A DNA stretch of 64,000 bases, from the NCBI RefSeq assembly GCF_015100155.1, contig NZ_JACKZA010000002.1, positions 62,001 through 126,000 on the forward strand, read 5' to 3'. The DNA comes from Acidithiobacillus sp. HP-2. GTDB lineage: Bacteria > Pseudomonadota > Gammaproteobacteria > Acidithiobacillales > Acidithiobacillaceae. The notes beneath the pieces are model-generated. The model saw nothing but the letters and a program-made list of their open reading frames with translations. It had not been told where the DNA came from and ran no database searches. The position numbers were made by a program, and so were the translations under genes. The stretch's first letter is position 1, and the number at the start of each line of letters is the position of its first letter. Below are positions 1-64,000 of the stretch, piece after piece.

Positions 1-126
1 TGTCCGCGATGGCTTCCATCAAAATATGCGCTCACTGGAGAAAGAGGCAGGATAGTCACCGCCGGACAGCACCGCAAGCACAGAAATACCCTGGCAAGCA
101 TGATCCACCCTCACTGGACCAAAAGT

Positions 127-142
127 TGGCCCATGAATTGCT
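127..142 (+). promoter_or_regulatory. Sigma-54 (-24/-12) promoter match upstream of nasS
   Basis: TGGCCCATGAATTGCT fits the sigma-54 consensus TGGCAC-N5-TTGCW, with GG at 128-129 and GC at 140-141, exactly ten bases apart. Transcription would start near 153, just ahead of the leader hairpin at 160-173. The same segment can also fold as a six-base-loop hairpin (132-147, loop ATTGCT), so one of the two readings must be coincidental for this transcript. Two similar promoters lie ahead of the transporter and the nitrite reductase gene. Confidence 0.6.
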
Positions 143-159
143 TTATGAAATGGCAGTCT

Positions 160-206
160 GGACAATGAAGTCCTCGCGCACCCACTATGGGGCGCGAGGT
201 TTTTTT
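160..206 (+). terminator. Leader hairpin plus intrinsic terminator upstream of nasS (putative NasT antitermination target)
   Basis: An 8-bp stem, 172-179 with 192-199, continued by CCCA/TGGG (181-184 with 188-191) after one bulged base, is followed by seven T (200-206): an intrinsic terminator in front of the gene rather than behind one. Just upstream GGAC/GTCC (160-163 with 170-173) closes a six-base loop AATGAA with A at position 1 and G at position 4, the ANTAR-protein RNA signature. Its 3' arm shares bases 172-173 with the terminator stem, so the two folds compete. Function is inferred from nasT in the cluster. Confidence 0.65.
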
Positions 207-234
207 GTAATGGGGTCGGGTAGTGGGAGGAAAA

Positions 235-1395
235 ATGAGCGGTGAAAATCTCAATATCGGTTTTGTTGCACTGACAGATAGCGCGCCCTTGATTGTGGCG
301 CGTGAGTTGGGTTTTTTTGCGGCTGAGGGACTCGCTGTCACCCTGCAAAAGGAGCCTTCCTGGGCCAGCTTGCGCGATCACCTGCTCTTTGGGGATCTGG
401 TGGCTGCCCATGCCCTGGCGCCACTACCAATGGCCGCAACGCTGGGAATTGCTTCCCCGAAAATACCGGTGAGCACTGCGCTGACACTTTCCCTGAACGG
501 GAATGCCATTACGGTCAGCAATGGTTTACACCAATGGCTCCGCGATACCGGATTTACAGGAGCGGAGCCTGCCATCGCCACCGCCCAGGCATTGCGCCGC
601 ATTATCGAGACAGAACCTGCCAAAAAATTGCGTTTTGCCGTCGTTTCTCCCGTATCCAACCATCATTATCAACTGAGGCACTGGCTGTGTGCTGCCGGTA
701 TTGATCCGGATCAGGATATTCAGATTACCGTGGTTCCACCCCGCCATATGGTTGCCGCGTTGCGCGCAGGAGAAATAGATGGTTATTGCGTAGGAGAGCC
801 TTGGGGAAGTCTGGCGGCTGCAGAAAACGTCGGTATTCCGATTATCGGCAGTTACGCACTCTGGAACAACCTGATGGAAAAGGTATTGGCCGTACGGAAT
901 GACTGGTCACAGCGCGAACCTGACTTACATCTGGCGATGATTCGCGCCATCCTGACTGCCAGTCTATGGCTGGATAACCCTCAACACCGCCTGGAAGCCG
1001 CGCCCTGGGTTGCCAACGCCATTGGTGTTTCCCGTGAAGTTGTGGCCATGGCATTAACGGGTAATGTCCCCGGTCTGGCTCAACAGGAAGATTTTCATGT
1101 ATTTGCGCGTTACTCGGCCAATTTTCCCTGGCATTCCCATGCCTTGTGGCTGGCTCGCCAAATGCAGACGGCGGGTCAATGGCCTCAAGGCGTGGACAGC
1201 GAGACATTGATTCCACAGGTATATCGTTGCGATATCTATCGGCAGGCGGCAAAGGCGCTGCGCCTTCCCGTTCCCAATACGGATTTTGTCGACTGGGGAA
1301 ATCACGCCCAATCCTGGCAGGTTCAGAGCGATGATGGGCATCCCATTATCATGGGACCCAACCTGATTTTTGATGGGAGCACCATCACCCGCTGA
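235..1395 (+). CDS. nasS: NasS-type cytoplasmic nitrate/nitrite-binding sensor protein
   Basis: 386 residues of the NrtA/NasS/SsuA-like periplasmic-binding fold (N-terminal pattern IGFVALTDSAPLIVARELGFF). There is no signal peptide or lipobox, which separates the cytoplasmic sensor NasS from the transport protein NrtA; no nitrate ABC transporter genes are nearby, which agrees. In characterised NasS/NasT systems NasS holds the RNA-binding protein NasT inactive until nitrate or nitrite binds. The ATG at 235 is preferred over the in-frame GTG at 223 because GGGAGG (225-230) sits at normal distance before it. The gene has its own leader terminator and lies about 11 kb from nasT, unlike the usual adjacent nasS-nasT pair. 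Confidence 0.85.
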   Translation: MSGENLNIGFVALTDSAPLIVARELGFFAAEGLAVTLQKEPSWASLRDHLLFGDLVAAHALAPLPMAATLGIASPKIPVSTALTLSLNGNAITVSNGLHQWLRDTGFTGAEPAIATAQALRRIIETEPAKKLRFAVVSPVSNHHYQLRHWLCAAGIDPDQDIQITVVPPRHMVAALRAGEIDGYCVGEPWGSLAAAENVGIPIIGSYALWNNLMEKVLAVRNDWSQREPDLHLAMIRAILTASLWLDNPQHRLEAAPWVANAIGVSREVVAMALTGNVPGLAQQEDFHVFARYSANFPWHSHALWLARQMQTAGQWPQGVDSETLIPQVYRCDIYRQAAKALRLPVPNTDFVDWGNHAQSWQVQSDDGHPIIMGPNLIFDGSTITR

Positions 1396-1434
1396 GCGGC
1401 GATGCACCATCATTGGGCCCCTTCTCGGGGAATA

Positions 1435-1451
1435 TGCACCAGCCTTGTACA
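1435..1451 (+). promoter_or_regulatory. NtrC-like binding site upstream of the nitrate transporter
   Basis: TGCACCAGCCTTGTACA resembles the NtrC consensus TGCACCA-N3-TGGTGCA, with 12 of the 14 arm positions matching. A second site with a perfect left arm and a poor right arm (TGCACCATCATTGGGCC) lies at 1403-1419. Both are roughly 80-125 bp upstream of the -24/-12 promoter at 1528-1543, the usual enhancer distance for this activator. Confidence 0.5.
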
Positions 1452-1527
1452 CCCATCACCCGCAGAATGCCCAGCAAAATCCCCGTGCACTGCCTAAAAA
1501 TAACGATTCAGAGTAACTTCGCAATCA

Positions 1528-1543
1528 TGGCATGGAAAATGCT
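1528..1543 (+). promoter_or_regulatory. Sigma-54 (-24/-12) promoter of the nitrate transporter gene
   Basis: TGGCATGGAAAATGCT has GG at 1529-1530 and GC at 1541-1542 with the required ten-base gap. The start of transcription would fall near 1554, five bases before the first leader hairpin. This promoter lies inside the longest open frame of the downstream gene and shows that its first ATG (1532) cannot be the translation start. Confidence 0.65.
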
Positions 1544-1558
1544 CTAGCCAACTCAGCA

Positions 1559-1628
1559 CTGTTCACCGATGAACAGCGTTTTGGGACGAAGGCGTTCCTG
1601 GCTCATGCGGGCCGGGAACGCCTTTTTC
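1559..1628 (+). ncRNA. ANTAR-type leader RNA with terminator ahead of the nitrate transporter
   Basis: Hairpin P1: CTGTTC/GAACAG (1559-1564 with 1571-1576) closes the six-base loop ACCGAT (A1, G4). Hairpin P2: GGGAC/GTTCC (1583-1587 with 1594-1598, one G-U) closes the six-base loop GAAGGC (G at position 4, but G rather than A at position 1). The terminator stem AGGCGTTCC with its complement up to 1623, ending in five T, uses the same bases as P2 (1591-1598), so P2 and terminator exclude each other. This is the geometry of NasT/AmiR-type leaders. Confidence 0.7.
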
Positions 1629-1660
1629 TTTGGCTTTTATCCGCTTTAGAGGGACGCTCC

Positions 1661-3067
1661 ATGAAAGAACTTTTAACCATGCTCCGAAGTGGAAACTGGC
1701 GCGCTTTGGTCGCCAGCTTTCTCTATTTCGACACGGGCTTTACTGTCTGGTTGCTGTATGGCCCGCTGGCCCCCTACATGATTCACTCCTTGCATCTGAG
1801 CGATGCGAAACAAGGCTTTTTAGTCGCAGTACCCATCCTCTCTGCGGCAATTTTACGCGTGGGCATGGGCAACCTTTACCAAAGCATGAATGGTCGCTGG
1901 CTGGCGCTGGGTGGTGTCGCACTATCCGCTATTCCGCCCCTTTTTCTGCTGCTTTATCCGGGTGTACCCGGTTACTCACTGCTCATCGTGCTCGGTGTGC
2001 TACTGGGTGTTGGCGGAGCCAGTTTTGCGGTTGCCCTGCCCATGGCCGGAAGTAATTATCCTGCCAAAGTGCAGGGAACCGTATTGGGCATAGCTGCTGC
2101 TGGAAACATTGGAGCGGTACTGGATGGTTTTCTCTTTCCACCCCTGGCCGCCCATTTTGGCTGGGCGCACGCAACTGCTGCCGCCCTGCCCTTGCTGGCT
2201 CTGGCCGGTGTGAGCCTGTTTTTCTGGGGCAAGGATAGCGCCCCCAAAAGCGGTCGGGTAAAACCCGCATTACTGGGCTTTGTGGTAACTCTGGCAGGTT
2301 TGGCAGTTCTGGCTGTAGCAACACCCATGGGTTGGTTGGGATTGCAGGGTAAAGCCGCTCTATTGATGCTACCCGTATACGGCGTATTGCTGACAGGGAT
2401 TTTTCTCCCGCAACGCTATCGACTGACCCTCCGCGAACGCGATACCTGGGTGATTATTCTGATATACGCCATCACCTTCGGCGGCTTTGTCGGCATGTCT
2501 GCCTATGTCAGCCTGCTCATGGTTACTCTATACCATTTGCCCAAAGTGGACGCTGGCATGCTGATGGCACTGTTTGCTTTTACCGGAGCCATGTTGCGAC
2601 CTTTGGGCGGTATGATTGCTGACCGGATCTCGGGTGCTGCTGCACTACGCTGGTTTTTAGGTGGTATCGCGCTGATGGATATGGTGTTTGCAACCTGGAC
2701 CCCGCCTCTGGATCTGGCCATTGGCTTCTTACTGATTCTGTATGCCTGCTTCGGTCTGGGAAATGGTGCCACGTTTCAACTGGTTCCCCTGCGCTGGCCT
2801 GAAAAAACCGGCATCATGACCGGTATTATTGGTGCTGCAGGTGGAATAGGCGGCTTTTATCTGCCCGTTATTCTGGGCATCACCAAGCAGGAAACCGGCA
2901 CCTATCACCTGGGCTTTGCCTTCTTCGCCGTACTGACGAGCATCGCACTGGGGCTGGTACTTGTCCTGCGCCAGCAGTGGTTAAGCTGGTCTCATCATGG
3001 AACGATGGCTGTAGCCATGGAGGAAACGCCCTCAGCTTTATCCGAAGCCAGCGCCGTTACTGACTGA
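1661..3067 (+). CDS. narK: NarK/NasA-type nitrate/nitrite transporter (MFS)
   Basis: A 468-residue major facilitator with about twelve hydrophobic segments. Two stretches match the nitrate signatures of the nitrate-nitrite porter family: GIAAAGNIGAV around residue 145 and FGLGNGATFQLVP around residue 370. It would carry nitrate across the inner membrane for assimilation; nitrite or antiport modes cannot be excluded. The start at 1661 follows the Shine-Dalgarno-like AGAGGGA at 1647-1653. A longer frame starting at 1532 would place promoter, leader hairpins and terminator inside the coding region and is rejected. The gene stands on its own attenuated transcript, with the porin gene 120 bp downstream. 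Confidence 0.88.
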   Translation: MKELLTMLRSGNWRALVASFLYFDTGFTVWLLYGPLAPYMIHSLHLSDAKQGFLVAVPILSAAILRVGMGNLYQSMNGRWLALGGVALSAIPPLFLLLYPGVPGYSLLIVLGVLLGVGGASFAVALPMAGSNYPAKVQGTVLGIAAAGNIGAVLDGFLFPPLAAHFGWAHATAAALPLLALAGVSLFFWGKDSAPKSGRVKPALLGFVVTLAGLAVLAVATPMGWLGLQGKAALLMLPVYGVLLTGIFLPQRYRLTLRERDTWVIILIYAITFGGFVGMSAYVSLLMVTLYHLPKVDAGMLMALFAFTGAMLRPLGGMIADRISGAAALRWFLGGIALMDMVFATWTPPLDLAIGFLLILYACFGLGNGATFQLVPLRWPEKTGIMTGIIGAAGGIGGFYLPVILGITKQETGTYHLGFAFFAVLTSIALGLVLVLRQQWLSWSHHGTMAVAMEETPSALSEASAVTD

Positions 3068-3103
3068 GTTTTCACTAAAGTCCCCCATCACAACTTGCGG
3101 TTC

Positions 3104-3133
3104 TTCCAGATGCGTTTGCTGACGCATCGGGAG
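3104..3133 (+). repeat. Intergenic stem-loop between the transporter and porin genes
   Basis: GATGCGT (3109-3115) pairs with ACGCATC (3122-3128) around a six-base loop TTGCTG. The stem continues after an A-G mismatch with TTCC/GGAG (3104-3107 with 3130-3133). No T run follows, so it is not a classical terminator; a transcript-end protector or processing site for differential expression of the two genes is possible. The loop lacks the ANTAR A1/G4 signature. Confidence 0.45.
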
Positions 3134-3187
3134 TTCTGCGCTCTTTATCAATGATTTCATGGCTAAATTTATTCTGGAGACCCAATC

Positions 3188-4432
3188 ATGCCTTCTCTGA
3201 AAAAAACTGCTGCGTATCTCGCCGTTATGAACGCTCTACTAATCACTTTGGCAGGAACTTGGGCCAATGCAGACACTCTGAGCGATGCCATTACCCAGGG
3301 ACAGGTTCATCTGGATTTTCGTCCTCGTTATGAATTCATGTCGCAGGCCGGGAAAAAAGATGCAAATGCCTTTACCGTACAGACGCTGCTGGGCATCAGC
3401 AGTAAACCCATTGCCGGTTTCAGTGCTGATCTGCAATTCATCAACGTAGCGGGCATCATCAACCAGTACAACAGCTTACGTAATGGCAAAACGGCGTATT
3501 CGGTTATTCCCGATCCGGATGAAAGCAACGTCAATCAGGCCTATCTGCAATATGCCGGCATTCCCGGATGGAAATTGCGTGCGGGTCGGCAGGTAATCAA
3601 TCTGGATGATGAACGTTTTGTAGGTGCTGTGGGTTTCCGCCAGACCCCCCAGACTTTTGATTCCGTATCCATCTCCGGAAAACCGATGAAGGATCTATCC
3701 ATTTATGGTGCCTATATATGGCGCATCAAGAATATACTGAATGAAAATGTACCCTCACAAACCATACTCAGCGAAATCAGTTGGTCACCGTCTTCATTCA
3801 TTCATGCTCAGGGCTTTGGCTATTGGTATGGCAACCAGGCACATAGTGCCATACCCGGTGCCGCCGCCTGTTTTTTGTCGGGAAACGCCCAGGTCTGCAA
3901 CAGCCAGACGCTGGGACTGCGGGTCGGGGGAGTTATACCCCTCACCCATACACTGAAACTGCCCTACGATCTGAGTTATGCCCGCCAGCTACCCTATGAC
4001 GGCGGCAGTGCGGCTATCAATGCCTCCTACTATCACCTGAGTGCCGGACTGGCACTGCCATCCGTTGCGCTCCATGCCAATTACATGGTGATGGGGGCCA
4101 ACCATCAGGGAAGCTACGGCTTTCAGACCCCATTGGCTACCAAGCATGCCTTTAACGGTTGGGCAGAGGTATTTCTTACCACCCCCCCAAAGGGGCTGCG
4201 TAGCCTTTACTTTACGGCTACTGGAAAAATCATGAAAACCCAACTGATGACTACCTATTACGATTTTCAGGCTGATCATGGCGCTGCCCATTATGGGAAT
4301 GAGCTGGATCTATCCGTAACCCATGGTTTTTCCAGACATTGGAGTGCCGGGGTGCAATATGCGGACTACCGGCGGAGCAGCTATGGGGTCAATACCGAAG
4401 GAGCCTGGGTGTTTGTCAATGCAAAATTCTAG
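3188..4432 (+). CDS. Outer-membrane porin, alginate-export/OprD-like type, in the nitrate cluster
   Basis: 414 residues with a cleavable signal peptide (hydrophobic stretch ending near ANA-DT, residue 29), alternating beta-strand pattern throughout and a terminal phenylalanine typical of proteins inserted by the BAM machinery. The region HLDFRPRYEF near the N terminus and RAGRQVINLDDERF around residue 135 are typical of the alginate-export-like barrel family. Placed between the nitrate carrier and nitrite reductase genes, it probably lets nitrate through the outer membrane; that role is inference from context only. GGAGA at 3176-3180 provides the ribosome binding site. No leader terminator precedes it, so it is probably co-transcribed with the transporter. 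Confidence 0.75.
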   Translation: MPSLKKTAAYLAVMNALLITLAGTWANADTLSDAITQGQVHLDFRPRYEFMSQAGKKDANAFTVQTLLGISSKPIAGFSADLQFINVAGIINQYNSLRNGKTAYSVIPDPDESNVNQAYLQYAGIPGWKLRAGRQVINLDDERFVGAVGFRQTPQTFDSVSISGKPMKDLSIYGAYIWRIKNILNENVPSQTILSEISWSPSSFIHAQGFGYWYGNQAHSAIPGAAACFLSGNAQVCNSQTLGLRVGGVIPLTHTLKLPYDLSYARQLPYDGGSAAINASYYHLSAGLALPSVALHANYMVMGANHQGSYGFQTPLATKHAFNGWAEVFLTTPPKGLRSLYFTATGKIMKTQLMTTYYDFQADHGAAHYGNELDLSVTHGFSRHWSAGVQYADYRRSSYGVNTEGAWVFVNAKF

Positions 4433-4450
4433 TCAGGCAGCGGGAGCAAT

Positions 4451-4467
4451 TGCACTAATTTGGTGCG
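4451..4467 (+). promoter_or_regulatory. NtrC-like binding site upstream of nasB
   Basis: TGCACTAATTTGGTGCG is close to the NtrC palindrome TGCACCA-N3-TGGTGCA, with 12 of 14 arm positions matching. A further half site TGCACCA starts at 4470. The sites lie 80-100 bp upstream of the sigma-54 promoter at 4550-4565, consistent with nitrogen-limitation control. Confidence 0.6.
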
Positions 4468-4549
4468 GTTGCACCAGGCCTTGCACTGATTTCTGACAAT
4501 CTGATCGGGGCATAAAATTTAACATTTTGTTTTTATTAAGATCATCACC

Positions 4550-4565
4550 AGGCACATCTATTGCT
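4550..4565 (+). promoter_or_regulatory. Sigma-54 (-24/-12) promoter of the nitrite/nitrate reductase operon
   Basis: AGGCACATCTATTGCT matches TGGCAC-N5-TTGCW at all but the first base, with GG at 4551-4552 and GC at 4563-4564. The predicted transcription start near 4576 coincides with the beginning of the structured leader. Confidence 0.7.
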
Positions 4566-4575
4566 TAATAAGTTT

Positions 4576-4653
4576 CGAAGCGATTCGCGAGGATCGCCGG
4601 TATGCAAAACGGCAAAGGCGTCGTCAGCAATTCAGCTGACTGACGCCTTTTTT
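4576..4653 (+). ncRNA. ANTAR-type leader RNA with terminator ahead of nasB
   Basis: P2: ACGGC/GTCGT (4609-4613 with 4620-4624) closes the six-base loop AAAGGC (A1, G4). P1 is either GCGATT/GATCGC (4580-4585 with 4592-4597, loop CGCGAG, eleven bases before P2) or the shorter CGA/TCG with loop AGCGAT (4579-4584). The terminator pairs AAAGGCGTC (4614-4622) with GACGCCTTT (4642-4650), plus an inner GTCAGC/GCTGAC stem, and ends in six T (4648-4653). P2 occupies the 5' arm of the terminator, so stabilising P2 would allow read-through into the whole operon. Confidence 0.75.
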
Positions 4654-4672
4654 CTATTTTGGGAGCCCAGCA

Positions 4673-7117
4673 ATGCACATTACAGTTCCACGAAAACCCC
4701 GTCTGGTCGTTGTCGGCAATGGCATGGCAGGCATCCGTGCGGTCGAAGAACTTTTGAAAATGGCACCGGATCTTTATGAGATCAGCGTATTCGGTGCCGA
4801 ACCCCATCCCAACTACAACCGGATTCTCCTGACTCCAGTGCTGGCCGGAGAAATGACTCTGGAAGAAACCATCCTCAATCCTCTGGAGTGGTATGCCGAG
4901 CATGGAATCCAGTTATTTACCGGTAATCCAGTGACACGCATTGATCGGGTCAAACGCCAGGTTATTACCGCCGATGGCAAAGCGACCCCCTATGATCGTT
5001 TACTGCTGGCAACCGGCGCAGCCGCTGCCATGGCGCCCGTACCGGGAAATCATTTGCCGGGCGTTCTGAGTTATCGGGATATGGCGGATGTGGAAGCACT
5101 GACCAAAAGCAGCGCGCTCGGCGGTCAGGCCGTGGTCATCGGTGGCGGCCTGTTGGGACTGGAAGTTGCCCATGGTCTGCGGGCCAGGGGAATGGGGGTC
5201 ACGGTCATTCATCGTCGCGCCTGGCCTTTGGACAAGCAACTGGATCAACGGGGTGGTGTTCTTTTGCAAAAAGCCATGGAAGCCCGGGGCGTCCGGTTTT
5301 TGCTGGGTAAGGAAACCGCAGAAATTCTCGGCACGACGCATGTCACCGGACTGCGTTTCAGCGATGGCACGGAAATTCCGGCGGATGTGCTGGTCATGAC
5401 CATTGGCATCAAACCACGCATCGAACTGGCCCAGGCTGCAGGCTTACAGTGTGAAACCGGCATTCTGGTCAATGACACCCTGCAAACCTACGACCCACGC
5501 ATTTATGCCGTGGGAGAGTGCGTCCAGCATCGCGGTCAGACCTATGGTCTGGTAGCTCCCCTGTTTGAGCAGGCCAAGGTAGCCGCCAATCATCTGGCAG
5601 AATATGGACGGATGCGCTATCAGGGTTCCGTCACCAGCACCAAGCTCAAGGTTACCGGCATCGAACTGTTTTCTGCAGGGAATTTCACGGGCGGAGAAGA
5701 TTGCGAAGAAGTCACACTGCTGGACGGCAGCCAAGGGGTTTACAAAAAAGTCATCCTCCAGGAAAACAGGGTGGTGGGTGGCCTGCTCTACGGCGATACC
5801 AGCATCGGTCCGTGGCTGTTTCAACTCATGCGTGACGGCACCGACGTATCGGCCTTTCGGGATAATATTGTTTTTGGTGAAACCCATCTGGGGGATGCCG
5901 GTCATTCCGGAGAAAATCAGGCGGCGCGCCTGCCGGACAACGCCGAAATCTGTGGCTGCAATGGCGTGGCCAAAGGCAGCATTGTCAAAGCTATCCGCGA
6001 ACAGGGATTGTTTACTCTGGACGATGTACGCAAATGTACCAAGGCCAGCGCTTCCTGCGGTTCCTGTACCGGTTTGGTGGAGCAGTTATTGTCCAGCACC
6101 CTCGGCGGATTTTATGACAGCACCCCGAAGAAAAAGGCCCTGTGTGGCTGTACTGAGCTCAGTCATCAGGAAGTTCGTGATGCCATCGTCAAGGAAAAGC
6201 TCCTCTCGGTTCGCCAGGTCTTTGCTTATCTGGAATGGCGCCACCCCGCCGGCTGCGCCACCTGCCGTCCGGCCGTCAATTACTATGTGCGGACCGCCTG
6301 GCCCATGGAAGGTCTGGACGATCCGCAATCCCGCTTCATCAATGAACGGGCCCATGCCAATATTCAGAAAGACGGCACCTATTCGGTCATTCCCCGCATT
6401 TATGGAGGGGTCACCAGTCCTGCGGAACTGAAACGTATTGCGGAAGTCGCCGAGCGCCATCACGTCCCCATGGTGAAATTTACCGGCGGACAGCGTCTCG
6501 ATCTGCTTGGGGTAAAAAAAGAGGATCTGCCCAAAATCTGGGCGGAGCTGGATATGCCTTCGGGTCATGCTTACGGAAAAGCTTTACGTACCGTCAAATC
6601 CTGTGTGGGTAGCGAATTTTGCCGTTTTGGTGTGCAGGATAGTACCCGCCTTGCCATTGAACTGGAAAAAAATCTTGAACGCATGTGGGCACCCCATAAG
6701 GTCAAGCTCGCCGCATCTGGCTGTCCACGTAACTGCGCCGAGAGCACCATCAAGGACGTGGGGATTATTGGCGTGGATTCGGGCTGGGAAATCTATGTGG
6801 GAGGGAATGGCGGCATGAAAGTGCGCGCTGCTGATCTGCTTTGCAAGGTAAAAACCCACGAGGAAGTTCTGGAAATGGCCAAGGCATTTTTGCAGATGTA
6901 TCGGGAAGATGCCCAATATCTGGAGCGCACCGCGCCCTGGGTAGAACGGATCGGACTGGAAAAGATCAAGGCCACCATAGTCGACGACGCCAACACCCGA
7001 AAAACCCTGGCAGAACGCATGGATTTTGCCCTGTCTCAGGAAAAGGATCCCTGGAAGGAAGCTGTATCCGGCCGGCTGGATATTCACGCAGCCCCCATAC
7101 GCCGTATTCCGGCCTGA
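4673..7117 (+). CDS. nasB: Assimilatory NADH-nitrite reductase, large subunit
   Basis: 814 residues, a little shorter than typical NirB (about 845). Order: FAD/NAD(P) domains (GNGMAGIRAVEELL at the start; second Rossmann motif VIGGGLLGLEVAHGL near 160); a BFD-like [2Fe-2S] domain around 420-470 (CGCNG then CGSCTG); a second, shorter BFD-like module around 490-540 (CGC then CATC); and the siroheme/[4Fe-4S] reductase half with CVGSEFC and SGCPRNC supplying the four cysteines around 640-690. It reduces nitrite to ammonium in the cytoplasm. GGGAG precedes the ATG at 4673. First gene of a seven-gene operon controlled by the leader at 4576-4653. Confidence 0.93.
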   Translation: MHITVPRKPRLVVVGNGMAGIRAVEELLKMAPDLYEISVFGAEPHPNYNRILLTPVLAGEMTLEETILNPLEWYAEHGIQLFTGNPVTRIDRVKRQVITADGKATPYDRLLLATGAAAAMAPVPGNHLPGVLSYRDMADVEALTKSSALGGQAVVIGGGLLGLEVAHGLRARGMGVTVIHRRAWPLDKQLDQRGGVLLQKAMEARGVRFLLGKETAEILGTTHVTGLRFSDGTEIPADVLVMTIGIKPRIELAQAAGLQCETGILVNDTLQTYDPRIYAVGECVQHRGQTYGLVAPLFEQAKVAANHLAEYGRMRYQGSVTSTKLKVTGIELFSAGNFTGGEDCEEVTLLDGSQGVYKKVILQENRVVGGLLYGDTSIGPWLFQLMRDGTDVSAFRDNIVFGETHLGDAGHSGENQAARLPDNAEICGCNGVAKGSIVKAIREQGLFTLDDVRKCTKASASCGSCTGLVEQLLSSTLGGFYDSTPKKKALCGCTELSHQEVRDAIVKEKLLSVRQVFAYLEWRHPAGCATCRPAVNYYVRTAWPMEGLDDPQSRFINERAHANIQKDGTYSVIPRIYGGVTSPAELKRIAEVAERHHVPMVKFTGGQRLDLLGVKKEDLPKIWAELDMPSGHAYGKALRTVKSCVGSEFCRFGVQDSTRLAIELEKNLERMWAPHKVKLAASGCPRNCAESTIKDVGIIGVDSGWEIYVGGNGGMKVRAADLLCKVKTHEEVLEMAKAFLQMYREDAQYLERTAPWVERIGLEKIKATIVDDANTRKTLAERMDFALSQEKDPWKEAVSGRLDIHAAPIRRIPA

Positions 7118-7127
7118 GGAGAACAAC

Positions 7128-7448
7128 ATGGAATGGATGGCATTAGGTACTCTTGAAGAAATTCCTGCTCGGGGTGGTCGTTATGTAGAGACACCATTGG
7201 GAGAAATTGCGGTTCTGCGCAATGAAAATGATGAAGTTTTCGCGGTCAGCAACCAATGTCCCCATCGCGGCGGGCCTCTCTCCGAAGGGTTTGTTTCCGG
7301 CAAACTCGTTTTTTGCCCTTTACACAACTGGCAAATTGATCTGGAAAAGGGCGAAGCCGTAGCACCGGATTCCGGCTGTGTCAAAAGATTTCCCATCCGT
7401 ATGGAGGGCGGGCAGATCTGGCTGGGCTTGCAGGAAATCACCCCATGA
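7128..7448 (+). CDS. nirD: Nitrite reductase small subunit (Rieske-type)
   Basis: 106 residues forming a NirD/Rieske [2Fe-2S] fold, with CPHRGGP and CPLHNW holding the cluster ligands (two Cys, two His). It partners the large subunit encoded directly upstream. The start at 7128 follows TGAGGAGAACAAC (AGGAG well placed, beginning at the stop of nasB). Its stop overlaps the start of the nitrate reductase gene in ATGA, implying translational coupling. A longer upstream frame overlaps nasB and is not needed. Confidence 0.92.
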   Translation: MEWMALGTLEEIPARGGRYVETPLGEIAVLRNENDEVFAVSNQCPHRGGPLSEGFVSGKLVFCPLHNWQIDLEKGEAVAPDSGCVKRFPIRMEGGQIWLGLQEITP

Positions 7449-10231
7449 GCCTGCTTCGCACCCAACAATCCGTCCCCTTGCAACGTCTGGAGAGCAAATC
7501 CGTTTGCCCTTACTGTGGAACCGGCTGTGGCGTCATCATCGAACATGATGGTCAACAGATTACCGGGGTACGCGGCGATCCCGATCATCCAGCCAATTAT
7601 GGTCAGCTTTGCAGTAAAGGCAGCACCCTGCATCTGAGTTGTCATGGCAGTGATCGGGCCAGTGAACCACTTCGGCGTGACCGGGCCAGTGGCGACTGGA
7701 CAGCGCTCAACTGGACTGCGGCACTCACCCAAATGGCGGAGAGCTGGGCGGAAATCATCCACCGGCAGGGACCCCAGGCCGTAGCCCTCTATGTTTCCGG
7801 GCAACTCCCCACAGAAGACTATTATGTGGCCAACAAACTGGCCAAAGGCTTTATTGGCACCAATCATATTGATACCAATTCCCGCCTGTGTATGGCTTCC
7901 GCTGTCACCGGTTACAAACGCAGCCTGGGGATGGATTCCGTCCCCTGTGCCTATGAAGATCTGGAAGAAACGGATTGTCTGTTTATTGTCGGTGCCAATG
8001 TGGCCTATGCCCACCCCATTCTGTTTCGGCGCATTGAAGCCGCCAAACTGCGCCGCCCGGAACTCAAAATTATCGTTGCGGATCCACGTCGCACCCCCAC
8101 GGCATCCATCGCTGACATTTTTTTACCCCTGCAACCCGGTACGGATGTCGCGCTCTTCCACGGCATGCTCCATATCCTGATCTGGGAAGATCTCATTGAT
8201 CGGGAATATATCGCAACCCATACCGAAGGCTGGGAAGAACTCAAGGTACGGGTTCAGAATTATACCCCGCAGCGGGTCGCCGAAATCTGTCATATTTCCG
8301 AAGCGGAACTCCGCGCTGCTGCCCAGGCTTTTGGAGAATCACCCAGCGTCCTTTCCCTTTGGTGTCAGGGGCTCAACCAGTCCAGTCACGGCACCGACAA
8401 AAATAGCAGCCTCATCAATTTGCATCTGGCGACCGGGCAAATTGGCCGTCCCGGAGCCGGGCCTTTCAGTCTCACCGGACAACCCAACGCCATGGGTGGC
8501 CGGGAAACCGGAGGCATGCCCGCCCTGCTTCCCGGTCATCGGGAAGTGGCCAATCCCGGGCACCGTTCTGAAATAGCTGCCCTTTGGGAGATTTCCAACA
8601 TTCATCCCCAACCCGGATATACGGCGGTCCCCCTGTTTCAGGCAGTAGAACGGGGCGAAATTGAAAGTATCTGGATCAGCTGTACCAATCCGGTATTGTC
8701 CATGCCCGATCAACAGCAGGTTCAAAGAGCGCTTGACCGGGCCCGGCTGGTCGTTTTGCAGGACAGTTACCTCGGCACCGAAACCGCCGACTACAGTGAT
8801 CTGCTCCTCCCCGCAGCCAGCTGGGGAGAACGGGAAGCGCTGGTCACCAATTCCGAACGGTGCATCAGTCATCTGCAAAAAGCCGTACCCGCTCCTGGAG
8901 AAGCGCGTCCCGACTGGATGATTTATCGGGATTTTGCTTTTGCCCTGGGAGCAGCTTTGGATCAACTCCAGCATCCCCTCCCCGATCATCACGATAGCAG
9001 TTGGCATGACCGGGCAAAGCGTCTGTTCGATTTTCCGGACTCTGCCAGTATTTTCCGCGAATATCAGCGCTGCACCCGGGGGCGGGATCTGGACATCAGC
9101 GGTCTGGACTTTGCACTTCTGGACAGTCAGGGACCACAGCAATGGCCCTTCCCGACTGGAGCCAGGAGCGGGCAAAAACGCCTTTACAGTGATGGTGTTT
9201 TCCCTACTCCCAGTGGTCGTGCCCGGTTTCATGCGCCAGAATTTCAGGGGGTCGCCGAAGAAATTGATGCCCGTTATCCCCTCCGGCTGACTACCGGCCG
9301 CTTGCGCGATCAATGGCACTCCATGAGTCGTACCGGCAAAATCCCCGCACTGTTTGCCAGCGACGAGGAGGCTTTTCTGGAAATACATCCGGAAGATGCG
9401 CAACGCCTGAAACTCAAAAACGAGGATCTGGCCCGGGTCATCAGTCGACGTGGCGAAAATGTATTTCGCGTGCGCATTCAAAAAGACCTGCAGCCAGGGC
9501 TGGTTTTTGCCCCCATGCATTTTGGCCGGCGCTTTGCACCTGCTGCCCTCTGCAACCAGCTCACTTTGCCCGCCATTGATCCCGTTTCCGGGGAGCCCGA
9601 GTTCAAACACACTGCGGTTCGCATAGAACCGGCCATTTTCCCCTGGCAGGGCACGCTCCTGCGCCTGCACAGCGACGAAGCGCATTTTCAGGCCGCACAG
9701 CGTATTGCCAGACACTTTCCTTATGCCAGCCTGAGCCGAATACGTCAGGATCAACGCGAAGGTTTCATTTTACGTCTAGCCGGAGAAAAAGCTCCGGCCA
9801 TACGGGATATTCATGCCTGGGATCAGGCGCTCGGCATGGATGGTCTGGAAGTGCTGGATTATGACGATGCCCGCCGCCATGTGCGCAAACGCCTCTGTAT
9901 GCAGGGCAGGCAACTGCTGGCTGTGCGCCTGTTTGGTGAAGACGGAACCCGCGACTGGCTCCGCGAACTGATGCTGAGTGGCACCGATGTCGATGCTTAC
10001 CGTCATGCCCTTTTTGCGCCCAAAGTGCCTGCTGATATGGCCGCGTGGACACGCTCACGGGGTATTTGTGCCTGCACGGGCGTCAATGAAGAACAACTGC
10101 GGCACAGTATTGCGGCGGGCAACATCACCTTGAGCCAAATCGCCCAGGATTGCGGTGCCGGAGGTGAATGTGGTTCCTGCAAACCGGAAATCATGGCGAT
10201 GATTCGCATCGTCCATCAGGAGGCATCATGA
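7445..10231 (+). CDS. nasA: Assimilatory nitrate reductase, catalytic molybdenum subunit
   Basis: 928 residues of the molybdopterin (bis-MGD) oxidoreductase family. An N-terminal [4Fe-4S] site is seen at CPYCGTGCGV with the fourth cysteine in LCSKGSTLH, followed by the molybdopterin domains (GTNHIDTNSRLCMASAV; GQPNAMGGRETGG) and the dinucleotide-binding C-terminal domain. A BFD-like [2Fe-2S] module closes the protein (CACTG, then CGAGGECGSC, about 870-915), as in NasA/NasC of Klebsiella and relatives. It reduces nitrate to nitrite in the cytoplasm. No separate electron-transfer flavoprotein is encoded, so the donor is unknown. No Tat signal. The start overlaps nirD by 4 bp. Gene naming varies between organisms (nasA, nasC, narB). 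Confidence 0.92.
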   Translation: MSLLRTQQSVPLQRLESKSVCPYCGTGCGVIIEHDGQQITGVRGDPDHPANYGQLCSKGSTLHLSCHGSDRASEPLRRDRASGDWTALNWTAALTQMAESWAEIIHRQGPQAVALYVSGQLPTEDYYVANKLAKGFIGTNHIDTNSRLCMASAVTGYKRSLGMDSVPCAYEDLEETDCLFIVGANVAYAHPILFRRIEAAKLRRPELKIIVADPRRTPTASIADIFLPLQPGTDVALFHGMLHILIWEDLIDREYIATHTEGWEELKVRVQNYTPQRVAEICHISEAELRAAAQAFGESPSVLSLWCQGLNQSSHGTDKNSSLINLHLATGQIGRPGAGPFSLTGQPNAMGGRETGGMPALLPGHREVANPGHRSEIAALWEISNIHPQPGYTAVPLFQAVERGEIESIWISCTNPVLSMPDQQQVQRALDRARLVVLQDSYLGTETADYSDLLLPAASWGEREALVTNSERCISHLQKAVPAPGEARPDWMIYRDFAFALGAALDQLQHPLPDHHDSSWHDRAKRLFDFPDSASIFREYQRCTRGRDLDISGLDFALLDSQGPQQWPFPTGARSGQKRLYSDGVFPTPSGRARFHAPEFQGVAEEIDARYPLRLTTGRLRDQWHSMSRTGKIPALFASDEEAFLEIHPEDAQRLKLKNEDLARVISRRGENVFRVRIQKDLQPGLVFAPMHFGRRFAPAALCNQLTLPAIDPVSGEPEFKHTAVRIEPAIFPWQGTLLRLHSDEAHFQAAQRIARHFPYASLSRIRQDQREGFILRLAGEKAPAIRDIHAWDQALGMDGLEVLDYDDARRHVRKRLCMQGRQLLAVRLFGEDGTRDWLRELMLSGTDVDAYRHALFAPKVPADMAAWTRSRGICACTGVNEEQLRHSIAAGNITLSQIAQDCGAGGECGSCKPEIMAMIRIVHQEAS

Positions 10232-11256
10232 CGGTGAAATTGAATATGACCAGCCTCATCGGCCGTGTCGCCCGAGGCCGTGAACATGCAGAAGACCTGG
10301 ACTATGCAGAAGCCAAAAAACTGTTTACGGACTGGCTGCACGGCGATTTACCGGAACTGGCCATGGGTGCCCTATGGACGGCCTACCGCATCAAGGGCGA
10401 AAGCGTCGAGGAATTACGCGCTTTTGCCCATGCTCTGGAAGAAAATATCGAATCCATCGCTTTCCAGCACAGCTGCCGGCCGGTCATTTTCCCCAGTTAC
10501 AACGGCACCCGGCGTGGGGCCAATCTCTTGCCGCTGCTGGCTATGACCCTTACGCGTTGTGGCGTACCGGTGCTGATACACGGATTCTCTGCGCAGCACG
10601 ACGCCCATGATCTCCTCTGGGCCGATCATGATCCATCCGGGCGGGTATACAGTGCCGACATTCTCCGTGAATTTGGACTGGCCAGCGCGGAAAACAGCCA
10701 GCAGGCCAACACCCTTCTGCATCTTCAGGGTCTCAGTTACCTGCCGGTGGATGCCCTTCATCCCGGTCTGGGCAAAATGCTGGCCTTGCGACAACAGCTC
10801 GGGGTGCGCTCCAGCGTACATACTGTCGTCAAGCTTTTTAATCCCTTCCAGAACCCCGCCGTACATTGTGCCGGCGTCACCCATCCGCCCTATTTGCTGC
10901 GCCTGCAGGAATATTTCCAGCGGGAACAAAGTACGGCACTCATTTTGCGGGGAAGCGAAGGAGAATGTTTTGCCAACCCCAAACGCCGTCCGGATCTGCA
11001 AGTTTGTCGGCAGGGTGAACCTGCTCTCTGGATGGAAAAAGACACGCAGCCCTTGCAACACATTCCTGCACTGCCCGAAAACCCGGGTATCTCGGCTACC
11101 TGTCGCCATATGGAAGCCGTCCTGAATGGACACTTGCCGCTGCCTTCGCCTCTGGTCGATCAGGCATCGTGCCTGCTTTGCCTGAGTGGGCGCTGCGCGG
11201 ACTTGGACAGTGCGCGTCACCATCTTGCCCATCACTTTTCCCGTTACGCAGCCTGA
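10228..11256 (+). CDS. YbiB/TrpD2-like protein (anthranilate phosphoribosyltransferase fold)
   Basis: 342 residues resembling glycosyl-transferase family 3 / anthranilate phosphoribosyltransferase, with the helical N-terminal domain (AKKLFTDWLHGDLPELAMGA) and later pieces such as LGVRSSVHTVVKLFNPF. The E. coli relative YbiB binds nucleic acid and is not an anthranilate enzyme; the cluster has no tryptophan genes, so a YbiB-like role is more likely than TrpD. The start ATG at 10228 overlaps the nitrate reductase stop (ATGA) and follows AGGAGG, ruling out the longer frame from 10168. Its role within a nitrate operon is unknown. Confidence 0.7.
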   Translation: MTVKLNMTSLIGRVARGREHAEDLDYAEAKKLFTDWLHGDLPELAMGALWTAYRIKGESVEELRAFAHALEENIESIAFQHSCRPVIFPSYNGTRRGANLLPLLAMTLTRCGVPVLIHGFSAQHDAHDLLWADHDPSGRVYSADILREFGLASAENSQQANTLLHLQGLSYLPVDALHPGLGKMLALRQQLGVRSSVHTVVKLFNPFQNPAVHCAGVTHPPYLLRLQEYFQREQSTALILRGSEGECFANPKRRPDLQVCRQGEPALWMEKDTQPLQHIPALPENPGISATCRHMEAVLNGHLPLPSPLVDQASCLLCLSGRCADLDSARHHLAHHFSRYAA

Positions 11257-11270
11257 ACTGGAGCCTTCCC

Positions 11271-12059
11271 ATGCAAACCTGCACAACCCCATTTCCTGTT
11301 TCCATTGTCGGTGCCGGCCCCGGCGACCCGGAACTCCTCACCCTCAAAGCCGCACGGCGCATTGCGGCTGCTGATATCATTTTTTATGATGCCCTCGCCA
11401 ATCCCGGTTTACTCGACATGGCACCAGCTGGGTGTAAAAAAGTGGAAGTGGGCAAACGCGGCGGGCAGGACTCCACCCCGCAGATACGCATTCACGAACA
11501 CCTGATCCGCTCGGCCCAACAAGGCTTGAGGGTAGTCCGTCTGAAAGGAGGAGATCCATTTCTCTTTGGGCGTGGAGGCGAAGAATGTCTGGCTCTGCGT
11601 GCCGCTCATATCGATTACGAAATCATCCCCGGCATCAGCAGCGGAATGGCAGCAGCGGCTTATGCCGGCGTACCGCTCACCCATCGTCATCGCAGTCAGT
11701 CGGTCATTTTCCTGACGGGGCACGAAGCCAGAGGAAGCCATCCTCCAGACTGGTCACGCTATGCCAAGGCGGCAGACACCCTGGTCATTTACATGGGCAT
11801 CGAACGCATATCCGATATCTGTCAGGGTCTGATGGCTGGCGGTCTGGCTGCTGAAACGCCCTGTCTTGCCGTACAATGGGCGACCATCACGCAAAAACAG
11901 GTACAGGCGCCCTTGCAACAATTCAGTACAGCCATCCAGGCAGCAGAGCTAGGCAGTCCGGCGATTCTCATTATTGGTTCCGTCGTGGAATTGGCCGATA
12001 TTTGTGCGTGGTTTCCCGGTGAAGCCGTTTTACCTGCACAACGCTTGCAACATCCATAA
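11271..12059 (+). CDS. cobA: Uroporphyrinogen-III C-methyltransferase (SUMT)
   Basis: 262 residues, a single-domain SUMT. GAGPGDPELLT at the N terminus and VVRLKGGDPFLFGRGGEE near residue 85 are the S-adenosylmethionine/substrate motifs, with GISSGMAAAAYAGVPLTHR following. It methylates uroporphyrinogen III twice to precorrin-2, the first step to the siroheme required by the nitrite reductase. No CysG oxidase/chelatase part is fused, so the rest of the pathway must come from elsewhere; the next gene may supply the chelatase. The start at 11271 lies 14 bases after the previous stop, with GGAG at 11260. Confidence 0.9.
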   Translation: MQTCTTPFPVSIVGAGPGDPELLTLKAARRIAAADIIFYDALANPGLLDMAPAGCKKVEVGKRGGQDSTPQIRIHEHLIRSAQQGLRVVRLKGGDPFLFGRGGEECLALRAAHIDYEIIPGISSGMAAAAYAGVPLTHRHRSQSVIFLTGHEARGSHPPDWSRYAKAADTLVIYMGIERISDICQGLMAGGLAAETPCLAVQWATITQKQVQAPLQQFSTAIQAAELGSPAILIIGSVVELADICAWFPGEAVLPAQRLQHP

Positions 12060-12069
12060 GGAAAAGCGC

Positions 12070-12426
12070 ATGACCGAAGTGCAATTTCTGCTGGCACATG
12101 GTTCCCGCAACCCCCAGTGGCGAAAACCTTTTGAGCAGATCGCCGAAAAATTACAGTCAGCCCATCCGGAGCGACAGATTGTTCTGTGTTATCTGGAGAT
12201 GTGGGAGCCATCTCTGGAGCAGGCCCTGCACTCAGCCTATGCATCGAGTTTACGCCACTTTCGCATATCCCCCTTGTTCTGGAGCAGCGGTCGTCATTTA
12301 CAGGAGGATCTGCCTGCACTTCTTGAGCAGGTGCAGGTAACATTACCCGATTGCTTCATCCAGGTAGAAGGACCCATCGGCGAATCGGAAATCATCATCC
12401 AGGCCGCTCTGCAAGCGCTACAATGA
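12070..12426 (+). CDS. CbiX/SirB-like short sirohydrochlorin chelatase
   Basis: 118 residues of the small CbiX type. The AHGSRNP motif near the N terminus carries the expected metal-binding histidine, and the pattern ISPLFWSSGRHLQEDLP corresponds to the second conserved block. Small CbiX proteins insert cobalt or iron into sirohydrochlorin; within a nitrite reductase operon, iron insertion to give siroheme is the likely task. The start at 12070 follows AAGGAAAAGCGC. It sits between SUMT (10-bp gap) and nasT (4-bp gap). Confidence 0.75.
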   Translation: MTEVQFLLAHGSRNPQWRKPFEQIAEKLQSAHPERQIVLCYLEMWEPSLEQALHSAYASSLRHFRISPLFWSSGRHLQEDLPALLEQVQVTLPDCFIQVEGPIGESEIIIQAALQALQ

Positions 12427-12430
12427 GCCC

Positions 12431-13009
12431 ATGCATCGCATCGTCCTGATCGACAATAATGTGGAGCGTGCAGAAATCCTCCGCGAAGCCCTCGCCAGCG
12501 AAGGGCAGATCGTCGTGGATATTTTTGGCTGGTCAGCACTTTCCTGGCAACGTCTGGAAAACCTGCAACCCGATGTCATCATCGCTGAAGCGGGCAGTCC
12601 TGAACGGGACGTGCTCGAACACATCGTCTTCCTCAGCGAAACCCTGGAACTACCGGTCGTGGTGCTGGGCGCCCCTGAAGATGAAGACACCATGCGGCGG
12701 GCTATTCGTGCCGGGGTGGCCGCCTATGTTGCCCATGGCATTTCCGCCCAGGATATTGCCCCCATTCTCAAAGTGGCGGCGCTCCGCTATGCCGAATATC
12801 GGCAATTGCGCAAAGAACTCAAAGACACCCAAAATGCCCTCTCCGAGCGCAAGCAAATTGAAAAAGCCAAGGGCATCCTCATGCGCGACCTGCAGATTGA
12901 CGAAGCCGAAGCCTACCGGCGCATGCGGCGGCTCGCCATGGACAAAGGAAAAAAACTGGGAGAAATTGCCGAAATGATCATTACGGTGGGCGAAGCAGGC
13001 AGTTCCTGA
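12431..13009 (+). CDS. nasT: NasT, ANTAR-domain transcription antiterminator
   Basis: 192 residues: a receiver-like domain (1-120) and a C-terminal ANTAR RNA-binding domain (about 130-185) with the typical QIEKAKGILM and AYRRMRRLAMDKGKKLGEIA. The position where response regulators have the phosphorylated Asp reads VIIAEAGSP, so Glu53 replaces it, and the conserved receiver lysine is also not evident; NasT proteins are controlled by NasS binding, not phosphorylation. Predicted to bind the leader hairpins at 160-173, 1559-1598 and 4576-4624 and permit read-through. As last gene of the operon it would raise its own expression. Confidence 0.9.
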   Translation: MHRIVLIDNNVERAEILREALASEGQIVVDIFGWSALSWQRLENLQPDVIIAEAGSPERDVLEHIVFLSETLELPVVVLGAPEDEDTMRRAIRAGVAAYVAHGISAQDIAPILKVAALRYAEYRQLRKELKDTQNALSERKQIEKAKGILMRDLQIDEAEAYRRMRRLAMDKGKKLGEIAEMIITVGEAGSS

Positions 13010-13152
13010 TCTCCTGGCCGGCCTCCACCAGATCATACTTCAATCCAACCCGCCATTAATCACGGCAAATTATCCATCTTGCCTGCAATAACGATGCTCT
13101 TTATGATTCCTGACTCCTTCCAGGGTTACGCCATGACTTTGCAGATGATTCC

Positions 13153-14217
13153 ATGAATATTATCCAGAAGCTGATTCGCCCCGGAATCCCGGCAGCGATT
13201 TTCTCCGCCCTGCTTTTTGGTGCCAGCACCCCTCTGGCCAAAATTCTCCTGGCGACGGTCAGCCCCTGGATGCTCGCGGCCCTGCTTTATCTGGGTTCCG
13301 GCCTGGGGCTCAGCGTGTATCGGCTGCTGCGCCACAGTCCGCGCGTCCATTTATCGCGTACAGACACCTTCTGGTTTGGAGCCTCCGTACTGGCAGGAGG
13401 CATCATCGCACCCGTGCTGTTCATGTTCGGACTGCGGGGTGCGGCAGCATCCAATGCCTCCTTGCTGCTCAATGCCGAATCCGTATTCACCACGCTGCTG
13501 GCCTGGTGGGTGTTCAAGGAAAACTTTGATCGTCGGATTGCCTGGGGCATGTTCGCCATTGTGCTCGGCATGGTGCTGCTCAGCTGGCCCGGTGCCGGAA
13601 CACTGCAATTTCATATCCAACAGTTGTGGCCAGCAGCGGCCATCATTGCCGCCTGCTTTGCCTGGGGCGTAGACAATAATCTGACCCGGAAAGTCTCCCT
13701 GACGGATTCCAGCTGGATTGCCGCCAACAAAGGTTGGGTTTCAGGTAGCGTCAATCTGCTACTCGCCTTATGGCTGGGCAGCGCAATACCGGCTCTACCG
13801 GATGCCATTGCTGCCATGGTTCTGGGATTTTTTGCTTACGGGGTCAGCCTCGCCCTGTTTGTGGTTGGCTTACGCCATCTGGGCAGCGCCCGCACGGGAG
13901 CCTATTTTTCAAGCGCTCCCTTCTTTGGGGCCATTCTCAGCGTCATCATCCTGGGCACTCCGGTCACCCCGCTACTACTGATCGCGGCAGCACTGATGGC
14001 CTGGGGCATCTGGATGCATCTGGATGAACGCCACGATCATGTCCATTCCCATGAGGCCATGGATCATGCCCACATGCATACCCACGATGCCCATCACCAA
14101 CACGCCCACGCTTTTCCGGTTGCTCCAGGAACCCGTCATGAGCATCCGCATCATCACGAGCCCCTCACCCACAGCCACCCTCATGTGCCGGACATGCATC
14201 ATTTACACAAGCACTGA
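13153..14217 (+). CDS. DMT/EamA-family transporter with histidine-rich C-terminal tail
   Basis: 354 residues with about ten membrane segments forming two EamA repeats (residues 10-290). The last 64 residues are soluble and contain about two dozen histidines in HXH, HHH and HDH patterns. Such tails bind Ni, Zn, Co or Cu and occur on metal transporters, chaperones and sensors; on a DMT carrier the tail suggests metal buffering or metal-gated export. Substrate unknown. It is separated from nasT by 143 bp, so membership in the nitrate operon is doubtful. No strong ribosome binding site is seen before 13153. Confidence 0.75.
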   Translation: MNIIQKLIRPGIPAAIFSALLFGASTPLAKILLATVSPWMLAALLYLGSGLGLSVYRLLRHSPRVHLSRTDTFWFGASVLAGGIIAPVLFMFGLRGAAASNASLLLNAESVFTTLLAWWVFKENFDRRIAWGMFAIVLGMVLLSWPGAGTLQFHIQQLWPAAAIIAACFAWGVDNNLTRKVSLTDSSWIAANKGWVSGSVNLLLALWLGSAIPALPDAIAAMVLGFFAYGVSLALFVVGLRHLGSARTGAYFSSAPFFGAILSVIILGTPVTPLLLIAAALMAWGIWMHLDERHDHVHSHEAMDHAHMHTHDAHHQHAHAFPVAPGTRHEHPHHHEPLTHSHPHVPDMHHLHKH

Positions 14218-14414
14218 ATCCAGCCGGCAAGGGACATTTTTCAGGAGGCTATAAAGGCGCCACCCGAAACATTTCAAAGAAAATATCTACTGTAGTAGCA
14301 TCATGACTCCCTTTCACACGGACGGGCATTATCCTGAACGACTGGATCAGCCATTTTACTTCACTCACTGCAGCGCCAGACAATGAAAAGGCGTTATTCA
14401 ACAAGGCTCGTCCA

Positions 14415-15005
14415 GTGCAATGGGGGTCGGATCAAATCATTTTTCACGCCGGTACCCCCTGCAGCCAATATTTGTTGGTGCTGGAAGGCCAGATCCGGGT
14501 GCAACAGATTTCTGCAGGCGGGCGCGAAATCGTCCTGTACCGCATTGGCCCTGGTGAATCCTGCATTCTCACGACCGCTTGTCTGTTCAGTCATCGCCCC
14601 TATCCCGCCATGGGTATTACCGAAACAGCCGTGAAGGCGATCAGCCTGCCCAAATTGGTTTTTGATCAACTCATTGGCCAATCCGGCCTTTTTCGGGAAT
14701 TCGTGTTCAATGCCTACGGAAATCGCTTGACCGATTTGCTCACCCTGGTCGAAGAAGTCGTCTTCACCCGTCTGGATATTCGCCTCGCCCGAAAACTTCT
14801 GGACCTGGGAAAACATGCCCAGATTATCCAGATTACCCATCAGACATTGGCTACCGAGCTGGGATCGGCCCGCGAAGTCATCAGCCGTGCCCTCAAAGAA
14901 TTTGCATTGCGGGGATGGATCCGGCGAGGGTCAGGCCAAATTGAAATTATCCAGATGCAGGGATTGCAGCAATTGGCAAACTCGGAATCTGTTTCGTCCC
15001 GGTGA
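14415..15005 (+). CDS. Crp/Fnr-family transcriptional regulator
   Basis: Cyclic-nucleotide-binding-like domain (FHAGTPCSQYLLVLEGQIRV) followed by a winged helix-turn-helix (LATELGSAREVISRALKEF). The four-cysteine iron-sulfur pattern of FNR is absent, so the signal is unknown. From the GTG at 14415 the protein has 196 residues, short for the family. The frame stays open upstream to 14307 and encodes plausible protein (LFNKARP just before the GTG), but offers only CTG (14334) or ATT (14328) as starts. An ATG at 14303 lies in another frame that stops at 14384-14386. Either a non-ATG start or a small frameshift near 14330 is likely. Confidence 0.7.
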   Translation: MQWGSDQIIFHAGTPCSQYLLVLEGQIRVQQISAGGREIVLYRIGPGESCILTTACLFSHRPYPAMGITETAVKAISLPKLVFDQLIGQSGLFREFVFNAYGNRLTDLLTLVEEVVFTRLDIRLARKLLDLGKHAQIIQITHQTLATELGSAREVISRALKEFALRGWIRRGSGQIEIIQMQGLQQLANSESVSSR

Positions 15006-15075
15006 GAAAGTCACAGACATCTCCCTGCGAGTTGCCTACGATGAAAATCTCTGCTGACTTAACAAGGAGTCCAAA

Positions 15076-15282
15076 ATGTCTGTCTCTACCCTGTTCAACG
15101 AAGGAATGGCCGACCGGCTGATTCGGATCATCGTCGGAATTATTGTCATTGCACTGGTTTTTGTCGGACCGAAAACCCCCTGGGGATGGCTGGGGCTCGT
15201 ACCCTTGATCACCGGTTTGGTCGGTTGGTGTCCTGCCTACACACTCTTCGGCATCAGGACCTGCCCGCTCCGCAAATCCTGA
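15076..15282 (+). CDS. DUF2892 (YgaP-like) inner-membrane protein
   Basis: 68 residues with two hydrophobic helices. MADRLIRIIVGIIVIAL followed by GLVGWCPAYTLFGIRTC matches DUF2892 proteins, whose conserved Cys-Pro and Cys residues occur in the membrane part of YgaP-type rhodanese proteins. AAGGAG lies 9-14 bases before the ATG. It follows the Crp/Fnr gene on the same strand and is closed by a strong terminator at 15296-15328. Function unknown; a link with sulfur or persulfide handling is known only for the fused YgaP. Confidence 0.8.
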   Translation: MSVSTLFNEGMADRLIRIIVGIIVIALVFVGPKTPWGWLGLVPLITGLVGWCPAYTLFGIRTCPLRKS

Positions 15283-15295
15283 GAGGAAAAAATCC

Positions 15296-15328
15296 GGATC
15301 AGTGTATAACGCGCACTGATCCCTTTTT
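15296..15328 (+). terminator. Intrinsic terminator after the DUF2892 gene
   Basis: GGATCAGT (15296-15303) pairs with ACTGATCC (15315-15322), followed by CTTTTT. It overlaps the stop codon of the convergent RND permease gene and may serve both strands, since A-rich sequence (GAGGAAAAAA) flanks the other side. Confidence 0.8.
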
Positions 15329-18300
15329 AGAAAGCCTTTCCAGCCACGCGTAAATTCCAGGCATCACCAGCAGTACCAGAGGAATTTCAGCCAGCAATCC
15401 GGAAATAATGGCGATGGCCAAAGGTGCCTGCATTTGTGCCCCGGCACCCATCCCCAAGGCCAGCGGCATGAGGGCCAAAATGGCGATAATGGCCGTCATC
15501 AGCACCGGCCGTAGCCGCGCCTTACCAGCCCGAACCAGTTCATGGGACTCCGCGGACTGCGCTTCCGCAAAAAAGAAAATCGCCGTTTCCGTGACAATGC
15601 CAACAATCATGGTCATCCCGATCATGGCGGTAATATTACGCTCGGTGCCGGTCAGCCACAGACCAACAAACACACTGCCCAAAGCCAGAAGCGCCGTAGC
15701 GAGAATACTCAGGACCACGGTAAAACGCTCGTAGAGAAACAGCAGCAATACCGTCACCAGCAGAATGGCCGCCAGCAGCACCAGCGCCAGTTCGCGCATG
15801 GACTGTTGTTGTTCGCGATACAATCCGCCATATTGCAGGTAGACCCCTCGGGGTAACTGCAGGTGGGCCAGACGGACCTTCACCTCGCCCATCACCGTAC
15901 TCATCGCCCGCCCCTCAATGCGGGCTGTCACTGCCACCATGGGTTTGAGGTTTTCGGAGTTCAGTTCCGCCTGCCCGGACTGCATACGAATTTCGGCCAC
16001 CTGCCCCAGGGTCAGATAATGCCCATCGGGGGCGATTATGGGGAGTTGTCGCAGGCGGTGAATTTCACTCCAGAGTGCATGGGGAGCGCGGACGCGGACC
16101 CCGATCATTTCCTGGCCTTGGGGTATTCGACTGACCACACGGCCCTCCATCAAGGTTTGCAACTGGCTGCTGACCTGACCGGGAGTCATTCCCGCCAGGG
16201 CCGCCTTCACCGGATCCACATGAATATCAACGGCGTCACCGGCAATGACAATCCCATCAAAAACCTCGACAACACCCGGCACCTGCCGGATTTGTCCAGC
16301 CACTTGCCGGGCCAGTTTTTGCAGCGTGTGGGGATCCGCACCGAAGAGCTTGATTTCGACCGGCTGAGGGACGGCGGTTAAATCTCCGATAAGATCTTCC
16401 ATCAGTTGCCCCGTTTGCACCCGCAACCCCGGAACCTGATTATGAACCTGCGCACGAACGCCCTGCATCACCTGCCAGATGGTGTGCTGTCGCTGCGCCT
16501 TGAGGCGGATGAAAAAGTCTCCGGTGTTCGCTTCGGTGATGCCTCCGCCCAACTGCAGACCCGTGCGCCGTGAATAACTGGCCACATCCCGATTCTGGGC
16601 GAGAATCTGCTGTACCTGATCCAGCAGTCGATCCGTTTCCGCCAGAGAAGTACCGGGAGCAGCGGTATAATCCAGCACGAAGCCCCCCTCGTCCATCGCG
16701 GGCATGAAACCACTGCCCACCTGGGTGTAGGACCATCCTCCCAACAGCAGAAAGGCCAGCACAATCAAAGATAAAAACAATGGTCGCCGCAACAGTTTTT
16801 CCAGATAGTGCCCATACATGCGGCTGAACCAGGCCAAAAAACGGCCCTGATGTTCGGCCTGCTCGGCATCCCGGGGTCTCAGGAGCAGATCGGCGAGGAG
16901 GGGCACCGCCAGATAAGCCACCAGAAAGGACACCAGCAGGGCCGCTGCAATGGAAATGGCCAATGCCTGAAAAAAAGCACCGGTAACCCCGGATAAAAAG
17001 GCCAGCGGTATAAAAATGATGATGGTTGCTGCCGATGAGCCCGCCAGGGGTTTACTCATTTCCAGGGCAGAATGCAGCACGGACACCGGCTTACCTTCAC
17101 CGGGGTTCTCGGTAATGCGGCGCATGATGTGTTCGAGCATGACCACGGCATCATCTACCACCAGGCCCACAGCTGCCGCCATGCCCCCCAGCGTCATGAT
17201 GTTAAAGCTCTGGTGCAACACATAAAGAATCAGCACGCTGGCGAGGAGCACACTGGGCAGCACGATGGCCACAATGAAGGTCAGCCGCAAGTTCCGCAAA
17301 AAAACCAGCAATACCAGAGCCGCCAAAGCTGCGCCGATAAAAATGGCATCCCGCACACTGGATGCAGCGGCGGTAATCAACTGACTCTGATCGTACCAGG
17401 TACTCAGCTTTATCCCTGCCGGAATGCTCTTGGCATCCTTGCGCAGCAGAGTCCGGATATCCTGATCAATGGCCACCGTATTGGCACCCATCTGTTGCTT
17501 GATATTGACCAGCACGGCATTTTTGCCATTGGCCGTTACTGTGGTCCACTGGGGTGCGGTTCCTACCCGGACCTCGGCAACATCGGCCAGGTCCACGACC
17601 CCGGCCGTACCGGTCTTCAGCACAATATGACGGATATCCTGCACATTTTTCAGGGGGCTTTCACTCAGAATCTGATAGAGGCGGTAGTGACGTTGCAAAC
17701 GACCCACGGCGGTAATAACATTGCCATTACTCAGTGCCTGCTCCACCGCCGTCAGACGCAGCCCATAACTCTGCAGACGCATGGGATCCACCAGCACCTG
17801 ATATTCCTCACGCGCCCCGCCCTGCACTTCGACCTGTGCCACACCGTGGATAGCCAGCAGCAGCGGCCGCAGGTCATATTCGGCATAGCGCCGCAGGGCA
17901 ACCGGATCCAGACGATCCGATGTCAGCGACAGACCCAGCACCGGAAACACAGTCGGATCCATGCGCCGCGCCGTAAACCGGGTGTCTGGCGGCAAAGCGG
18001 GCAATACCTTGTTGACTGCCGATTCCGCCTGCAACAAAGCTTCGGTCATATTGCTGCCCCAGGCAAACTGCACAGATACATCGGCGGCACCACGCGCCGT
18101 GGCAGAACGAATGCGCTCGACACCGGGAACCGCCCGTAATGCCTGTTCCAACGGCCGGGTGACCGCAATTTCCGTCTGTTGAATGGGCATGTTCCCGGAA
18201 TTTACCGAGACTTCGATCCGTGGGAAAACCACATTGGGAAACAGGGCCACCGGCATTTTCATGGCGGCCATCAGACCCGCCAGGACCAACACCAGCAACA

Positions 18301-18343
18301 GGAAAAGCATGGAACGCCGATGCTGCAGTAACCAGGCACCCAT
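15299..18343 (-). CDS. RND efflux permease (first efflux operon)
   Basis: 1014 residues with the RND pattern: a first membrane segment, a large periplasmic loop, a block of six membrane helices, a second loop, and a further helix block. The fourth helix reads GLVVDDAVVMLEH, with the two aspartates of the proton relay, as in hydrophobe/drug exporters. The heavy-metal signature of CzcA/CusA (DGAVVMVEN) is not present, so a metal substrate is unproven. Start ATG (18341-18343) overlaps the stop of the fusion protein gene. Last gene of the order outer-membrane factor, fusion protein, permease. Confidence 0.88.
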   Translation of the reverse strand: MGAWLLQHRRSMLFLLLVLVLAGLMAAMKMPVALFPNVVFPRIEVSVNSGNMPIQQTEIAVTRPLEQALRAVPGVERIRSATARGAADVSVQFAWGSNMTEALLQAESAVNKVLPALPPDTRFTARRMDPTVFPVLGLSLTSDRLDPVALRRYAEYDLRPLLLAIHGVAQVEVQGGAREEYQVLVDPMRLQSYGLRLTAVEQALSNGNVITAVGRLQRHYRLYQILSESPLKNVQDIRHIVLKTGTAGVVDLADVAEVRVGTAPQWTTVTANGKNAVLVNIKQQMGANTVAIDQDIRTLLRKDAKSIPAGIKLSTWYDQSQLITAAASSVRDAIFIGAALAALVLLVFLRNLRLTFIVAIVLPSVLLASVLILYVLHQSFNIMTLGGMAAAVGLVVDDAVVMLEHIMRRITENPGEGKPVSVLHSALEMSKPLAGSSAATIIIFIPLAFLSGVTGAFFQALAISIAAALLVSFLVAYLAVPLLADLLLRPRDAEQAEHQGRFLAWFSRMYGHYLEKLLRRPLFLSLIVLAFLLLGGWSYTQVGSGFMPAMDEGGFVLDYTAAPGTSLAETDRLLDQVQQILAQNRDVASYSRRTGLQLGGGITEANTGDFFIRLKAQRQHTIWQVMQGVRAQVHNQVPGLRVQTGQLMEDLIGDLTAVPQPVEIKLFGADPHTLQKLARQVAGQIRQVPGVVEVFDGIVIAGDAVDIHVDPVKAALAGMTPGQVSSQLQTLMEGRVVSRIPQGQEMIGVRVRAPHALWSEIHRLRQLPIIAPDGHYLTLGQVAEIRMQSGQAELNSENLKPMVAVTARIEGRAMSTVMGEVKVRLAHLQLPRGVYLQYGGLYREQQQSMRELALVLLAAILLVTVLLLFLYERFTVVLSILATALLALGSVFVGLWLTGTERNITAMIGMTMIVGIVTETAIFFFAEAQSAESHELVRAGKARLRPVLMTAIIAILALMPLALGMGAGAQMQAPLAIAIISGLLAEIPLVLLVMPGIYAWLERLSKKGSVRVIH

Positions 18344-19383
18344 CAGGATTTCCCTTCTATCCGCAAGGCCATGCCGTTTTTCAGCTCATAGTTGCCGAGA
18401 CTGACCACCGAATCCCCCGCGCTCAGCCCTTGGTTGACCGCAATCCAGCCATCCTGCTGCCAACCCGTTTTCACCCAGCGTTTTTGGGCTTTGCCCGCCA
18501 CATCCACGAAACAATAGGATTTACCGCCCTGCTGAAGAACCGCACTTTCCGGAACCGCCACAGCCTTTTGTCGATGCAGAATAATTTCCGCCTGCAGCAT
18601 GGCACCCGGCATCAAATCGGGACTTGCAGGCAAAGGCACCACCACCTGGGCCAGTCGCGTTTGCGGATCAATCTGACTATAAATCTGCCGGATTTTTCCC
18701 TGCACCGCTGCCTGCCCTCCATATACCGGGAGCAGCTGCACGGAATCTCCCACCTGTATGCGCGCCAAATCTGCCGGCTCTACCCCCAACAACACCCGCA
18801 GGGCATTAGCCGTACTCAAACTGAGCAAAGGCTGACCAGCGGGGACGAGGTCGCCCTGATGGACATGTACGATAGTTACCACCCCGTTGATGGGCGCAGA
18901 GACCTGTCCTTTTTGCAGTTGCTGCAGCCGCAACTGGATATCCTGCAAGGCGGCCCGCGCCCGGGCCAGCGATTGATCGGCCGCCTGCAGTTGGCTATTG
19001 GTCGCCAGTTGGCGCTGGCGCAGGCTTGCCACCCGTTGCTGGTCGGCAATGGCGAATTTCAGGGCAATTTCCGCCTGTTTCCGTTGCAGTTGATCGCTGA
19101 CCGAAGTCTGTATCTGCAGCAAAGGTTGTCCTTGCCTGACCCTCTGTCCGGCAGCCACCAACACCTGATTGACCAGGGTTTCGGCTGGCAGCACGATGGT
19201 CCTGCCATCTTCCGGCGCAAACTCTACGGTACCGTAGACCCGCAGCTGATCGGCCATGGACATCATGCGCGCTGGCGTAACTTTTACCAGAGCGGAAACC
19301 TCTGCCCCGGCAGATCCCGCAAACAGCAAGCACAGGCAGCATCCCCAGGCCAGAATTTTTCCGCCCGAAAACCGTGTTCTCAT
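18343..19383 (-). CDS. RND membrane fusion protein (HlyD/AcrA family)
   Basis: 346 residues with an N-terminal export signal (GGKILAWGCCLCLLFAGSAGA), a lipoyl/barrel-sandwich part split around a coiled coil rich in Gln and Arg (roughly 80-140; LQRKQAEIALKF), and beta-barrel domains after it. The ATG at 19383 is chosen because GGGAG lies nine bases upstream; a TTG five codons earlier is less likely. Its start overlaps the stop of the outer-membrane factor gene by 4 bp and its stop overlaps the permease start. Confidence 0.88.
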   Translation of the reverse strand: MRTRFSGGKILAWGCCLCLLFAGSAGAEVSALVKVTPARMMSMADQLRVYGTVEFAPEDGRTIVLPAETLVNQVLVAAGQRVRQGQPLLQIQTSVSDQLQRKQAEIALKFAIADQQRVASLRQRQLATNSQLQAADQSLARARAALQDIQLRLQQLQKGQVSAPINGVVTIVHVHQGDLVPAGQPLLSLSTANALRVLLGVEPADLARIQVGDSVQLLPVYGGQAAVQGKIRQIYSQIDPQTRLAQVVVPLPASPDLMPGAMLQAEIILHRQKAVAVPESAVLQQGGKSYCFVDVAGKAQKRWVKTGWQQDGWIAVNQGLSAGDSVVSLGNYELKNGMALRIEGKS

Positions 19384-20729
19384 TTCTGACTCTCCCAATC
19401 GGCATAAGGTACTCCAACCGCCATTTCCAGAGCGGCCTGCCGGGCGGCATAGGATTCCTGCAGCGCCAGTAATTGCAGACGCTTCGCCAGGGACTGGCTA
19501 CGTATGGTTTCATAATCCAGCAAGGGCACGTCATGTTCGGTAGCCGCCTTGCGTAAGCGGTTTTCGGCTTTCTCCAGTTCCGGAACCTGTTGCTGCAGGG
19601 GCAGGATTTCCTGGGCCAGACGGTGGAGGTCCGTCACCAGACGGTAAATGTCAGCGCGGGTCTGAAACAAACGGGCGGCATAGGCTGCCCGCAGTTGAGT
19701 ACGGGTAGCCTCGCTTTCGGCAATGGCCCCACGATTCCGGTTCCAGAGGGGAATATCCAGGGTCAAACTCGGGCTGTAGCTTTGTATATTGGAAGTATCC
19801 GCAGCCTTTCCGAAACCGATGGTGAAACCCGGATATTGACCCAGAATGGCCCGCCGTACCTGGGCTTCCTGCGCCTGATAACCGGCCCGCAGGGCCACCA
19901 GATCCAAGCGGTGCTGGTCGGCCAATTTCACTAATGACGCCGCATCGGGCATGCGTTTCCTAAGCTGCGGGGGCTTTATGTTGAGCGTCATTTTCGGGGG
20001 CAAACCAATAGCCTGGTTGAGCTTCTGGCGGGTATCCGTGACTTGTCGACCTAAGGCCAAAGCCCGATCCTGACTATCCAGCCAGGCAATTTGCCGCAGT
20101 GAAGCGGTAGTGATGGTGCTATCCCCCAGACGCAAATTTTCAGCAGCGGCTTGATACAATTTCCCGGTGGTCCTGGCCGCTGCTGCCGCGACTGCTTCCT
20201 GCGCCTGCAGATAATAAAGCTGACGGGCAAGTACGCGCGTATTACCGGCTTGCATCCACTCCTGCCAGGCGACTTGATATTGCACGGATTTCTGCTGGGC
20301 GCGGGCAATATCCAGATTGGCTGAGCGGGTAAACAGACTGGCGAGGCTCCAACTCAAACCCATGCTATAGGCATTGTAATAACCGGCTGCGACATTGCTG
20401 GGCAAGTCCGCACTGAGTGACAGTTGGGGATCGGGAAGCAGACCGGCCGCGAAAACCTGGGCCTGGGCGACCCCCAGATTGGCCCGCATGGCTCGCAACT
20501 GTGGGTTGAGCAACACCGCAATGGTTCCAAGATCCTTCCCGGAAAATGGTCCCTGCAAATCCATTGACTGGACATGGGGATGCATGCGCGCCAGTGCCGC
20601 TGCCATTTTCTGATGCAGATCCTGCCCAGAGGACAGATGCTCAGGCAAAGGCACTGCCTGATAATGCGCACATCCAGTCAGCAGTAACAACAGGCTCGCC
20701 GTGCAGGCGAACCATAATCGTAATGCCAT
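19380..20729 (-). CDS. Outer-membrane efflux factor, TolC/OprM-like lipoprotein
   Basis: 449 residues. The N terminus is a lipoprotein signal with lipobox LLTGC (Cys19-20 region), followed by two TolC-family helical repeats (ANLGVAQAQVFAAGLLPDPQL near residue 85; later PGFTIGFGKAADTS). It should form the outer-membrane duct of the efflux pump encoded just downstream. First gene of the pump operon, 92 bp after the sensor kinase gene on the same strand. Confidence 0.87.
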   Translation of the reverse strand: MALRLWFACTASLLLLLTGCAHYQAVPLPEHLSSGQDLHQKMAAALARMHPHVQSMDLQGPFSGKDLGTIAVLLNPQLRAMRANLGVAQAQVFAAGLLPDPQLSLSADLPSNVAAGYYNAYSMGLSWSLASLFTRSANLDIARAQQKSVQYQVAWQEWMQAGNTRVLARQLYYLQAQEAVAAAAARTTGKLYQAAAENLRLGDSTITTASLRQIAWLDSQDRALALGRQVTDTRQKLNQAIGLPPKMTLNIKPPQLRKRMPDAASLVKLADQHRLDLVALRAGYQAQEAQVRRAILGQYPGFTIGFGKAADTSNIQSYSPSLTLDIPLWNRNRGAIAESEATRTQLRAAYAARLFQTRADIYRLVTDLHRLAQEILPLQQQVPELEKAENRLRKAATEHDVPLLDYETIRSQSLAKRLQLLALQESYAARQAALEMAVGVPYADWESQK

Positions 20730-20821
20730 AAATCCAATGCTCCCTGAAGGTTGAGGGCTCGTAATCGGGGTGTCTGTTAGCCACCCTTCAGTCAGTATGT
20801 CATGATGGAATTAGGTGAAAC

Positions 20822-22129
20822 TTAGCCAGCTTTTTGACGGTAGATGAAATGCAACCCGGCGTGATCGGTTCGTGCTTGCAGAATAATTTCCCCGTCCATT
20901 TGTTCGGCAATACTGCGCACGATGCTCAGGCCCAAACCACTGCCGTCTCCTGCTGAACCGGGAAGCCGGTAAAAAGGATCAAATACGCGCTCCAAGGCCT
21001 CGGGCGGAATCCCCGGACCACTGTCCAGCACTTCCAGCAGTACATCATTCCCTTCGCTGCGCACCCGCACGGTCACTTCGGAATGGTCCGGGCTGTAGCG
21101 CAGGGCGTTATCCACAGCGTTGCGCAACAGGCTGTAAAAGGCAGCAAAACTACCCTGCACGCGCAAAGCTTGTTCGGCATCCATGCCAAAATCTATTTTT
21201 TTCAGCTCCGCCAGAGGATAAAGATCTTCCACAACCTGACGGGCTACGGCGGTCAGATCAACCGGTTCTATCGTGGAAACGACACTCTGCTGCCTGGCAA
21301 AACCCAGCAACTGATCCAACAAATGACGGGTCCGTTCCAAACCATCCTGTAGAGGCAACAAACGTTTTCGACTTTCCTCAAGAGAATCCGCCCGCTGCAG
21401 ATTTTGCACCTGGAGTGACAAGGCCGTTAGAGGCGTGCGTAATTCATGGGCGGCATCGGCAATAAAACGCCGCTCCTTAGCCAACAACTGCCGAATCCTT
21501 TCCAGCAGGCGATTCAGGGATTGTATAAACGGGACAATCTCCTCGGGTACCTGTTCCACAGAAAGCGGCGTGGGTCGGTCGGAATTCTGCTGATCCACGG
21601 CCTCGGCCAAGGCATGGATCGGAGCCAGACTGCGGCGGACAATAATCCGTGCAAATATCACCAACAACGGAATCAGAATCAACAAGGGCAACAGGGTCAA
21701 ACGCGCGCTGGCAAACGCTGCATCACTGCGCAGATCGGTAGATTGTGCCACGGCCAGCGCCTTATCTGGTCCCAGTCGCCGTACAAAAACCCGCCAGTCC
21801 TGATCTTTGACAGCAACCGTATGAAATCCCTGTGATAATTGCGGGGGGAGTGGCAAAGGAGTATCCAGCTTCCTACAATTTGATAAACATAGCGGTTCAA
21901 CGACAATACGTGCGTCTGGATCAATATCCACATGTCGTTGATCATAGCGGTAAGCATTCTGCCAGACCTGAGGAGGGACCAGTGCAACAATCTGCTGCAA
22001 GGAAGCATCCTGATATTCCTGGGCTTCATTCAGGGATAAAAAGAAAGCGGCCAAACCGGCCAGCAAACCTGTACAGATAATGGCAATGCTCAGGCCGATG
22101 GACAATTGCCGCTGCAAGGATTTTTTCAT
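20822..22129 (-). CDS. Two-component sensor histidine kinase (QseC-like)
   Basis: 435 residues: an N-terminal membrane segment, a periplasmic region (about 35-145), a second membrane segment near 150-170, a HAMP region, a dimerisation domain with the phospho-accepting histidine in DAAHELRTPL (about 235), and an HATPase domain with DNALRYSPD, DSGPGIPPEAL and GDGSGLGLSIV. It pairs with the regulator encoded immediately upstream (4-bp ATGA overlap) and probably controls the pump operon that follows. Signal unknown. Confidence 0.88.
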   Translation of the reverse strand: MKKSLQRQLSIGLSIAIICTGLLAGLAAFFLSLNEAQEYQDASLQQIVALVPPQVWQNAYRYDQRHVDIDPDARIVVEPLCLSNCRKLDTPLPLPPQLSQGFHTVAVKDQDWRVFVRRLGPDKALAVAQSTDLRSDAAFASARLTLLPLLILIPLLVIFARIIVRRSLAPIHALAEAVDQQNSDRPTPLSVEQVPEEIVPFIQSLNRLLERIRQLLAKERRFIADAAHELRTPLTALSLQVQNLQRADSLEESRKRLLPLQDGLERTRHLLDQLLGFARQQSVVSTIEPVDLTAVARQVVEDLYPLAELKKIDFGMDAEQALRVQGSFAAFYSLLRNAVDNALRYSPDHSEVTVRVRSEGNDVLLEVLDSGPGIPPEALERVFDPFYRLPGSAGDGSGLGLSIVRSIAEQMDGEIILQARTDHAGLHFIYRQKAG

Positions 22130-22788
22130 AATGGACGCGAAACCATCCAGCCCGCACCACGCACGTTTTTGATGACCTCCGCACCGAGTTTCTTGCGCAA
22201 AGCATGTATCAGGAAATCAATGCTGTTACTTTCTATTTCTTCGCCCCACCCATAGAGCCGTTCTTCCAGTTGTGCCCGGCTCAGTATCGCACCGGGGCGT
22301 AATAATAAAGCCTGCAGCAAGGCGAACTCCCGACGGCTCAGCAGCACACTGACTTCGCCAAGCTGCGCGATATGGGTACTTAAATCAAGCTGCAGGGATC
22401 CGCTGCTGAGCACCGGCGACCCCTGTCCACCCTGACGACGGATAATGGCACGCAAGCGCGCCAACAATTCATCCATGGCAAAAGGTTTGACCAGATAATC
22501 ATCCGCCCCCAGGTCCAAACCCTCTATCCGGTCTGATAAGGCATCCCGGGCAGATATAATAATAATCGGCAGATCACTACCCATTGCCCGCACCCGCTGC
22601 AGCACCGTACAACCATCCAGTTTGGGCAAGCCCAAATCCAGAAGAATGGCCTGATATTCCTGATTGGCAATGGCTTGCAGGGCCGTTTCACCATCACGCG
22701 TCCAATCCACAGCATAAGCGGCATCCCGCAGCGCAACAGAGATGGCTTCACCTATCATTCGGTCGTCTTCGACCAGAAGAATACGCAT
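22126..22788 (-). CDS. OmpR-family response regulator
   Basis: 220 residues: a receiver domain with acidic pocket VEDD, phospho-acceptor in ILLDLGLPKLDG (about residue 51) and conserved lysine in DYLVKPF, then a winged-helix domain ending IKNVRGAGWMVSRPL. The start at 22788 (MRILLVEDD) is preferred; the open frame extends 14 codons further without a better ribosome site. Cognate partner of the kinase encoded downstream. Confidence 0.9.
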   Translation of the reverse strand: MRILLVEDDRMIGEAISVALRDAAYAVDWTRDGETALQAIANQEYQAILLDLGLPKLDGCTVLQRVRAMGSDLPIIIISARDALSDRIEGLDLGADDYLVKPFAMDELLARLRAIIRRQGGQGSPVLSSGSLQLDLSTHIAQLGEVSVLLSRREFALLQALLLRPGAILSRAQLEERLYGWGEEIESNSIDFLIHALRKKLGAEVIKNVRGAGWMVSRPL

Positions 22789-22816
22789 TTTGAGTGTCAC
22801 CCCCCACAAACACAGA

Positions 22817-22840
22817 CAAAACCCGCTCAAAAGAGCGGGT
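22817..22840 (-). terminator. Intrinsic terminator downstream of the PepSY gene
   Basis: On the minus strand ACCCGCTC (from 22840) pairs with GAGCGGGT (to 22821) around TTTT and runs into TTTG. It closes the minus-strand genes ending at 22867 and separates them from the response regulator gene. Confidence 0.65.
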
Positions 22841-22866
22841 CAGCACCGATTAAAAACTATAAGGCC

Positions 22867-23178
22867 TTAATCCGCATGGTCACCCTCAACGGAGTTCTCC
22901 AGAATGGCACCGGTCATGGCATCAACACCGACTTCATGACTGACATGCCCTTTTTTGATCACGAAAGAATATCGTAAGCCACTGCCGCCTTTTTCTTTCT
23001 CCAGCTCCTGATCGGTGATGTTACCGGGATAAGTCCGTAAAGCCGTAGCGCGTGCCTGGGCAATACTGATCTTCGCTTTTCCAGCCAATTCCTGGCCGGT
23101 AAAAGCATAAGCACCAAAAGCAGACAGCAATAACACCCCGCCCACAATACCGCCCACCAGCCGTATAGATATCTTCAT
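22867..23178 (-). CDS. PepSY-domain periplasmic protein
   Basis: 103 residues: an N-terminal signal or membrane anchor (VGGIVGGVLLLSAFGAYAF) and one PepSY domain (KISIAQARATALRTYPGNI; YSFVIKKGHVSHEVGVDAMTG). PepSY proteins occur beside reductases and metal systems; their molecular role is poorly defined. It is the last member of the minus-strand series receptor, beta-propeller, cytochrome, PepSY. Confidence 0.8.
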   Translation of the reverse strand: MKISIRLVGGIVGGVLLLSAFGAYAFTGQELAGKAKISIAQARATALRTYPGNITDQELEKEKGGSGLRYSFVIKKGHVSHEVGVDAMTGAILENSVEGDHAD

Positions 23179-23269
23179 GATTTTGCTCCTGTTACCTGCG
23201 TTAAATGATGGATGGATCCCATTGACCCCTTCCGTTTACGCACTATACCGCTCCGGTATTAGCCCAAAA

Positions 23270-23851
23270 TTAGGGAATAAATATTCGCAAAATCCGTGGG
23301 GTACGCAATGCATGCAGCAGAGCCATGGCAATATGACCCCACCAGTAAGCCCATACCAGATTGGCAATCAGGGAATGGATGGCATGGGGAATGCCATAAG
23401 CATCGCCGGGCTTGACGCCGCCAGCCGCATAAATCATCACAAACATCACCACCCCCGAAGCCCCCATGGTGGAAATGGCCAGAAGACCCAAACCATGGAC
23501 CAGGCCCGGTAATCCGCCACGCATACCCGCCGGGGGGAAAATACCGCGTGTCGCACCCTGAATATCTTTGCCAATACGCTGCAGATAAACCCCATGATAG
23601 GGAAACAGATGGGCACGTAATTGAGCGTTCCCGGCAACAACCAGCCAGAACAGGATGATCACCAGGGTACTGGCCATCCCCACCCACATATGGGATACAA
23701 ACAGAAAGTGCCGAAACGCTGAAATACCTACATGTTTCCAGATGGCTTTCATGTCCAGCTCGCTCATCAACTGAAAGGTGATGAACAGCGCCAAAAAAAT
23801 ATGCAGCCACTTGACACTGCGTGGCCAGGGTAAGCTATCTGATCCGTGCAT
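23270..23851 (-). CDS. b-type cytochrome (cytochrome b561 / hydrogenase cytochrome-b-like)
   Basis: 193 residues with about four membrane helices carrying histidines at suitable positions for heme ligation (KWLHIFL; FVSHMWVG; LVHGLGLLA; HAIHSLIANLVWAYWWGHIAMALLH). This is the di-heme b561/Ni-Fe-hydrogenase-b family layout, which moves electrons between quinol and a periplasmic acceptor. The start at 23851 (MHGSDSLPWPR) follows AAAGGG; the frame is open 36 codons further without support. The substrate may be a metal handled by the neighbouring receptor system; this is inference. Confidence 0.75.
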   Translation of the reverse strand: MHGSDSLPWPRSVKWLHIFLALFITFQLMSELDMKAIWKHVGISAFRHFLFVSHMWVGMASTLVIILFWLVVAGNAQLRAHLFPYHGVYLQRIGKDIQGATRGIFPPAGMRGGLPGLVHGLGLLAISTMGASGVVMFVMIYAAGGVKPGDAYGIPHAIHSLIANLVWAYWWGHIAMALLHALRTPRILRIFIP

Positions 23852-23955
23852 CGATGAAACCCTTTTTATAAAATGTCCGGTTGCTTGGTTAAAAAACGAC
23901 CTGCTTATGGCAAGTCGTGAATTATAGCTATGAGTAGCAACCGGAAGTCTATCCC

Positions 23956-25032
23956 TCAATCATGGACAGGCTGATACACATAAACCGCATGCGCCTCGCC
24001 CACATAAACAAAAATCTTGTGGTTACCAGGGTCTACCGCTCCAGTATGGGTCTTGCCATAACCGGTAGAGACAAAAGTAACCGGCTTCATGGTTCGGGCA
24101 TTGTAGACATTGAAGCCTTTGGCATTACTTTCAAAGGCATAAACCAAATGATAGGCCGGATCATAGGCAACCTGATCAATACCGGCTCGCGCAGGCAACT
24201 GCTTGAGCACTTTCAAATTGCCCGCATTAAAGACAAAAATCCGGGAACCCGTAGTGCCCACCCAAAGTGTATGGTTTTCCGGATCAACAATTTGTCCCTT
24301 GGTATCAGGATGATGCTTTGTCGCTGAGACCAGAAAGTAAGGAGCAACATTGGTCTTGTCTTCAATTTGCCCGTTCAGAAAATTGATTTTTTCTTCCCAG
24401 GAATCATCCGGCATGTACAACAAATGCCGGGCACCGAGCAACACACCCAGATCAGGACCATGACCAGTTTCCGGATACAAGGAAATTTTCCCGACAAATT
24501 TGGGTGCTTTTCCCAGGGTATACACATCAATCCAGTTACTGTCATCCATGGCCACATAAAGACGTCCCAATTTCTGGTCCACCCAGATGCCATCAGCACC
24601 AGAACCTACCGTATCAAAGACATTAACCACCTTCCAGTCAGCCTTATTGACAACAAAAATTCTGGACTTTTTTTCAGGTACAGTATTATTGCCCGCGCCC
24701 GCCGAATGCTCCAGTTTATTGGATGTCCAATAAACGTATTGATGGTCAAAAGCCATACCATATGGACGGACAAGACCGTCACGAACCACCTTGACGAGTG
24801 CGTTCGTATCCGCATTGATGACCACGCCACCGGCATCGGTCTTTCCCATGGATACATAAATACAATGATTTGAAGGATCATAACTGACTGCATCGCCACC
24901 TTGATCCGTGGTCGGCAATGGAATAACTTTGATCAGTTTGAATGTGCTTGTTCCGGCATTGGCAACCCCCAAAAATAGCAAAAAAATGGTCATTACCGAA
25001 AGCACATATCTGGCTAGTGCGGTTTTTTTCAT
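23956..25032 (-). CDS. YncE-like periplasmic beta-propeller protein
   Basis: 358 residues with a signal peptide (MKKTALARYVLSVMTIFLL, cleavage near VANA) and repeated blade-like motifs (GGDAVSYDPSNHCIYVSMG; HTLWVGTTGSRIFVFNAGN; HTGAVDPGNHKIFVYVG), typical of the YVTN/YncE seven-blade propellers. In E. coli yncE neighbours the TonB receptor gene yncD; here too the gene follows a TonB-dependent receptor. No enzymatic residues recognised. ATG at 25032 chosen for the signal peptide directly after it; a frame open to 25095 adds 21 unlikely residues. Confidence 0.78.
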   Translation of the reverse strand: MKKTALARYVLSVMTIFLLFLGVANAGTSTFKLIKVIPLPTTDQGGDAVSYDPSNHCIYVSMGKTDAGGVVINADTNALVKVVRDGLVRPYGMAFDHQYVYWTSNKLEHSAGAGNNTVPEKKSRIFVVNKADWKVVNVFDTVGSGADGIWVDQKLGRLYVAMDDSNWIDVYTLGKAPKFVGKISLYPETGHGPDLGVLLGARHLLYMPDDSWEEKINFLNGQIEDKTNVAPYFLVSATKHHPDTKGQIVDPENHTLWVGTTGSRIFVFNAGNLKVLKQLPARAGIDQVAYDPAYHLVYAFESNAKGFNVYNARTMKPVTFVSTGYGKTHTGAVDPGNHKIFVYVGEAHAVYVYQPVHD

Positions 25033-25113
25033 ATGAATGGTTTCCCTGAAATTATTCCGTAAAAGATCACTAAAAGAGGATGGATAAATTTCCATCCCCG
25101 CTGTGCAGAGGTT

Positions 25114-27456
25114 TTAGAAATCAGCAGAAATACTTCCATAGACGGTAAACGGGGCTCCGGGGAGAGCCAGCACCTGTCCTTGCGAATTTCCACCGAGCAA
25201 ACCACCGGAAGTAACGTATTCAAACGGATTATAATGATTGTTGGTCACATTCAGCATATCCAGGTTGAGCTTCACGTCTTTCAGCAGAGGTACCGACCCA
25301 CGCGTAGAAATGACACTTTCCAATCCGAGGTTCAGCGTGTCATAGGCAGGTATTTTCTGACTGCTGGGCATAACAGTATTGTTATTCCACATGTTCTGGG
25401 CACCAGTATAGGTGTACCAGATGCTGGGCGACATCAGGATACCATCCAGAAAATAGCGATATTTGGCACCAATATTAAACGTACTTTCAGGAACATTGGA
25501 TACCGGCAAGCCCTGATAACTGACGCCACCCGTCGTATAGTGTGCAAAAGTGGCTTTCTCGAAATTCAGGTTGGCAAAAACATGCACATTATAGAGGGGA
25601 TCATCTTCCAGAGCGATGTTTACACCCTGGTAAATGGAGTCACCATCAGCGTCCCCCAGATAATTTCCATTAGCATCATAGGCAGCAACAAACTGGTTGC
25701 TGAAATGCAGATGATAAAAACTGAACATGGCGAAGAAATGGTGCAGATAATCCGCATCATTAAAATGCAATTTTATGCCGGCATTATAATCCGCACTATG
25801 TTCAAGGTTATACACCGGCCGGATACTCTGGTAGAGACCACCACCACCGCCAACCTGCGGTTCTTTGTAGGCCTGGGCATAACTTGCAAATACCGCCAAC
25901 CACTGCAGCGGCTTCCAGTTGAAATCCACCGAGGGTTCCACTTTGGTAAAGCTTTTATTGGAAGCAGGCAGCTTGCCCTGATTGGTGCCTGTTGCTCCGG
26001 GTATATCTGCCCCCTGCGTATATTGGGTCTGATAATTGATAAAGCGCACCCCCGGAGTAATATGCAGATTATGCATGGGGCTGATGCGATCCTGCACAAA
26101 TGCCGCCAGGTCCGTCTGGCTAAAAATATCATTCCGATAGGAATGATTGGGAAGCGCAAGAGAACCACCATCCGCCGGATTATAAAAAGCGTTTTTGGTA
26201 TTATATTGGCTGTTCAGAAAGAAGCCGCCGAAGCTGACATCATTGTAGGGAAGCTTGGCGGAAATCCATAGCTTGTCCCCGTACACGCTGTCATGAGGAT
26301 TATTGTATTCATAGAGATTGCTGGGATTACTCAAGCCGTAATTATTATAATGCTGATGCAAGCGATGGCCGTAGCGATACCAGATCATATTGTGCAAAGC
26401 AAAGGTTTTATCCAGCTTCTGATTCAGCTTGCTGTAAATCAACCAGGTCGTGTTGCTGTCATCCTTGTTCCAGATATCAAAGGGAATGGACGAATAAAAC
26501 CCGGTAGTTTTCTGGCTATATAATGGTCCCGTTGCGGCACCGGTATAAGTAACGCCGGCAATAGGGTTGACCGGAACCGGAACCGGACGGTATCCGGACC
26601 CCTTGGCCAGGTAGGCCCCCAATGAAAAATTCCCATCCGTATAGGTTTTTTTGGTTTTCAGAAACCAGGCATAATTGTAACTGGGATTCGCGAATCCATC
26701 GGGGCTTTGCCGGTAACTGTTACTGGATCCTGCACCACCCGCCATAATGGTTGACCACCCGTCTATGCTGCCGGTGCGGACATTGAACACAATATTCTTG
26801 GAATTATAGCTTCCGTAGGTCATCTTGATACTGGCGCCCGGCTGTGCCGTTGGCTGCAAAGGGACAAAGGCGATTTGGCCGCCAATGTTGTTATACCAGC
26901 GGTTCACCGGATTACCCGGCCCGTAGGTGATACCGATCCCCTGTAAAATTCCCGTTTGTGGGACTTGCGGACTTTCCCAAAGACCAGTGGATGGATTGAC
27001 CATGGGAACGCCATCAAAAGTCACCGAGAGGTTACCGGCATCTATGACACTCCCGCCAAAACCACCCCAGCCCTGACTGATTCCATTGACACTGATGGAT
27101 GTTTTGGTGGAGCCGGTATTTCCGTATCCCGTCACATTTACGCCCGGTGCATAGGCTAATGCCTGAGCACTGCCGCCCACCGGTCCTGCAGCTGCAATTT
27201 GTTGTTTACCCAATACCTTTATGGACTGACCGGAGTCGAAACGGTGTTTCTGGGTTAATGAATGTACCCCTCTGCTACCCAGAAAGGATTGAGAAGCAGC
27301 GGCCGCATTGACCTCTCCCACATTCACCGCTGCGTTGTCCTGACTGCTTACCGTGGCAGCAGTGATGGTATCTGCCATGACACTGGTAGCCGTCAACAAC
27401 ACACCACCAGCCACGAGGGCCAGCACCAAAGGACGTAATGATACGGATTTACTCAT
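25114..27456 (-). CDS. TonB-dependent outer-membrane receptor
   Basis: 780 residues: signal peptide (LVLALVAGGVLLTATSVMA), plug domain (GKQQIAAAGPVGGSAQALAYAPGVNV, then SVNGISQGWGGFGG), and a long beta-barrel ending in GSISADF with terminal Phe. A clear TonB box was not identified. Substrate unknown; a chelated metal is plausible given the metal-handling neighbours. Expression may be controlled by the three GTCAT-type half sites at 27550-27577. First gene of the series running down to 22867. Confidence 0.88.
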   Translation of the reverse strand: MSKSVSLRPLVLALVAGGVLLTATSVMADTITAATVSSQDNAAVNVGEVNAAAASQSFLGSRGVHSLTQKHRFDSGQSIKVLGKQQIAAAGPVGGSAQALAYAPGVNVTGYGNTGSTKTSISVNGISQGWGGFGGSVIDAGNLSVTFDGVPMVNPSTGLWESPQVPQTGILQGIGITYGPGNPVNRWYNNIGGQIAFVPLQPTAQPGASIKMTYGSYNSKNIVFNVRTGSIDGWSTIMAGGAGSSNSYRQSPDGFANPSYNYAWFLKTKKTYTDGNFSLGAYLAKGSGYRPVPVPVNPIAGVTYTGAATGPLYSQKTTGFYSSIPFDIWNKDDSNTTWLIYSKLNQKLDKTFALHNMIWYRYGHRLHQHYNNYGLSNPSNLYEYNNPHDSVYGDKLWISAKLPYNDVSFGGFFLNSQYNTKNAFYNPADGGSLALPNHSYRNDIFSQTDLAAFVQDRISPMHNLHITPGVRFINYQTQYTQGADIPGATGTNQGKLPASNKSFTKVEPSVDFNWKPLQWLAVFASYAQAYKEPQVGGGGGLYQSIRPVYNLEHSADYNAGIKLHFNDADYLHHFFAMFSFYHLHFSNQFVAAYDANGNYLGDADGDSIYQGVNIALEDDPLYNVHVFANLNFEKATFAHYTTGGVSYQGLPVSNVPESTFNIGAKYRYFLDGILMSPSIWYTYTGAQNMWNNNTVMPSSQKIPAYDTLNLGLESVISTRGSVPLLKDVKLNLDMLNVTNNHYNPFEYVTSGGLLGGNSQGQVLALPGAPFTVYGSISADF

Positions 27457-27549
27457 GATTTTGTTTCTCCCTGTTTTATGTAGGCGTTAAGGACTGAGTC
27501 AGCCCCTGGTTTTGCAGCCGCACAATCTATCAGGGGAATATGTCAAAAA

Positions 27550-27577
27550 GATGACAATTTGATGACGATATTATGAC
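27550..27577 (-). promoter_or_regulatory. Three 11-bp-phased half sites upstream of the TonB receptor gene
   Basis: Read on the minus strand, GTCATA, GTCATC and GTCATC occur at exactly 11-bp steps (plus-strand copies begin at 27572, 27561 and 27550). This tandem spacing suits OmpR-family regulators. The same arrangement occurs at 33550-33577 before the second efflux operon. The sites are about 95-120 bp from the receptor start codon. Confidence 0.55.
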
Positions 27578-27675
27578 CATTTTCATCATGCACACCCGGA
27601 AGAACACCTTAAAAAATGCCCTTATCATGGCAGATGGTTCCCGCATCTTTTCAGAAGCAAGCCGGGGAGAGCAGA

Positions 27676-27693
27676 TTGTCATAATAATGTCAC
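27676..27693 (+). promoter_or_regulatory. Pho-box-like direct repeat upstream of the orphan winged-helix gene
   Basis: TTGTCATAATAATGTCAC contains TGTCA twice at an 11-bp step (27677 and 27688) and resembles the Pho-box consensus CTGTCATA-AA-CTGTCA. It is also close to the GTCATC boxes nearby, so the binding protein could be PhoB or one of the local OmpR-type regulators. Confidence 0.45.
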
Positions 27694-27771
27694 ATTACCA
27701 AGCTACCATGTATGCATTCAAAAAGTGTGCACTCACCGACTGGTTTATCTGAACATTGCAGGAAAATACAC

Positions 27772-28596
27772 ATGTTTTTTCATTCTATAATCCCCTTTAT
27801 TTCCGTTCATCTGCACTGGATTGTGGTGGAAGGACTGGCCTGGCTACATATGCCCACAGCAAAAAGAATGTTCAAAAGTGATCCGGATATTGTCGTGTTA
27901 TCCCCGCAAAGAGATCACCATGAATCCAGACTGTTGCAAAGCATAAATCTTCATACCGCTTATATAGTTCAGACGGTAACATCCGCTCTGGATTGCGAAA
28001 AACTGCTGAATCATTCAAACAGACCCGTCCTCATCACCAATGGCTGGAATGATGAAATCAGGGAGTTACTGCTGGTCTTGCAAAAAAATTATGGATCCGA
28101 TCTGCCATTTTTGGTCATGGCCGAGGCGCACGATGTGCTCCTGGGCAGTCTTGCCGAAGATGCCATTCACTCCGGAGCCCAGACTTTTATTCCCTGGAGC
28201 CTGGGTACGGCGCCCCTCCTGGCCTATCTGCACAGGTTGCTGGAACCGGTTCCATCATCAGACTGCAGCGCAGCAGAGCGGATCAAATCCACGCACATAT
28301 CGATCAATCATAAGGCGCGGATAGTCAATATCGATGATCAGAAAATATATCTCCCCAGCAATTTGTACGCCCTCTTCTGCTGCATGGTCCAGAATCCCGG
28401 CGAAGCATTGTCTTATCAGCAACTTACACAAGCGCTGAAAAATGGCAGAAAAGTATTTATTGCCCCTAACACGCTGGTCGTAAAGGTATATCGGCTCAGA
28501 CGCCTGTTTGAACATACCGGTTTACATCACTGGATGGAAACCGTTCCGGGATTCGGGTATCGCTATAGCGGCCCCAAAATACACATCATGGATTAG
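27772..28596 (+). CDS. Orphan winged-helix regulator with degenerate receiver
   Basis: 274 residues. The C-terminal 90 form an OmpR/PhoB-type winged helix (ALSYQQLTQAL; APNTLVVKVYRLRRLFEH; METVPGFGYRYSG). The preceding 150 residues resemble a receiver in outline, but the phospho-acceptor position reads VLITNGWND and the usual lysine motif reads FIPWSLG, so phosphorylation is unlikely. No partner kinase adjoins. The ATG at 27772 has AGGA nine bases upstream; an in-frame ATG at 27712 lacks one. It lies between the TonB receptor (divergent) and the multicopper oxidase (same strand). Confidence 0.65.
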   Translation: MFFHSIIPFISVHLHWIVVEGLAWLHMPTAKRMFKSDPDIVVLSPQRDHHESRLLQSINLHTAYIVQTVTSALDCEKLLNHSNRPVLITNGWNDEIRELLLVLQKNYGSDLPFLVMAEAHDVLLGSLAEDAIHSGAQTFIPWSLGTAPLLAYLHRLLEPVPSSDCSAAERIKSTHISINHKARIVNIDDQKIYLPSNLYALFCCMVQNPGEALSYQQLTQALKNGRKVFIAPNTLVVKVYRLRRLFEHTGLHHWMETVPGFGYRYSGPKIHIMD

Positions 28597-28679
28597 CAAG
28601 ATCGGCAGAGTGTTGACCCTCAAGCCAACTCCAATGTTATGGTTCCACGGTCAATCATACCCACCAGGGAACTCCTGCC

Positions 28680-30305
28680 ATGACCAAACCCGCCAGCGCC
28701 GAACCATCCTCTGCGTCTCACATTTCCCGACGTCAGTTTCTGACTTATGGTGCCGGCACTGCAGCGCTCCTTTCTTTGCCGTCTGTCGTGGCCATGAATA
28801 TGAGTGGCATGAATATGGCCGGGGTTCACAGCAAATCCTCGCCATTACCCAAGCCGGTGTTTTCCGGCGCACTACCCATTCCGCCGGTATATATGGGAGT
28901 CATGGGGCGCGACAAGGTTCGGGAATTTCACTTGCACATGGCGGATGGTCATTCCGTTTTGAGTGATGGTCTCAAAACGGCCACCTGGGGTTATAACGGC
29001 GCTGTTTTAGGACCTGCCCTGCGCATCCCCCGAGGACAGCCGCTGCGGCTGTATGTGCACAATCATCTTGATCAGAGCACGACCACCCACTGGCATGGCG
29101 CGCACGTGCCCGGAACCATGGATGGTGGTCCGCAAAGCCTCATCCTGCCTGGAAAAACATGGACCTACGGCTATACGATTGATCAGCCCGAAGCCACTCT
29201 CTGGTATCATCCTCACCCTGCCGGCAGAACCGGACCGCATGTATACGGGGGGCTGGCGGGTCTGTATCTGGTGGAGGACGGCACCGATCGGCGACTGGGT
29301 CTCCCCCACCATTGGGGGATAGATGACATTCCGGTTATCGTCCAGGACCGCCTGCTCGATGCGCAGGGCAAACTGGTTTATATGCCTCAGGCCATGGACG
29401 TCATGGGGATGAAGGGCAACCGCTTTCTCATCAATGGTCGCGAATCTCCCGTCCTGCATGTTCCGGCACAGTGGGTCAGATTACGCCTGCTCAATGCCTC
29501 CAATGCCCGCCTTTACAATTTTGCCCTGAGTGGAGATCGGGCGTTTTATGTCATTGCCAGCGATGCCGGCTATCTCGAAGCGACGGTGAAGGTGCAGAGA
29601 TTACTTCTGGCACCTGCAGAACGCGCCGAAATCCTCCTCGATTTGCGCTCACTTGCAGGGAATACATTGGCGTTACGCAGCGATTCTGCGGCGGTGGTTC
29701 CCGAATTGAGCCTGCATCCCATGGACAGTGACCATTTTGATCGCAGCAATTTTGATCTACTGGAAATGCATGTCGGTTCTGCCACAGGCTCAGCAGGACG
29801 CTTGCCTGATCACCTGGTAGCCATCCCCACCCTGCAGGCGGATGCGCCGTCGCGCCGTTTCGAGCTCAGGGGCATGCCTATGGACAAAATGTCTCTCGCC
29901 CAAAGGGCTCTGCAGACCGCTCTGCATAACGGTCCGGCGCACATGTCTATGGGGGTCGGTCGCCAACCGCTGTTTTCCATCAACAATCAGTACATGGACA
30001 TGCAGGTCATCAATCAGCGTCTGCGTCTGGGAAGCACGGAAATCTGGGAGGTCTTCAACGATGCGGAGATGGCCCACACTTTTCATGTTCATGGCACCTC
30101 ATTCCAGATTCTGTCCCGCAATGGCAAGGCGCCCCCTGCTTATGAAACAGGCTGGAAAGACACCTTGCTGATCCGTCGTACTGAAACCATACGTTTTATC
30201 GCCCACTATGGACAGCCCGCCCCCGACGACTTCCCATATATGTACCATTGCCACATGCTGGAGCATGAGGACAATGGCATGATGGGGCAGTTTACCGTGA
30301 GCTGA
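28680..30305 (+). CDS. Periplasmic multicopper oxidase (CueO/CopA-like)
   Basis: 541 residues with a twin-arginine signal (SRRQFLTYGAGTAALLSLP), a short Met-rich stretch (MNMSGMNMAG) after it, and three cupredoxin domains. Copper ligands are visible as HWHG (about 140), HPHPAG (about 180), HVHG (near 465) and HCHMLEHEDNGM at the C terminus, which supplies the trinuclear and type-1 sites. Such enzymes oxidise Cu(I) or ferrous iron in the periplasm. AGGGAA lies before the ATG. Context: CusRS-like pair and RND efflux nearby suggest copper tolerance. Confidence 0.88.
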   Translation: MTKPASAEPSSASHISRRQFLTYGAGTAALLSLPSVVAMNMSGMNMAGVHSKSSPLPKPVFSGALPIPPVYMGVMGRDKVREFHLHMADGHSVLSDGLKTATWGYNGAVLGPALRIPRGQPLRLYVHNHLDQSTTTHWHGAHVPGTMDGGPQSLILPGKTWTYGYTIDQPEATLWYHPHPAGRTGPHVYGGLAGLYLVEDGTDRRLGLPHHWGIDDIPVIVQDRLLDAQGKLVYMPQAMDVMGMKGNRFLINGRESPVLHVPAQWVRLRLLNASNARLYNFALSGDRAFYVIASDAGYLEATVKVQRLLLAPAERAEILLDLRSLAGNTLALRSDSAAVVPELSLHPMDSDHFDRSNFDLLEMHVGSATGSAGRLPDHLVAIPTLQADAPSRRFELRGMPMDKMSLAQRALQTALHNGPAHMSMGVGRQPLFSINNQYMDMQVINQRLRLGSTEIWEVFNDAEMAHTFHVHGTSFQILSRNGKAPPAYETGWKDTLLIRRTETIRFIAHYGQPAPDDFPYMYHCHMLEHEDNGMMGQFTVS

Positions 30306-30315
30306 TCAGGCGGCT

Positions 30316-31305
30316 TCACGCATCGCCGTCGCCCATGCGCTGGGCACGGGGAGTGAAATATACCCAGGCCGCCAGGAACAGGAAGGCGATGATGTAAATG
30401 TTGGTGGTACCCAGCACATCGCCTTTATTGGCCGTACTGCCGGGCAGATAAGGCGCTCCCCAGCCCTCCGCCGTCGTCCATACCCCGAAACTGTAGGCAA
30501 TACCCACAGGAATAATCCAGCGCATACCCCGTCCGATGAGCAGGAAAAAAGCAATGATACTTTCCATGATGGCGGCGACATAGCCGAAGAGCACCGGCCC
30601 TGCCAGATTGATCACGGCAATCACCAAGGAAATGTAGGCAGCAATCCAGGCGGGCTCTCCCGGAAGTGCCTGCTGCAGATAAGTCACGGCATTGTGTAGA
30701 AAATAGGGTTGCCACTTCCAGAATGCATCAAAAGCCCAAAGCAGCCCAAAGAGAATACGGGCAGTGTGCATGGCCGGGGCATACAAAGGCTTATGCGGGC
30801 TCTTGCTCAAACTCAGACCTTCCCAACTTCGGGACCAGATCACATAAACAAAACACAGCGCATAAATGATCGCCGTGCCCGGATCTGTGGCCCCTTGGGT
30901 ATAGGGTCCGCCAAAACCACCCACCGTACTCCAGAGCCAGAGGTTGTACAGCACCCCTACCCCGGCCAGAAAAGGCAAGCCCAGCCCGGTAATCAGGGAA
31001 ACCGCAAGAATGGCATCCAGCCCTACTGTTCCATAAGCCACAACATTTGGCCCTATGTGCTGAACGAGATTAGCCATCCAATGTCCATACTGGCTGATCC
31101 AGGCAGGCTGTCCACTCACCCAGTCCGCGTCAAAGCTCCCCAGAAAGTGGGCTGTATAGGCTGGATTAAACTGTAACCAGGTGTTGATCAGCCAGATCAG
31201 GCCGAAAATGATACGTACAAGGCCAAAAGCCAATCGGCGTTTATGTTCCATGGACATTGAGGATTTCATAGCATCTCGGAATAGGACCATTAAAAGAGGA
31301 TTCAT
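30316..31305 (-). CDS. Duplicated DoxX/DoxD-like integral membrane protein
   Basis: About 329 residues with eight or more hydrophobic helices. The two halves are related: VRIIFGLIWLINTWLQF, QPAWISQYG and GGFGGPYTQGATDPGTAIIYAL in the first correspond to ARILFGLLWAFDAFWKW, EPAWIAAYI and EGWGAPYLPGSTANKGDVLGTTNIYII in the second. The pattern recalls the DoxX/DoxD membrane family, some members of which belong to thiosulfate:quinone oxidoreductase in acidophiles. Function not assignable. Start uncertain: ATGs at 31314, 31305 and 31269 are all possible; GGAG precedes the first two. It is convergent with the multicopper oxidase gene. Confidence 0.6.
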   Translation of the reverse strand: MNPLLMVLFRDAMKSSMSMEHKRRLAFGLVRIIFGLIWLINTWLQFNPAYTAHFLGSFDADWVSGQPAWISQYGHWMANLVQHIGPNVVAYGTVGLDAILAVSLITGLGLPFLAGVGVLYNLWLWSTVGGFGGPYTQGATDPGTAIIYALCFVYVIWSRSWEGLSLSKSPHKPLYAPAMHTARILFGLLWAFDAFWKWQPYFLHNAVTYLQQALPGEPAWIAAYISLVIAVINLAGPVLFGYVAAIMESIIAFFLLIGRGMRWIIPVGIAYSFGVWTTAEGWGAPYLPGSTANKGDVLGTTNIYIIAFLFLAAWVYFTPRAQRMGDGDA

Positions 31306-31447
31306 TGTATGCATATTCTCCAAAAGGTCAAAAAATGACTTATTATGAAATATCCGGCTTTCCGCTCTTATCCGCAGGAAAGTTGTTAAGAGGATTAATA
31401 CAGCGTATTTTCCCAACATTATGTTTGACTGATTTCGGCTTTCTCCC

Positions 31448-32122
31448 ATGAAAATTCTGGTTATTGAAGATGAAGCTAAAACGGCTGCCTTTCTCAAAAA
31501 AGGATTCAGTGAGCTGGGTCATGTAGCGGATCTTGCCGATAATGGTGTAGATGGCCAACATCTTGCCGAAACAGGCGAATATGAGGTGATAGTCCTCGAT
31601 CTGATGCTACCCCGGCGAGACGGCTGGTGGGTTCTCCAGGAAATCCGCAAACGGCATCCTGATCAGGCCGTCATTCTGCTGACCGCTCTGGATGCCGTAG
31701 CCCAACGCGTGGAGGGCTTGCGCCTGGGAGCGGACGACTACCTGGTGAAACCCTTTGCTTTTTCGGAATTGCTGGCCAGGATTCAAAGCATTCTGCGGCG
31801 TAGTCATGTGCGTATGGAAGAGACCATTCATTACGCCGATCTGGAACTGGACCTGCTCCGCCACAAAATCTGGCGTGCCGCCACGCCCATAAACCTGGCC
31901 CCTCAGGAATTCCGCCTGCTGGCCTACCTCATGCGCTTTCCCGGCGAAGTGCTGACCCGCACCCGCATTGCCGAGCAGGTCTGGGATATGCATTTTGAAA
32001 GTGATAGTAATGTTGTGGACGTTGCCATTCGCCGCCTGCGCCGAAAAGTGGACGACTCCTTTCCGGACAAATTGATCCATACTTTACGAGGGGTTGGCTA
32101 TGTTCTTGAACTACGCCATTAA
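31448..32122 (+). CDS. OmpR-family response regulator (CusR/CopR-like)
   Basis: 224 residues: receiver with IEDE pocket, acceptor Asp in VIVLDLMLPRRDG (about residue 52) and DYLVKPF, then a winged helix ending LIHTLRGVGYVLELRH. Sequence style matches heavy-metal regulators such as CusR, CopR and CzcR. It overlaps the kinase gene by 23 bp. A likely binder of the 11-bp-phased GTCATC sites at 33550-33577 and 27550-27577; this is inference. Confidence 0.88.
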   Translation: MKILVIEDEAKTAAFLKKGFSELGHVADLADNGVDGQHLAETGEYEVIVLDLMLPRRDGWWVLQEIRKRHPDQAVILLTALDAVAQRVEGLRLGADDYLVKPFAFSELLARIQSILRRSHVRMEETIHYADLELDLLRHKIWRAATPINLAPQEFRLLAYLMRFPGEVLTRTRIAEQVWDMHFESDSNVVDVAIRRLRRKVDDSFPDKLIHTLRGVGYVLELRH

Positions 32123-33542
32123 AATCTTAAAGCGTCCGGGGCGCTCCATGGCGGTCCGGCTCACCCTCTGGTATGCTCTGTTGAGCACCATCCTGATTGC
32201 GGTAGCGGGTGCTGCCCTGTACTGGATTCTGGCTGAACAACTGCGTGCGGCCGACAGCCAGATTCTCATCAGTAAAATCCATGCCATACATACGGCCATG
32301 CGCAACAGCACCGATCACTTTTCCGAACTGATTCATGAAATACAGATGGAGTCCAATACCATTCGCGGGGTATACATCTGGGTAAGCCGGTCACAGGAGG
32401 GCATTATTGCCCGGGGTCGCAGTGATAATCCCCTCCTCGACAGCAACAAGCCCTTTGACCGCAAACCCAAGACTTTCGAGCCCCAACAATGGCACTGGAA
32501 AGTTAAAAAGCATGAACATTTTCAAGTGATGGCGCAACGCTTTGCAGGCCAGCCAGCCAGTATCATTTATGTGGCTATCCGCACCAGCGAACGTGAACAC
32601 TTTCTGGCTTTTTATCGTTACGCGCTCGCACTATCCATTGTTTTGGCGTTATTCATCGCGATACTGGCTGGATATTTGATTGCCTGGCGTGGCTTGCGGC
32701 CCGTCCATCAGTTGGCCAGCCTGGTGGACGAACTGAGCGCCAGCCAGTTGCATCGGCGCATTGCTGGAGATAACTGGCCCAGTGAACTCGCCACATTGGC
32801 CGAAAATTTTGACCAGTTGATGGAAAGGCTGGAAGACTCCTTTGCTAGGATTTCCCGCTTCTCGGCAGACATTGCCCATGAGTTGCGCACGCCCATCCAT
32901 ATTTTACGCGGTGAGGGCGAACTGGCGCTTTCCAGAACCCGGAGTGTTCCGGAATACCAGGCCTGTATCGCCTCCGCCATGGATGAATATGAACGCTTGT
33001 CGCGCATGATAGATGCCCTTTTGTTTCTGGCCCGGGCAGAACAGGATCATAACGCACTGGATAAGCAGCAGCTGGACATTCATCAGGAAATGGCTTCTCT
33101 TTGCAGTTTTTATCAGGCAATGGCGGATGAACAGCAGGTTACCCTGCACAATAATGCTCAGGGATCCATCACTGCAAATTCTGATCTCCTGCGCCGCGCT
33201 GTCAGTAATCTGCTGAGTAATGCCCTGCGCCACACGCCAGCAGGTGGCAGCATCCGGATTTATTGTGAACAGTCCCGCGAGCAGGTCCAACTGATTGTTA
33301 GCGATACCGGATCGGGCATCGCCGATGCAGATATTGACCGGGTATTTGACCGTTTTTACAGCGCAGATGCTGCACGCATGCGGCGTGGACAGGGAACGGG
33401 GCTGGGACTGGCCATTGTACAATCCATCGTGCATCTGCATGGGGGTAAGATCCGCTTAAAAAGCGTTGCCGGAAAAGGGACGACGGCCATTTTATCTTTC
33501 CCGATAATTTCTAAGGATAACAATGGTGACAACATAAGATGA
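32100..33542 (+). CDS. Heavy-metal-type sensor histidine kinase (CusS-like)
   Basis: 480 residues: membrane segments near 25-45 and 180-200 bracketing a periplasmic sensor region, HAMP, phospho-acceptor His in DIAHELRTPIHIL (about 255), and HATPase motifs NLLSNALRHTP, SDTGSGIADADI and GTGLGLAIVQSIV. The layout is that of CusS/CopS copper/silver sensors. The ATG at 32100 follows GAGGGG; a TTG two codons upstream is not preferred. Translationally coupled to the regulator gene. Confidence 0.87.
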   Translation: MFLNYAIKILKRPGRSMAVRLTLWYALLSTILIAVAGAALYWILAEQLRAADSQILISKIHAIHTAMRNSTDHFSELIHEIQMESNTIRGVYIWVSRSQEGIIARGRSDNPLLDSNKPFDRKPKTFEPQQWHWKVKKHEHFQVMAQRFAGQPASIIYVAIRTSEREHFLAFYRYALALSIVLALFIAILAGYLIAWRGLRPVHQLASLVDELSASQLHRRIAGDNWPSELATLAENFDQLMERLEDSFARISRFSADIAHELRTPIHILRGEGELALSRTRSVPEYQACIASAMDEYERLSRMIDALLFLARAEQDHNALDKQQLDIHQEMASLCSFYQAMADEQQVTLHNNAQGSITANSDLLRRAVSNLLSNALRHTPAGGSIRIYCEQSREQVQLIVSDTGSGIADADIDRVFDRFYSADAARMRRGQGTGLGLAIVQSIVHLHGGKIRLKSVAGKGTTAILSFPIISKDNNGDNIR

Positions 33543-33577
33543 CGATTTGGTCATCTTGCGGTCATCTTCTGGACATG
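33537..33577 (+). promoter_or_regulatory. Operator cluster upstream of the second efflux operon
   Basis: GTCATC starts at 33550 and 33561, and a degenerate GACATG at 33572: three half sites at 11-bp steps, same order and orientation relative to the gene as at 27550-27577. AGATGAC (33537-33543) with GTCATCT (33550-33556) also forms a perfect 7-bp inverted repeat with a six-base spacer. Another TGTCAT lies at 33585. Confidence 0.6.
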
Positions 33578-33642
33578 CAGCTAATGTCATAATAAAAAAA
33601 CCGTCCCCATTCATAAATACATTTTACAGATAGTCGAGAAAA

Positions 33643-34959
33643 ATGCTTTTTCAATTTATACCGGATAATCGTCAGTCTGCTGCCAAAAATTGGCTACTGG
33701 CTTTAAGCTTGGGCTGCATATCGATTGGCGCCCATGCGGCCCCTCTGACGCTCAACCAGGCTATTAACAGCGCCCTGCATAATCAGGCGACCGTTCAGGC
33801 AAGCCGGCGCCAACTGGAAGCGCAACAAGATCTCAGTCGCAGTGCCGAAGCCCGACTGCTACCCGCGCTTTCCCTGAATGCGGCCACCATCTGGACCCAG
33901 TCCCGCGCCGGCCAGCCCGTTTTTGTCAGTGCCAATGGCGCACGGGAAATGCTGGGGCAAATCCGTTTGAATGTTCCCATTTATGCGCCGCAAACCCGTG
34001 CACTCAGCAAACTGGGCAAAGATCAGGTCACCATTGAACGCTTTCATCTGCAGCAAACCCGCCTGGCAGTGGCGGCACAAGTGAGTATGACCTATTACCG
34101 GCTGGCTCTGAGTAATAATATGATCGCCATCTGGCGACGCGCCCTCGTTGCTGCCACGCAAGTATTTCAAGCCACCCGGGATGGTTATGCCGCCGGTACC
34201 CGTTCCCGCCTGGCGCTGAAGCAGGCACAACTGAACCTGTTGCGCATCCAGAGCAAGCTGAAACAAACCCTGGCCCAAAGTGTGGCCATACGCCAGGTTC
34301 TGGCCTTGCAAACCGGGCTTGGAGGCCATTTACCACCACTGGCAAAAGTCAGCGGCCCACTCAAGCCGTTACCGGATTTATCCAAATTCCAGAGTCGGGC
34401 CATGCAGGCACAACCCTTGCTTCGGGCGGCTGATGCGCAAATTCAGGCGGCACACGCCCAATTGCAATTCCATCAAAGTGCCCGCTTACCGGTATTCAGT
34501 GCCAACGCCGCTTACGGAGTCGATACTGCGACCATACCGCATAGTGCGCAGTTAGGTTGGCAAGCCGGCCTCAGCCTGCAGATGCCCATTTTTGGCTTTG
34601 GTCGCAACCGCGATCAGATTGCGGCAGCCCGGGAACAGGTTGCGGCATTGCAGTCAGCTAAATCGGCTCTGCAAATGCAGATACGCAGCCGTCTGGAACA
34701 GGACGCCGGGGCCGCCCGGGCGGCCAGCATTGCCCTGAAAAATGCCGGAGAAATCGAGTACAGTGCTCAGGCGGTGTACGACATGACCCGCAAGGGCTAT
34801 CTTGCCGGTGCCGAGAGCGCATTAGCCTTGCAACAAGCTGAAGATGCCTGGGTTCAGGCTCAGTTGCAGGCTACCAACGCGATGATTCGCGCCCGTTTAA
34901 GTCGCACGCAACTGATGCTGGACAGCGGTATCCTGCCGGGACAGCGTGCATCCTCATGA
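33643..34959 (+). CDS. Outer-membrane efflux factor, TolC family (second efflux operon)
   Basis: 438 residues with an export signal ending near GAHAAPL and two TolC-type helical repeats (LTLNQAINSALHNQATVQASR; later ADAQIQAAHAQLQFHQSARLP). Unlike the factor of the first operon it has no lipobox. It follows the kinase gene by 100 bp that hold the GTCATC operators, and its stop overlaps the start of the fusion protein gene (ATGA). Confidence 0.85.
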   Translation: MLFQFIPDNRQSAAKNWLLALSLGCISIGAHAAPLTLNQAINSALHNQATVQASRRQLEAQQDLSRSAEARLLPALSLNAATIWTQSRAGQPVFVSANGAREMLGQIRLNVPIYAPQTRALSKLGKDQVTIERFHLQQTRLAVAAQVSMTYYRLALSNNMIAIWRRALVAATQVFQATRDGYAAGTRSRLALKQAQLNLLRIQSKLKQTLAQSVAIRQVLALQTGLGGHLPPLAKVSGPLKPLPDLSKFQSRAMQAQPLLRAADAQIQAAHAQLQFHQSARLPVFSANAAYGVDTATIPHSAQLGWQAGLSLQMPIFGFGRNRDQIAAAREQVAALQSAKSALQMQIRSRLEQDAGAARAASIALKNAGEIEYSAQAVYDMTRKGYLAGAESALALQQAEDAWVQAQLQATNAMIRARLSRTQLMLDSGILPGQRASS

Positions 34960-36002
34960 CAATCCACTCAAGGAAGCTTGACGGCATGCAATTTTTACCG
35001 AATTTTTACCGGGCATCGCTACCTTACTGCTTCAGCATTTTTTCAGGCGTTCTGCTCCTCTTGAGCGTTCATAACGCCTGGGGAGCTGCCATATCCGTGC
35101 GGGCGGCTCCGGTCAGGGTAAGTGCTGCCATTCAGCAAAGCGCCCTGCTGGCCCGGGTTGAAAGTAATGGTGCCGCCACTTTGACAGCACCTGTTACCGG
35201 ACGCGTCCTCGGTCCGCTGCTCCCCGATGGGCCTGTAAAAACCGGAGCCATTGTCGCCAGAATCGCGTCACCCGGGCTGCAGAGCAGCATCCAGACTGCC
35301 CAAAAACAGATCGCCTTTTCTCAAGGTCAGTATTTGCGCGATCAGAAATTGTATCATGATGGCGTCATTGCCCAACAAATTGTCGCAACCAGTCGTTTGA
35401 CGCTGGCAGAGGCGCAATCTCATCTGCGCATTTTACAGGCGCAGGCCGCTCAACAAATCCTCAGCGCGCCCTTTGCAGGCAGCCTGCATTATCTGGTTCC
35501 GGCAGGGGCTGTGGTCAATTTCGGAACCGCCATTGCGACCCTGGATGGTCGCGGAAAACCCTGGGCACAGGCCTATGTCACCCCCTCCCTCGCCCGCAAC
35601 TTACGCCCCGGAAGCACCGTCGTTCTGCACGGTGCAGACTGGCACGGCCTGGGACAGATCCGTTCCATAGGACAAAGCGCCCGCCATCTGGGACTGGTGT
35701 CCGTCTATATTGATCTGCCGGCACAAAGCCGGGCGTTGCCCGGCGAATGGCTGCAGGCAGAAGTACAACAGGTTCAAGGCCGAGCCTTCCAGATTCCTGC
35801 CGCCGCTGTGGTAATGCATGCCGCACAGATCGAAGTGTTTGTCATCCGCAAGGGCAAGGCCATGGCTGTTCCCGTACATATTGTTGCCCGTCAGGCCGGG
35901 CAAAGTTGGGTACAGGGCGCTCTGCGAACCGGCGATCAGGTCATCGTCAGCGCCAATGATCGTTTGCTCAGTGGCACCCCGGTACAAGAGCAACAACCAT
36001 GA
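34956..36002 (+). CDS. RND membrane fusion protein (second efflux operon)
   Basis: 348 residues. A hydrophobic export segment (CFSIFSGVLLLLSVHNAWGA, about 25-45) is followed by lipoyl-like halves (GPLLPDGPVKTGAIVARI; FAGSLHYLVPAGAVVNFGTAIATL) and a coiled coil between them (100-150). It links the inner-membrane pump to the outer-membrane duct. The start overlaps the preceding stop; an internal ATG at 34986 is a possible alternative. The metal-binding Met cluster of CusB was not noticed. Confidence 0.83.
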   Translation: MTIHSRKLDGMQFLPNFYRASLPYCFSIFSGVLLLLSVHNAWGAAISVRAAPVRVSAAIQQSALLARVESNGAATLTAPVTGRVLGPLLPDGPVKTGAIVARIASPGLQSSIQTAQKQIAFSQGQYLRDQKLYHDGVIAQQIVATSRLTLAEAQSHLRILQAQAAQQILSAPFAGSLHYLVPAGAVVNFGTAIATLDGRGKPWAQAYVTPSLARNLRPGSTVVLHGADWHGLGQIRSIGQSARHLGLVSVYIDLPAQSRALPGEWLQAEVQQVQGRAFQIPAAAVVMHAAQIEVFVIRKGKAMAVPVHIVARQAGQSWVQGALRTGDQVIVSANDRLLSGTPVQEQQP

Positions 36003-39000
36003 GGACGTATCTGCATTTTCTCTGGAACAATCGCTTCAGCATCTTACTCAGCGCCTTATTATTGCTGGGTGCAGGCTGGTTTGCCCTGCAGAATCTCCCG
36101 GAAAGTGTCTTTCCGAATGTCAATTTTCCAAGAGTGGCGGTCCTCGTCAATGACGGCAGTCTGCCCGTCAAGTTCATGGAAGTGGAGGTAACCAAGCCAC
36201 TCGAAGCACTGACAAAAGGTCAGCCAGGGGTACGGCTGGTCCGCTCGCAAACCGGTAACGGCCTGAGCAAGCTCAATATTTATTTCGAACCAGGAACCAA
36301 CCCGCAAACCGCATATCTGATGCTCCAGGCACGCCTGGCGCAATACCGCCTGCCCGCCGGTGCGCAACTGCGGGTGATCCGCATGGCACCCTATACCTAT
36401 CCATTTGCTGAATATGCTCTGGTGTCCAATCAGCAGAGCAGTTCGGCAATGATGCCCACTTTTGCCTTCAAGATACGACCGGCTCTGCTGTCTATTCCCG
36501 GGGTCTATCAGGTACAGGGCACCGGTCGCGGCTGGCCGCAGGTGCATGTGGACCTGGATCCGGCACGGTTAGCGCAGCATCACCTCAGTGCCCAGCAGGT
36601 CATCGATGCCTTGCAATCCGCCCAAGGTCCATTTTTTTCCGGGGTTCTGCACGCCTATCATCAGCAGTTGATTCTGGCGACGACAGCGCGGCCTGAAAAC
36701 GACCAGACCTTGGCTGCCTTGACCCTGCCACTGGGCCCAACCGATGCTTCCGGTGCCCGCACTCCGCTGGCCTTGGGCGCCCTGGGTCAGGTGCATACCG
36801 GGCCGCCCCCGCTGCTGAGTGAAGCAGCCGTACCCGGTTATCAGCACGCCCTGATCATTGACGTACTTGCACAGTCGGGTGCCAATGACGTCACCGTCGC
36901 CCAGGCCGTGCAAACACGTCTGAACAATCTGCGCAAACATCTCCCCCCGGGCGTCCATCTGGTACCCATTTATGATCTCAGTCACCTGATCAGTCACAGC
37001 CTGCGCGATGTCTGGATTGCCCTGGGACTCGGCAGCCTGATTGCCTGGCTGGTCGTATTGGCCTTTTTAGGACGTTTGGACGGAGCGCTGGCGACTTTGG
37101 CCGTAGTCCCTCTGGCCCTGGCTGCCACTTTTCTGGTTCTGCATATGCTCGGATATGGCCTGAATATCATGACCCTGGGGGGTATAACCGCAGCCATCGG
37201 TGCTTTGGTGGACCATGCCATCGTCGTGGTCGAACGTGGTCTCCATGGCCTGCAGGGTAAAGCCTCGCAGCGTCGCCAGTTGGCGTTGCGCCGCAGCGCC
37301 GACATCTTACCATTGATGACTCTCGCCACCCTTACCTCCTGTCTGGTATTTCTGCCCCTGCTCTTCTTGTCCGGCACCCTGGGGCTGCTGTTCCGCCATA
37401 TGGCATTGGCCATCGTCATTGCCCTCCTGGCATCACAACTGGTGGCCTTGCTGGTCACACCGATTCTGACAGCATGGCTCGCCGGTCGCGTAACCTCACC
37501 TTCCCGCCGTTTGCATCAGGCGGAGCGCTGGGTGCGCCGGCACTACAGTCAATGGCTCATCGCCGGGATGCGCCGCCCTTATTGGGCCATTTTACCCGTC
37601 GCCATACTGGCAGGGGCCGCCGGACTGGCACTCACGGTCCTGCCGACCGCTTTTCTCCCGCACTGGGATGAAGGCATTATTTCTGTACCCTATCGCACCC
37701 AGGTGGGCAGCAGCGTTGCCGAAACCACCCGGATCGGCCGCGCTTTCATGCAGGCGGCACTGCACAATCCCAACGTACAGCGGGCGTCCCTCATGGTCGG
37801 TCGTGGTTTCGAGTTCCGTCATGCACCCGCCAACAAAGGTGCCATCACCATTGTCCTCAAACCGGATCATCACGACAGCACCGAAACCGTAATGGCAGAA
37901 CTGCGCAAACAATACCGCAGCATGGCCCCCAATCTGATCGGACTGTCTTTGCATCAGACCATGATTGTCCGTCTGGGAAACCTCTCGGGCGCACACGCCC
38001 CCCTGGTAGTTTATCTGTTCGGCTCCGATTCCAGCGTTTTGCGTGGTGAAGGCGCACGGCTGGCTGCCGCCCTGAAAAACAGTCATGATTTTGCATCAGT
38101 CAACTTCAAGTCCCCATCGGCTGGGCCTGAGCTGGAAATCACCCCCACGCCCATGGCCGCACTTTATGGCATTACCCCGCCGGGTATTGCTGATCAGCTC
38201 AAGGCCCGTTTCTGGGGAAGACAAGCGGGTTTTTTGCTGCATGGCGAACAAATACTGCCGATTCGCGTTAAACTGCTGGGGCAGCCCCAGACCCCGCAGA
38301 CCTTGTCCGCGCTGCCTATTCAACTACCTGATGGAAGCATGACGGCTCTTTCCAGCATTGCCTCCCTGCACATTCAAGGTGCCATTCCCTTTGTGACACA
38401 TCAGAATCTGGTGCCTGATGCCTACATGTGGTTACAACCAAAGCCCGGAGAAGGCCTGGCCCAAGCTGCCCGTCAAGCCAATAAAGTCATCACCCAAATG
38501 CACTTGCCCGGGAACATTACCCCGGTACTGGGTGGTTACTATCGACAACAGCGGCAAAGCTTTCAGCAGATGGCGCTGATTCTGGCCGGTGCACTGGGTT
38601 TACTGCTGATCCTGCTGGGATTTCAGTTCAGCAGTCAACGCGCCGCCGTGGCGGCGCTTCTTTCCATCGCCTTGGCCGCACCCGGCTCCCTGCTTTTGTT
38701 ATGGATTTGCGGATTGGAACTCGACAGTACGGCTTTTCTGGGCGTGTTGCTGGTATTTGCTATTGCCGTCAACAATGTCATTCTGATTTTTGCACGTGCG
38801 CGCCAAATTGGGGGCACCTATCCCCGCCCGGCTTTGGTGGCTTTTGCTGCGCGACAGCGCCTGCGCCCCATCCTCATGACCATGCTCGCGGATGTTTTCG
38901 GTTTTTTACCTCTGGCCATTGGCATTGGTCATGGCACGGATTTACTGAAGCCTCTGGCTATTGCGGTCATGGGTGGGTTGCTGCTCTCGATATTCATGTC

Positions 39001-39094
39001 CTTGTGGTTGGCACCCGTACTGTATGGCGCTTTGATGTCCAGCGGCCAGATTGACTCAAATCGAAAGTTTGATCAGCAAATAACTCAGCAATGA
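35999..39094 (+). CDS. RND efflux permease (second efflux operon)
   Basis: 1031 residues, RND superfamily, with two large periplasmic loops and twelve predicted helices. The fourth helix reads ALVDHAIVVVERG: the first proton-relay Asp is kept but the neighbouring position is His, different from both the DD of drug exporters and the DG of CzcA/CusA. Substrate is therefore uncertain, though the CusRS-like system next to it suggests a metal. The start overlaps the fusion protein stop (ATGA). Its last 39 bp overlap the convergent DUF202 gene. Confidence 0.85.
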   Translation: MRTYLHFLWNNRFSILLSALLLLGAGWFALQNLPESVFPNVNFPRVAVLVNDGSLPVKFMEVEVTKPLEALTKGQPGVRLVRSQTGNGLSKLNIYFEPGTNPQTAYLMLQARLAQYRLPAGAQLRVIRMAPYTYPFAEYALVSNQQSSSAMMPTFAFKIRPALLSIPGVYQVQGTGRGWPQVHVDLDPARLAQHHLSAQQVIDALQSAQGPFFSGVLHAYHQQLILATTARPENDQTLAALTLPLGPTDASGARTPLALGALGQVHTGPPPLLSEAAVPGYQHALIIDVLAQSGANDVTVAQAVQTRLNNLRKHLPPGVHLVPIYDLSHLISHSLRDVWIALGLGSLIAWLVVLAFLGRLDGALATLAVVPLALAATFLVLHMLGYGLNIMTLGGITAAIGALVDHAIVVVERGLHGLQGKASQRRQLALRRSADILPLMTLATLTSCLVFLPLLFLSGTLGLLFRHMALAIVIALLASQLVALLVTPILTAWLAGRVTSPSRRLHQAERWVRRHYSQWLIAGMRRPYWAILPVAILAGAAGLALTVLPTAFLPHWDEGIISVPYRTQVGSSVAETTRIGRAFMQAALHNPNVQRASLMVGRGFEFRHAPANKGAITIVLKPDHHDSTETVMAELRKQYRSMAPNLIGLSLHQTMIVRLGNLSGAHAPLVVYLFGSDSSVLRGEGARLAAALKNSHDFASVNFKSPSAGPELEITPTPMAALYGITPPGIADQLKARFWGRQAGFLLHGEQILPIRVKLLGQPQTPQTLSALPIQLPDGSMTALSSIASLHIQGAIPFVTHQNLVPDAYMWLQPKPGEGLAQAARQANKVITQMHLPGNITPVLGGYYRQQRQSFQQMALILAGALGLLLILLGFQFSSQRAAVAALLSIALAAPGSLLLLWICGLELDSTAFLGVLLVFAIAVNNVILIFARARQIGGTYPRPALVAFAARQRLRPILMTMLADVFGFLPLAIGIGHGTDLLKPLAIAVMGGLLLSIFMSLWLAPVLYGALMSSGQIDSNRKFDQQITQQ

Positions 39095-39709
39095 CAAACA
39101 GACCAACAAGGACGAACCATAAAACAAATATAATTTGTGATGGGAATGATAGGCACCATGTTCCACCTGGTAAACAGTCAGCAGAAATCCACCAAGCCCG
39201 ACAGCAATATTGATAATCCCCAATACCAGGAAAATAATGCTCATTCCTGAGAAGCTCGCATGCAACGTAATCACCCGGTGCATCATCAGCGCCAGCTTGG
39301 TTAGAAAAAAATCGAACTTTTCCATCACAAAACCGAAAATTACAATGCTGATCCCGGTTCTGATCCAGGAAAGAAAAGTGCGCTCCGCCGAAAAATAAAT
39401 ACGTGGATCCTGAATTTCTTTGGCAGTGACCGGGGCACCACGATTGATATAGCGCAGATCACGCACAAAAAAATAAAAAACCATAAATAACAAGATCAGC
39501 ACTGGCCAGGTCAAAAGCTTATACAAGTCCTGAAAAAAAGGAATCAGCCCATAAAAATGTAAAGCAGCCAGTAACAAGATCATTTTTTTAGAAAGAATAC
39601 CTGTACCAAAAGCTATAAAAAGAAATTTCAAGTAAGACAGGTAAGTTCTTTCCATGCTCAGGTAAAGCCTGGGCTCACGCACAGTGGGCAGGTGCTTTAG
39701 CAGAAGCAT
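39056..39709 (-). CDS. Membrane protein with two DUF202 (YidH-like) modules
   Basis: 217 residues, about six hydrophobic helices. DPRIYFSAERTFLSWIRTGI (about 100-120) is a clear DUF202 signature; REPRLYLSMERTYLSYLKF near the N terminus is a diverged second copy, so the protein is a duplication. DUF202 proteins are small membrane proteins of unknown function. The gene is richer in A+T than its neighbours. It overlaps the 3' end of the RND permease gene on the opposite strand. Confidence 0.72.
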   Translation of the reverse strand: MLLLKHLPTVREPRLYLSMERTYLSYLKFLFIAFGTGILSKKMILLLAALHFYGLIPFFQDLYKLLTWPVLILLFMVFYFFVRDLRYINRGAPVTAKEIQDPRIYFSAERTFLSWIRTGISIVIFGFVMEKFDFFLTKLALMMHRVITLHASFSGMSIIFLVLGIINIAVGLGGFLLTVYQVEHGAYHSHHKLYLFYGSSLLVCLSLLSYLLIKLSI

Positions 39710-39754
39710 ATTATCCGGCGAGCCTTTGGATTATGGTCATGATTCCATTCTTAT

Positions 39755-41383
39755 CTAGGGAGCAGCTGGAGGCACCTTATTGCCAAACTGACGCATATAT
39801 ACGCGCATGGTTTTATCCGCTACTGACTCACGAATAGCCAGATAAAATACACTGATAGCCAAAACCGCCAAGGCCCCCATACTGGGGAAAAATGCCAAAT
39901 AACCCAGACCACCCAGATCTCTAGGACCAATCCAACTGATAACCCACATCCCTATAAAGTATGGGAAGATCCACCACATGTATTGCCAGCCCATTTCTGC
40001 CCAGCGGCCTTTTCGGAATATCCCGGTAAGGGCATAAATAGTCAATAACACAAATAAGGTAATAAAAATAAAGTTCAACGTGCGCAAACCTGACCAGTAA
40101 ACAATCCAGGTGGATACCACAAAGGCGATAGGGGCCAGCACCGGTGCCCCCCACAAACGAAATGGACGCTCAAGATTGGGCATGGCCTTACGAATCTGAA
40201 TCAGGGCAATGGGTCCGATAGCATAGGAAAGCACCGTCATGGAGGCAATATATCCGACCATTTTCTGCCAGGACGGGAAAGGCAGAAAAAATATAATGCC
40301 AACCAGGAACAAGAGAATAAGTGTCACCCAGGGAACACCATGGCGATTGATCTTGTTCAGCCACATGGGTGCTGCACCAGTTTCAGCCGTAGCCAAGGTA
40401 ACCCGCGCCGCAGTGGTCGTGTAAATCAGCCCGGTGCCTGCGGGCGAAATAAAAGCATCCACATACAGTAAGGTCGCCAACCAGCCGATGCCCACCGCCG
40501 CTGCCAAGGCCGCAAAGGGGCCATTTACCCCCTGGAAATGCAAATGTACCCATCCATCTTTGGCAATATCCGCAGGATTCACCGCAGCAAGAAAAGCAAC
40601 CTGAACGGCGATATAGACTGCCGAAGCAATCAGCACCGAACCAATAACCGCGATAGGCACATCCCGCTTGGGATTTTTACTTTCTCCGGCCAAATCTATG
40701 GCATGACGAAAACCCAGCAAACTGAATATGACCCCACCGCTGGCAATGGCGATGAACATGCCATGCACATCACTCAGGGTATTGTCGGCGCGCATGTGAA
40801 AGTTTCCGGGATGCCAGGCCACCGCAATCAACATCACCGCCGTTAATAAAGGAATGCCAATTTTCCACCAGGTCGCCGCATTATTGATCCTGAGTACCCA
40901 GCCAATCACCATGAAATTGGTGATTACAAACAAACCGAGCATGATCACGGCGATCAAAAACCCGAAACTACTCAGCAAATCCGTATGCGGCTGCAACAGA
41001 CCCGGATAATAGTTATTGGCATAGGTTAATACAGCCGTCACTTCCAGCGGGGCGATGGAGGCGTAGGAAAGAAATAAAATCCAGCTCCACATATGTCCGA
41101 CAATAGGTCCATTGCCGACATGCGCCAGATGGACGACTGCTCCGGCACGCGGAATCATGGGTGCCAACTCGGCAAACACCAGGGCCAGCAAAAGAATGGC
41201 CGCCGCTCCCAGAATCCAGGACCCGATGGCCAACGGGCCAGCCATTTTTGCCGTGAACAAAGGCCCGAATAACCAGCCAGAACCTATGGATGCACCTACA
41301 CAGGCCAATATCAGACCAACGAGTCCGCCTTCACGTTTTAGAGCATTTTTTTGAGAAGTGTCGGATTTCCTGGACACAGGCAT
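39755..41383 (-). CDS. APC-family amino acid permease
   Basis: 542 residues with about twelve to fourteen membrane helices and the APC opening motif (GLILACVGASIGSGWLFGP). GFRHAIDLAGESKNPKRDVPIAVIGS around residue 235 is the conserved internal motif of this superfamily. Substrate unknown. The ATG at 41383 is preferred over 41434 because AGGAGG lies eight bases upstream. The gene follows an exceptionally AT-rich upstream region and lies 45 bp ahead of the DUF202 gene on the same strand. Confidence 0.85.
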   Translation of the reverse strand: MPVSRKSDTSQKNALKREGGLVGLILACVGASIGSGWLFGPLFTAKMAGPLAIGSWILGAAAILLLALVFAELAPMIPRAGAVVHLAHVGNGPIVGHMWSWILFLSYASIAPLEVTAVLTYANNYYPGLLQPHTDLLSSFGFLIAVIMLGLFVITNFMVIGWVLRINNAATWWKIGIPLLTAVMLIAVAWHPGNFHMRADNTLSDVHGMFIAIASGGVIFSLLGFRHAIDLAGESKNPKRDVPIAVIGSVLIASAVYIAVQVAFLAAVNPADIAKDGWVHLHFQGVNGPFAALAAAVGIGWLATLLYVDAFISPAGTGLIYTTTAARVTLATAETGAAPMWLNKINRHGVPWVTLILLFLVGIIFFLPFPSWQKMVGYIASMTVLSYAIGPIALIQIRKAMPNLERPFRLWGAPVLAPIAFVVSTWIVYWSGLRTLNFIFITLFVLLTIYALTGIFRKGRWAEMGWQYMWWIFPYFIGMWVISWIGPRDLGGLGYLAFFPSMGALAVLAISVFYLAIRESVADKTMRVYMRQFGNKVPPAAP

Positions 41384-41434
41384 GTGCGAAACCTCCTGAT
41401 TAACAAAACATGAAAAAACGTTTAAGCTGGACAA

Positions 41435-41836
41435 ATAATATTTATTTTTATAATAAACAAATATTGAATATTTCTATATATCTCATATTTATATAAAAAT
41501 GTCAATTTTTATTAATGCAACAACATGAGAAACGTTATAATTTATTATTTATATCATAAAGTTATCCATCAACAAGAGATTGGATATGATGGATGGAACA
41601 AATAAAATAGAGATCAAAACACATCTGATTACAACAGATATAACGCATAAAATGCCTTACACATGAATTTTAAAACTGCATTCAAAATTGGCTAGTTATG
41701 AGTGAATTTCAGCGCTTAGATTGATTCAACGGGATAAACAGAATAAAGTCACCGCAAACATAACTACGCTGACGCGTTGATGCATAATCATTGCTTAACA
41801 CTATTGGAACCTTCGAGAGTAGGTACATCATACTCA
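41435..41836. other. AT-rich intergenic region without a recognised gene
   Basis: From about 41430 to 41760 the composition is dominated by A and T, in marked contrast with the rest of the window. It contains near-palindromic stretches such as AATATTTATTTTTATAATAA. It may hold the permease promoter. No credible coding frame was found; the frames in 41777-42199 on the plus strand have no protein-like character. Confidence 0.5.
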
Positions 41837-42009
41837 TTATGCAGTCATTCTTGCCAGAGCCCGTCTACCATCGCTCAAGCCTATCATGGCAATGCCTTTT
41901 TTCTTTTCCAGTTTCCGTCGCCATACCGCGCCCTGAGACCCGCCAACTCCCGAATGCCTGAACCATCAGCGATGGCCTCAATATACTGGATGGGTCCAAT
42001 TATTTTCAA
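41837..42009 (-). pseudogene. Frameshifted remnant of a small conserved protein
   Basis: On the minus strand, 42009 downward reads LKIIGPIQYIEAIADGSGIRE and then ARYGDGNWKRKK, after which the frame stops; one frame over, KKGIAMIGLSDGRRALARM continues to a stop at 41837-41839. The switch falls at an A-rich run (plus-strand CCTTTTTTCTTTTCC, about 41896-41909). The pattern (IRELxRLxxRYGxGxWRKxKGxAxV) is familiar from small uncharacterised proteobacterial proteins, but the name is unknown to me. The C-terminal end appears lost. Confidence 0.4.
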
Positions 42010-42245
42010 TCAAACCTCTTCGCCATATTTTCTGCCCTCAACTGATTGTACCGCCTCAACTTCTGAAATTTCTTGCGGCCTTAGTGGCGGCGACTTCCGT
42101 TGGATTAGAGCCATTCTCGAACAAGTGGTGGTGGTTTCTTGTGGATCTACCAGCGTTCCAGTTGGCTTACCAAGCCTAACTCAGCAAAGAGCCGCATAAA
42201 TGCAGCGTTTATTTGACAGGTGCAGGAGAATTTTTTTAATTTATT

Positions 42246-42319
42246 TGGAGGCTGGGCCCGGAATCGAACCGAGGTACGCGGCTTTGCAGGCCGCTGCATG
42301 ACCACTCTGCCACCCAGCC
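42246..42319 (-). tRNA. tRNA-Cys (GCA)
   Basis: The minus strand folds into a cloverleaf: acceptor GGCTGGG/CCCAGCC, anticodon loop CTGCAAA with anticodon GCA, T-loop GGTTCGATTCC, U at the discriminator position, and an encoded CCA (42246-42248). It precedes nothing on its strand until the AT-rich region and lies 39 bp downstream of tRNA-Gly. Confidence 0.93.
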
Positions 42320-42358
42320 TTAAAAGAAAAGGGAAAGCGTAAAACTTTCCCTTGATAT

Positions 42359-42433
42359 TGGAGCGGGAAACGAGGCTCGAACTCGCGACCCCAACCTTGG
42401 CAAGGTTGTGCTCTACCACTGAGCTATTCCCGC
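42359..42433 (-). tRNA. tRNA-Gly (GCC)
   Basis: Minus-strand cloverleaf with acceptor GCGGGAA/TTCCCGC, D arm AGCTCAGTGGTAGAGC, anticodon loop TTGCCAA (anticodon GCC), T arm GCGAGTTCGAGCCTCGT, U discriminator and encoded CCA (42359-42361). Lies directly downstream of pgsA, in a likely common transcript with tRNA-Cys. Confidence 0.94.
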
Positions 42434-42454
42434 ATGGGCGCAAAGATAAAGGTA

Positions 42455-43042
42455 TCACCCATCCTTGTCAAGATCAGCGCCAGAGGCCATCAAACTGGGC
42501 CAGGCAGCTTGCAGGTAACCGAGCATACTCCACAAAGTCATGATGGCGGCAACAACCAAAAGCCCGATTCCGATAATGCGGGCTGACACGCCCCACAACG
42601 CTTCGCGATATACCAGAAATAAAATGGCCAGCATCTGGGTAGTCGCCTTGGCCTTCCCCAGCCAGGACACCGCCACCTTTTTGCGCTCACCAAGTTCCGC
42701 CATCCATTCCCGCAAGGCAGACACGGTAATCTCCCGGCCCACGATCACACTGATGAGGATCCCGGCCAGCACTGGCGGCATTTCTTGCGAAGAGGCAATA
42801 AGTATCAGGGCGGTCACCACCATGATCTTGTCGGCCACCGGATCAAGAAAGGTACCGAATGGTGAAACACCCTGATAGCGTCGCGCCAGATAACCATCTG
42901 CCCAGTCGGTAATGGCGGCAATGGCAAAAACAGCCGTTGCTGCATAGGTTCTTGCTTCGCCCCCCCAATAAAACAGGGCAACAAATATAGGCACCAGCAG
43001 AATGCGGAGAATGGTCAGATAATTGGGTAAACGCTTTATCAC
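42455..43042 (-). CDS. pgsA: CDP-diacylglycerol-glycerol-3-phosphate 3-phosphatidyltransferase
   Basis: 195 residues, membrane-embedded. The CDP-alcohol phosphotransferase motif DG-x2-AR-x8-G-x3-D-x3-D is complete in DGYLARRYQGVSPFGTFLDP with D following (about 48-72). It makes phosphatidylglycerophosphate, first step to phosphatidylglycerol and cardiolipin. It lies 15 bp downstream of uvrC, a common neighbour in proteobacteria, and before two tRNA genes. Confidence 0.93.
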   Translation of the reverse strand: MIKRLPNYLTILRILLVPIFVALFYWGGEARTYAATAVFAIAAITDWADGYLARRYQGVSPFGTFLDPVADKIMVVTALILIASSQEMPPVLAGILISVIVGREITVSALREWMAELGERKKVAVSWLGKAKATTQMLAILFLVYREALWGVSARIIGIGLLVVAAIMTLWSMLGYLQAAWPSLMASGADLDKDG

Positions 43043-43057
43043 AGTCCGCTAGCTTCC

Positions 43058-44920
43058 TTAATGAAAATGATCATAAATGCGTTGGGCCAATTCCTGATGA
43101 ATTCCCTCCACTCGTTGCAAGTCGTCCAGACCCGCATCGCGAATGCCCTTCAGCCCACCAAAAGCACGCAGCAACGCCATGCGGCGTTTGGCACCAATGC
43201 CCGTGATGCTATCCAGATCTGACTCCTGACGGTTTTTGCTGCGTCGCGCACGATGACCGGTAATGGCAAAGCGATGCGCTTCATCCCTGATTTCCTGAAT
43301 AACCAACAAGGCAGGGTCATCGGGCGGCAACTGCCGTGCCATCGGCCAACCGGGCACATGCAACAGTTCCATTCCGGGTCGGCGGGTTGTCCCCTTGGAT
43401 ACGCCGCAAAGCTGAATCTCATCAATTTCCAGCATCGCCAGTGCCGCCTCGGCACGTGCCAACTGCCCTGGTCCGCCATCTATAAGAACAATCTCCGGCA
43501 ACGCCATTCCTTCTTTTTGCAGACGCCCATAGCGCCGATAGACCGCCTGCTCAATCGCCGCGTAATCATCGCCACCAGTCACATCACGTATGTTGAAACG
43601 GCGATAGGCTTCCTTCATCGCCCCATCTTCACCGAAAACCACGCAGGAAGCCACTGCCGCCTCACCCCGGGTATGACTGATATCAAAACATTCCACTCTC
43701 TGCGGCAACTCAGGAAGCTCAAAAAACTCCTGCAGCAACAACATTCTCCGCCGCCCCGCACGAGCGTTATGGGTACGCTGACGCAATGCCCCCACGGCAT
43801 TGGTATGTGCCATAGCCATCCAGCGTTTGCGGGGCCCCCGCTGCGGCACATCCATAACCACTTTATGCCCGGACTGGGTCATCAAGGCTTCCGTCACTGC
43901 AGCGCCGTTGCGAGGCAATATATTGATCAAAAGATTCCCCGGAACATCCTTGTTATTATAGAACTGCATGAGAAAACCTGCCATGACATCCGGCCCGCGC
44001 AGGTCTTCAGTATGCTGAGGAAACAAGGCCCTGCCACCCAGTTGGCGACCATTGCGGATAAAGCTGACAAAAATGACCCATTGTCCATTTTCCTGGACCA
44101 GGGCAATCACATCAAAATCGCCACCACCCGCTTGCGCCACATATTGGCGCTCCTGAATTTTGGACAGGGCGGCAATCTGATCACGACGTCGGGCTGCTTC
44201 TTCAAAATTCAACTGTTCCGCCGCCTGTTGCATCCTTTCACCCAGATTGCGAATGGCCTCGGCACTCCTGCCCTCCAGAAAACGGACGGCATCATTCACG
44301 TCCCGTGCGTAGTCTTCAGGGAGAATATGCCCCACGCAGGGGCCACTACAGCGTTGAATCTGGTATTGCAGGCAGGCGCGACTGCGATTACGAAACGTAG
44401 GTTCTTCACAAGTCCGCAGACGAAAGGCCTTTTGCAGCAGCACCATACTTTCACGTAATGCCGTCACCGCCGGGTAGGGACCGAAATAATGCCCCTTTTT
44501 CTTTTGTGCGCCACGGTGCAGACTCATTTGCGGGAAAGACACGCCGGTCTCAATCAATAAATACGGATAACTTTTGTCATCGCGCAGCAATATATTATAG
44601 GGAGGATGGTGGCGCTTGATGAGATTCGCCTCAAGCACAAGGGCCTCTGTTTCCGTATGGGTGACGAGCACTTCGACCTGTTGCACCTGCGCCAGCATAG
44701 CGAGGGTTTTGGGACTATGCCGCTGTTTCTGAAAGTACGAACTCACGCGGCGTTTCAGATTGCGCGCCTTACCGACATAAAGCAGGCGTCGGCCGACGCC
44801 GTACATCTGATAAATGCCGGGCTGACTGGTCAGCGTACGCAAAAACTCCCGAAGATCGAAAGGTGCATCAGATTCCAGCACCTGATTGGCAGAGTTTTCA
44901 GAGGGTTCTTGCGTCATCAC
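43058..44920 (-). CDS. uvrC: Excinuclease ABC subunit C
   Basis: 620 residues. N-terminal GIY-YIG nuclease (PGIYQMYGVGRRLLYVGKARNLKRR, about 35-60), the cysteine-containing stretch CLQYQIQRCSGPC (about 185), UVR/coiled-coil region (LNFEEAARRRDQIAAL, about 240), the RNase H-like C-terminal nuclease (FDISHTRGEAAVAS) and two helix-hairpin-helix motifs at the end (SITGIGAKRRMALLRAFGG; VEGIHQELAQRI). It makes both incisions in UvrABC nucleotide excision repair. uvrB is also in this window (55034-57061). Confidence 0.96.
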   Translation of the reverse strand: MMTQEPSENSANQVLESDAPFDLREFLRTLTSQPGIYQMYGVGRRLLYVGKARNLKRRVSSYFQKQRHSPKTLAMLAQVQQVEVLVTHTETEALVLEANLIKRHHPPYNILLRDDKSYPYLLIETGVSFPQMSLHRGAQKKKGHYFGPYPAVTALRESMVLLQKAFRLRTCEEPTFRNRSRACLQYQIQRCSGPCVGHILPEDYARDVNDAVRFLEGRSAEAIRNLGERMQQAAEQLNFEEAARRRDQIAALSKIQERQYVAQAGGGDFDVIALVQENGQWVIFVSFIRNGRQLGGRALFPQHTEDLRGPDVMAGFLMQFYNNKDVPGNLLINILPRNGAAVTEALMTQSGHKVVMDVPQRGPRKRWMAMAHTNAVGALRQRTHNARAGRRRMLLLQEFFELPELPQRVECFDISHTRGEAAVASCVVFGEDGAMKEAYRRFNIRDVTGGDDYAAIEQAVYRRYGRLQKEGMALPEIVLIDGGPGQLARAEAALAMLEIDEIQLCGVSKGTTRRPGMELLHVPGWPMARQLPPDDPALLVIQEIRDEAHRFAITGHRARRSKNRQESDLDSITGIGAKRRMALLRAFGGLKGIRDAGLDDLQRVEGIHQELAQRIYDHFH

Positions 44921-44932
44921 GTCAAAGGGGTT

Positions 44933-45250
44933 TTATACTGTCCCGGCCTGCTGCACGTCCAGACGACGCAGATATTCCCAGGTAAAAATCCCGGTGCTGT
45001 GGCCATCGCTGAAATGAATTTGAATGGCATAATTTCCAACCGGCAGCACATCGACAATACTCACGTCTTCCTTGCCGGTGATCACCCGGGCTTCATCCGG
45101 GGTATGACCCTTGCATTCCGCACAGGGACATTCCACCCGCAAATATTCAAAACTGAGCGCACTGGTATGACCATCTGCCCAGTCAATTTCCATCTTCCGA
45201 CTGATCATCAAGGGGCGAATTTCCAGGGGCTGGGTGTGCGTGTCAGACAT
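44933..45250 (-). CDS. DUF971-domain protein
   Basis: 105 residues. The pattern WADGHTSALSFEYLRVECPCAECKGH and QIHFSDGHSTGIFTWEYLRRL is the DUF971/gamma-butyrobetaine-hydroxylase N-terminal-like fold, with the paired Cys-x-Cys-x2-Cys that may bind metal. Small stand-alone members are widespread in proteobacteria; function unsettled. It is 12 bp upstream of uvrC and divergent from efp. Confidence 0.82.
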   Translation of the reverse strand: MSDTHTQPLEIRPLMISRKMEIDWADGHTSALSFEYLRVECPCAECKGHTPDEARVITGKEDVSIVDVLPVGNYAIQIHFSDGHSTGIFTWEYLRRLDVQQAGTV

Positions 45251-45341
45251 GAGAAACCTCTTAAAGGAGCGGACTGGTCAGCATTAAGCCTCTAGGGTAC
45301 AATTCACGCCCTCTAAAGGGAATGCCCACAAGGATGATGGT

Positions 45342-45902
45342 ATGAAGATTTCGGCCTTTGATATTCGCCCCGGCAACATTCTGGAACATGAAAAAGGGCT
45401 CTGGCGTGTACTCAAAACGGATTTTGTGAAGCCTGGCAAAGGCGGGGCCTTCGTTCAGGTCGAAATGAAAAACATCGAAACAGGAACCAAATCCAATACC
45501 CGTTTCCGCTCGGGTGAAACCATGGAAAAAGCCGTTGTGGAAGCCCGAACCATGCAATATTTGTATGCCGATAGCACCGGTTATGTATTCATGGATAACG
45601 AAAGCTTTGAACAATCCATTCTCAGCGAAGATCTGCTGGAAGGTCAGACCGGGTATTTATTGCCCAATACGGAAATTCAAGTCAATTTGCATAATGATCG
45701 CCCCATTGGGGTGGAATTACCTTCGGTGGTCGTTCTTGAAGTGACCGAGGCTGATCCGGCCATCAAAGGACAGACGGCAACAGGCTCCTACAAGTCGGCA
45801 CGTATGGAAACGGGTATTACGGTCATGGTGCCCCAGTTTGTGAATTCTGGAGAGAAAATCCGGGTAAATACTACTGATGGAACCTATATAGACCGGGCCT
45901 GA
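45342..45902 (+). CDS. efp: Elongation factor P
   Basis: 186 residues with the three-barrel EF-P layout. The loop FVKPGKGGAFVQV carries Lys33, equivalent to the lysine modified by EpmA/EpmB in E. coli; those genes are not in this window. EF-P relieves ribosome stalling at polyproline. AAGGATG precedes the ATG. Followed by a bidirectional terminator. Confidence 0.95.
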   Translation: MKISAFDIRPGNILEHEKGLWRVLKTDFVKPGKGGAFVQVEMKNIETGTKSNTRFRSGETMEKAVVEARTMQYLYADSTGYVFMDNESFEQSILSEDLLEGQTGYLLPNTEIQVNLHNDRPIGVELPSVVVLEVTEADPAIKGQTATGSYKSARMETGITVMVPQFVNSGEKIRVNTTDGTYIDRA

Positions 45903-45908
45903 ATGACA

Positions 45909-45940
45909 AAACCGCCTGACCAAAACGGGATAGGCGGTTT
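45909..45940. terminator. Bidirectional terminator between efp and ftsB
   Basis: AAACCGCCT (45909-45917) pairs with AGGCGGTTT (45932-45940). A and T runs on both flanks let it act for the convergent efp and ftsB transcripts. Confidence 0.75.
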
Positions 45941-45942
45941 GT

Positions 45943-46278
45943 TCAGGATTTTTCCGTTGCCGGAATCACCCAGACAAAAATTTCGCCTTTACTGACCATT
46001 CCCAAATGGCGGCGCGCCAGCTCTTCTACGGCACGATCTCCGCTTTGCAGGCTGACCACTTTGGCTTCCAGATGATCATTGCGGGTTTCCAGTTTTTTTA
46101 AAACCACTTCTTTGCTCTCCAGTTTGTGATGTAATTCACCCACATTTAACCAGCTACCCGTTCCAAACCACAGCGGGAATTGCAAAGCACACAAAGCGGC
46201 GAGCAACATGAAATCAACCAGGCGCATTTCTGATTTTGCCGTATTCACTTTGGCTTTGAACTGCGCCCAATCAAACAT
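45943..46278 (-). CDS. ftsB: Cell-division protein FtsB (DivIC family)
   Basis: 111 residues: one membrane helix (FMLLAALCALQFPLWFG, about 25-42) and a coiled coil (HHKLESKEVVLKKLETRNDHLEAKV) ending in RAVEELARRHLGMVSKGE, the conserved FtsB/DivIC end. It joins FtsL and FtsQ in the divisome. Located downstream of eno, the standard gammaproteobacterial neighbour. Confidence 0.88.
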   Translation of the reverse strand: MFDWAQFKAKVNTAKSEMRLVDFMLLAALCALQFPLWFGTGSWLNVGELHHKLESKEVVLKKLETRNDHLEAKVVSLQSGDRAVEELARRHLGMVSKGEIFVWVIPATEKS

Positions 46279-46336
46279 ATCGAAATAATCTCCGGGAAAT
46301 GCAAGCGCCTTAGCAAACGCTCTATAATATTACCTT

Positions 46337-51280
<4,944 letters not shown>

Positions 51281-51311
51281 AATATCTCCTTGAATCACTT
51301 ATCGTGTGTAC

Positions 51312-51986
51312 TTAACTGCCATCTGCCGACAAAGGCAGATGGCCCGTCTTGACCAGAATCAGGCAACCTTCCTTGCTGAAAGGCTGGTGGGTACTCCAAT
51401 GGGGACTCCGCATCCAGGTTCCGGCGGGGTATTCGCCGTACTCATCGGCAAATGTTCCTTCCAAGACCAGTATTTCTTCACCACCATAATGACGATGTGC
51501 CTGAAAATAAGTTTCCGGCTGCCAGCGTACCAGCGCGGTATGCTCTCCCTCAAAGTCAGCCAGGGGGAGTACCGTGAGACCATCTACCAGACCGGATGAC
51601 CAACGCGCCTGAGCCAGGTTGACACGTACCGGCTGCAGATCCCGGGGATTGAAGTGGCGCAACTTCACAAAGAGGATGCAGCCCTCATCTGAATAAGGGG
51701 CATGGGCAGAACCAGGAGGATTACGCAGATAAGTCCCGGGACCATGAATTCCTGTCTCATCGGAAAACGTCCCCGTCAGAACAAAAATTTCTTCACCCAG
51801 AGGGTGTTGGTGTTCTGGAAAATGGGCACCGGGAACATAACGCACCACGGAAGTCGCACGGGCTGCTTCCTCCCCGTCCCGCTCCAGCAAACGACGCTGA
51901 ACGCCCTCTGCCGGAGAACCCTGCCAGGGTAAGTCCGGGGTGTAAATGACCACCGTTTTGGACCAATCGGTATTGAGCTGCATCAC
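51312..51986 (-). CDS. Double-cupin protein, ChrR-like
   Basis: 224 residues made of two cupin repeats of about 100 residues: HFPEHQHPLGEEIFVLTGTF followed by PGSAHAP, and YFQAHRHYGGEEILVLEGTF followed by HWSTHQP. Each has the His-x-His and Glu metal ligands. Resembles the cupin part of ChrR anti-sigma factors but lacks the N-terminal zinc anti-sigma domain, so it is unlikely to be one. AGGAG precedes the ATG. A possible operator lies just upstream at 52003-52020. Confidence 0.78.
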   Translation of the reverse strand: MMQLNTDWSKTVVIYTPDLPWQGSPAEGVQRRLLERDGEEAARATSVVRYVPGAHFPEHQHPLGEEIFVLTGTFSDETGIHGPGTYLRNPPGSAHAPYSDEGCILFVKLRHFNPRDLQPVRVNLAQARWSSGLVDGLTVLPLADFEGEHTALVRWQPETYFQAHRHYGGEEILVLEGTFADEYGEYPAGTWMRSPHWSTHQPFSKEGCLILVKTGHLPLSADGS

Positions 51987-52002
51987 TATCTCCTGTTATT
52001 AC

Positions 52003-52020
52003 ATACCGTCTGGTTGGTAT
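52003..52020. promoter_or_regulatory. Inverted repeat upstream of the cupin-alcohol dehydrogenase genes
   Basis: ATACC (52003-52007) and GGTAT (52016-52020) flank CGTCTGGTT-like sequence, giving an 18-bp interrupted palindrome resembling TetR-family operators. No TetR gene is in this window. Confidence 0.3.
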
Positions 52021-52062
52021 AAATTTTAGGAAATAGCGACCCAAACGTCAAGTCGCGGAGGC

Positions 52063-53370
52063 TTAGACCAGGGGCAACCACCAGGCCAGCATCAACAGGG
52101 TCATAATCAACACGGGTGGAGTGATGAGCAGACCGGTTTTCATATATTGACCCCAACCTACGGTTACGCCCTTACGACTGAGCACATGCAACCAGAGCAA
52201 GGTAGCCAGACTGCCGATGGGGGTAAACTTCGGCCCCAGATCGCAACCGATGATGTTGGCATAAATCATTATCTCCCGGAGCATGGGATCTGCTGTGACC
52301 GGGAGATGATGAATAGCCAGCGCACCCACCAGCACTGCAGGCATATTGTTCATGATGGAAGACAGCAGTGCGGCCATGAAGCCGGTGCCCAGAGCCGCCA
52401 CTACGGGGCCATGGCTGGCAAAATCATGGAGCGCTATGGTGACATAATGGGTCAGTCCGGCATTGCGTAAACCATAAACCACCAGGTACATGCCCAGACT
52501 GAACACCACAATGGCCCAGGGAGCGCCGCGCAGCACCTTGCGCACCGGAATTTGTGCATCGCGCCCCCCCTGCAACCAGCGACCAGCCAAAGCCAACATG
52601 ATCAAGGCCCCGGTTCCGGTGACTACCGACACGGGTACATTCCAGTGCGCCGTCACAAAATAGGCTACCAACAATAAGATAAGCACCGGAAAACTGGCAC
52701 GAAATACCAGATGATCTTTAATGACCGTCGCCGGATCCGGCAAATGCGCCGTAGGATAGCTGCCCGGCACACTACGCCGGAAATACAGCCAGAGAACCGC
52801 CAGAGTGGAAAGCAATGCCACTATATCAACGGGCACCATGACGATCGCATATTGTGAAAAGGTAATATTAAAGTAGTTGGCGCTGACAATGTTCACCAGG
52901 TTGGAAATCATCAGCGGTAAGCTGGTGGTATCGGCGACAAAGCCAGTAGCAATAATAAAAGCAAAAGTCGCTGTGGGAGAAAAATCCAGACGGAGCAAAA
53001 TGGCCATCACAATGGGCGTCAACAAAAGAGCGGCGCCATCATTGGCAAAAACCGCAGCAATACAGGCACCCAACAAGACAATCAGTACAAAGAGCAAGCG
53101 ACCGCGTCCCCCGCCCCAACGCGCCACATGCAGGGCTGCCCAGTGGAAAAATCCGGCCTCGTCCAGAATCAGGGAAATGATAATCAGGGCTACAAAGGTA
53201 AAGGTGGCATCCCAGACAATATGCCAGACAATAGGAATATCGCTCCAGGTAATGACGCCCGTTGCCAGGGCAACGACCGCCCCGCCCATGGCGCTCCAGC
53301 CTATGCTCAGGCCTTTGGGTTGCCAGATGACCAAAATCAGGGTGACGAGAAAAATGACTACGGCCAGCAT
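52063..53370 (-). CDS. arsB: Arsenite efflux permease ArsB
   Basis: 435 residues with about twelve membrane helices. ARSB-type sequence near the start ([40 protein letters not shown]) and [14 protein letters not shown] with [20 protein letters not shown] near the C-terminal part, all typical of ArsB. Exports arsenite using the membrane potential; no arsA is present. The ATG at 53370 (MLAVVIFLV) is chosen; the longer frame to 53475 would run over the arsR promoter and start region. Divergent from arsRC, as in A. ferrooxidans. Confidence 0.9.
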
Positions 53371-53408
53371 GGGGCTATACTCCAGACAATTGGAAAGTGA
53401 CGTTAGTC

Positions 53409-53433
53409 TTGACGAGGCGTTGATACTTGTCAA
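53409..53433. promoter_or_regulatory. Putative ArsR operator region between arsB and arsR
   Basis: TTGAC (53409-53413) and GTCAA (53429-53433) face each other, and TTGATACTTGTCAA (53420-53433) is itself a small palindrome. The 92-bp divergent gap must hold both ars promoters, and a repressor bound here could cover both. Confidence 0.4.
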
Positions 53434-53462
53434 TACTACAAGAAATGTTCGTGGATAGAATG

Positions 53463-53828
53463 ATGGAAATTTCAAAAGAAACGGAAAACATTGTTCAGCA
53501 ACTGGAGTCGCTAGCCTCTCCCGTGCGCCTGGAAATTTTTCGCCTGCTCGTTGAACAGGAGCCCACAGGACTGGTTTCCGGTGATATTGCCGAACATCTG
53601 GACCAACCCCACAATGGTATCTCCTTTCATTTGAAAAGCCTTCAACATGCCGGTCTGGTTACGGTGCAACGCGAGGGTCGTTATCAACGCTATCGGGCTG
53701 ACATGAGCGTAGTTCGGGCATTAGTCGCCTATCTGACAGAAAATTGCTGTCGTGGTACCCGGAATTGTTCTTTACCCCAACCTGCAGATCTGCCACTTGA
53801 CGAGGAAATACTGAATGAAAACTCCTGA
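53463..53828 (+). CDS. arsR: ArsR-family arsenite-responsive repressor (A. ferrooxidans type)
   Basis: 121 residues with a winged helix ([23 protein letters not shown]). The usual CVCDL arsenite site is missing; instead [10 protein letters not shown] near the C terminus supplies Cys95, Cys96 and Cys102 when counted from the ATG at 53463 (MEISKE). These are the positions reported for the A. ferrooxidans ArsR, which supports this start over the upstream in-frame ATGs at 53445 and 53460. Represses arsRC and arsB until As(III) binds. Overlaps arsC by 14 bp. Confidence 0.9.
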
Positions 53829-54306
53829 AATCCTGTTCCTTTGCACCGGAAATTCCTGTCGTTCCATTCTTGCAGAAGTCACCATGAACGGACTGGCCGA
53901 TTCACGTCTACACGCAACCAGTGCCGGAAGCCATCCTGCGGGTTATGTTCATCCGCGTTCGATACAGCTTCTCCAGCAGGAGGGGTTCGCCACAGAAGGT
54001 CTGAGCAGCAAATCCTGGGATGAACTGAAAACCACGCCGGACATTGTCATTACTGTTTGTGCCAGTGCTGCTGGCGAGGCCTGCCCCGCCTACCTCGGGC
54101 CTGCCATCCGCGCACATTGGGGGGTGGAAGATCCGGCCAAGGCCACCGGCAGCGAGGCAGAAATTGATGCGGCTTTTCAAACGGCATACCGTATTCTCCG
54201 GCACCGCATTGAAGCCTTGCTGAAATTGCCTGTTGCTGAATGGCTCGAAAAAGATCCCACTCAGTTAAGGCAGGAACTGAATCGCATTGGCACCATGGAG
54301 CCCTGA
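53815..54306 (+). CDS. arsC: Arsenate reductase, thioredoxin-linked (low-molecular-weight phosphatase fold)
   Basis: 163 residues. The phosphatase loop LCTGNSCRSI (C-x5-R) lies at residues 10-18, and two further cysteines in VCASAAGEACP (about 82 and 89) would complete the three-cysteine relay of thioredoxin-coupled ArsC. Reduces As(V) to As(III) for export by ArsB. Overlaps arsR by 14 bp and is followed 4 bp later by the VOC gene. Confidence 0.92.
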   Translation: MKTPEILFLCTGNSCRSILAEVTMNGLADSRLHATSAGSHPAGYVHPRSIQLLQQEGFATEGLSSKSWDELKTTPDIVITVCASAAGEACPAYLGPAIRAHWGVEDPAKATGSEAEIDAAFQTAYRILRHRIEALLKLPVAEWLEKDPTQLRQELNRIGTMEP

Positions 54307-54310
54307 GTAC

Positions 54311-54790
54311 ATGGATACAGCCAATCAGAACCCAGTGATGATTCCTGCTGCCCAGGAATTTCATCTCAGTTTCCGGGTCAGCGACCTGGCTGAAAGCACC
54401 CGTTTTTACGAGCACTTTCTGGGGGTCGCGCCCAAGCAAAGCACGGCACGCTTCAGCACATTCATCGTCCCGCATTTGTGCCTGAATCTCGTTATTCTGG
54501 TGAATGACCGGGGAGAAGCGCTGGATACTTATAGTCTTTATCATGTGGGGCTGGGTGTGAAAGACCGGGCGGCAGTCATCGAAAGCTATCATCGCGCCAT
54601 GGCGGCGGGTGCTGAAATTGTTAAGCCACCCCGCACTACCTGGCGCGGAATGCCTCTACATGAACTTTGGCTGCGGGATCCCACGGGCTACAACATTGAA
54701 GTGTACGCCCGCCTGACTGATGCGGAACTGGCAGAAATGCCTGCTGATCAGGAGCCTTTTTTCCTGGTGCCAGGCACTAAACCGAAATAA
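54311..54790 (+). CDS. VOC-superfamily (glyoxalase/bleomycin-resistance-like) protein in the ars operon
   Basis: 159 residues with paired beta-alpha-beta-beta-beta modules: FHLSFRVSDLAESTRFYEHFLG, SLYHVGLGVKDRAAV, and LHELWLRDPTGYNIEVYARL. Metal-ligand-like His and Glu are present. It resembles ArsI/CadI proteins in placement, but where ArsI C-As lyases have a vicinal Cys pair before the final strand this protein reads TTWRGMPLHE, so organoarsenical cleavage is doubtful. Starts 4 bp after arsC at 54311, so it is part of the arsRC operon. Confidence 0.75.
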   Translation: MDTANQNPVMIPAAQEFHLSFRVSDLAESTRFYEHFLGVAPKQSTARFSTFIVPHLCLNLVILVNDRGEALDTYSLYHVGLGVKDRAAVIESYHRAMAAGAEIVKPPRTTWRGMPLHELWLRDPTGYNIEVYARLTDAELAEMPADQEPFFLVPGTKPK

Positions 54791-54813
54791 AACGCCTGAT
54801 TTATCATAAATCT

Positions 54814-55007
54814 AAAAACGGAAGTTGCCGTGGGTGCTTTGCTGCGACTTTTGTTTTGAGCCGTTGTTGTTCCTGGCGAAATCATGCGCCCGTCAGGAGA
54901 GCTGTCTGAGCCCAAAGGGCGAGTTCTCTCCTGACAGCAGGATGAGCCCTGGAACAACAGGCGAGGAACAACGGAGCAAAAAGCACCCACGGCAACTGCC
55001 GTTTTTT
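54814..55007. repeat. Long nested palindrome between the ars operon and uvrB
   Basis: Outer arms (about 54814-54840 and 54981-55007) pair over some 26 bp with one mismatch, centred on GTTGCCGTGGGTGCTTT and its complement. Nested inside are GTTGTTCC (54866-54873) with GGAACAAC (54951-54958), GTCAGGAGAG (54892-54901) with CTCTCCTGAC (54926-54935), and GCCC-AAA-GGGC (54910-54920). A short hairpin ACGGCA/TGCCGT followed by T6 at the right end can terminate plus-strand transcripts. It separates convergent genes, so a bidirectional terminator, a dispersed repeat or a structured RNA are all possible. Confidence 0.7.
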
Positions 55008-55033
55008 GGATGAATGATCTAACCGGTCTGGTA

Positions 55034-57061
55034 TTAGTCTTCTAACAAAGACACTTCCAGATCGGTACCCAGAAGACGGGTTTCCAGTTTTTTAATTTCA
55101 TCCCGTAATGCTGCCGCCTGTTCAAATTCCAGATTGCGTGCATGGCGGAACATTTCCTCTTCCAGCTCCTTGATTTTTTTGGCAACTGCTTTCGGATCAT
55201 TGAGCAGGCGATAAGTGCTGTTTTTCTCTGCCACCTTCGCTGCAGGTTGGGCGTTACGTCGATACACGCCCTCAATAATATCAGCTACCGGCTTCACAAT
55301 GCCTTTGGGGGTAATATGGTGGAGATCATTAAAATGCACCTGCTTTTCGCGGCGGCGATCTGTCTCTGCCATGGCCGCCGTCATGGATTTGGTGATCTGA
55401 TCCGCATACAAGACCGCTCGACCGTGCAAATTCCGGGCTGCGCGGCCAATGGTCTGAATCAACGAGCGCTCCGAGCGCAGAAAGCCTTCCTTGTCTGCAT
55501 CCAGAATCGCCACTAACGCCACTTCGGGCATATCCAGCCCCTCACGCAGCAGGTTAATGCCAATCAGCACATCAAAAACGCCTGCGCGTAAATCCCGAAT
55601 AATTTCCACCCGTTCAACTGTTTCAATATCTGAATGCAAATAGCGGCATTTGATACCCAAGTCGTGCAGATAGTCGGTCAAGTCTTCTGCCATACGCTTG
55701 GTCAGGGTGGTAACCAGAATGCGCCAGCCACTGCGGATGACTACATGGATTTCACTGATCAAGTCATCGACCTGGCCTTTTGCCGGGCGTACCTCCACGA
55801 GCGGGTCCACTAATCCGGTAGGCCGCACCACCTGCTCGACAATCTGCCCGGAGTGCTCCATTTCATAGGGTCCGGGAGTTGCAGAAATCATGATGGTCTG
55901 GGGCATGAGTGCTTCAAACTCAGGAAACATCAGGGGTCTATTATCCAGCGCAGAAGGCAGGCGGAAGCCATATTCCACAAGGGTTTCCTTGCGGGAGCGA
56001 TCCCCCTTGTACATCCCCCCGAACTGGGGCACGGTGACGTGAGATTCATCAATAAACAGTAAAGCATTGGGTGGCAGGTAATCCATCAAGGTAGGCGGTG
56101 CCTGCCCGGCGCTTCTTCCCGATAAATAACGGGAATAGTTTTCAATACCCGAGCAGTATCCCAACTCTGCCATCATTTCCAGATCAAAACGGGTACGTTG
56201 CTCCAGACGTTGGGCTTCTACCAGTTTGTTGGCCTTGCGGAGATCTTCAAGACGCTGCCGCAATTCATCTTTGATACTGTCCAGCGCTTCCAGAATTTTC
56301 TCCCGGGGGGTCACATAATGGCTTTTGGGATAAATGGTATAGCGCGGCAAACGCACAATGGTTTTCCCCGTGAGCGGATCAAAAAGCGAAACCCGTTCAA
56401 TTTCCTCCCCGAATAATTCCACCCGCACTGCTTCGTCTTCACTTTCTGCGGGCCAGATATCAATCACATCACCGTTAACCCGAAAGTTACCGCGTTTCAG
56501 TTCCAATTGGTTACGGGTGTACTGCATTTCTGCCAGCCGCTGAAGAATCGCACGCTGATCCATGAAATCGGATTCGCGCAAATGCAAAATCATGCCATGG
56601 TAAGAAGCGGGATCACCCAGTCCGTATATGGCCGAGACCGTCGCCACAATAATGACGTCGGGCCTTTCGAGCAGAGCTTTCGTCGCGGAAAGGCGCATCT
56701 GCTCAATATGGTCATTAATGGAAGCATCTTTTTCAATAAACGTGTCCGAAGACGGGACATAGGCCTCCGGCTGATAATAATCGTAATAACTGACAAAATA
56801 CTCGACGGCGTTATGCGGAAAAAAGCTGCGCATTTCCGCATAGAGCTGCGCCGCCAGTGTCTTGTTGGGGGCCATGATAATGGCCGGCCGCTGGGTCGTG
56901 GCAATCACATTGGCAACCGTAAAAGTCTTCCCGGAACCGGTCACCCCCAGGAGAGTCTGGAAAAATTCTCCATCCGTCAGCCCCTGGACCAGCTGACGAA
57001 TCGCCTCCGGCTGATCGCCCTGGGGCGAAAAGCGGCTTTCCAGAATAAGGCTTTTGTCCAT
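55034..57061 (-). CDS. uvrB: Excinuclease ABC subunit B
   Basis: 675 residues. Helicase motifs: [15 protein letters not shown] (Walker A), the beta-hairpin region [22 protein letters not shown] (DEAD-like box), [43 protein letters not shown] and QTIGRAARN, then a C-terminal UVR motif ([23 protein letters not shown]) that contacts UvrC. Damage-verifying component of UvrABC. The ATG at 57061 has GGAG upstream; a GTG four codons earlier (57073) is possible. Confidence 0.96.
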
Positions 57062-57174
57062 TGGCCACTCCACGGGTTACATTTTGGTTAATAAACGGCA
57101 GATCGGCGCCCTTCCCTGATCACGATGCCTACTTTACAATATGCGGCTTGTACAAACATCTGTTGTTTGTTCAT

Positions 57175-57251
57175 GCGCCTGTAGCTCAACTGGATAGAGC
57201 AACGGCCTTCTAAGCCGTAGGTCATGGGTTCGAGTCCCTTCAGGCGCACCA
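57175..57251 (+). tRNA. tRNA-Arg (UCU)
   Basis: Cloverleaf with acceptor GCGCCTG/CAGGCGC, D arm AGCTCAACTGGATAGAGC, anticodon loop CTTCTAA (anticodon TCT), T arm GGGTTCGAGTCCC, and encoded CCA (57249-57251). Its 3' end served as an integration site: see the direct repeats at 57217-57260 and 58898-58941. Confidence 0.95.
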
Positions 57252-57260
57252 TAAAAATCA
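57217..57260 (+). repeat. attL-like repeat (3' end of tRNA-Arg)
   Basis: 44 bp beginning GTAGGTCA and ending ATAAAAATCA, repeated at 58898-58941 with a single difference (T at 57225, G at 58906); the last 35 bp are identical. It covers the T arm and acceptor end of tRNA-Arg plus nine bases beyond CCA, the classic outcome of tyrosine-integrase insertion. Confidence 0.85.
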
Positions 57261-57503
57261 ATTTGTTATGAAAATATATAGCTTCCTGTTTGTGCAGTTT
57301 CGTGTTTTTTGTCCCCCTATGGTCCCCTTTTGCAAAACATTAGGCGGCCGCTGCGGATGATTCCTTAACCTGAAACGGAATCGGCGCACCCGAAGAAAAT
57401 TCCCTGCATCCGAAGATCTAGTGAAATTTAAGGGCCGATCTTGGACTGCGTCAAAGTCAATTTGAATCTACTATGTTTATTCATAGAGCATGGGAGCACG
57501 AGC

Positions 57504-57758
57504 ATGAATCAGACCAAAATTCAGAAGTGGGGGCACAGCATGGCTCTACGCATACCTGCCACGACCATACGGAGTTGGGGCGTCGGCGAGGGTCAAGCCG
57601 TCTCATTGAATATTGAAAACGGCGCACTGGTAGCACGACCAACACAAAAGCGTTACACCCTGGACGAATTGCTATCTCAATGTGACTTTACTCAGCCCAT
57701 AAGCGCCGAAGAGCGCGAGTGGATAGATGCGCCGTCAGCAGGAATCGAAGAAATTTGA
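57504..57758 (+). CDS. mazE: MazE/AbrB-type antitoxin
   Basis: 84 residues. N-terminal SpoVT-AbrB fold (KIQKWGHSMALRIPATTIRSWGV), followed by an acidic flexible tail (EEREWIDAPSAGIEEI) that would wrap the toxin. Should bind MazF and repress its own promoter. GGGAG precedes the ATG at 57504. Its stop and the start of the toxin gene share one base (TGATG). Confidence 0.87.
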   Translation: MNQTKIQKWGHSMALRIPATTIRSWGVGEGQAVSLNIENGALVARPTQKRYTLDELLSQCDFTQPISAEEREWIDAPSAGIEEI

Positions 57759-58096
57759 TGCGGTGGCCACGGCGAGGGGAGATTTGGCAGGCAAACCTCA
57801 GCCCGACATCAGTCCGTGAACAGCAAGGTCATCGTCCCGTGCTGATCGTATCGAGAGAAGCCTTCAATCGCTCTGGCCTGGTTTGGGTCTGCCCTATCAC
57901 TCAAGGTGGCAATCAAGCTCGATTCGCGGGCTTTGCAGTCTCTTTGATGGGGTCTGGAACTAAAACACAGGGAATAGTGATGAGTAACCAATCCCGCACC
58001 GTTGATCTTATGGCAAGGGACGGAAAATTTGTCGAGATGGTCCCAGAGTCCATAGTCAACGAAGTGATAACCAAGATACAGGCCATTTTGGAATGA
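57758..58096 (+). CDS. mazF: MazF/PemK-family endoribonuclease toxin
   Basis: 112 residues of the PemK/CcdB fold: RRGEIWQANLSPTSVREQQGHRPVLIVS (with the conserved Arg in GHRP), VWVCPITQGG, and GIVMSNQSRTVDLMARDGKFVE. MazF toxins cut mRNA at short sequences. The start at 57758 overlaps the antitoxin stop, so the pair is co-translated. Full length, apparently intact; probably retained because loss of the module would be harmful to the cell. Confidence 0.88.
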   Translation: MRWPRRGEIWQANLSPTSVREQQGHRPVLIVSREAFNRSGLVWVCPITQGGNQARFAGFAVSLMGSGTKTQGIVMSNQSRTVDLMARDGKFVEMVPESIVNEVITKIQAILE

Positions 58097-58655
58097 CAAA
58101 ATGAGTAGACTCACCGTACAACCCGCCGAAAAACGATGGAAAACGGATCAGTGACGCCAGCCACCGAAATGATTCACTCTCGTTTACTGAAGTAGCCGCA
58201 TATTCAGGAAAGGATTCCCCTATTTTGAATTGCGCGTATTCCACTTTTTCTCCTGTGACCATCATTCTCAACGTCATCATGAATTAGAGCAGTCGTGTAT
58301 CGTGCAGCCCCATTCTTCCCCATTTTTTCCAGTTCCCCCAAGGGATGCTCTGATGCCAGTGACGATGGGCTAAGCGGCGCAGGCCTTGGTGTTTGAGCCA
58401 TACCTGCCGTCTTAAGGTGCAACCCCGGTGTCCCGTATCAACATAACGGCCAGGTGCACACGACCTGGAGCAGGAGGCACCAGGCAGGTGTTTCCTGCAA
58501 TAACCGGCATAGCGATGCGCCTTAAAGCGCGTTTGAATGTGAACAAAAGCGAATGGACTATTGTGCGGTCCGCATTTTCTGTGTGCTCTCACAGCTATTT
58601 TCGCCATCCTTCTGCCCGCCATGCCATGTCGGGTATTTAACGGCCTGATTAATAA
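58097..58655. other. Element interior without a recognisable gene
   Basis: Open frames of 70-112 codons exist on both strands (for example 58428-58640 plus, 58284-58622 minus), but they overlap each other and none looks like a protein family I know. Probably decayed plasmid or phage sequence. Confidence 0.4.
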
Positions 58656-58802
58656 TCAGGATTGCAGGAATGCCTCACTCAATCACTCAACGCCGACCTT
58701 GAACGCTTACGCACCGCGCTGGTAGATAAAACCCGGCAGATTGAGCGCCTGCAGGCCTCGGCGCAGGAAATCGATAAGCTCGTATCAAAGGACACTCCAT
58801 GA
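58656..58802 (+). pseudogene. C-terminal fragment of a coiled-coil protein (KfrA-like)
   Basis: 48 codons with heptad character (LNADLERLRTALVDKTRQIE and RLQASAQEIDKL) and a stop that overlaps a following ATG in ATGA. The sequence resembles the end of plasmid KfrA-type coiled-coil DNA-binding proteins. There is no start or N-terminal domain; the frame is closed upstream at 58653-58655. The ATGA link to the next frame is a fossil of operon structure. Confidence 0.4.
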
Positions 58803-58897
58803 CCAGATTGAACCGCGTCACTCTCAAACAACATCACCGTGTGCAGTCATGGTTTGGATGCAAATGTCCGGGTAATATCATGTGCCGGGAGAGGGCT
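58799..58897 (+). pseudogene. 5' fragment of an unidentified gene, cut at the right element boundary
   Basis: Begins MTRLNRVTLKQHHRVQSWFG, translationally coupled to the preceding fragment, and then runs into the att repeat and out of the element (frame open to 59032). The junction at 58898 suggests that the gene lost its 3' part. In coupled arrangement with KfrA-like genes this could have been a recombinase, but nothing visible proves it. Confidence 0.3.
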
Positions 58898-58941
58898 GTA
58901 GGTCAGGGGTTCGAGTCCCTTCAGGCGCACCATAAAAATCA
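58898..58941 (+). repeat. attR-like repeat
   Basis: Second copy of the tRNA-Arg 3' end with flanking bases; see the copy at 57217-57260. Here no tRNA 5' part precedes it, so it is not a functional tRNA gene. It ends 2 bp from the pssA stop codon (58944-58946). Confidence 0.85.
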
Positions 58942-58943
58942 GC

Positions 58944-59696
58944 TCAAGACGAATGACTCCCACGGCGTCTGTTCATGCGCCGGCTGCGGATTTGCCAAAG
59001 GGTCAGCACCAAACCCACTGCTACGTATATAATCCCGGCAAAGAAGAGAACCAGAGGAGGATGCACGGCGATCAGGGCGACAACCAAAACGACAATAATA
59101 GCCAAAGCAAAAGGAACACGCCCGTGCAGGTCAAAGTCCTTGAAACTGCGAAAACGGACGTTACTGACCATCAGCAGCCCCAGAACATAGACCAATCCCA
59201 AGGCGATATATTCACTGATCTGAGTCAGCCAGGGATACCCCTCGCCAACGGCCACCCAGACCAGACTGGCCAGAACGGCTGCCGCAGTGGGGATTGGCAA
59301 GCCCTGAAAGTAGCGTTTTGAAGCACTGTGCACCTGGGTATTGAAACGCGCCAGACGCAAGGCCCCACAAGCCGTATAAACAAAAGCACCCAACCAGCCG
59401 AATTTGCCGAAATTCTGAAGCCCCCAAAGCAGCACCAGAATAGCTGGAGCCAATCCAAAGGCGATGACATCGGCCAGTGAATCATATTCTGCACCAAAAG
59501 CACTTTCCGTGTGGGTCATCCGGGCAACCCTGCCGTCAAGACCGTCCAGAATCATGGCAATGAATATGACGATTGCGGCGGTACGATAATGGCCATGAAT
59601 AGACGCAACAATGGAATAAAAACCGGCAAAAAGACTGGCTGTCGTAAACAAATTGGGGAGTACATAAACGCCCCGCCGGGGATACCGGGGATTCAT
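58944..59696 (-). CDS. pssA: CDP-diacylglycerol-serine O-phosphatidyltransferase
   Basis: 250 residues, polytopic. The CDP-alcohol phosphotransferase motif lies in LDGLDGRVARMTHTESAFG with D residues following in EYDSLADVIAFG (about 45-75). Makes phosphatidylserine, the substrate of Psd encoded just upstream. The ATG at 59696 overlaps the psd stop by 4 bp; a GTG at 59726 would add ten residues. The integrated element sits immediately beyond its 3' end. Confidence 0.9.
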   Translation of the reverse strand: MNPRYPRRGVYVLPNLFTTASLFAGFYSIVASIHGHYRTAAIVIFIAMILDGLDGRVARMTHTESAFGAEYDSLADVIAFGLAPAILVLLWGLQNFGKFGWLGAFVYTACGALRLARFNTQVHSASKRYFQGLPIPTAAAVLASLVWVAVGEGYPWLTQISEYIALGLVYVLGLLMVSNVRFRSFKDFDLHGRVPFALAIIVVLVVALIAVHPPLVLFFAGIIYVAVGLVLTLWQIRSRRMNRRRGSHSS

Positions 59697-60364
59697 GTTA
59701 TGGACCCAGGCAAAGTAGCCAGACACTGCGCGCCGGACCGCACCCTCTCACCAATCCGCACCTGAACTTCCGTATCCAGTGGTAAATAGGTATCTACCCG
59801 CGACCCGAAACGAATAAAACCAAAACGCTGACCGGTGGCCACGTCATGATCGTTATGGACATAGCAGACAATGCGCCGGGCCACCAGGCCCGCTACCTGC
59901 ACCACGGTGACATCATGCCCCCCGGGAGTTTTCACCCAAATCGCATTCCGTTCATTTTCCAGTGAGGCCTTGTCCAGGGCGGCATTAAAAAATCTGCCCG
60001 GGAAATACCAGACATTTTGTATACGTCCACTGACCGGCATGCGATTGACGTGTACATCAAACACATTCATAAAAATACTGATCTTAAGCGCTGGCCGCGA
60101 CAGGTAAGGATCATCGACCTGCTCAATGGCAATCACCCGACCATCCGCCGGACAAAGGACAGACCGGGAGGACAAATCCGGTAACGGCCGACGCGGGTCC
60201 CGAAAAAACTGCAGACTGAACAAAAACAACAGATAAAAAATAGCCGGGAGGAGCAACCACCAACCCGTCAAAAAAATCTGCAAGACAATGGCGATGATCA
60301 GAAAGGCGAGCAGAAAAGGCCAGCCTTCACGCGCCAGAACAGGATATGGATAGTCAGTTTTCAT
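59693..60364 (-). CDS. psd: Phosphatidylserine decarboxylase proenzyme (short type)
   Basis: 223 residues. N-terminal hydrophobic segments (FLLAFLIIAIVLQIFLTGWWLLLPAI by position 15-45) and the conserved NVFDVHVNRMPVSG. The self-cleavage site is the Gly-Ser of IRFGSRVDTYLP (about residue 185), giving the pyruvoyl-bearing small chain. Converts phosphatidylserine to phosphatidylethanolamine. Belongs to the compact Psd class paired with pssA. Confidence 0.9.
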   Translation of the reverse strand: MKTDYPYPVLAREGWPFLLAFLIIAIVLQIFLTGWWLLLPAIFYLLFLFSLQFFRDPRRPLPDLSSRSVLCPADGRVIAIEQVDDPYLSRPALKISIFMNVFDVHVNRMPVSGRIQNVWYFPGRFFNAALDKASLENERNAIWVKTPGGHDVTVVQVAGLVARRIVCYVHNDHDVATGQRFGFIRFGSRVDTYLPLDTEVQVRIGERVRSGAQCLATLPGSIT

Positions 60365-60465
60365 GGGCGGAGCGTATCAGGACCGGAGCCATGAGAAAAG
60401 GGCGAACACCCAAGGCAAAAGAATTGCCCAAGAGAATTCACCCTTTTTCAAAAGTGCAAACAAAT

Positions 60466-61518
<1,053 letters not shown>

Positions 61519-61527
61519 TCAGGAAAA

Positions 61528-62013
61528 TCAGATAGCCTTGGCCCCACGGCTGATGGCGCTGGCGCCACTGCGCACCACCTCAATGACCATACCCGGGTCC
61601 AGCGCATGAATAAAGGCATCCAATTTGTCACCAGGACCCGTGAGTTCAATGGTGTAAGAGCGATCGGTGACATCAATGATCCGCCCCCGGAAAATATCCG
61701 AAAGCCGCTTCACCTCTTCGCGATCAGGGCCGACAGCGTGAACCTTGATCAGCATCAGTTCGCGTTCAATGTGTGGTCCCTCACTGAGATCATGCACGCG
61801 AATCACTTCAACCAGCTTGTTCAACTGTTTGAGTACCTGCTCCATGATTTCTTCGGAACCGCTGGTGGCCACAGTCATGCGCGAGATGCTGGCATCATGG
61901 GTTGGCGCTACCGTCATGGCTTCAATGTTATAACCCCGCGCCGAAAATAAACCCGCCACCCGCGACAAGGCACCCGCTTCGTTTTCCAATAAAATAGAAA
62001 TGATATGGCGCAT
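61528..62013 (-). CDS. ilvH: Acetolactate synthase small (regulatory) subunit
   Basis: 161 residues: N-terminal ACT domain (HIISILLENEAGALSRVAGLFSARGYNIEAM) binding valine for feedback inhibition, and a C-terminal ACT-like domain (ELMLIKVHAVGPDREEVKRL). It stimulates the large subunit encoded 2 bp upstream. Confidence 0.95.
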   Translation of the reverse strand: MRHIISILLENEAGALSRVAGLFSARGYNIEAMTVAPTHDASISRMTVATSGSEEIMEQVLKQLNKLVEVIRVHDLSEGPHIERELMLIKVHAVGPDREEVKRLSDIFRGRIIDVTDRSYTIELTGPGDKLDAFIHALDPGMVIEVVRSGASAISRGAKAI

Positions 62014-62015
62014 GC

Positions 62016-63761
62016 TTACACCAGGATCATATCAGAAAGTCCCGCACCGACAGGCACCATGGGATAAACATTCTCCTTGGCATCCACGCGGAAATCCATG
62101 AATACCATACGATCCTTGAGACGTAAGGCTTCGCGGATGACTGGCTCGACGTCAGCGGGAGTATCCGCACGCAAACCAATATGCCCATAGGCTTCAGCCA
62201 GCTTCACGAAATTCGGCAAGGCATCCACATAGCTCATGGCATAACGATCTTCATAAAAGAACTCCTGCCACTGGCGGACCATACCGAGATAATGATTATT
62301 CAGGCAGGCCACCTTGAGGGGCAACTTGTATTGCTGACAGGTAGATAATTCCTGAATATTCATCTGGATACTGCCATCACCTGTAATACAGACCACCGTA
62401 GCATCCGGCTCAGCCACCTGCGCACCCATGGCTGCAGGCAAGCCAAAACCCATCGTCCCCAAACCACCACTGTTCACCCAGCGACGGGGTTTATCAAAAC
62501 CATAAAACTGGGCAGCCCACATCTGATGCTGTCCCACATCAGAAGTCACAATGGCATCTCCGCCAGTCAGTTCAAACAGTTTTTGTACCACAAACTGCGG
62601 CTTGATGATCTGATCATCCTGCTGGTAATGGAGACAATCGCGCTTGCGCCATTCCGCAATCTGCGCCCACCAGGCCTGCATGGCATGGGGGTCGTTCAGC
62701 GCATCCAATTCACCAAGCACCTGATTCATTTCTGTCAGGACCTGCTGGAGATCACCAACAATCGGCACATCCACCCGGACATTTTTGGAAATGGAGGAAG
62801 GATCCACATCCACATGCACAATTTTGGCATGCGGCGCGAACTTGGCGAGATTACCGGTAACCCGGTCATCAAAGCGTGCTCCCAGCGCCACCAGCACATC
62901 ACAATGCTGCACTGCCATGTTGGCTTCATAAGTGCCATGCATGCCCAACATCCCCACAAACTGGGGGTCAGAAGCGGGGTAAGCGCCCAGGCCCATCAGG
63001 GTATGGGTAATGGGCACATTCAGGCTCCGGACCAGCTTGCGGAGCTCTTCAGAAGCATTACCCAACACAATGCCACCACCGGTGTAAAACATTGGACGCT
63101 GGGCACTGGCAATCATCTGCATGGCCTTGCGCACCTGCCCCGGATGTCCCTTGATTGTCGGCTTGTAGGAACGCAAGGAAATCTTGTCAGGATAGTGGTA
63201 GGCACACTGATGACCGGTCACATCCTTGGGAATGTCCACCAGTACCGGGCCGGGTCTGCCGGTTGCCGCCAGATAAAAAGCGGTCTTCAGAGTGCTGGCC
63301 AGATCCTTGATGTCCTTGACGAGAAAATTATGCTTGGTGCAAGGTCGGGTAATCCCCACCGTATCCACTTCCTGAAAGGCATCATTGCCAATCAGCGCAA
63401 CGGGAACCTGTCCACTGATCACCACCAGAGGGACGGAGTCCATATAGGCCGTGGCGATGCCGGTAACAGCGTTGGTGGCACCCGGACCACTGGTCACCAG
63501 CGCCACACCCACCTTGCCGGTCACCCGGGAATAGGCATCGGCAGCATGCACAGCCGCCTGCTCATGACGTACCAGCACATGCTGCACGGCTTCCTGCTTA
63601 TCCAGGGCATCATAAATGTAGAGAACCGCACCGCCGGGATAACCAAAAACGAATTCCACACCTTCATCACGCAGGGCGCGCACTACAATCTCGGCACCGG
63701 TCAAGGTTTCGGATTCAGTTTTTGGGCTCAGGCGCTCATGGGTGGTGGTCGGGGACGTCAT
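62016..63761 (-). CDS. ilvI: Acetolactate synthase large (catalytic) subunit
   Basis: 581 residues, thiamine-diphosphate enzyme: catalytic Glu in VLVRHEQAAVHAADAYSR (about 65), FAD region (LMGLGAYPASDPQFVGMLGMHG), and the ThDP motif GDGSIQMNIQELSTCQQYKLPLK with N later. Condenses pyruvate with pyruvate or 2-oxobutyrate. GAGGAG precedes the ATG. No leader peptide or attenuator was seen in the 110 bp upstream. Confidence 0.95.
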   Translation of the reverse strand: MTSPTTTHERLSPKTESETLTGAEIVVRALRDEGVEFVFGYPGGAVLYIYDALDKQEAVQHVLVRHEQAAVHAADAYSRVTGKVGVALVTSGPGATNAVTGIATAYMDSVPLVVISGQVPVALIGNDAFQEVDTVGITRPCTKHNFLVKDIKDLASTLKTAFYLAATGRPGPVLVDIPKDVTGHQCAYHYPDKISLRSYKPTIKGHPGQVRKAMQMIASAQRPMFYTGGGIVLGNASEELRKLVRSLNVPITHTLMGLGAYPASDPQFVGMLGMHGTYEANMAVQHCDVLVALGARFDDRVTGNLAKFAPHAKIVHVDVDPSSISKNVRVDVPIVGDLQQVLTEMNQVLGELDALNDPHAMQAWWAQIAEWRKRDCLHYQQDDQIIKPQFVVQKLFELTGGDAIVTSDVGQHQMWAAQFYGFDKPRRWVNSGGLGTMGFGLPAAMGAQVAEPDATVVCITGDGSIQMNIQELSTCQQYKLPLKVACLNNHYLGMVRQWQEFFYEDRYAMSYVDALPNFVKLAEAYGHIGLRADTPADVEPVIREALRLKDRMVFMDFRVDAKENVYPMVPVGAGLSDMILV

Positions 63762-63871
63762 CGTCGTACTCCTCAGGGAATAAAGTATCAGCGCAAAAAA
63801 CTAGACAGTTTTCCCATGCAGGTCAAATAAAAATGCCTTGGCGTAGTTTGCCCGCCATCTATAGCCCGCCA

Positions 63872-64000
63872 TCAGTAATGCTTATGTAAGTTTTCCATGT
63901 AATCGCGGGCCTTGGCGACCAGGTTTTCCGGCAGGCCGCGCTTGGCGGCAATCACCAGTCCCAGCGAGCGTCCAGGCACACCAATTTCCAGCTCGTAGGT
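63872..64000 (-). CDS. 3' end of a MutS-family gene (MutS2-like), partial
   Basis: 42 codons and a stop, cut by the window edge. The reading TYELEIGVPGRSLGLVIAAK followed by RGLPENLVAKARDYM matches the conserved end of the MutS/MutS2 ATPase part (GVPGRS, then GLP and an Ala-rich helix). The protein ends only eleven residues later, so the Smr nuclease domain of typical MutS2 is absent. Too little is visible for a firm assignment. Confidence 0.5.
   Translation of the reverse strand, partial: TYELEIGVPGRSLGLVIAAKRGLPENLVAKARDYMENLHKHY

Follow-up and report, generated by a model that had tools for sequence, protein, structure and literature searches.

The leader in front of nirB in Acidithiobacillus sp. 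HP-2, at positions 4576-4653 of the window (the whole stretch of DNA analysed, 64,000 nucleotides), is very probably a transcription attenuator controlled by the ANTAR protein NasT. Taken as a whole, sequence comparison makes it reasonably likely that NasT controls such attenuators across the family Acidithiobacillaceae and that one hexaloop per leader with A at position 1 and G at position 4 (A1/G4) is sufficient; as a separate claim, that a single hexaloop suffices is evenly poised. The evidence comes from sequence, predicted folds, covariation, conservation and gene neighbourhood.

Hairpins and terminator of the nirB leader

The nirB leader contains, on the plus strand, two hairpins 11 nt apart and an intrinsic terminator, in agreement with a sequence-only reading that had placed them at 4576-4653. 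The first hairpin, P1 (4580-4597; GCGATT-CGCGAG-GATCGC), has a conserved stem and a loop without A1/G4; the second, P2 (4609-4624; ACGGC-AAAGGC-GTCGT), carries an A1/G4 hexaloop. The terminator (4617-4653) begins inside the P2 loop and has 8 nt in common with P2, and the two folds are mutually exclusive. Positions 4577-4658 fold at -35.7 kcal/mol (z = -4.5), and none of 200 shuffled sequences folded as well.

P2 is present in all 21 nirB leaders of the order Acidithiobacillales, 19 from the family and two from other genera (L074 and L075), in a scan that required a stem of 4 and A1/G4. Within the family it is nearly unchanged and too conserved for double changes. Across 46 leaders (17 distinct), a set in which A1/G4 was fixed by the selection rule, its stem covariation score was reached by none of 500 shuffles. 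In the terminators of the 19 family leaders 99.1% of cells are paired and two pairs have changed on both sides; in their P1 stems the corresponding figures are 97.4% of cells and both-side changes at four of six pairs, with one leader (L073) misaligned at P1, yet counted as is. For P1 and P2 together, the covariation score was reached by none of 500 shuffles and the number of doubly changed pairs by two, in a control that can be inflated by related sequences. The covariation that the sequence-only reading had expected among relatives is thus found, in the P1 stem over 19 leaders and in the P2 stems over 46.

A composite pattern drawn up after the leaders were known, consisting of a sigma54-like box, an A1/G4 hairpin with a stem of at least 4 and an overlapping terminator, occurs three times in the 64-kb window; 100 dinucleotide shuffles averaged 0.07 occurrences, with no more than 1 in any of them. 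A looser scan of the window gave five places. Three precede nasS, narK and nirB, and two, on the minus strand at 30605 and 8459, have no convincing promoter box.

Gene cluster and the NasT protein

The cluster reads nasS, narK, a porin-like gene (3188-4432), nirB, nirD, nasA, a YbiB-like gene, cobA, a cbiX-like gene and nasT. The first gene (235-1395, plus strand) matches NMT1_2 (PF13379, E-value 1.4e-75); its ATG is at 235, and the open reading frame list begins at a GTG at 223. From its family, its neighbourhood and the literature we infer that its product is NasS, the nitrate-sensor partner of NasT. The nitrate transporter gene narK (1661-3067, plus strand) matches TIGR00886 with an E-value of 4.2e-74, which is under the curated cut-off. 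Its likely start is the ATG at 1661; a mechanical open reading frame start at 1532 was rejected because it falls inside a conserved leader. The first gene after the attenuator, nirB (4673-7117, plus strand), matches TIGR02374 (E-value 1.9e-281). Ten named nirB relatives (L098-L107; 87-99% identity) are all Acidithiobacillus records except one "Proteobacteria bacterium". A similar cluster ending in nasT was described in A. thiooxidans in 2008 (PMC2607301).

The operon closes with nasT (12431-13009, plus strand), whose product combines an ANTAR domain (PF03861, 1.8e-20) with a receiver-like domain (PF00072, 1e-07) and is encoded beside nas genes, as expected of a NasT-type regulator. Among the 31 genomes of the order, nirB is present in 21 and nasT in 21, both in 20 and one without the other in two: G010 has nirB without nasT on a contig that stops about 4.6 kb past nirB, and G020 (71% complete) has nasT without nirB. 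One nirB (L066; G007:C207:9317-11755) contains an internal TAG stop. The ANTAR match, a match to an Rfam family below its cut-off (see below) and the joint presence of nirB and nasT in 20 of 22 genomes all support the earlier placement of a NasT attenuator before nirB-nirD-nasA-...-nasT.

NasT aligns with EutV (6wsh) at 5.3e-16 and carries counterparts of the EutV RNA-contact residues R142, K149, E160, Y164 and M172; we set the numbering offset of 2 ourselves and took the residue roles from PMC8934654. At the position of the phosphorylated Asp of EutV, NasT has Glu, in keeping with regulation through NasS and not by phosphate, following the comparison of NasS-NasT with AmiC-AmiR (PMC3795266). 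Inspection of the ANTAR alignment by eye revealed no change specific to the family's NasT that could account for the lost P1 signature. The NasT of one genome (G017; L093) has His where EutV has the Tyr stacking on G4.

The first hairpin of the nirB leader

The sequence-only reading had proposed a pair of A1/G4 hairpins, and on this point the relatives disagree with it: A1/G4 is found in none of the 19 family P1 loops, though the stem covaries. Twelve of these loops have six bases, namely CGCGAG (6), CGCAAC (2) and CATAGC, CACAAT, CGCAAT and CCCAAT (1 each); six have five bases, and that of L073 has four or six (CTGG or TCTGGA). G4 alone is kept in seven (CGCGAG six times, and TCTGGA) and is absent from 12. 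In the roughly 65 nt that precede the P2 loop, an A1/G4 hairpin was found in one of the 19 leaders, against a shuffle rate of 7.7%. Two alternative folds of P1 had been left open, and of these GCGATT-CGCGAG-GATCGC is the conserved one. The fold with loop AGCGAT (4576-4587) was dropped: its stem has 3 bp, it coincides with the predicted 5' end of the transcript, and its type occurs only in the four closest of the 19 family leaders, with AGCGGT in one.

Because its stem covaries, P1 presumably does something. It is probably kept as a stem only and is no standard NasT recognition hairpin; the retained stem may protect the 5' end, affect timing or make a loop-independent contact. The loops GAAGGC and CGCGAG may possibly be tetraloops, closed by a G1-C6 or a C1-G6 pair.

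The most serious alternative to our proposal is that the leader is an ordinary two-hairpin ANTAR target, in which NasT needs both P1 and P2 and still recognises a relaxed P1. We consider this rather unlikely, at perhaps the level of a contender worth keeping in mind. Both-side changes at four of six P1 pairs and the G4 retained in seven of 19 loops speak for it, A1 makes no protein contact in the EutV crystal (PMC8934654), and in actinobacterial ANTAR RNAs, where looser loops are known, loop positions 1 and 4 are described as only "more than 50%" conserved (PMC8164766). Yet in 12 of the 19 P1 loops G4 is missing too, six of the 19 are pentaloops, and the nasS leader has no room for a P1 from its predicted start.

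Sister leaders of nasS and narK

The attenuator had been said to control the whole operon. This would hold for nirB through nasT; nasS and narK, which belong to the cluster too, each have a separate leader, at 127-206 and 1528-1627, respectively. The earlier description placed the nirB element correctly and omitted these sister leaders as well as the sigma54-type promoter.

The nasS leader contains a single hairpin (160-173, plus strand; GGAC-AATGAA-GTCC) with an A1/G4 hexaloop and a terminator (172-206, plus strand) that has 2 nt in common with it. An A1/G4 hairpin with stem GAC/GTC is present in all 18 family nasS leaders. In an alignment of 17 of them (L195, which differs upstream, was excluded), the loop varies at every column except 1 (A) and 4 (G). 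The A1/G4 pattern served to locate the nasS and nirB leaders, so this loop identity is partly by construction, and no family nasS gene failed the pattern. The hairpin stem has no covariation among the family nasS leaders.

Transcription from sigma54 promoters starts about 12 nt after the C of the -12 element. The nasS stem begins 11-20 nt past this C (12 in L192, by eye), which would leave at most about 8 nt before the hairpin and thus no room for a P1. An A1/G4 hairpin lies upstream of the hairpin in four of the 18 family leaders; in four of the closest ones, an A1/G4 hairpin with loop ATTGCT straddles the -12 box, before the point where transcription is predicted to start, and it would count against one hexaloop per leader if transcription began further upstream. 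In genome G029 of the order, nasS is preceded by a standard two-hexaloop leader (L009).

The hairpin and terminator of nasS bring up a second alternative, which we regard as improbable: terminated short leader RNAs, chiefly that of nasS, might bind NasT in trans, in which case the nasS hairpin need not relieve its own terminator. The overlap of 2 nt only fits this, an RNA that binds NasT would be sensibly placed before the gene of NasT's inhibitor, and EutX, proposed to bind EutV, would be a precedent (PMC8934654); the hairpins of nirB and narK, however, overlap their terminators by 8 nt, as attenuators do.

The narK leader has two hairpins, and here it is P1 (1559-1576, plus strand; CTGTTC-ACCGAT-GAACAG) that carries the A1/G4 hexaloop. 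The loop of P2 (1583-1598, plus strand; GGGAC-GAAGGC-GTTCC) has G1 and G4, and the terminator (1591-1627, plus strand) has 8 nt in common with P2. Among 18 leaders, P1 has changed on both sides at five of six pairs, a count that 146 of 500 shuffles also reach; its covariation score was reached by none of 500. A script found A1/G4 in the P1 loop of 16 of the 18; the exceptions are L192 (GACGGT) and L194 (AACGCT by eye, in a stem with one mismatch). With a pattern that held G4 fixed, G1 was found in the P2 loop of 16 leaders out of 18; in L192 and L195 this loop is AAAGGC, with A1. The loops of L192 thus swap the hairpin that carries A1. The inter-loop gap is 17 nt (16 in L195). One family genome (G017) is the sole one whose narK leader has A1/G4 in both loops.

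Counts over 19 nirB, 18 nasS and 18 narK leaders give every family leader at least one A1/G4 hexaloop, and usually one only, with two of the three leader sets located through A1/G4 and L194 judged by eye.

Predicted promoters

Upstream of the nirB leader lies a sigma54-type promoter box, AGGCACATCTATTGCT (4550-4565, plus strand), with a predicted start near 4576. By a loose pattern, all 19 family leaders have a -24/-12 box of this type, placed 46-50 nt ahead of the P2 loop. An NtrC-like dyad, TGCACTAATTTGGTGC (4451-4466, plus strand), is located about 100 bp upstream of this promoter, and a GCAC-N(7-9)-GTGC dyad is present upstream in 13 of the 19 family nirB leaders. The box of nasS, TGGCCCATGAATTGCT (127-142, plus strand; predicted start near 154), recurs in 17 of 18 family leaders; the remaining one, L195, differs upstream and has no box within the 45 nt searched. 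The box of narK, TGGCATGGAAAATGCT (1528-1543, plus strand), is conserved in the narK leader alignment. We take the boxes to be sigma54 sites and the dyad an NtrC site from their likeness to the consensus sequences. Conservation of the -24/-12 elements at fixed spacing, detected with loose patterns, and the presence of rpoN in the genome are consistent with these predicted promoters.

In one genus of the family, the -24 element of nasS is TGCA instead of GGCA (L190, L191, L193, L194 and, by eye, L192). A genome elsewhere in the class (L222, approximately 1501-1571, reverse strand) has a sigma54-like box ahead of a long hairpin that lacks a hexaloop. A 2025 survey predicted 66 sigma54 promoters for COG3707, the ANTAR group that includes NasT (PMC12316311).

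Relation to RF03032 and leaders outside the family

At Rfam gathering cut-offs, the window contains three tRNAs only, and RF03032 is absent. The nearest Rfam family is RF03032 ("narK"); in 601 bases around the leader, the match scores 31.7 bits (E-value 3.7e-4), below the cut-off of 43.2. The RF03032 promoter box, the place of P1 and P2 align end to end with the nirB leader, with differences in the P1 loop and in spacing. As printed on a member that scores 55.1 bits (taken at L037:1501-1567), the consensus consists of GGCaCAgcucUUGCU, a spacer, GGcagCC-AACGGC-GGcugCC, a linker and CGAC-AAAGAC-GUCG. We interpret it as a sigma54 promoter and, after it, an ANTAR P1/P2 of the standard two-hexaloop kind, and this, as a sigma54 promoter plus NasT target, would supply the RNA family's protein partner and promoter. 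In the literature searched, we found no paper naming RF03032 or the narK RNA; the paper that describes the family may already say this.

RF03032 exceeds its cut-off in two of 369 genomes of the class and reaches an E-value of at most 0.01 in 29 of them. Its other matches in the HP-2 genome, six of seven, are weak (E-values 0.8 to 9.6). Models of the narK (R2) and nasS (R1) leaders detect only their source leaders in this genome at E-values below 0.2, and neither finds the nirB leader at E-values up to 5; the models are narrow, so further targets in the genome may be missed. In the 369 genomes, R1 matched four, one of them the genome of HP-2, and by eye the other three matches have no A1/G4 hexaloop hairpin.

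The leaders from other genera of the order (L074 and L075) retain a standard P1, CCC-AAYGGC-GGG. Among 44 non-family leader candidates, the rule applied above to the family nirB leaders found an A1/G4 hairpin upstream of P2 in 40, eight of them with gaps above 42 nt, some of which are perhaps due to chance. This count drops terminators with fewer than 12 pairs or untypical loops; 79 of 372 rows passed, family leaders included. Half of the loci (22) were obtained via RF03032, whose model contains P1, and the other half (22) via a nirB search that is free of this bias, and each half has the upstream hairpin in 20 of 22. Loss of the P1 signature outside the family is therefore rare, not absent. 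Among the four leaders without a match to the rule is L035, where the stem under an AACGGC loop contains a mismatch. The non-family loci L025:1501-1611, L117:8880-8983 and L139:5503-5615 have an A1/G4 P2 and a terminator and, by the rule, no A1/G4 P1.

Proposed mechanism

In the mechanism that we propose, a shortage of ammonium would lead NtrC and sigma54 to initiate transcription near 4576. By analogy with Paracoccus, NasS would keep NasT when nitrate is absent, and the terminator at 4617-4653 would halt the transcript ahead of nirB. With nitrate present, freed NasT would bind the A1/G4 hexaloop of P2 and hold the P2 fold; the loop and 3' half of P2, which form much of the 5' arm of the terminator, would then be occupied, giving read-through into nirB-nirD-nasA-...-nasT. 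The other two leaders of the cluster, those of nasS and narK, would operate likewise. More tentatively, as a view that falls slightly short of being favoured, NasT of Acidithiobacillaceae may be capable of single-hexaloop antitermination, with the nasS leader as a natural one-hairpin switch right at the 5' end of its transcript, the P1 of nirB freed from recognition by NasT, and the A1/G4 of narK carried by P1 or P2.

It is very unlikely that attenuation is independent of NasT and the hexaloops are relics, for while the lost P1 signature of nirB would suit such an explanation, P2 is nearly invariant in 19 leaders, A1/G4 is fixed in otherwise variable nasS loops, and nirB and nasT are retained or lost together (20 genomes vs two).

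Our doubt that one hexaloop suffices comes from work on other ANTAR proteins. For NasR, a P2 by itself is a roughly tenfold weaker target than both hairpins together (approximately 12 vs 1 uM; PMC7496416), deletion of P1 from eutP lowered induction (PMC3369931), and a longer linker abolished antitermination in eutP (PMC8934654). The 2-nt overlap of hairpin and terminator in nasS, the lack of covariation in its stem, the covariation that the nirB P1 stem does have and the RF03032 score below the cut-off also count against the proposal.

Comparison with known systems

ANTAR dual-hexaloop antiterminator RNAs are known from eut leaders, nasF and amiE (Ramesh et al. 2012, PMC3369931). The leaders described here share with them the A1/G4 hexaloop, a short stem over an intrinsic terminator (by 8, 8 and 2 nt for nirB, narK and nasS), a nitrogen operon and an ANTAR protein encoded in the genome. 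They differ in that the nirB P1 is without A1/G4, nasS has one hairpin and the narK P2 has G1, so the two six-base loops, with A1/G4 in both, that define the dual-hexaloop RNAs are not found. That NasT binds these leaders and acts on them by antitermination is an assignment we infer from these sequence likenesses.

The closest functional parallel, with common gene content and expected nitrate logic, is NasS-NasT control of nas/nirBD genes in Paracoccus. There, nitrate frees NasT from NasS and NasT binds the nasA leader (PMC3795266), and a mutation in hairpin HI severely cut expression, whereas a mutation in HII did not (PMC5424462). Unlike in Paracoccus, the cluster described here has three attenuated units, each with a sigma54-type box and a degenerate or absent second hexaloop.

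NasS-NasT control of nirBD-PA1779-cobA in Pseudomonas aeruginosa was reportedly described by Romeo et al. in 2012. On the number of hexaloops, Walshe et al. 2022 considered one to be the minimal binding motif, allowed that single-hexaloop sites may exist, proposed that, for termination to be prevented, a dimer has to engage the two hexaloops one after the other, and called for further bioinformatic and experimental work (PMC8934654). The family leaders resemble their single-hexaloop sites in that a second standard hexaloop seems to be missing, and for the same reason they differ from their antitermination proposal, as there seems to be no second one for a dimer to meet. Single-hexaloop antitermination, if true, would contradict the requirement that both be met in turn. 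With a nasS leader that has no P1, a nirB leader that keeps a P1 stem without the signature and a narK leader with a changed P2, these are natural test cases, and the number of hexaloops that ANTAR proteins need for antitermination becomes testable with them.
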